Virus record (IMG/VR): IMGVR_UViG_3300042465_002456
Span: 1 to 21,901 of that record
Strand: one strand, 5' to 3'
DNA from: a virus
Length of the DNA stretch: 21,901 nt
Of this stretch, positions 1-21,901 are shown in pieces. A model generated the notes under the pieces. It made no database searches. It saw nothing but the letters and a program-made list of their open reading frames with translations, and was not told the origin of the DNA. Numbering within the stretch: the first letter of the stretch is position 1; each line of letters starts with the position of its first letter. The position numbers and the translations under genes are program-made.

Positions 1-166
1 AGTAACTCTTGCCATTGTAAGAGAATACTGCAATGCCTTTTCCATTCAGTGCGTACTCTTTTACCTTCCAAGGCCAGCATAGTTCTATGTGTATCTTGCC
101 ATCATTCAAACCGCCAGTCATATCGTATCTACGAAAAATATCTGTTAGCTGATTCCTACGCGCCAT
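1..166 (-). CDS. HNH homing endonuclease-like protein, 5' part only (runs off the left edge)
   Basis: The frame opens with ATG at 166 and stays open for 55 codons to the window edge, so the C-terminus is missing. It begins MARRNQLTDIFRRYDMTGG and goes on to CWPWK, then NGKGIAVFSYNGKSY. A CW-W motif followed by a G-x-F-x-x-(N)GK-x-Y strand is typical of the N-terminus of HNH_3-type phage endonucleases, whose HNH residues lie downstream. GGAG lies 7 nt upstream of the ATG. The start overlaps the 3' end of the HNH gene at 156-578 by 11 nt. The first 13 residues nearly match the opening of the short ORF at 612-680. Family call is inference from the partial sequence; an AP2/HNH-type protein is the main alternative. 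Confidence 0.6.
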   Translation of the reverse strand, partial: MARRNQLTDIFRRYDMTGGLNDGKIHIELCWPWKVKEYALNGKGIAVFSYNGKSY

Positions 167-578
167 CATAATGCTCCACTCTATGACAGTTAGAACACAG
201 CAACACACATTTATCCAATTCTACTCTTATTATTTCCCAGTCGTTGTGAAACATAGCTCCTACTGTATTGTCCTTTGTCTCTCCATCTCTGTGATGAAAG
301 TCGAACGCTGCTCTATGAAATACTCCTTCACACTTCACACATTTGCCACCCAAATACGCAATGGCTTTGTCTTTATTTACTTGTCGAACCATACGCCTAG
401 CCGCTTTTATCTTATCTTTATTTTTTTCTACGTACGCTTTCATCTTTGTGTAGTGGGCATCCCATTGTTCTTGAGTCCACTTAGCTCTGCGATTGTTCTG
501 ACTTATTCTATCAGCTTCGCGCTTTGCTTTCTTCTCTTCTTCGATATCAGCTTTAAGATCATCAATAGACATACTCAT
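156..578 (-). CDS. HNH endonuclease, zinc-ribbon type (140 aa)
   Basis: This is a small free-standing HNH nuclease of the kind that spreads in phage genomes by cutting DNA. Numbered from ATG 578, a basic, coiled N-terminal half (to about residue 75) is followed by C80-x2-C83, then the FDFHHRD segment with H95-H96, then LLCSNCH with C128, C131 and H132, and H136. The four cysteines would bind structural zinc, and the HH and downstream His are the expected nuclease and metal residues. A longer frame reaches a TTG at 593, but GGAGG at 587-591 sits 8 nt before ATG 578 and decides the start. The gene stands between two ORFs that both open with MARRNQLTDIF, suggesting insertion into, or next to, an older endonuclease locus. 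Confidence 0.9.
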   Translation of the reverse strand: MSMSIDDLKADIEEEKKAKREADRISQNNRRAKWTQEQWDAHYTKMKAYVEKNKDKIKAARRMVRQVNKDKAIAYLGGKCVKCEGVFHRAAFDFHHRDGETKDNTVGAMFHNDWEIIRVELDKCVLLCSNCHRVEHYDGA

Positions 579-611
579 TGAACTGTCCTCCAATGGTTCA
601 AGTATGCATAC

Positions 612-680
612 TCATACTGACATGTCAAGGTCAAATATATGTCGTTTGAAGATGTCAGTTAGTTGATTACGTCGGGCCAT
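612..680 (-). pseudogene. 22-residue ORF, possible truncated paralogue of the partial HNH gene
   Basis: ATG 680 opens MARRNQLTDIFKRHIFDLDM and stops at TGA 612-614. Twelve of the first 13 residues are identical to those of the gene starting at 166, with one K/R change. Most of the nucleotide differences between the two are silent, so the pair looks old and protein-constrained, not a recent copy. The ORF overlaps the end of 667-894 by 14 nt, echoing the 11-nt overlap at 156-166. TAAGG lies about 10 nt upstream. It may be the remnant of an HNH_3-type gene whose body was lost or replaced by the HNH gene at 156-578, or a short translated peptide. Confidence 0.5.
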
Positions 681-894
681 TTGGATGTAGCCTTACTGTC
701 TCTTCGTATTCACGTTCTATCTTATTCAAATCTTCCCACTGATTCAAAGCATCAACAATCAATGATGCATTCTTCTGATCCAATCCTACTGCAATAGGAT
801 CAACAGAACCGTTACGTGAATATATCTTGTACAGTTCTACGCAGTGTTTGTGTGGGCCGTAGTAATAGTGCTCGCCTTCTAGTTCTTTAGCCAT
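667..894 (-). CDS. Hypothetical small phage protein (75 aa)
   Basis: I do not recognise the family. The protein is soluble and acidic to neutral, with an aromatic and histidine-rich opening (HYYYGPHKHC), a short strand-like stretch (VDPIAVGLDQKNASLIVDAL) and a charged C-terminal helix (DLNKIEREYEETVRL). No signal peptide or membrane segment is visible. GAGG lies about 8 nt before ATG 894, and the gene begins 5 nt after the end of 900-1181, so translation is probably coupled. The short MARRNQ ORF starts inside its last codons. As part of the leftward accessory operon, a regulatory or host-takeover role is possible but nothing here shows it. Confidence 0.75.
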   Translation of the reverse strand: MAKELEGEHYYYGPHKHCVELYKIYSRNGSVDPIAVGLDQKNASLIVDALNQWEDLNKIEREYEETVRLHPNGPT

Positions 895-899
895 TGCAT

Positions 900-1181
900 T
901 TACCTCGCTTCACTTTCTTGATTTCTAATCTCTACAAGTTTAGCATCCATACGTTTGGCGTATGAGATTGCTTCGTCTGCGAGTTGTACTAGATAGTTGT
1001 CTTGTTGTTCGTTAGCGATAGTACGTATTTCTTCTAGTACTGCGCAGATAGGGCGATGACGTGTCATGTATGACGTGGTGCGAGCGGCCATTGTTTCCTC
1101 TGGTTCAGAGTAAGGCGTATGCCTCTCCAGCCAATCTGGAGAGGTTATGATGTCCCAATAGTAATCTTTAACTTTACTCAC
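900..1181 (-). CDS. Hypothetical helical protein (93 aa), GTG start
   Basis: Unrecognised. The sequence opens MSKVKDYYWDIITSPDWLERH and is then mostly helical and charged, with a possible amphipathic pair of helices from about residue 45 (ICAVLEEIRTIANEQQDN) to 88 (DEAISYAKRMDAKLVEIRNQ). No membrane segment, signal peptide or catalytic motif is visible. The start is a GTG inside TAGTG, where the last base of the DUF932 gene's stop codon is the first base of this start. That 1-nt overlap indicates translational coupling, and the conserved operon spacing supports the gene's reality more than its composition does. Confidence 0.75.
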   Translation of the reverse strand: MSKVKDYYWDIITSPDWLERHTPYSEPEETMAARTTSYMTRHRPICAVLEEIRTIANEQQDNYLVQLADEAISYAKRMDAKLVEIRNQESEAR

Positions 1182-2164
1182 TACTTGGCCATTTCTAGCA
1201 CAGTCTTGAGTGCATCTTCACGAATCTTAGCACCAGCACCGAACCAGCTATTATTCAGGCGTGATTCGTTATCACTAATACGATTCTTGTTGTGATCGAG
1301 CATGTACGTGATAGCATTATATCCCTGCCACCACGTACCAGCATTCTTATTAGCACCAGTCTGTGACTCAAGTGCGTCTGATGCGTATTCAAATGCACGA
1401 GGACGACGCATTTCAGTGATGCCTCGCTTCTCGTCAACTACTACTTCCTTAGAAGGGAACAGACGCTCAAGGAACTCCTTGAATGCAACACCAGACATAC
1501 GACGTTCAGTCAAATACTCAGACTGTTCCTGCAACTTACGCATGAAGTCAGTAGACAGACCCATCATTTTTTTAGCCTGCTCAGCATCGTACTTGCTACG
1601 ATGATTGAGACGGAATTCAGGGTTAGTATTCTTCTCTCCAAACGCAACAGCGAGAGTGTTAGCACACACTACACGAGTAGCAGTATATTTGCCACGAGCA
1701 GCACCGCCGTCACGCGCGTCTGACATAAGACAATAGCCAGTAACGCTATCATTGTTGGCTAGCGTGAATCCTTTCTTAAGTGCAGCAAGTGCCCAGACTT
1801 TACGGCCTTCATCAAGGATACCTCCGGTTTCCAGTACCATATCTCCACGCTCACAGAATTCATGGAAGAATTGGAAGATATCAGTATTCTGAAGAGGCTT
1901 ATACTGTGTGCCTACGATGCTAAGAGCAGCATGAGTATCGTCACGCTGTAGTACGAAGTGATTAGGATCACAGACAGAAGGCACATCAGGAGCAGGCTTG
2001 TACCAAACAGGACGCTTGCTGATAGTCCAGTCAGCTTTGGCTCGTTTCTGAAATTCAGCAGCAGAGATATACTCATTGCGATCGATCTTAACACCAAGAC
2101 CATGCCACGGTACGTCACGACGTTCAGCGTAACGATAAGCCATTGTTTCTACGTTAGCAGTCAT
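1181..2164 (-). CDS. DUF932 / phage-plasmid-like protein (TIGR03299-like), 327 aa
   Basis: The N-terminus carries the hallmark of this family, an aromatic segment leading to PWHGLG (residues 19-24), and the length (327 aa) is in the family's range. Further family-like parts are KRPVWYKP near 50, the FFHEFCERGDMVLETGG stretch in the middle, a hydrophobic strand with CANTLAVAF after TATRVV, and a C-terminal WWQGYNAITYMLDH segment. The family is common on phages and plasmids of many bacteria; its biochemical role is not established, though links to DNA metabolism have been proposed. GGAGAAG lies 5 nt before ATG 2164, a strong ribosome site. It is the largest gene of the leftward operon. Family call is firm; function is not. 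Confidence 0.85.
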   Translation of the reverse strand: MTANVETMAYRYAERRDVPWHGLGVKIDRNEYISAAEFQKRAKADWTISKRPVWYKPAPDVPSVCDPNHFVLQRDDTHAALSIVGTQYKPLQNTDIFQFFHEFCERGDMVLETGGILDEGRKVWALAALKKGFTLANNDSVTGYCLMSDARDGGAARGKYTATRVVCANTLAVAFGEKNTNPEFRLNHRSKYDAEQAKKMMGLSTDFMRKLQEQSEYLTERRMSGVAFKEFLERLFPSKEVVVDEKRGITEMRRPRAFEYASDALESQTGANKNAGTWWQGYNAITYMLDHNKNRISDNESRLNNSWFGAGAKIREDALKTVLEMAK

Positions 2165-2165
2165 G

Positions 2166-2393
2166 TTACTTCTCCAAAGCTACAGCCCATGCAGGGCTAG
2201 GCGCTCCACTGGGAGCATTAGGTAGTGCAATGATCCATGCTGGTGATAGACCAGTATGTGTGTCGTGCATTGTTCCATACATAGCAGGATGGAAACGTGG
2301 TTGACGCGACTGTTGCTGACTACACGCTGATACTAGTACTAGACTAATCATCAGGAGGCTTAACTTGAAATACATTCTCTGTTCCATCTTCAT
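2166..2393 (-). CDS. Small predicted lipoprotein (75 aa)
   Basis: The N-terminus has a basic start, a hydrophobic core (LSLLMISLVLVSAC) and a lipobox ending at Cys24, with Ser at +2, which in Gram-negative bacteria favours sorting to the outer membrane. The mature part is about 52 residues and Pro-rich, with an internal repeat: LSPAWIIAL and SPAWAVAL separated by PNAPSGAP. Phage lipoproteins of this size include o-spanins and superinfection-exclusion proteins. No i-spanin or other lysis gene is adjacent, so exclusion or envelope modification is an equal possibility. ATG 2393 is the longest start; ATG 2375 (17 residues before the Cys) has GGA at better spacing and may be the true one. The gene overlaps 2344-2601 by 50 nt (32 nt from the shorter start). 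Confidence 0.7.
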   Translation of the reverse strand: MKMEQRMYFKLSLLMISLVLVSACSQQQSRQPRFHPAMYGTMHDTHTGLSPAWIIALPNAPSGAPSPAWAVALEK

Positions 2394-2601
2394 GTACTGT
2401 AGTGTTAGTCATATGTCCGTCTTGGTACAATGTTAGATATGTACCAAGAGTGAAATCAGGATTGTGATGTATCCATACTATCCAATAGCCGGGAGTAGTT
2501 TCAGATAGCCCACCTCCGATATAAACAAACTCTCGAGGCACACGCTCAATTCTCAGTAAGCGTGTGCCCGGCTGTATACCAATAGGTATAGTTGCTTTCA
2601 T
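2344..2601 (-). CDS. Hypothetical beta-rich small protein (85 aa)
   Basis: Unrecognised. Alternating hydrophobic and polar residues with many aromatics (EFVYIGGGLSETTPGYWIVW, then TLGTYLTLYQDGHM) suggest a small beta barrel or sandwich, followed by an acidic tail ending KPPDD. There is no signal peptide. The start ATG overlaps the previous gene's stop as TAATG at 2601-2603, a coupled junction that recurs in this operon. The 3' end overlaps the lipoprotein gene in another frame, so both reading frames are used over a short span. Confidence 0.7.
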   Translation of the reverse strand: MKATIPIGIQPGTRLLRIERVPREFVYIGGGLSETTPGYWIVWIHHNPDFTLGTYLTLYQDGHMTNTTVHEDGTENVFQVKPPDD

Positions 2602-2912
2602 TAGTACTGCGCCATCTCAACAACAGGCTGATCGTCGTTTTCCATATCATTAGGAGCAGGCAGCGCAAGGGGAGCGTGAGTCTCATTCCATCCCTGACGA
2701 CGCAGGTATTCCTTAGCTACGGACATAATGTCCTGTCCCTTGGTAGTCTCACCATACAGTGAACCAACGCGATACTCACACAGTACTTCGCCTTCCTGAA
2801 TACGGCCAGAGACAGTGACTTCCATACGAAAGCTGCCACCAATGTCAGCATCAGCCAACATCTTACGAACAGTGGCGGTAACGGCGATGACCTCACGATG
2901 CAGATTGTCCAT
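2601..2912 (-). CDS. Hypothetical protein (103 aa)
   Basis: Unrecognised. The order is an N-terminal helix (HREVIAVTATVRKMLADADI), a two-strand stretch (FRMEVTVSGRIQEGEVLCEY), a helix (GQDIMSVAKEYLRRQGW), and a Pro-rich acidic tail that looks disordered. The alpha-beta-beta-alpha order with a flexible acidic tail is seen in small nucleic-acid or protein-binding phage factors, but no diagnostic motif is present. AAAGG lies about 10 nt before ATG 2912. The end overlaps the next gene's ATG by one base. Confidence 0.7.
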   Translation of the reverse strand: MDNLHREVIAVTATVRKMLADADIGGSFRMEVTVSGRIQEGEVLCEYRVGSLYGETTKGQDIMSVAKEYLRRQGWNETHAPLALPAPNDMENDDQPVVEMAQY

Positions 2913-2919
2913 GTTGTAT

Positions 2920-3090
2920 TTAACCTTTCTGAATTTCAGCTACGATATCTAGTACTAGTTCAGTATCACGTATCTCAATGCCCATACGATACACGCTAGG
3001 ATCATGAGACTGTAGTTGCTTGAGAATTTTTAGATTATCCTGCGCTGACTCCTTGATTATTGCCAGTTGATAGTCGCTGATCTTGTGCAT
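2920..3090 (-). CDS. Small hypothetical protein (56 aa)
   Basis: ATG 3090 opens MHKISDYQLAIIKESAQDNL, and the 56-codon frame closes with TAA at 2920. The product is helical and charged, with a C-terminal segment ELVLDIVAEIQKG; no membrane span or known motif is visible. AGAAAGGTT upstream of the ATG closely resembles the AGAAAGGTT upstream of the next gene (ATG 2912), which supports real translation. It fills what would otherwise be a 122-nt gap between 2912 and 3035. It overlaps the 3' end of 3035-3343 by 56 nt, longer than other junctions here, so it is less certain than its neighbours. Confidence 0.6.
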   Translation of the reverse strand: MHKISDYQLAIIKESAQDNLKILKQLQSHDPSVYRMGIEIRDTELVLDIVAEIQKG

Positions 3091-3343
3091 GTTTAGTTGA
3101 ACCTTTCTTAACTAGAGTAATACGCACCTCATAACCACACAGATCGATCCATGATAGAATACGATCCCAACTGACACGCCACTTGCCACCGTTTTTCCGC
3201 GTCTCATTGTAGCGAGTGTTGTGTAGCATACGAATGTCCTCGATATCAGCAGCAATCATGATATCGAGCTTGTCTTTGCCTTGCTCTTTCATTGCAGCGA
3301 GTAGAGCAAGGCGCAAGTCATCGCGTGTTGATAGCCCCCACAT
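3035..3343 (-). CDS. Hypothetical protein, faintly XRE-like (102 aa)
   Basis: An N-terminal helix (TRDDLRLALLAAMKEQGKD) is followed by a second (LDIMIAADIEDIRMLHNTRY) and then WRVSWDRILSWIDLCGYEVRI. The last stretch resembles the final helix and strand of small Cro/XRE-type regulators, where 'leu-leu-x-ala-leu-gly-tyr' is followed by a strand. That is a weak resemblance, so DNA binding is only a suggestion. GAGG lies about 9 nt before ATG 3343. The last 19 codons overlap the small gene at 2920-3090, and the C-terminal 25 residues are low in hydrophobics, as in a tail. Confidence 0.7.
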   Translation of the reverse strand: MWGLSTRDDLRLALLAAMKEQGKDKLDIMIAADIEDIRMLHNTRYNETRKNGGKWRVSWDRILSWIDLCGYEVRITLVKKGSTKHAQDQRLSTGNNQGVSAG

Positions 3344-3344
3344 G

Positions 3345-3776
3345 TTACTTGTCCTCTACTTCTTCGCTCCAGATTGGAGAGATGTTGGAGTACTTGTTAG
3401 CCTTAGCATGTCGAATGACACTGTTACGACTGTGATTCGCCTCTACTTCAACACTATATTCATCAACATGGTTGACATCCACAAATGTATAGCTGAACTT
3501 CCACACAGTTTTCGTCTTGGGCTTGGGCGGTGTGGTTAGAGCGGCACGCAGTGCTTCATAACGCTTAGCATTATGATCGCGACGGTCGCCATAGAACTGG
3601 CTCATAGCATTGAGCAACTCATTACTAGGATGTTCAGGCATGACAGGCTGCTGTAGCATCTTTACAATACGATTAGCATTCACAACACTAATCTGTATCA
3701 TAGGAAAAGTACTGCCACTATCAAACAGTTTATTTTGCATATACTGAATCATATCAGCACGTTCATCGTATGCCAT
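3345..3776 (-). CDS. Hypothetical two-part protein (143 aa)
   Basis: Unrecognised at family level. Residues 1-80 are helical and include a segment common in small phage proteins, with Pro-rich spacing, then SNELLNAMSQFYGDRRDHNA and a YEALRAAL helix. After a Pro-Lys linker (PPKPKTK) the C-terminal half is strand-rich: TVWKFSYTFVDVNHVDEYSV, then a helix NSVIRHAKANKY and a final strand. This suggests a helical domain joined to a small alpha/beta domain. GAGGAG lies 8 nt before ATG 3776, one of the best ribosome sites in the operon. The previous gene's stop lies within that spacing. Confidence 0.75.
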   Translation of the reverse strand: MAYDERADMIQYMQNKLFDSGSTFPMIQISVVNANRIVKMLQQPVMPEHPSNELLNAMSQFYGDRRDHNAKRYEALRAALTTPPKPKTKTVWKFSYTFVDVNHVDEYSVEVEANHSRNSVIRHAKANKYSNISPIWSEEVEDK

Positions 3777-3781
3777 TGTCG

Positions 3782-4036
3782 TTACTCCTCTATACCTCTA
3801 GGTACATGATAGATACGATAGCCATAGTCGAGCAGTGTTTCACTGTGTTGTACGATCTTACGAAACTCACACTGAAATATACGGCCTTCGTTGACTAGTG
3901 CTATGCATCGTGAATGATTGATGCCTGTTAGTTTGTGTATCAAAGCAGCAGCGTAAGACAGGCGAGGTGCGGGTGTCTTGCCACTGTGCCTATTACTTCG
4001 CTGTGCTAGTGTGATGCGGAATGTAAGAATAGCCAC
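3782..4036 (-). CDS. Small protein resembling the L7/L12 C-terminal fold (84 aa), GTG start
   Basis: The frame extends upstream to 4132, but that part only shadows the neighbouring gene. The GTG at 4034-4036, one base past the stop of 4038-4319, fits the operon's spacing. The core reads SYAAALIHKLTGINHSRCIA, then LVNEGRIFQCEF, then a helix and GYRIYHV. A helix with (I/L)xxLTGxxxxxA, a strand, a helix and a final G-(Y/A)-x-(V/I)-x-(V/I) strand is the pattern of the ribosomal bL12 C-terminal domain, also found in small phage proteins. If correct, it could touch translation factors, but the key Lys of bL12's GTPase-contact helix is not evident. This is inference at low confidence; the gene itself is likely. 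Confidence 0.6.
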   Translation of the reverse strand: MAILTFRITLAQRSNRHSGKTPAPRLSYAAALIHKLTGINHSRCIALVNEGRIFQCEFRKIVQHSETLLDYGYRIYHVPRGIEE

Positions 4037-4037
4037 G

Positions 4038-4319
4038 TTACATATCCACACGAATGCCACGCTTGTATTCATCAAGCGCAGTAAGGAAGTCATGAAAGTA
4101 TTCAATCTTGTCATCAGAGATACGCAATGCACTTACTGCCTTTTCATTGTTGCTCATACGAGCAGCGTGCTTGAACAGCGCAGACATAGAGTCATGTTCA
4201 TAGTAACGCTGGCGTGGGTTGTGATACGTATCGTTAGTGCTGTTCTCACCAACACGAGTAACAAGTACGAATGGCTTGTTGAAATGCATGGGTGCATTGG
4301 TCTGTACTTGAGCGAGCAT
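4038..4319 (-). CDS. Hypothetical protein (93 aa)
   Basis: Unrecognised. It starts MLAQVQTNAPMHFNKPFVLV, continues with a polar stretch rich in Asn, Arg and Tyr (YHNPRQRYYEHDSMSALFKH), and ends with a helical segment (DDKIEYFHDFLTALDEYKRG). Soluble; no signal. A longer frame reaches 4343, but ATG 4319 follows the previous gene's stop (TAA) by one base and has GGGAAG at good spacing inside that gene's last codons, so the shorter start is chosen. The AAGTAACATG junction recurs before several genes in this operon (for example at 2164 and 3343), a conserved stop-RBS-start format. Confidence 0.7.
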   Translation of the reverse strand: MLAQVQTNAPMHFNKPFVLVTRVGENSTNDTYHNPRQRYYEHDSMSALFKHAARMSNNEKAVSALRISDDKIEYFHDFLTALDEYKRGIRVDM

Positions 4320-4320
4320 G

Positions 4321-4524
4321 TTACTTCCCCTTCTTCTTAACATTATCGTTATAGAACATATCTTCTAGCACCCAATCATCACAGTCCTCAACAGTCGGAG
4401 CACCATGAGCATTGTTATAGAATTCCATAATGCTATCATCAGTGAATCTGTAATCAAGGCCATGACGTGCCTTGTACATGCGACGATAACGATCAATGAT
4501 GTTGTGACGAGTATGTAAGAGCAT
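4321..4524 (-). CDS. Hypothetical protein (67 aa), first gene of the leftward operon
   Basis: Unrecognised. The protein has a basic N-terminal half (RHNIIDRYRRMYKARHGLDY), an acidic middle (APTVEDCDDWVLEDMFYND) and a Lys-rich end (NVKKKGK). Such charge separation is common in small early phage proteins that bind host factors, but no motif supports a specific role. AAGAGGA lies about 8 nt before ATG 4524. It is the promoter-proximal gene, about 80 nt downstream of the -10 box at 4606-4611, so it is probably the first expressed of this set. Confidence 0.75.
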   Translation of the reverse strand: MLLHTRHNIIDRYRRMYKARHGLDYRFTDDSIMEFYNNAHGAPTVEDCDDWVLEDMFYNDNVKKKGK

Positions 4525-4605
4525 GTTGTAGTTCCTCTTAGTGTTAATATTAAATACGACACTTTTGCTTGGTTTCGTCAGGCACTTCTCTCTTCAACTG
4601 TTAAT

Positions 4606-4634
4606 ATAATACCACATAATGCGTGAATTGTCAA
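4606..4634 (-). promoter_or_regulatory. Strong sigma70-type promoter for the leftward operon
   Basis: Read on the minus strand, a perfect -35 TTGACA (4634-4629) is followed by a 17-bp spacer and -10 TATTAT (4611-4606). Transcription would start near 4599 and run left into 4321-4524. Both boxes and the spacing match the host housekeeping consensus closely, so the operon is expected to be read by host RNA polymerase, as early genes are. A perfect 12-bp palindrome lies about 55 bp upstream. Confidence 0.85.
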
Positions 4635-4688
4635 ACCAAGTAGTGCAATGTCGGACACATATTTGAATCCCCAAAGTGCCTGATTTGC

Positions 4689-4700
4689 TGTATCGATACA
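4689..4700. repeat. Perfect 12-bp palindrome, possible operator
   Basis: TGTATCGATACA is self-complementary over all 12 bases. It lies about 55 bp upstream of the -35 box of the leftward promoter, a position suited to an activator or a looping repressor. I saw no second full copy in the window, so the operator role is only inferred. Confidence 0.4.
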
Positions 4701-4824
4701 CTAATAAGATGCTGTCCTGCCTGCATTATATGCGTGTCGCATAGATAGTTACATACTTGTTTGGCGTGATGTGAGGCGTGTTTTTAAGGTTATAGAGATT
4801 GATTTAAGCGTATGTAATGAGGCG

Positions 4825-4838
4825 ATGTATAAAAGATT
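4825..4838. repeat. ATGTATAAAAGATT repeat, copy 1
   Basis: This exact 14-mer recurs at 5434-5447. Both copies lie leftward of a terminator and its A-rich tract and rightward of the next leftward promoter, with a GC-rich stretch next to the ATT end. On the minus strand it reads AATCTTTTATACAT. No sigma70 -35 box is suitably placed, so it could be a phage-specific promoter or a protein-binding site. Confidence 0.5.
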
Positions 4839-4884
4839 ACGGCGGTCGAAGCGTCTGCAAGACTAATTCAATGCCAAAATAAAG

Positions 4885-4924
4885 ACAAATAAAAAGGATG
4901 CAATCAATTAAGACTGCATCCTTT
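4885..4924 (-). terminator. Rho-independent terminator after the 4940-5364 unit
   Basis: A 10-bp perfect stem, AAAGGATGCA (4893-4902) with TGCATCCTTT (4915-4924), closes a 12-nt loop. On the minus strand the stem is followed by TTTTATTTGTC, a T-rich tail, and it lies 16 nt past the stop of 4940-5155. Orientation therefore fits leftward transcripts. The plus strand after the stem lacks a T run. Confidence 0.8.
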
Positions 4925-4939
4925 GTATTGTAGTTAGTA

Positions 4940-5155
4940 CTAATCGAAGTCGATGGAGCTAAGATACCATAACGAGAAGCCAGGCAGCTTCTTCTCAATC
5001 TTAGCAATCTCACGGCCTTGCCAGATACGGATATCAGTCTTGCTCATGCCTTCGCTGTACTTCTTAGCAGCCCAATCGTTGAGGCGCTGTTCTTCCTTCT
5101 GGGCATCTTTGATGTTCATGTTGCTCACTGCTGTCTTTTGTATTGTCAATGGCAT
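4940..5155 (-). CDS. Hypothetical charged helical protein (71 aa)
   Basis: Unrecognised. After a short N-terminal stretch the protein is strongly charged and helical (MNIKDAQKEEQRLNDWAAKK, then MSKTDIRIWQGREIAKIEKK), ending in an aromatic, acidic tail (LPGFSLWYLSSIDFD). No membrane span. ATG 5155 overlaps the stop of the preceding gene as TAATG, so the two are translationally coupled; an internal Met (residue 13) is an alternative start with a weaker ribosome site. It is the last gene before the terminator at 4885-4924. A small regulator or inhibitor is plausible but not shown. Confidence 0.7.
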   Translation of the reverse strand: MPLTIQKTAVSNMNIKDAQKEEQRLNDWAAKKYSEGMSKTDIRIWQGREIAKIEKKLPGFSLWYLSSIDFD

Positions 5156-5364
5156 TAGTTTATCTTTCTACGTTCAACAGTTGTTGCGTTGCCGTGCAGT
5201 ATAATTGACTGCAACTTTTTCTTATTAATACTATACCATTGCTTTTTGGTTGGAATAGCGTAGTCGCTAACATCTTCCCCAATCATTGCAATGTATCGCT
5301 TAGTAGCATCAATACCATTTTGATAAGATGCAGTGAGATATGTTGCCAGTATTAGCTGATGCAA
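5155..5364 (-). CDS. Hypothetical protein (69 aa), probable TTG start
   Basis: The open frame extends to ATG 5424, but a consensus promoter (-35 at 5419-5424, -10 at 5396-5401) lies over its first codons, so transcripts from that promoter cannot include that start. The first start downstream with a ribosome site is TTG 5362-5364, preceded by AAAGGGAAG at 7 nt. From there the product is LHQLILATYLTASYQNGIDA onward, a helical segment, then a basic tail (NKKKLQSIILHGNATTVERR). The family is not recognised. If another upstream promoter is used, the 89-residue form is possible. It is followed directly by the coupled gene 4940-5155. Confidence 0.6.
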   Translation of the reverse strand: MHQLILATYLTASYQNGIDATKRYIAMIGEDVSDYAIPTKKQWYSINKKKLQSIILHGNATTVERRKIN

Positions 5365-5395
5365 TTGATTGCTTCCCTTTCTTGATTCTATAAGC

Positions 5396-5424
5396 ATTAT
5401 AACACATTTAAGTGTGCGTGTCAT
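5396..5424 (-). promoter_or_regulatory. Sigma70-type promoter for the 4940-5364 unit
   Basis: On the minus strand, -35 ATGACA (5424-5419, five of six bases of consensus), a 17-bp spacer, and a perfect -10 TATAAT (5401-5396). The spacer contains ACACTTAAATGTGT, an imperfect inverted repeat that could be an operator. The start point near 5389 gives a short leader before the TTG start at 5364. Confidence 0.75.
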
Positions 5425-5433
5425 ACTAGAGCC

Positions 5434-5447
5434 ATGTATAAAAGATT
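5434..5447. repeat. ATGTATAAAAGATT repeat, copy 2
   Basis: This is the second exact copy of the 14-mer at 4825-4838. It lies 10 bp upstream of the -35 box of the 5396-5424 promoter, and is flanked on its ATT side by a very GC-rich stretch (5447-5466) that stands out from the AT-rich surroundings. Confidence 0.5.
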
Positions 5448-5510
5448 CGCGCGGGCGGCGCGGCCCTGAAAAATTCTATTAACACTAACAGATTTATATA
5501 CAAAAATTAA

Positions 5511-5548
5511 GACAATAAAAAACCCCCGATCCGTTAGGATCGAGGGTT
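5511..5548 (-). terminator. Strong rho-independent terminator after the 5573-6551 unit
   Basis: AACCCCCGATCC (5521-5532) faces GGATCGAGGGTT (5537-5548) around a 4-base loop. On the minus-strand RNA the stem is 12 bp with a single G-U wobble, and it is followed by TTTTTTATT. On the plus strand the same position is a C-A mismatch, so the element is built to work leftward. It lies 25 nt past the 35-residue ORF. Confidence 0.92.
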
Positions 5549-5572
5549 GTTAGTTAGGTATTAGTATTTCTA

Positions 5573-5680
5573 TTAGTTGTAGATCGTCACATCGAAATTC
5601 AGATATTCGATGAAACTGTTATCCCGATACCCGCGAGCGAGCAGCGAGAGCCATTGCCACGTCGATTTTTGCACGTTCAT
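5573..5680 (-). CDS. Hypothetical short protein (35 aa)
   Basis: ATG 5680 is preceded by AAAGGTAAGGCA, a good ribosome site, and opens MNVQKSTWQWLSLLARGYRD, ending with FDVTIYN at TAA 5573. The same frame extends upstream to ATG 5755 (60 aa), but that stretch overlaps the membrane micro-ORF at 5692-5760 and has no ribosome site of its own, so the short form is preferred. The product has an amphipathic aromatic helix and could lie on a membrane. Unrecognised. It is third in the leftward unit, just before the terminator. Confidence 0.5.
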   Translation of the reverse strand: MNVQKSTWQWLSLLARGYRDNSFIEYLNFDVTIYN

Positions 5681-5691
5681 TGCCTTACCTT

Positions 5692-5760
5692 TCAGATTGA
5701 TAGCACCACTATCGCAAGGAGTGCTGCAATCACTAGCAGCACTGCGTCGGTCCATTGCAT
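5692..5760 (-). CDS. 22-residue predicted transmembrane peptide
   Basis: ATG 5760 shares a base with the stop of the 263-aa gene (TAATG), the same coupled junction used elsewhere in this genome. The frame reads MQWTDAVLLVIAALLAIVVL then SI and stops at TGA 5692. Sixteen consecutive residues are hydrophobic or small, enough for one membrane span, with a short polar N-terminus. Such single-span peptides occur in phages as holin-like, inhibitor or membrane-remodelling factors; which applies here is unknown. Support comes from the coupled start, the clean hydrophobic pattern and the gap it fills; it is too short for statistical proof. Confidence 0.55.
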   Translation of the reverse strand: MQWTDAVLLVIAALLAIVVLSI

Positions 5761-6551
5761 TACGCTTGCGCCTTGGTCACTTCCTCATAACGCGCGACCA
5801 TCGCCTTATCTTCTTTCGCGCCGAGTAGCGCCTGAAGAGCGAAGAAAGCATCCAGAGCGGCAACGGTATCCGCACCCGTCATTTTTTGCGGCTCCACAGT
5901 TTCCGCTGCGGTCTTAGTTGCCTTGCAAAGAATGGCGAAATTCCCAGCACTAGCAGCAATCACGGTTCCTGCTGGTGCGGTCGTGGTCGGAGCAGCTTTC
6001 TTGGGCGCAAGGCCGGTCCACGTCACGCTATCCTTCTCGTTCATGGTCGTCACTTCGATAGGTGCATTGCCCTTATGATCACTGTCGATTGCCTTCCGAT
6101 ACATGTCAGCCGGGAGATACACTCGCTTGCCATCGCGAACAAAGAATAAGCCGCGTTCAGTGTAGGAGACGGCACGGGTAAATGCTGTTTCGATCTTAGC
6201 CTTACGATTATTGAACATGAATACCGCTTTGCCTAGCGCGCCTTTGCCCGGCTTAGTAATTTCGAATTCCTTCATAAGCCACCACATAGCAGCGGCTCGC
6301 GCTTCCTTCGATGCGTCCTTGCCTTTGGCCGCAAGATACTTGTCCACACTGTCCTTAAAGGTGGCATTGTTCTGATATCCCAGCGTTACGCTAGCAGTGA
6401 GAACGCCAGCGGCATTAACTGCAGCGGCGCCAGATACTCCGATAGTCTTAACAGCTTCTCTCATCGTCGGCATAAGAGAGGACATGTCGCCAGCGGAATT
6501 GGACAGGATGCGCGGCGACGTAGCGGTAGTGGCATTAGCAATCGAAGTCAT
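5760..6551 (-). CDS. Hypothetical phage protein (263 aa), leftward unit leader
   Basis: Unrecognised. It opens with an Ala/Ser/Thr-rich segment (to about 65) holding a Gly-Ala-rich stretch (GVSGAAAVNAAGVLTASVTL), then a basic helical part (KDASKEARAAAMWWLMKEFE and KAVFMFNNRKAKIETAFTRA), then a strand-rich part (RGLFFVRDGKRVYLPADMYR), a Pro/Thr/Ala linker (KKAAPTTTAPAG) and a C-terminal helical domain. No Walker, zinc or HTH motif is evident. AAAGG lies about 10 nt before ATG 6551, and a promoter at 6599-6627 precedes it. Its base composition is richer in G+C than the neighbouring leftward genes. A nucleic-acid-binding or highly expressed non-structural protein is possible. Confidence 0.85.
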   Translation of the reverse strand: MTSIANATTATSPRILSNSAGDMSSLMPTMREAVKTIGVSGAAAVNAAGVLTASVTLGYQNNATFKDSVDKYLAAKGKDASKEARAAAMWWLMKEFEITKPGKGALGKAVFMFNNRKAKIETAFTRAVSYTERGLFFVRDGKRVYLPADMYRKAIDSDHKGNAPIEVTTMNEKDSVTWTGLAPKKAAPTTTAPAGTVIAASAGNFAILCKATKTAAETVEPQKMTGADTVAALDAFFALQALLGAKEDKAMVARYEEVTKAQA

Positions 6552-6598
6552 GTGATCAACCTTTCAATGCGTTAAAGCGACATGCCTTAACTATCCAT

Positions 6599-6627
6599 AG
6601 AATAGCACATATTCCATTCACAAGCAA
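6599..6627 (-). promoter_or_regulatory. Promoter for the 5573-6551 leftward unit
   Basis: On the minus strand, -35 TTGCTT (6627-6622), a 17-bp spacer and -10 TATTCT (6604-6599). Transcription would begin about 40 nt before ATG 6551. The same TTGCTT with a 17-bp spacer is found in the rightward candidate at 7048-7076. Confidence 0.65.
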
Positions 6628-6817
6628 ACCACCTAATAACAATACACTAACACTAATGCACTGATACATACAGTTGCACAACCAACATCAACACAACCAC
6701 ATACAATACAACCAACCAAACAACACGATTGAATTTTCCAAAACAATGCACGTATTAATATCTAACGCTAATGCGTGTAATGATACGACGATGCGTGACA
6801 GTGTATCTCGTTCAACG

Positions 6818-6857
6818 CCCCACCCCCACTATCCCCCGCCAAATCAAAACTGGGGGG
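6818..6857. repeat. C-run/G-run cluster, possible G-quadruplex or hairpin
   Basis: Three C runs (GCCCC at 6818-6821, CCCCC at 6823-6827 and 6833-6837) are followed by GGGGGG at 6852-6857. The plus-strand RNA could fold CCCCC with GGGGG and is then followed by TTTATGTGTTG, a weak terminator-like tail. The minus strand carries three long G runs and a GG, which could form a two-layer quadruplex. It stands out sharply in an AT-rich region. Confidence 0.4.
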
Positions 6858-7000
6858 TTTATGTGTTGTCTTAGACGTAGCGCAATGTCAATCTCAATTG
6901 CGATCACTATAAAATAACACTCTTGTACTTCACTAGTTATATAAGGATAAATAAGAATAGTGTAGAGCATGGGGTAACAGGTTGGATGAATGCGGCAGTC

Positions 7001-7017
7001 GCACGTCGCAAACGTGC
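7001..7017. repeat. Short perfect inverted repeat
   Basis: GCACGT (7001-7006) and ACGTGC (7012-7017) are perfect complements around a 5-base spacer. It lies 30 bp upstream of the rightward promoter candidate and could be an operator. Confidence 0.35.
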
Positions 7018-7047
7018 TCCAGCTTTGTATATTATAGCTGCATCGGT

Positions 7048-7076
7048 TTGCTTTATTACTATATATATGTTATAAT
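7048..7076 (+). promoter_or_regulatory. Candidate rightward promoter upstream of the structural operon
   Basis: TTGCTT (7048-7053), a 17-bp AT-rich spacer and a perfect TATAAT (7071-7076). It would give a leader of about 315 nt before ATG 7398. A nearer TTGACA at 7334-7339 lacks a good -10 box. The shared TTGCTT-17 bp pattern with the leftward promoter at 6599-6627 suggests the two are read by the same holoenzyme. Confidence 0.5.
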
Positions 7077-7085
7077 GACAAATGA

Positions 7086-7141
7086 TACACACATACACAC
7101 ATACACACGGCTGTTGTTGTGATGCTGTTGTATGCTGTTGT
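7086..7141. repeat. Tandem repeats in the control region
   Basis: The first part is an 8-base unit ACACACAT repeated twice plus ACACAC (7087-7108). The second is a 10-base unit ATGCTGTTGT repeated exactly twice (7122-7141), with a degenerate copy just before it (7110-7117). Such short iterated units next to a promoter can be protein-binding iterons or slippage products. Confidence 0.55.
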
Positions 7142-7397
7142 GTTGTACTGTTAATGTCATACACACTAATGCAGCTTGACGATACACTTTATATATAGCA
7201 GCATGGCGGTATGGGTCAGACACACTTTATTTCAATGATTCATGCTGCGTTCTCTTGACTTCATATAGTGAAATCTGCTATCCAGACCAGACCATAAATG
7301 CTCCTTGATGGGTAAGAGAAGAGGGGCTATTGTTTGACACTGTAATACACAACAACACAATACAGTTCAAACACACATTCAAATACGGAGCAATCAA

Positions 7398-7856
7398 ATG
7401 GCTGTTGCAGTTCCTACCGTTACGGGTTATTCGGGATTCTGGGAGCGTACTGGTAATGAAGGTGCGTATGCTCCACTCTCTCGTAATGCTCAGGGATGGC
7501 GTTCTAAGCTTGAGTGGCAGATTGCAGCACTGTTCGATAAGCAGCAGATGCGTGAACAGAAGGAATTGATGCTTACGCTTCTTGGTGTTGCTCCGGGCAG
7601 TACTGCGGCTGCTACTTATAAGCGTGTTCAGGCTCCTGCTGGTCCGTCTGGTACGACTCCTGCTGTTACTGGCACTGCTGATCTTGGCGGCCTTGTTCCT
7701 ATTGAAACTGTTAGCGTAATCAATCGTGCTACTACGGCTGCTGACGTTACGTATCTTACGGAAATCTTTGATGGTCGTATGGTTGTTGGTCCTTCCTCAC
7801 TGACTCTTGTTGCTGATGCTAGCGGCAATGGTGGTGGCGGTAAGGCGAACTGGTAG
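7398..7856 (+). CDS. Hypothetical protein, first gene of the rightward operon (152 aa)
   Basis: Unrecognised; a minor virion or DNA-packaging role is inferred only from its place. The N-terminal third is aromatic and mixed (TGYSGFWERTGNEGAYAPLS), followed by a helix (KLEWQIAALFDKQQMREQKE), a Gly/Ala/Thr/Pro-rich linker (APAGPSGTTPAVTGTADLGG) and a strand-rich end (TYLTEIFDGRMVVGPSSLTL) closing with a Gly-rich tail. GGAG lies 8 nt before ATG 7398. The A/C-rich, low-structure leader upstream is typical of strongly translated phage mRNAs. Confidence 0.8.
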   Translation: MAVAVPTVTGYSGFWERTGNEGAYAPLSRNAQGWRSKLEWQIAALFDKQQMREQKELMLTLLGVAPGSTAAATYKRVQAPAGPSGTTPAVTGTADLGGLVPIETVSVINRATTAADVTYLTEIFDGRMVVGPSSLTLVADASGNGGGGKANW

Positions 7857-7887
7857 TTGTAGTATATAAGGTGTAGGGGTACGTCAT

Positions 7888-8772
7888 ATGAATGAAGCTG
7901 AAATCCTCCAGATTCTAAAAAATAATGGCGCACCTCCTACGCCAGAGAATATGCAGCGAGTACTACAACAGAGCGGCCGTGGCAGTGAAATGCTTGGCCG
8001 CTCTCTTGGTTTGCAAGGTGGTATGGATGAGTCCGGTCCTACTCCACTAATGCTAGATAAGCTAATGCAGGCTACTAGCACTCCGTCACAGATGCCTATT
8101 GCTCCTAATAGTGAGAGTAATGGCGCTCCGCAGAATGGCGCTGCTACTGCTGCTCCGGTACGTAATGCTCCTGCGGCTGCTCCTAATAGACAAGCTAATT
8201 ACGGTCCTGCTCCCGGTCCTGCTCCTAATCGTCAGATGAATTATGGTGGAGCTTCTGCACCTTCTGCTGCACCCGGCTCTGTTCCTTCTACTGGTGGCGG
8301 CAACAATCCTAACGTACTAGATGGTAGTGCTACTACTCAGATGGCTAATCAGCCACAAGGTGAGTATAAGTCTGCTATTAATTGGGACGATCTTAGTATT
8401 GGCAACGGTCTTGGATGGCTTGCTGCACTATTGGGTGTAAGTGCTGCTGCTAGGCCCGGTGCGCCACCGGCTGCTCCTATGAAAGCGTTGCCTGCTCCTA
8501 ACAAACAGATCGGTTACGAACCTAAGCTTACGGATCAGAGTGGACCTAAGATGGAATCTGGCGCTCCTGAGCTAGATGCTAAGGGAGTACAGCGTACTAA
8601 AGGAATGGCACAGACTCCTGAAGAGATTGCTGCTCTTAAAGCACAAGTCGATGCTGAGAATGCGGCACTTGAATCTGCAAAGCCTACTGAAGTTGGTAAG
8701 GCTGCGAAGCCTAAGAAAACTCCTGCACAGGAATTGATTGAAGCTGCTAAGAGGACAATGGGTCGTAGGTAA
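7888..8772 (+). CDS. Ala/Pro-rich protein with short repeats (294 aa)
   Basis: A short helical N-terminus (NEAEILQILKNNGAPPTPEN, then a second helix) leads into a long Ala/Pro/Asn/Gly-rich region, probably disordered (about residues 65-160). A short motif recurs: PNRQANYG (99-106), PNRQMNYG (113-120) and PNKQIGYE (204-211). A hydrophobic stretch (LGWLAALLGVSAAA, about 175-188) could be a membrane-touching helix. The C-terminal third is charged and helical (AALKAQVDAENAALESAKPT onward). I do not recognise the family; an internal virion protein, a scaffold-like factor or an ejected protein are possibilities. It overlaps the next gene by one base at TAATG (8772). Confidence 0.8.
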   Translation: MNEAEILQILKNNGAPPTPENMQRVLQQSGRGSEMLGRSLGLQGGMDESGPTPLMLDKLMQATSTPSQMPIAPNSESNGAPQNGAATAAPVRNAPAAAPNRQANYGPAPGPAPNRQMNYGGASAPSAAPGSVPSTGGGNNPNVLDGSATTQMANQPQGEYKSAINWDDLSIGNGLGWLAALLGVSAAARPGAPPAAPMKALPAPNKQIGYEPKLTDQSGPKMESGAPELDAKGVQRTKGMAQTPEEIAALKAQVDAENAALESAKPTEVGKAAKPKKTPAQELIEAAKRTMGRR

Positions 8773-9371
8773 TGCCTGATACAGCACTGCCTCAGTCTAC
8801 AGATGAACTAATACTGCCAGATGGCACCAAGATCATGCCTGATGGTACAGTACTAGATGCTGCTATGGCTAATGCTGTTCAAGTAGAGAATGCTAGAGAC
8901 TCTATTGTACTTGTAGAAAAGATGAAAAGGAATCTCGGGGATTTGCCTGACATTCCTATGAATCTTAATCCTGTATGCGTTATTCTGACTTATACTGCTG
9001 TAGGTTTGAATAACACAGACATCGCTACAGCATTGTCTACAGATACAAGACACGTTACAGAAGCAGACATTCAACGCCTCAAGGATTCTGAAATATATCA
9101 GAAACTTGAAGAGATGTTTGATGAAAGAGTGTTTGAAGATGAACAACGTACAGCACGACACATCTTATCGAAGCATTCACATCGTGCCGCACAGAAAATG
9201 GTCGATCTTGTCAACTCTCCTTCTGGTGATCTTGCTCTTGCCGCTTCTCGTGACGTGCTACGGGTTAGCGGCGTAGACAAGACTGCTACTAAAGAAGGCA
9301 TGAGTACATTCAAGATTGTTATGGTTGATGGCGATGATAAGAGCAAGTCAATTGAGATTAAGGTAGGATAA
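8772..9371 (+). CDS. Putative terminase small subunit (199 aa)
   Basis: Small terminases recognise phage DNA and load the large subunit. Here a central helical region fits a helix-turn-helix followed by contact helices: ILTYTAVGLNNTDIATAL, then VTEADIQRLKDSEIYQKLEE. It continues with an all-helical stretch (ARHILSKHSHRAAQKMVDLV) and an LALAASRDVLRVSGVDK motif, which resembles the oligomerisation part of small terminases that read 'AA-x-x-L-x-x-(T/S)-G'. The C-terminus (FKIVMVDGDDKSKSIEIKVG) is a short beta tail. Length is typical. Unusually, it is separated from the large terminase by three genes. Call is inference from pattern and place. Confidence 0.6.
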   Translation: MPDTALPQSTDELILPDGTKIMPDGTVLDAAMANAVQVENARDSIVLVEKMKRNLGDLPDIPMNLNPVCVILTYTAVGLNNTDIATALSTDTRHVTEADIQRLKDSEIYQKLEEMFDERVFEDEQRTARHILSKHSHRAAQKMVDLVNSPSGDLALAASRDVLRVSGVDKTATKEGMSTFKIVMVDGDDKSKSIEIKVG

Positions 9372-9375
9372 TATC

Positions 9376-9690
9376 ATGAGCAATGATCCTTATGTAGTTG
9401 CAGGTGAATCGGTCACTGTTGTTGCTGGTACAGTTGATCGAAGCATTACTAATCTCACAGGCGCTAGTCAGAGTGTAATGCTTCCTGAACCGCGACGTAA
9501 GCGTATTATTATTAAGAATGGCGCTGCTCCTGTAGCTATTAATATCAATGGTGGTACTGCCGCAATTGGTACTGCTGATTGTATGACTTTTCAGGCATAT
9601 GAAGGATTTGAATTTCTAGACCCGCCTAAAGGACAGATCAATATAATTGGCACTGCTGCAAACTACTGCAACATTTACGAAGGTCTGTAA
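9376..9690 (+). CDS. Small beta-rich virion-type protein (104 aa)
   Basis: The sequence alternates short strands and turns throughout: VVAGESVTVVAGTVDRSITN, then RKRIIIKNGAAPVAININGG, then a GFEFLDPPKGQINIIGTAAN end. The pattern 'R-I-I-I-K-N-x-x-x-P-V-x-I-N' followed by a Pro-Pro turn and 'I-N-I-I-G-T-x-A-x' is common in small phage head-decoration or tail-associated beta sandwiches. AGGATAATATC precedes ATG 9376 as ribosome site. The next gene starts after 2 nt. No metal or catalytic motif is seen. I infer a surface-exposed structural role; the exact position on the virion is unknown. Confidence 0.75.
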   Translation: MSNDPYVVAGESVTVVAGTVDRSITNLTGASQSVMLPEPRRKRIIIKNGAAPVAININGGTAAIGTADCMTFQAYEGFEFLDPPKGQINIIGTAANYCNIYEGL

Positions 9691-9692
9691 TT

Positions 9693-10526
9693 ATGACTAA
9701 CCGTAGACGCAGTGGATTCTTTGGCACTACTGGCTCGTCTAGCGGTAGGGCATTCGATGCAGATGTATTGTTGTGGGAAGCGGCTGTTATTGCAAATGGC
9801 GGTAGTGTTTCTCTAGCACGTCGTATCATTGTTGATGAATTTGTATATGCAGAAAAAGCTGCTGGTAATTGGGCACTGACTGACGATTATCATGTTTTTT
9901 GGGCTGAGAATAGCGCACAAGCTCTTACCTCGCTCAAGCGACGCATTCTTGCTGTTGCTTATAATGTACCAACCTTTACAGCTAATCGCGACTTCACGAC
10001 GGACGGAGCAACGAGCTACATCGACACGCTATTCGTGCCGTCGACTGATGCTGTGTCTATGACGGCGAGTTCTGTTCATCTCGAAATTTACGAGCGAACG
10101 AACCTTAATACTAATACCTATGCTATCGGCGTCACTAATACCTCCAACAGACAATTGGCCATTAGGCCCCGCATTGCGGCAGGTACTACCATGTCCGCTA
10201 ACAGTGGAGGTACAACTTATACGCTTCCTGCCTTGACAAGCCTTGGCCTCACACAAGTAGGTCGCAACGGCCCACTCGTAGGCGATATTTATGGCGCAAA
10301 GAACGGCGTCGATATGGTGGTGTCGGTGCCTGCCGGAGCTGTCGCCATCACGCTCCCCATAAATAGCATTTTCATCGGCGGCTACAACAATGTTGGAGTT
10401 CTTGCTGTCCCTCGCCCTAACTCCTATGGCTTCGCATCCTACGGCGCTGCCCTCAACGGGACGCAGCGCCTCGCCCGGTATGCTGCTGTTCAAGCTTGGG
10501 CAACGGCTGTAGGCGCGAACGTGTAA
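9693..10526 (+). CDS. Virion protein with lectin-like C-terminal region (277 aa), possible appendage
   Basis: Residues 1-95 (starting MTNRRRSGFFGTTGSS, with helical ADVLLWEAAVIANGGSVSLA) look like a conserved attachment part. From about residue 97 the sequence changes to FTANRDFTTDGATSYIDTLF, then strand-rich repeats (TYAIGVTNTSNRQLAIRPRI, DIYGAKNGVDMVVSVPAG). The 'N-R-D-F-x-x-D-G-x-x-x-Y-I-D-T' segment is typical of concanavalin/LamG-like sandwiches in phage fibres and head appendages, which bind sugars or cell-surface polymers. The nucleotide sequence also shifts there to more G+C and C-ending codons, unlike the T-ending codons before it. GAAGG precedes ATG 9693. A host-recognition or decoration role is inferred. 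Confidence 0.75.
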   Translation: MTNRRRSGFFGTTGSSSGRAFDADVLLWEAAVIANGGSVSLARRIIVDEFVYAEKAAGNWALTDDYHVFWAENSAQALTSLKRRILAVAYNVPTFTANRDFTTDGATSYIDTLFVPSTDAVSMTASSVHLEIYERTNLNTNTYAIGVTNTSNRQLAIRPRIAAGTTMSANSGGTTYTLPALTSLGLTQVGRNGPLVGDIYGAKNGVDMVVSVPAGAVAITLPINSIFIGGYNNVGVLAVPRPNSYGFASYGAALNGTQRLARYAAVQAWATAVGANV

Positions 10527-10539
10527 AGAGGTCAATAAA

Positions 10540-10770
10540 ATGGCAATGTTCATTATCATGACTTCCGGTAATGCAGATACAGTACGAGATAGTATCTCGA
10601 CTACTGCTCCATATTACATGCCCATTATTCGTGCGAATGATGCATACATTCTTCCAGTGAGCATTCTCTCATCGCAGCCACATGAACAGTGGTGGGAATT
10701 TCTTGGCGCACTTCCTAAACTAGATAATACTGATCCCGCATTTCCCGGCCCTTATGATCTGCCTGAGTAA
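10540..10770 (+). CDS. Small hypothetical protein (76 aa)
   Basis: Unrecognised. The product begins with a hydrophobic run (MAMFIIMTSGNADTVRDSIS), then a strand-rich middle (PYYMPIIRANDAYILPVSIL), an aromatic patch (HEQWWEFLGALPKL) and an acidic, Pro-rich end. The start is too short to be a signal peptide and reads more like an inner strand. GAGG lies about 8 nt before ATG 10540. It closes the group of virion-like genes between the two terminase genes and could be a chaperone or a small partner of the protein before it. Confidence 0.7.
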   Translation: MAMFIIMTSGNADTVRDSISTTAPYYMPIIRANDAYILPVSILSSQPHEQWWEFLGALPKLDNTDPAFPGPYDLPE

Positions 10771-10776
10771 TGATTC

Positions 10777-12294
10777 ATGGCTGATTTTAGACTAATTAAA
10801 AATAGCGCTCAAGAGTCTTACTACCATTCACGCAATCAAATACAATTGATGGGTGGTGGATTTGGTAATGGTAAGACTGCGCTACTTTGTTCTAAAGTGC
10901 TGAAGATTGCTATTGAATATCCCACATCGCGTGGCGTGTTTGCGCGTAGTACTAAGCCTAAGTTAGAAGATACAGTAAAACCTGAATTCTTTAAGTGGTG
11001 TCCTGCTGACTGGATAGCTAAGATGCCTACGGAGAAGCATAACGATGTCATCCTTAAGAATGGCTCTTCGATACATTTCAGGCATGTTAGGCAAGAAGGC
11101 AAAGGCCGTGGGGAGAATGCCTCTAATCTGCTATCTGCTACTTATGATTACGCTGCTGTCGATCAAATTGATGATCCTGCGTTTACGCACAAAGATTTGC
11201 TCGATCTTATGGGTCGATTACGAGGCACTACAAAATACACGGGCAACGATATCACGATGCCGCTTGTCGGTCCTCAATGGTTGATGATTACATGCAACCC
11301 TACACGCAATTGGGTGTTTCGTGAGCTTGTTAACCCGCTGCATATTTTCCGAAAGACTGGCATCGTTACCAGCAAACTCATTTACGCTAAAGATCTTAAG
11401 AAGCCTCTTGTCGATTTGTTTGAAGCTTCGACTTATACGAATAAGCATAACACCGGAGAGAATTACATTAGATTGCTGGAATCTGCGTATAAGGGTTCTA
11501 TGGCATCACGATTCCTTGAAGGTAAGTGGGGAGCGTATGAAGGACTCGTCTATCCTGAATATGATGCAACAGTTAACCGTATCAATGCAAAAGAGTTAAA
11601 TGAGTATATCAGAGGCATCATCAACACAGGTAAGTTTGGGATCATTGAAGGCTATGACCACGGCATTGTTGTTCCTTCTTGTTACATGTTGGCTATTGTC
11701 GATGAATATGATAATACTTTCGTTGTGGATGGTTTTTATGAAGTTGGATTGAAAATTGCGGAAGCTTCTGATCGCATTAAAGAGATACGTACCAAGTGGA
11801 ATATTATTCCTTCTGACCCTATCTATGCTGATCCTGCTATTTTCCGTAAGACCAACACATCCAAAGATATTGTAGGTGAGACTGTTGCAGAGATGTACGC
11901 AAGCGAAGCAATCATCATGCAACGCGGTAACAATAACATCGAGGCAGGTGTAGCTAAGATCGCATCACATTTAGCGATGCAGAAGATGCACTATAATCCA
12001 GTGCTACAAGTATGGGGTGCGCCTCATTTGTTCTTCAGTACTGAGCTAGAGTTTCTTGATAACGAGATTGGTGACTACTACTGGAATCGCAATATCGCTG
12101 GTGATAATGTTGATAAGCCTAGAGACACTAACGATCATGCTATGGATACTCTTAAGTATATGTTCTCTCGTCGTCCTAGGATTGGTGTGCCTTTGGTGCG
12201 TACAGTTAAGCAGATCGATAAGAGGGTGTTGCAGAACTGGAACGAAATCGTAGAACAGACAGGTAACAGAGTGTTGCCTAGACATCTGAATTAG
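10777..12294 (+). CDS. terL: Terminase large subunit (505 aa)
   Basis: This is the ATP-driven DNA packaging motor and headful or end-cutting nuclease. The N-terminal ATPase has Walker A GGGFGNGKT (26-34), a Walker B-type AAVDQIDD (126-133), and a C-motif region ITCNPTRNW (171-179). The C-terminal RNase H-like nuclease has the acidic set expected: D294 in GYDHG, D352 in ADPAIF and the DHAMDTLKYM segment (453-462). Length is normal for the family. It assembles on the portal encoded just downstream, with the small subunit probably at 8772-9371. The ribosome site is weak (GAG at about 11 nt), so translation may be coupled to 10540-10770. Confidence 0.97.
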   Translation: MADFRLIKNSAQESYYHSRNQIQLMGGGFGNGKTALLCSKVLKIAIEYPTSRGVFARSTKPKLEDTVKPEFFKWCPADWIAKMPTEKHNDVILKNGSSIHFRHVRQEGKGRGENASNLLSATYDYAAVDQIDDPAFTHKDLLDLMGRLRGTTKYTGNDITMPLVGPQWLMITCNPTRNWVFRELVNPLHIFRKTGIVTSKLIYAKDLKKPLVDLFEASTYTNKHNTGENYIRLLESAYKGSMASRFLEGKWGAYEGLVYPEYDATVNRINAKELNEYIRGIINTGKFGIIEGYDHGIVVPSCYMLAIVDEYDNTFVVDGFYEVGLKIAEASDRIKEIRTKWNIIPSDPIYADPAIFRKTNTSKDIVGETVAEMYASEAIIMQRGNNNIEAGVAKIASHLAMQKMHYNPVLQVWGAPHLFFSTELEFLDNEIGDYYWNRNIAGDNVDKPRDTNDHAMDTLKYMFSRRPRIGVPLVRTVKQIDKRVLQNWNEIVEQTGNRVLPRHLN

Positions 12295-12301
12295 GTAATG
12301 T

Positions 12302-13066
12302 ATGTCCGATATCGTAAACAATATTATAGATGCTCTGTTTGGTAAGACTGAGAAACCTGTAAAGTATACTACTCCTCGCACGCCTACTCCGTCTGATGAA
12401 GATGTTGCAGCTAGCAGAGATTACAAAAACAGGTACGGTAATCCTAACGAAGTTACTGTCGATGGCACAAGAGAAATAAATAGCGGTGATGAAAATATTA
12501 AATATACGCAGCAAGGCACCAAAGTAGATACTGCACCTAAAAAAGATGTTTCATATTTACATAGTACTAAACAACTTTATGATACTAATCCTAAGCCCGC
12601 TTCAGTAGATACAGCTGATACGATATACAAAGCACAGATGATGTCTAATACTAGTCCTCTATCAGCATTGGGATTTGATGTGAACAAAGGAGTATTTTCA
12701 CCTAAAGATCCTAATGTATCTCTGTCTCATGGTGGTATATATAATCGAACCAGAGATAAGTTTTGGGCAGATACGGAAGATCCTAATTCTATAGTACATG
12801 AAAGTACGCATAGAGGAATGCAGTTGCTGCGAGATAAAGGTCATAAGATACCAGACTCAGCAGAAGAGAATTTAGTTAGAGCAGTATTGTTGAATAGATT
12901 TGGTGATATCGAAAGTGGTGCAGGTTCAGAGTCAGCACGACAAGTAAATGTTGCTAGACAGAAAATGAGCCAGAAAGAATTCTTCGACTTGCTTACTAAA
13001 CTAGACGATGCTGCCAATAAAGAACTAGGACAACGTACTTGGGATCGCCACGGCGGCGTAAATTAG
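12302..13066 (+). CDS. Predicted HExxH metallopeptidase between large terminase and portal (254 aa)
   Basis: The N-terminal 100 residues are polar and probably unstructured. The core then has a strand (GGIYNRTRDKFWAD) and a helix carrying HESTH at 166-170, the zinc-binding and catalytic motif of zincin metallopeptidases, in the hydrophobic-flanked setting of a true active-site helix (SIVHESTHRGMQLL). A second helix 18-19 residues later has Glu188 and Glu189 (SAEENLVRAVLLNRF), suited to be the third ligand in a gluzincin. The C-terminus is helical. The location among head genes suggests a capsid-maturation, portal-processing or virion-carried peptidase. The family is not recognised, and proteolysis is inferred from the motif and its setting. 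ATG 12302 lacks a strong ribosome site. Confidence 0.75.
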   Translation: MSDIVNNIIDALFGKTEKPVKYTTPRTPTPSDEDVAASRDYKNRYGNPNEVTVDGTREINSGDENIKYTQQGTKVDTAPKKDVSYLHSTKQLYDTNPKPASVDTADTIYKAQMMSNTSPLSALGFDVNKGVFSPKDPNVSLSHGGIYNRTRDKFWADTEDPNSIVHESTHRGMQLLRDKGHKIPDSAEENLVRAVLLNRFGDIESGAGSESARQVNVARQKMSQKEFFDLLTKLDDAANKELGQRTWDRHGGVN

Positions 13067-13077
13067 GATGAATAATC

Positions 13078-15333
13078 ATGGCTGATGATCCGATTAGTGC
13101 GAATGTAGATAAGATGGTTTCTGATCTAGGCAATCTGCCGAGTGAGGAAGCTAAGAAGAAAGCTGCACCTCCTATCTACAAGATGATGGCAGATTCAAAG
13201 ATTCCTGTATCTTCTAAGGAAGCAGGACTTTGGAAGTCTCGTCGTGATATCGGTATTCAGTCTATCTCCAATACTGCTAAGGCATGGAAAGAAGCTGAGT
13301 CTTATTACTCTCTTGGACAGGATACGCATCGTCAAGAAGGTGGTGGTGAAATCAAGGGTAATTCTCGATACGCACGTAACGTGAATCGTCGCTATAATAG
13401 TACTGAGAACATTGTATATTCTAATGTCAATGCAATGGTTCCTGCTATTCTTGCAAAGAATCCGCAGGCTGAGATTACTGCATTCCTCAAGCAGCTAAGT
13501 CCGCAGGCTACTATCTATGAGCATCTAGTCAATCGTCTCGCTGCGATGAAGCACGCTCCCGGATTCAATCTCAAGCCTAAGTTGCGTAAGTCTATTGTAC
13601 GTTGTGAGATTTCCAACGAAGCTTGGGTAATGACTGGTTACACTAAGAAAGATGAATCAGCAGACGGCGCACGTGAAGCACTTGTTGCTCTTGGTGCTGC
13701 ATTGCCGAAGGCTAAGAGTCAGAAAGAAATTGAAGAGATTGAAGGTAAGTTGCAGGCTCTTGAAGAGACTGTAGACGTACTCAATCCTGCTGGTCCGTTT
13801 GTTCGTACGTTCAATGGTGATAAAGTACTAGTCGATCCTACGTCATGTGAAGATGATTTCAGTGATGCTAATTGGATGATGGTACAGGTCATGCTTCCTA
13901 CTCGTTATCTGCTTGCGAAGTATGCAAATGAGAAGGACGGTACAGGACAGTATACTGCTATCTACAATGAACAGTACATCATCAATCCGGGTGACAGCAG
14001 TGGTGATCCTCAGGATGAATTGACGAATTTCAAGCTCATTAAAGAAGCAGAGTCTTTCAAGGATGCTGGCTTCTCTGATGATGCATCTTATCAAAAGGCA
14101 CGTATGACTAAGTGCTGGTATTGCTTTGATAAGGTCAAGAGGCGATTCCTGCTCGTTACTGATGAGAAGTGGGAATGGCCGCTGTGGGTCTATGATGATC
14201 CGTATCAGCTTCCTAGCTTCTTTCCCTTGAAGCGTTTGCAGTATCACACTGATCCCAATCGTAATCGTACGAAGGGTGAGGTATCATTCTATCTCGATCA
14301 ACAGGATGAATTGAACGACATCAATTCTGAGTTGAATCGTATGCGTACGCAGATTTTGAACAAAGTACTGTACGATGGACGATACATTGATAAGGATCAG
14401 TTTGATTCGTACATGAAGGGTGGGGATCAGCTAGGCTTTGCTGTTGGCAAGAACATGCCAGAGGGAATGAAGATCAGTGATGTCATTATGGCTCCCCCTC
14501 TTCCGAATCTTCAGTATAAAGAACTGTTCGACAAGACTCCTATCTATGCAGTCGTAGATCGTATCTCTTCATCGAATGATATTCTTCGTGGCGCACAGTT
14601 TAAGACTAACACCACGAATACTGCTATCGATACGTACAACTCTATTCAGAATCAGCGTATCGATGAAAAGATTGATGCTGTAGAAGATTTCTCAGGTGAT
14701 ATCTTCTATGACATTATGTTTCTCTGTGCACAGTTCATGACTCAAGAAGAAGTTAAGTATATTCTTGGAGACGAAGCTGCACAGTGGCAACAGATGGAAG
14801 CTACAGTACTGCGGCAGCAGTTTAATTGTACTGTACTTGGTGGTAGCACTCAGAAGCCTACGAGTGCGTCTAAGAAAGATCAGGCTCTTAAGATTGGCCA
14901 GATTCTTGGACAGTATGCTAATGCTTCTCCGTACGTTGTTATCATTATGCTCAAGGCTATGGAGCAGGCATTTGATGACATCGTAGTCACTGGTGAAGAT
15001 TGGGCTATGATTCGTCAGTCTATCGAAGCCAAGATGATGCAAGGCGCTCCTGCACCAGGACAAGAAGGCGCACCGCAGGCAGGTGATGGTCCGTCACAGC
15101 CTGCGCCAGAAGGTGAAGTACCGCCAGAAGAACAAGCTGCGGAAGCTGATCCTAACGCACCACGCCCTCCCGCCAGCGCACAGGAACACGTACAGCTACA
15201 AATGGCTATTAAGAAGCTACCTCCACAAGCACAACAGGCTATCGCAGCAGCCGTTAAGAAAGGAGTACCAGAGGAACAAGCGTTTACGGAAGTAGCTAAG
15301 GCTATGTCAGCACAACCACAACCCATGCAGTAA
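13078..15333 (+). CDS. Portal protein (751 aa)
   Basis: The portal is the twelve-subunit ring through which DNA enters and leaves the capsid. Length matches the large P22-like portals of podoviruses. Typical parts are the N-terminal NRRYNSTENIVYSNVNAMVP segment with the 'N-I-x-Y-S-N-V' strand, the acidic central region, LDQQDELNDINSELNRMRTQ (the helical core near 420), and the DRISSSNDILRGAQ helix near 500. The C-terminus is a Pro/Gln/Ala-rich region followed by a helical tail (VQLQMAIKKLPPQAQQAIAA), likely the barrel or its exit. AGGATGA precedes ATG 13078. Adjacent to the terminase and scaffold genes, as usual. Firm on context and pattern. Confidence 0.88.
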   Translation: MADDPISANVDKMVSDLGNLPSEEAKKKAAPPIYKMMADSKIPVSSKEAGLWKSRRDIGIQSISNTAKAWKEAESYYSLGQDTHRQEGGGEIKGNSRYARNVNRRYNSTENIVYSNVNAMVPAILAKNPQAEITAFLKQLSPQATIYEHLVNRLAAMKHAPGFNLKPKLRKSIVRCEISNEAWVMTGYTKKDESADGAREALVALGAALPKAKSQKEIEEIEGKLQALEETVDVLNPAGPFVRTFNGDKVLVDPTSCEDDFSDANWMMVQVMLPTRYLLAKYANEKDGTGQYTAIYNEQYIINPGDSSGDPQDELTNFKLIKEAESFKDAGFSDDASYQKARMTKCWYCFDKVKRRFLLVTDEKWEWPLWVYDDPYQLPSFFPLKRLQYHTDPNRNRTKGEVSFYLDQQDELNDINSELNRMRTQILNKVLYDGRYIDKDQFDSYMKGGDQLGFAVGKNMPEGMKISDVIMAPPLPNLQYKELFDKTPIYAVVDRISSSNDILRGAQFKTNTTNTAIDTYNSIQNQRIDEKIDAVEDFSGDIFYDIMFLCAQFMTQEEVKYILGDEAAQWQQMEATVLRQQFNCTVLGGSTQKPTSASKKDQALKIGQILGQYANASPYVVIIMLKAMEQAFDDIVVTGEDWAMIRQSIEAKMMQGAPAPGQEGAPQAGDGPSQPAPEGEVPPEEQAAEADPNAPRPPASAQEHVQLQMAIKKLPPQAQQAIAAAVKKGVPEEQAFTEVAKAMSAQPQPMQ

Positions 15334-15354
15334 TGGGAATTAGGAGAACACCAA

Positions 15355-16494
15355 ATGGCCGACCCGAATGATATTGAGAATGGCGTTACAGACGTTGCAG
15401 ATCAGAATGCAGAAGTAGATACTGGTATTAATACAGAGGCAGATGTTACGTCTGGTTCTGATCTTGATGCTAAGCTAGATGCACTTGCAGGTATTTCTAA
15501 TGCTAAAGCCCCTAAGACCAATGGTGCGGCTCCGGTACAAGGACAGCCAATCGCTGATACCCAAGCCAGAAAGTCGGGAGAAGAAAGACAAGTTGCAGCA
15601 GAAGATCGCCAGCAAGGAAATCGCCAGAGCGTCAATCCTGCTCACACTCCGCGAGCGTACGGCAAAGCGTTCAAGTGGGATACGCAAGGGAATGTAGTGC
15701 TTGCTAATACCGGCGAGATCATTGCTCCCATTGGTGCGGCTCGTAAGTCCTTTGAGCGTATGCTGCCTATTATCAGTGCTGCACAGTCTGAAGCAGACAA
15801 GTACAGAGGCATGTACGAATCTGCCGCAGAGTCTAATGCTATTGCTTCTAAGCTTAATCTTGCGCCAGAAGAGTACGCTATCGGTGCTCGCATCATGGCG
15901 ACGTTTAAGGCAGACCCAAAGAAAGCTATTGCTTTTCTGCTGTCAGAGGCGCAAAATAATGGCGTAGACGTGTCGGACCTTGGCGTAGGTGGCGGTGGCG
16001 GATTGTCCGTAGCTACCATTGAGAAGGTTTTAGAAGATAAGATTAAAGCTGCATTGGAGCCGTTTAGCTTCATTACGCAGGATCGTGAAAGTCAGCAACA
16101 GGAGCGTGAAGCTACAGCACAAGCTACTGATGTAGTTAATGACTTCCTAGACTCTACTCCAGATGCAGAACCGCATATGGATTCTATCGCTAAGATTATG
16201 AATGCGCGACCGGGACAGGTATCTATCTCAGAAGCGTATTGGATTCTAAATGCACATGCTCATAAGAATGGGCTTGATTGGTCTAAGCCACTAGGACCGC
16301 AGATCGCGGCTAAACTAGGAAACACTCCTAACAACGGACAACCTGCTAATAACGGGCGCAGACTGCCAGATTTGAATGGCAGACAAAACAACGGTACTAT
16401 TGTCGAACGTAGACAGACAGTAATGGCCGGTGATGCTTCTTCAACAGACATCGTAAAAGAAGCAATGCGTGAAGCAGGTATGGTCATTGAATAG
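15355..16494 (+). CDS. Capsid scaffolding protein (379 aa)
   Basis: The N-terminus is acidic and low in hydrophobics (VADQNAEVDTGINTEADVTS), then an Ala/Gln-rich disordered stretch, a helical middle (KSFERMLPIISAAQSEADKY) with a Gly-rich hinge (GVGGGGGLSVATIEKVLEDK), a further helical part (ERRQTVMAGDASSTDIVKEA) and a basic-acidic tail. Acidic, helical and coiled proteins of about 300-400 residues directly upstream of the capsid gene are scaffolds, which guide shell assembly and then leave. The tail-end helix is where scaffolds usually touch the capsid. AGGAGA lies about 8 nt before ATG 15355. No protease motif is visible in it. Confidence 0.8.
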   Translation: MADPNDIENGVTDVADQNAEVDTGINTEADVTSGSDLDAKLDALAGISNAKAPKTNGAAPVQGQPIADTQARKSGEERQVAAEDRQQGNRQSVNPAHTPRAYGKAFKWDTQGNVVLANTGEIIAPIGAARKSFERMLPIISAAQSEADKYRGMYESAAESNAIASKLNLAPEEYAIGARIMATFKADPKKAIAFLLSEAQNNGVDVSDLGVGGGGGLSVATIEKVLEDKIKAALEPFSFITQDRESQQQEREATAQATDVVNDFLDSTPDAEPHMDSIAKIMNARPGQVSISEAYWILNAHAHKNGLDWSKPLGPQIAAKLGNTPNNGQPANNGRRLPDLNGRQNNGTIVERRQTVMAGDASSTDIVKEAMREAGMVIE

Positions 16495-16517
16495 CGTTAG
16501 TCAATTAAGACTACGCT
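16493..16517 (+). promoter_or_regulatory. Intercistronic hairpin before the major capsid gene
   Basis: AGCGTTAGTC (16493-16502) and GACTACGCT (16509-16517) form a 9-bp stem with one bulged T and a 6-base AATTAA loop, beginning within the scaffold stop codon and ending just before the AGGAG ribosome site of the capsid gene. There is no T run, so it is not an intrinsic terminator. It may set the 5' end of a processed capsid mRNA. Its loop shares TCAATTAAGACT with the terminator loop at 4904-4915. Confidence 0.55.
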
Positions 16518-16530
16518 TTAGGAGTTAAAA

Positions 16531-17505
16531 ATGCTTAGTACTTATGCAACTGGTACACTGGATACTGTCATTAATGCGATGCTTGATAAGAGCCGTAAGA
16601 AGCTCATTATGGCGTCGATGAAGTCGAATGCGTTCATGGCTTGGGCTATGGCGAATGATCGCATTGAAACTGAGACTGGTGCTAACATCACCAATCCTCT
16701 CGTTGTCGGACGTAATCCGAACGTCACTTCTTATCAGTACTTCGATCCGCTGCCTGTCGTTCAGACGAATGAGTTCACGACTGTTCGTTACGGTTGGACT
16801 CGTGTTGCTGGTACGGTAATCATCTCTTCGCAGGAAGAGGATGAGAATCAGGGCGAGGGAGTTATCTTTAAGATTCTCAAGGGCAAGCTTGATGTCCTTG
16901 AAATGTCTATTAAAGAGAAGTTTTCTGCGTATCTGTACGGCGCTGGTGCTGGTACTGATCCGAATGGTCTTGCTGCTACGATTCCTGATGATCCGACTAC
17001 TGGCACGCTTGGCGGTATCTCGCGCGTTACGGAATCGCAGTGGCGTACGTCTGCTTATCAGTTTGCTGGTGCTATCGATGCCACCAACATTGAAGAAGCA
17101 TTCGATGATATCCTGATGGACCTTACGCTGAATGGTGAGAAGCCCTCGCTTATTCTGTGTGGTCGTAACATCATGCGTATCTATCGCGCTGCTGTCCGTG
17201 ACAAGTTCACCATTCCGATCACTGGCAAGGCTGGTGATGCGATGATGGACCTTGGCTTCGGCAACGTCACGCATAATAAGATTCCTATGTTCTATGATGA
17301 GGATTGCGGTGTTAACCGTGCGTACTTTATCAATGACAAGTATCTGCGTATGCACATTCTTAAGGGTGTGAATATGGTTACGAAGAAGCTTGCTGCTCCG
17401 TGGACTATCGACGGTTCTGGCTCGCGCGTTGTCTGGCAGGGACAGTACTGCTTGTGGGCTGCGTATCGTAAGCACGCTGTCCTGCGTAACGGAACGACGG
17501 GGTAA
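16531..17505 (+). CDS. Major capsid protein, HK97-fold type (324 aa)
   Basis: The shell subunit. Family-like features are the central GGISRVTESQWRTSAYQF stretch (a conserved 'G-G-I-x-R-x-T-x-x-x-W-R' motif), preceded by an E-loop-type acidic region (SSQEEDENQGEGVIFK) and followed by the P-domain-type helix with GRNIMRIYRAAV and the strand TKKLAAPWTIDG. Length (324) is at the short end of HK97-fold capsids. GGAG lies about 8 nt before ATG 16531, a good site matched to a strongly expressed gene, and the codons are more C-ending than in neighbouring genes. It is next to the scaffold, as expected. Confidence 0.92.
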   Translation: MLSTYATGTLDTVINAMLDKSRKKLIMASMKSNAFMAWAMANDRIETETGANITNPLVVGRNPNVTSYQYFDPLPVVQTNEFTTVRYGWTRVAGTVIISSQEEDENQGEGVIFKILKGKLDVLEMSIKEKFSAYLYGAGAGTDPNGLAATIPDDPTTGTLGGISRVTESQWRTSAYQFAGAIDATNIEEAFDDILMDLTLNGEKPSLILCGRNIMRIYRAAVRDKFTIPITGKAGDAMMDLGFGNVTHNKIPMFYDEDCGVNRAYFINDKYLRMHILKGVNMVTKKLAAPWTIDGSGSRVVWQGQYCLWAAYRKHAVLRNGTTG

Positions 17506-17509
17506 TCAT

Positions 17510-17920
17510 ATGTCTCGTATCGTATCCGCATACATGCCCAAGGCGCTTCCGAAGGACTTTAAGACTACGGAAACGCATGTAAAGATCGTCCGCCATTACG
17601 TCATGGAGGAAGATGCTAAGGGTAAGGAAGTGTTTGCAGTGGATGAAGGTGGCCGTAAGATTAAGGCTGGCCCGAATACGCTAGAATTCATTGAGAAGGA
17701 ATCGTTTGGAGGGATCATGTTTACGTTCCCTCGTGGACATTCGATTCGTCTCACTGATCCTGCTCAGTTGAAGCAGTTTAAGCTTACTGATCGTCCTAAG
17801 CTGGTTGACCTTGAACTCGGTGAAGAGGTCAATGAGCGTGGCGTTCCGCTGTCTATGCTAGCAATTGTGCAAGAGGGTGAGGCCGGTGGCGGCGGCTTTG
17901 CCTCAGAAACTATGGAGTAA
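17510..17920 (+). CDS. Hypothetical head-associated protein (136 aa)
   Basis: Unrecognised. It opens MSRIVSAYMPKALPKDFKTT and is strand-rich and charged, with HVKIVRHYVMEEDAKGKEVF, a short GGIMFTFPRGHSIRLTDPAQ segment and an acidic helix near RPKLVDLELGEEVNERGV, ending in a Gly-rich acidic tail. Small proteins of this size just after the capsid gene are often decoration proteins or head-completion factors, but the motifs are not clear enough to say. A longer frame reaches 17390, inside the capsid gene; ATG 17510, with GGGG 8 nt upstream and 4 nt after the capsid stop, is preferred. Confidence 0.8.
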   Translation: MSRIVSAYMPKALPKDFKTTETHVKIVRHYVMEEDAKGKEVFAVDEGGRKIKAGPNTLEFIEKESFGGIMFTFPRGHSIRLTDPAQLKQFKLTDRPKLVDLELGEEVNERGVPLSMLAIVQEGEAGGGGFASETME

Positions 17921-17925
17921 TAAAC

Positions 17926-18642
17926 ATGGCTTATCCTGACTTCTTTCCGCGTCGCGTTAATCAGCGTGTGCCGCATCTCAATTACGCAGCAGATTTGTCT
18001 AATGATGGTCTTGGACTTTACCGCATTAATTTCGGTCTAGTGCCTGCGCTGTCTACTACGTACTTCGCCAGTGCGGTACTCTCTACTACTGCGGTGGCGC
18101 TTTCTCTCTCGGTAGCGGCGGGTACGATTCTCAATGATGGTGTTGTTCCGGGTATGCCTGTTGGCAGCACGGTCGGTACTGCTCGTTGGGGTCGCGGCAT
18201 TACGTTCGTTGGTGATGGTGCGTCTACTCGTGCTATTACGCTGACTGGCTATGACTATCTCGGCCAGAAGATCGTATGGACCGGCGCTCTTAACGGTACG
18301 ACTCCTGTGCCTGTGACTAAGGCATTTGCGTATCTTGAAAGTGTTGTGTTTGCTGCCGCTGCTGATACTGTCAGCGTTAGCATTGGCTATAACAATGTTC
18401 TTGGACTTCCGTACCAGAGTGCGAATATGGTTTCGGAAATGAAGAACGACATTGCGTCTGTCAACGCGGGTACGTTTGTTGGCGCTGTCTACACTGATCC
18501 GCAGACTGCTACTACGGGTGATCCTCGTGGTACGTATCTGCCGGTAACTGTGATCCCGACCGGCGCTATTCCGTTCTCGATCATCGTTAACGCTGCTGTT
18601 AGCCGTAAGAATCTTCACGGTGTTGCACACTTCGGCGGTTAA
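17926..18642 (+). CDS. Virion structural protein, probably head-associated (238 aa)
   Basis: Family not recognised. The N-terminus is aromatic and basic (YPDFFPRRVNQRVPHLNYAA), then long strand-rich segments: TYFASAVLSTTAVALSLSVA, RGITFVGDGASTRAITLTGY, KAFAYLESVVFAAAADTVSV. The high Gly/Ala/Ser/Thr content and repeated strands are typical of a beta-sandwich virion protein, such as a decoration or stabilising subunit exposed on the shell. It uses C-ending codons like the capsid gene, suggesting strong expression. It is the last gene before the 14-bp hairpin at 18666-18705. ATG 17926 is 3 nt after the previous stop; GGAG lies about 9 nt upstream. Confidence 0.8.
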   Translation: MAYPDFFPRRVNQRVPHLNYAADLSNDGLGLYRINFGLVPALSTTYFASAVLSTTAVALSLSVAAGTILNDGVVPGMPVGSTVGTARWGRGITFVGDGASTRAITLTGYDYLGQKIVWTGALNGTTPVPVTKAFAYLESVVFAAAADTVSVSIGYNNVLGLPYQSANMVSEMKNDIASVNAGTFVGAVYTDPQTATTGDPRGTYLPVTVIPTGAIPFSIIVNAAVSRKNLHGVAHFGG

Positions 18643-18665
18643 TTCTGCGAGTTAACTGTCTAGCG

Positions 18666-18705
18666 ATGAGAGTGTGGGGTCTGGTGTTCTTCCTCACACT
18701 CTCAT
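18666..18705 (+). promoter_or_regulatory. Long RNA hairpin between head and tail genes
   Basis: ATGAGAGTGTGGGG (18666-18679) pairs with CCTCACACTCTCAT (18692-18705) over 14 bp with one G-U wobble and a 12-base loop. No T run follows it, so it is not a classical terminator. It separates the head genes (to 18642) from the adaptor and nozzle genes (from 18722), fitting an mRNA-processing, stability or partial-attenuation element. The G-U fits a plus-strand transcript (the minus strand has a C-A mismatch there), so it acts in the late operon RNA. Confidence 0.7.
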
Positions 18706-18721
18706 TAGCTTGGGGTATTGA

Positions 18722-19387
18722 ATGACTACTGTTGCTGAAGCTATCGTAAAAGTAGCACTAAATATGTCACTGGTCAACGGGCAAGGTATGTCTCCGTACA
18801 GTGACGATCAGATTTCTCAGTACTTGTCTAACGCACACGACATGCTTACTTCTAAGTATGTGTGGCCCGAATTAAATGCTAGTATCATTAAGACGCTTGA
18901 CGGTACGACTGGTAAAGTCACTGTCGCTTTTAATGCTGCTGAAGGCATTACAGATTACAAACAGATCAAGCATATCTACAGCGAGAATGTGCAACGTGAA
19001 TTGCCTGTGATTTCAGGTGTAGTCAATCCGTTGATGCAGTCGTCTGTGATTGGTTATAAGATTCTGAGCATCGCTGAAGATCCATTTAAGCAGTACTTGT
19101 TTTCTATTCAGCCTGTTACGTGGTCTGGACGTATTGCTATTACTGCTAATCTCAAAGCTGACTTCTCTAATCCTGCTACAGTAATTCCTATTGATGACTT
19201 GCTTCATATCTGGATTGCTACTTGGATGTGGGCAGAGGATGATGCTACTAATCCTGCACAGGCTGAGAAGTATCTGAGACTGTGGGAAGATCGCGTTAAG
19301 GATATTCGTAGCAACGTCAACGCTGGTCCGTATGCATTGAATCCTTTCAATGGTCCTCTAGATACATGGTGGATGCTTGACGTTTAA
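18722..19387 (+). CDS. Head-to-tail adaptor / tail tubular A-like protein (221 aa)
   Basis: Podovirus adaptor proteins close the portal and connect it to the nozzle. The family's pattern is seen here: a helical N-terminus (VAEAIVKVALNMSLVNGQGM), then DDQISQYLSNAHDMLTSKYVW with the conserved 'W-x-E' at its end, a strand-rich middle (TGKVTVAFNAAEGITDYKQI, then YKILSIAEDPFKQYLFSIQP), a W-x-W helix (LHIWIATWMWAED) and a C-terminal helix. Length agrees with T7 gp11- and P22 gp4-like adaptors. GGGG lies about 7 nt before ATG 18722. It overlaps no gene; the nozzle-like gene begins 1 nt after its stop. The role is inferred from pattern and position. Confidence 0.72.
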   Translation: MTTVAEAIVKVALNMSLVNGQGMSPYSDDQISQYLSNAHDMLTSKYVWPELNASIIKTLDGTTGKVTVAFNAAEGITDYKQIKHIYSENVQRELPVISGVVNPLMQSSVIGYKILSIAEDPFKQYLFSIQPVTWSGRIAITANLKADFSNPATVIPIDDLLHIWIATWMWAEDDATNPAQAEKYLRLWEDRVKDIRSNVNAGPYALNPFNGPLDTWWMLDV

Positions 19388-19388
19388 G

Positions 19389-21197
19389 ATGCAGAGACGC
19401 GCAAATAAACTAACTAGTGTTACTGCTCGCAAGTTCAATGGCGGATTGAATGTTGTTGACTCTGAATTAAATCTTAGTTCAGAGTATGCTGTTAAGCTTG
19501 ATAACATGTATCGCGGTCTTGAAGGTTCTATTCTAGTACGTCAAGGTACGAAGAAGTATTGTGATCTTTCTCCGATCAGTGATGGTTATCAGATCAATGG
19601 CAAATACTTTGCAGCACGCAATATTACTGTTAATACTGTTGGGCAAGTGTTTGCTATTGATGGCGCTGGTACTGCTACCCGCATTTGGGATTCTGCTATT
19701 GCTGCTGCTCTCCGCCCTGGACTAACTACGTGGGGGCCTACTGACTTTGTGTCATTTGAAGAGTTTGCTGGGTCGTTGACAATTCACAATGGCGTAGATA
19801 AGCCGTTGATTATTCTTCCTTCACTTCTTGTAGACTATCTTGCTGATCCTGCTACTGGATCGAATCTAAATACTCCTGTCGGCAAGATTGTCTGTAAATA
19901 TTCAAAGCATCTGATTGTTGCTGCTGGTTCTACTATACATGTATCAGATGAAGGTACGTCTGGTGTGTATGTAGGTGATGCAGGCGCAACGTATGCAGGT
20001 GAGTTTGATCTTAAGACTCTAGTAACTTCTGGTCCTACAGATATTATTGGATTGTCGCCATTTGATAATTGGTTGCTTGTACACTTTCTTGAATGCACCA
20101 TTCCGATTCAATTCGTCAAGACTACTGGACCTGATGCACTTGCTCTAGCACCATCGAGTGATATTAATACGCCATTCAATAGTTATGGTGCTGTCTCTGC
20201 ACGCAGCATTCAAGACACGGGCAATGCTAATCTGATGTGTGATATTGTAGGAGTTGCTTCTATTACTCCTGCTACATTTACTGCGAAGCTGTCACCGGAT
20301 AGGCCATCGAGGTTGATTGATCCTCTGATTCAATCGAGTCTGTCTGATCTATCTAGTGATACAATGTTCAATAGTGTATTTTCACAGTACGATAGATTGT
20401 CGTCTATGTATATGCTGTTTGTTCCTGACACTGAACGTGAAAGTCAGACAGAATCACATGGCTTTGGGTATCGATATCTAGATAAGTTAGGTATCAAGGC
20501 ATGGAATACATTCAGCGGATGGAATTGGGCATGGTCGTCACGCTCTAGTGAAGGTCTTGTGTTCTTTGGCCGTGCTAATGATAATGTTGTATTTATTAAG
20601 GGTGATGAGCAGAAGTTTCCTCTCTATGCTGACTTCATTGGCGATCAAGAAACGTGGAGTGACGGCACCGTATTCACTGATGGTACGGGATGGACTCCTG
20701 TATCTGATATAGACACTAGTGGCGTGCCTATTAAGTTTGTTTGGGAATTGCCGTGGTCTGATTTGAAGAGGCGAGCAATTCAAAAGACTATTCGATATTT
20801 GATTCTCGATGCTCAAGGCACTGCTTCATTCACTGTCAAGATGTTTATAGATAACAAGTATCTAGACAAGGCTGATGAAGGTGAAACGTGGAGTGATGGT
20901 ACACTGTTCAGTGATGATACTGGCTGGTTGTATAATGCTCAAGATAGTGCCATTCCTCTTACTCCAGCTATCACTGCTGAATACGTAGCATCTGATTACG
21001 GCGGTTATGGCAGTGAGCCGTATGGTGATATTTATGGAGGTGGGCGCAACACTGGATTCATGCGTGACTTGCCATTTCCAACTAAGTGTAAATTGTTCAA
21101 GTTGCGATTTGAAGGTGAGACTATGCGCCCACTAAAAATCGCAGGCATTACACCTGTATTTATTGAGGGTTCTATTAGGAGAAATTCAGATGTCTAG
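19389..21197 (+). CDS. Tail nozzle-like / tail tubular B-like protein (602 aa)
   Basis: The nozzle is the tail tip through which DNA passes. The N-terminus has the signature of podovirus nozzle proteins, a basic start leading to KFNGGLNVVDSELNLSSEYA and then LDNMYRGLEGSILVRQGTKK. The remainder is strand-rich, as in a multi-domain propeller, with aromatic strands (GFGYRYLDKLGIKAWNTFSG). A motif recurs: ETWSDGTVFTDGTGW (about 425-439) and ETWSDGTLFSDDTGW (about 503-517), flanking a beta domain. Numbering is from the upstream TTG 19377; ATG 19389, 1 nt past the adaptor stop, is preferred although no good ribosome site is seen, which fits coupled translation. Length is somewhat below T7 gp12. Confidence 0.75.
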   Translation: MQRRANKLTSVTARKFNGGLNVVDSELNLSSEYAVKLDNMYRGLEGSILVRQGTKKYCDLSPISDGYQINGKYFAARNITVNTVGQVFAIDGAGTATRIWDSAIAAALRPGLTTWGPTDFVSFEEFAGSLTIHNGVDKPLIILPSLLVDYLADPATGSNLNTPVGKIVCKYSKHLIVAAGSTIHVSDEGTSGVYVGDAGATYAGEFDLKTLVTSGPTDIIGLSPFDNWLLVHFLECTIPIQFVKTTGPDALALAPSSDINTPFNSYGAVSARSIQDTGNANLMCDIVGVASITPATFTAKLSPDRPSRLIDPLIQSSLSDLSSDTMFNSVFSQYDRLSSMYMLFVPDTERESQTESHGFGYRYLDKLGIKAWNTFSGWNWAWSSRSSEGLVFFGRANDNVVFIKGDEQKFPLYADFIGDQETWSDGTVFTDGTGWTPVSDIDTSGVPIKFVWELPWSDLKRRAIQKTIRYLILDAQGTASFTVKMFIDNKYLDKADEGETWSDGTLFSDDTGWLYNAQDSAIPLTPAITAEYVASDYGGYGSEPYGDIYGGGRNTGFMRDLPFPTKCKLFKLRFEGETMRPLKIAGITPVFIEGSIRRNSDV

Positions 21198-21357
21198 TCA
21201 AGTAGACGCAACTATTCCGGCTGATAATGTAAAGCCTGACAAGGCATTGGTCCGACAGAACTTTCAAATCATTAAGAATGAAATTACTGCGTTGCAGACA
21301 ATTAACACTGTTACACGCGATATGGCATTTAATGATCTCTCATTTGATAATCTCTAG
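21190..21357 (+). CDS. Small phage protein (55 aa), tail-associated by context
   Basis: ATG 21190 overlaps the nozzle-like gene by 8 nt and has AGGAGA at 8 nt; a longer in-frame start at 21163 lies inside the nozzle gene and is rejected. It begins MSSQVDATIPADNVKPDKAL and goes on with VRQNFQIIKNEITALQ. The 'T-I-P-x-x-x-x-x-x-K-x-L-V-R-x-N-F-x-x-I-K-x-E-I' pattern recurs in small proteins and fibre N-termini next to podovirus tail genes, where a helix may attach to the tail. The function is unknown; an adaptor or chaperone for a following appendage is plausible. Confidence 0.7.
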   Translation: MSSQVDATIPADNVKPDKALVRQNFQIIKNEITALQTINTVTRDMAFNDLSFDNL

Positions 21358-21368
21358 GAGCAAGTAAA

Positions 21369-21770
21369 ATGTCTGATAAGATGGGCGTACTTGGAAAAGC
21401 TAGTGCTACTGTAGTCTCAACTGCTACTATCTATACGTGTCCTGCTGGCAAGGCTGCAAAGGGTCGATTCTTTGTACGCTTTCAGGGCGGTGTTAGCTCT
21501 GTTGTTGCGCTTCTCATCAACGGTATTGAAGTAGCACGTAATACTGCTATGACTACTGGACATTACAACTATACGATCAAAGGTGGTGGCATGTTTGCGT
21601 ATGCAGCAGGCAATGCTACACCTCCGACGGGTCTTGCTAATGCACTGACTTGTGCTCCTGCTGATCCTATTTACTATCTCAATGCAGGTGACACTGTTCA
21701 GTACACTGTCGTTACGGCTGATCTACTTGCTGCTAATTTTCAGTTCGTAGGCGTTGAGATCGACGTTTAG
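21369..21770 (+). CDS. Virion beta-sandwich protein (133 aa)
   Basis: AGGAG precedes ATG 21369. The protein is strand-rich with a compact pattern: ATVVSTATIYTCPAGKAAKG, then RFFVRFQGGVSSVVALLING, then MFAYAAGNATPPTGLANALT, then YYLNAGDTVQYTVVTADLLA and a final strand FQFVGVEIDV. The 'I-Y-T-C-P-A-G' strand with the later 'L-N-A-G-D-T-V-x-Y' pair is common in small phage tail or appendage sandwiches, in which a Gly-Asp turn precedes a long strand. No signal and no catalytic residue. I infer a structural, tail-side role from fold pattern and place. Confidence 0.75.
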   Translation: MSDKMGVLGKASATVVSTATIYTCPAGKAAKGRFFVRFQGGVSSVVALLINGIEVARNTAMTTGHYNYTIKGGGMFAYAAGNATPPTGLANALTCAPADPIYYLNAGDTVQYTVVTADLLAANFQFVGVEIDV

Positions 21771-21787
21771 TAATTGGAGTACGTTAC

Positions 21788-21901
21788 GTGGCTGATATCA
21801 TCACTCCTAACGCTAAATTAGCACTCATTACTCCTACCAGAAACAACTGGTCGGATGCTGCTAATAAGAATTTTGAAGCGATTGATGCTATTATTGGCAC
21901 G
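21788..21901 (+). CDS. Tail-associated protein, N-terminal part only (runs off the right edge), GTG start
   Basis: The frame opens at GTG 21788, with TTGGAG 8 nt upstream, and continues open for 38 codons to the window edge. It begins MADIITPNAKLALITPTRNN and goes on WSDAANKNFEAIDAIIGT. A 'N-W-x-x-x-x-N-x-N-F-x-x-I-D' pattern near the start is typical of fibre and tail-spike N-termini, which attach to the tail. The first ATG downstream in frame is not visible, supporting the GTG. Nothing further can be said without the remainder. Confidence 0.65.
   Translation, partial: MADIITPNAKLALITPTRNNWSDAANKNFEAIDAIIGT

Follow-up and report, generated by a model that had tools for sequence, protein, structure and literature searches.

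Zinc metallopeptidase (MPTase) domains are known from phage polyvalent proteins, in which the zincin core consists, in this order, of a helix, three strands, a helix with HExxH and a helix with a glutamate (Iyer et al. 2017, PMC5512222). Delivery to the host has been proposed for these domains, and those of P1 DdrB and N4 virion RNA polymerase have been proposed to process other ejected proteins or themselves (PMC5512222). Known phage zinc-peptidase domains of this type mostly lie inside large multidomain proteins, and their role is hard to isolate. The head-maturation proteases HK97 gp4 and T4 gp21 are serine peptidases and usually essential. Here we describe an accessory, stand-alone, predicted gluzincin-like peptidase; in the reading that we tentatively favour, it probably travels in the virion and, once delivered, cleaves a host protein.

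The window (the whole 21,901-nucleotide stretch of DNA analysed) comes from an uncultured tailed phage, and ORF analysis identified in it a gene with an ATG at 12302 that encodes a protein of 254 amino acids (Table 1). A preliminary description had placed a predicted zinc metallopeptidase here, between the large terminase (TerL) and portal genes, with HESTH at residues 166-170 and two glutamates at 188-189; the reading frame, its coordinates, both motifs and both flanking genes are as it gave them. The gene starts 8 bases 3' of the TerL stop codon, and its neighbours run in the same direction. The putative scaffolding protein had no Pfam or confident PHROG match. Elsewhere in the window, the minus strand encodes a DUF932 protein (1181-2164; PF06067, E 4.6e-40), a small predicted lipoprotein whose lipobox, LVSAC, was recognized by eye (2166-2393), and a protein that by eye looks like an HNH endonuclease (156-593; CxxC...HH...CxxCH) and has no Pfam match.

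Table 1. Features of the peptidase gene and its neighbours; positions are those of the window.
Feature	Position	Strand	Evidence
Gene for the predicted zincin metallopeptidase, stand-alone, 254 aa	12302..13066	+	ORF; family alignment; AlphaFold2 model
Amphipathic helix at the N-terminus (residues 2-12), which may be a docking tag	12305..12337	+	Low-confidence model helix; hydrophobic moment
Semi-conserved module near the N-terminus (residues 30-60), which may be a propeptide or a dock	12389..12481	+	Alignments
Start of zincin core, residues 102-157	12605..12772	+	Family alignment and model
HESTH, residues 166-170, predicted zinc-binding and catalytic motif	12797..12811	+	Sequence, alignment
E189...R193 in helix 185-200: Glu predicted as third zinc ligand, Arg invariant	12866..12880	+	Alignment, model
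C-terminal 20 residues of the peptidase, DDAANKELGQRTWDRHGGVN	13004..13063	+	Alignments; identical in the 3 closest members
AATTAGG, left copy: TerL stop and Shine-Dalgarno-like AGG; repeat bounding the cassette	12289..12295	+	
AATTAGG, right copy: peptidase gene stop and Shine-Dalgarno-like AGG before portal	13061..13067	+	
Terminase large subunit (TerL)	10777..12294	+	PHROG_2, 7.8e-22; Pfam Terminase_6N PF03237, 9.9e-9
P22-like portal protein	13078..15333	+	PHROG_156 portal, 1.1e-9; P22_portal PF16510 weak, 6.5e-4
Putative scaffolding protein	15355..16494	+	Position between portal and MCP only
Major capsid protein (MCP), Mx8/Mx9-like	16531..17505	+	PHROG_9953, 1e-43; 26% identity to Mx9

HExxH was present in only 0.6% of shuffled versions of the peptidase, but as the window has some 25 genes the motif by itself would prove little, and it is conservation that decides. 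We found 10 relatives in uncultured-virus contigs, with 24-81% identity, which gives a family of 11 members. Two are near relatives (60 and 81% identity), one of which has the motif as HENTH; the 8 further distinct members (24-29% identical) were obtained with the DNA pattern HExTHRGxxxLxxxG in IMG/VR and then with an alignment-driven scan. In the family alignment, H166, E167, H170, R171, G172, L176, E189, R193 and G201 were invariant in all 11 members, and upstream P119, G124, G145 and Y147 were invariant as well. The conservation of H166, E167, H170 and E189 on which the preliminary description had made its prediction depend was thus observed, and no homologue without the HExxH residues appeared among those examined; for HExxH this result is circular in part, since an HExTHRG-type pattern had served to retrieve most of the relatives. 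The invariance of E189 and R193 is not circular, because neither residue stood in any search pattern. Furthermore, one member (L115) has HESIH, which could not match the pattern HE[SN]TH, and was retrieved via another motif. Position 188 varies between E, D, Q and H among the 11 members whereas E189 is invariant, which makes Glu189 the ligand candidate; only the second of the two glutamates first put forward is thus retained. Depending on the member, this Glu lies 19 to 38 residues after the second His, as for two helices joined by a loop. The members are short proteins (about 250-350 amino acids) with no second Pfam domain, and their signature, SP-I/V-x2-LGF...GxY...VHESTHRG...ExxxR, lets annotators name genes that are currently left hypothetical.

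With the 11-sequence alignment, AlphaFold2 produced a model with a pLDDT of 73.9 and a pTM of 0.76, in which pLDDT reached 83-94 over most of residues 101-240. The order of elements in the model (helix 102-115, strands 130-133, 145-148 and 153-157, helix 161-178 with HExxH, and helix 185-200 with E189) predicts a minimal zincin layout of a helix, three strands, an HExxH helix and a Glu helix. Together with the invariant HExxH and the one invariant downstream Glu, this layout upholds the original prediction of a zinc metallopeptidase. In Foldseek searches against the PDB the best matches were mostly zincins, none of them significant (best E 0.28, 3dti), and the best eleven include IrrE, selecase, ADAM8, PprI and leukotriene A4 hydrolase. 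Among viral models the best match was UniProt A0A6J5RJM8 from an uncultured Caudovirales phage, a member of the same family with 254 amino acids, 79% identity and no functional annotation, followed by an IrrE-like protein of phage PBS1 (E 7e-3, probability 0.93). That the protein is not a zincin, and HESTH a coincidence, would be in line with the silence of the sequence libraries and with an AlphaFold2 model made from three sequences, which had a pLDDT of 45 and gave no zincin match in a fold search; the eleven-sequence model and the invariant downstream Glu make this very improbable. A zincin-like fold without peptidase function, acting as a structural plug or binding protein, is improbable too: R171 and G172, invariant and unusual after such a motif, are compatible with it, as is an activity that is so far a prediction, but down to 24% identity neither the three predicted metal ligands nor the predicted catalytic Glu varies.

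Searches of Pfam, NCBIfam, PHROGs and PDB sequences with family members gave chance-level matches only, and scans of genome contigs found no relative. With six members and one fragment as tblastn queries, nothing significant turned up among 50,697 phage records; at the sensitivity of tblastn, the family is absent from cultured phages. Even when E values as high as 1 were admitted, the Pfam profiles of polyvalent-protein peptidases matched none of the 11 members. A match to phrog_1365 (E 0.02) spans 34 residues in one member only and was not used. The peptidase would work like the polyvalent-protein metallopeptidases, but because its family matches these in neither sequence nor architecture, we class it as a new family of predicted zincins.

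We also compared the locus with its closest relatives. In L003/G002, which encodes an MCP 93%, a portal 80%, a TerL 80% and a scaffold 57% identical to those of the window, TerL is nevertheless followed directly by portal, and a search of the entire 37.5-kb record found no peptidase homologue; although the records may lack some sequence, the TerL-portal interval is intact. The gene is also absent from G004 and G006 (68-69% MCP identity). Thus, the peptidase gene is accessory. The empty-site junction of L003, AATTAGGAAGAATAAGATGG, matches the right-hand junction of the window, AATTAGGATGAATAATCATGG, and the gene therefore behaves as a cassette bounded by AATTAGG. Compared with L002, the peptidase is 60% identical, whereas TerL is 98% and portal 97% identical, and dN/dS is 0.38 for the peptidase gene against 0.04-0.06 for TerL and portal. 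In comparisons with two relatives its dN/dS is about 0.20 and 0.38, which shows purifying selection on the reading frame. Synonymous divergence from L002 is also doubled, which suggests allele exchange, and GC3 is 0.26 in the peptidase gene and 0.40-0.41 in its two neighbours. The last 20 codons (13004-13063) are 95-97% identical in DNA to those of relatives, and the middle of the gene falls to 56% against L002; this contrast along the sequence suggests a recombination boundary near the portal start.

These comparisons bear on the proposal, made in the preliminary description, that the enzyme processes scaffold, portal or capsid. A zinc peptidase for head maturation would be at home inside the head cassette, and the TerL and portal flanks are kept in L002, L004 and L111/L112. 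However, an optional gene is a misfit for this role, given that relatives with 93% (L003) and 68-69% (G004 and G006) MCP identity do without it. Moreover, the capsid proteins of the clade start at a near-equal position, without a long extra N-terminal region, and the gene lies 5' of portal, not between portal and capsid. With the family adjoining neck or lysis genes elsewhere, head maturation is disfavoured, and we regard it as quite improbable. The other option of that description, a virion-carried enzyme acting on the host, would fit better.

TerL and portal remain the neighbours of the peptidase gene in L002 and L004, and in L111/L112, whose TerL is 46% and whose portal is 39-41% identical, TerL is followed first by the peptidase gene, then by small genes and then by portal. 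In L116 the gene lies between a TerL-like ORF recognized by eye and a Head-tail_con portal, in L115 it is 3' of a portal-looking gene, and in L114, L110 and L107 it lies between adaptor-like and stabilisation-like genes, so called from position and appearance without a profile. In L109 the peptidase gene follows an Amidase_3 gene and precedes a TerL-like ORF. A TerL-like ORF also comes next in L108/L117, where the genes before the peptidase gene encode a phage lysozyme and a small membrane-like protein. Thus, in most members, across several phage types, the neighbours are TerL, portal or adaptor/stabilisation (neck) genes. Short, very hydrophobic ORFs, perhaps encoding small membrane proteins, occur in the TerL-portal interval of L112 (about 8483-8680) and L019 (about 2385-2550).

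The contexts in L109 and L108 make a lysis-stage envelope peptidase, which would not be packaged and would attack envelope proteins of the host late in infection, as it ends, the main alternative. In L109 and L108/L117 the gene has TerL on one side and an endolysin or amidase gene on the other, a position that also fits such a role, and the hydrophobic ORFs of L112 and L019 could be read in the same way. However, the peptidase has no evident signal peptide or membrane segment, and even its lysis-proximal members stay at or near TerL while most others neighbour TerL, portal and neck genes; we consider a lysis factor unlikely.

The N-terminus, described at first as a polar stretch that could be a tether or a propeptide, is not simply polar: residues 2-12 form a predicted amphipathic helix, with a hydrophobic moment of 0.4-0.8 in most relatives, and residues 30-60 form a semi-conserved module with the lowest amino-acid divergence of the peptidase, the C-terminus excepted. 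The C-terminal tail ends near a GG motif common to most of the family. Small proteins encoded near portal or neck genes in L019 (2547-3166), L112 (8662-9042) and L113 (6266-6874) have N-termini that resemble one another and that of the peptidase, and by eye a MAGxxDxxIRxVL-like start is shared with small neighbour proteins of L019, L103 and L107. This start is possibly a shared virion-docking tag. The separate N-terminal module could be a propeptide, as expected if the peptidase processed itself or other ejected proteins inside the virion, and fold and context resemble those of the polyvalent-protein MPTases for which auto- or cis-processing was proposed (PMC5512222). We find this doubtful, however, since the peptidase stands alone with no fused cargo domain and its gene can be missing from near-identical head modules.

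We return to a packaged, host-directed peptidase, which is likelier than a head-maturation enzyme because the gene is optional and because unrelated phages of several kinds have it next to genes for virion assembly. A peptidase that is packaged and delivered with DNA would fit the late structural context, the optional status and rapid change of the gene, and its company of the polyvalent type; a late gene position is no proof of packaging. As an optional late gene of the head/packaging operon, it would be translated after TerL, and its product would become part of the particle; candidate docking parts are the amphipathic helix at the N-terminus and the conserved C-terminal tail. One zinc ion would be bound by the two histidines of HExxH (His166 and His170) together with Glu189 from the helix that follows, and Glu167 would activate the attacking water. 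The peptidase would then enter the cell with the DNA and cleave a host protein, which may belong to defence, envelope or regulation. Extended to the whole family, the proposal is of stand-alone zinc peptidases in several podovirus types, encoded by a swappable cassette, loaded into virions and cleaving a protein of the host as infection begins; we advance this wider version more tentatively still. A small, single-domain, optional version and a gene-minus sister with a 93% identical capsid make a clean test system, which could be used to ask about packaging, cleavage targets and help against host defences.

Among known systems, head-maturation proteases share with the peptidase a place in the head region, but its gene is optional, lies 5' of portal and encodes zinc-peptidase residues. 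LPD23-associated HExxH proteins (PF18838) of related podoviruses belong to the same broad phage group and also have HExxH and a later Glu (GEVEAR); in contrast, no family member matches LPD23, and kinship was not supported by profile-profile comparison, with an hhalign probability of only 1.6% against two such proteins. In L110 (7512-9487) two HExxH proteins are encoded in tandem, a family member and then an LPD23 protein (PF18838, E 3.4e-12) with HELQH...GEVEAR. HE[LI]QH proteins also occur in other podoviruses of the wider capsid clade, L030 (723-2024, with an LPD23 match, just upstream of a TerL-looking ORF) and L123 (1084-2397, minus strand). Peptidase M78 (IrrE/ImmA/PprI), likewise a minimal gluzincin, shows the best though weak fold similarity, yet no family member has a Pfam match to PF06114, and the gene lies in a late structural operon and not beside a repressor. 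The polyvalent-protein MPTase domains (PMC5512222) share the helix, three strands, HExxH helix and Glu helix, a vicinity to virion genes and the host delivery proposed for them, which we infer here as well; unlike them, the peptidase is a stand-alone protein of 254 amino acids, unfused to effector domains and without a Pfam match, and its family has a signature of its own, HExTHRG...ExxxR.
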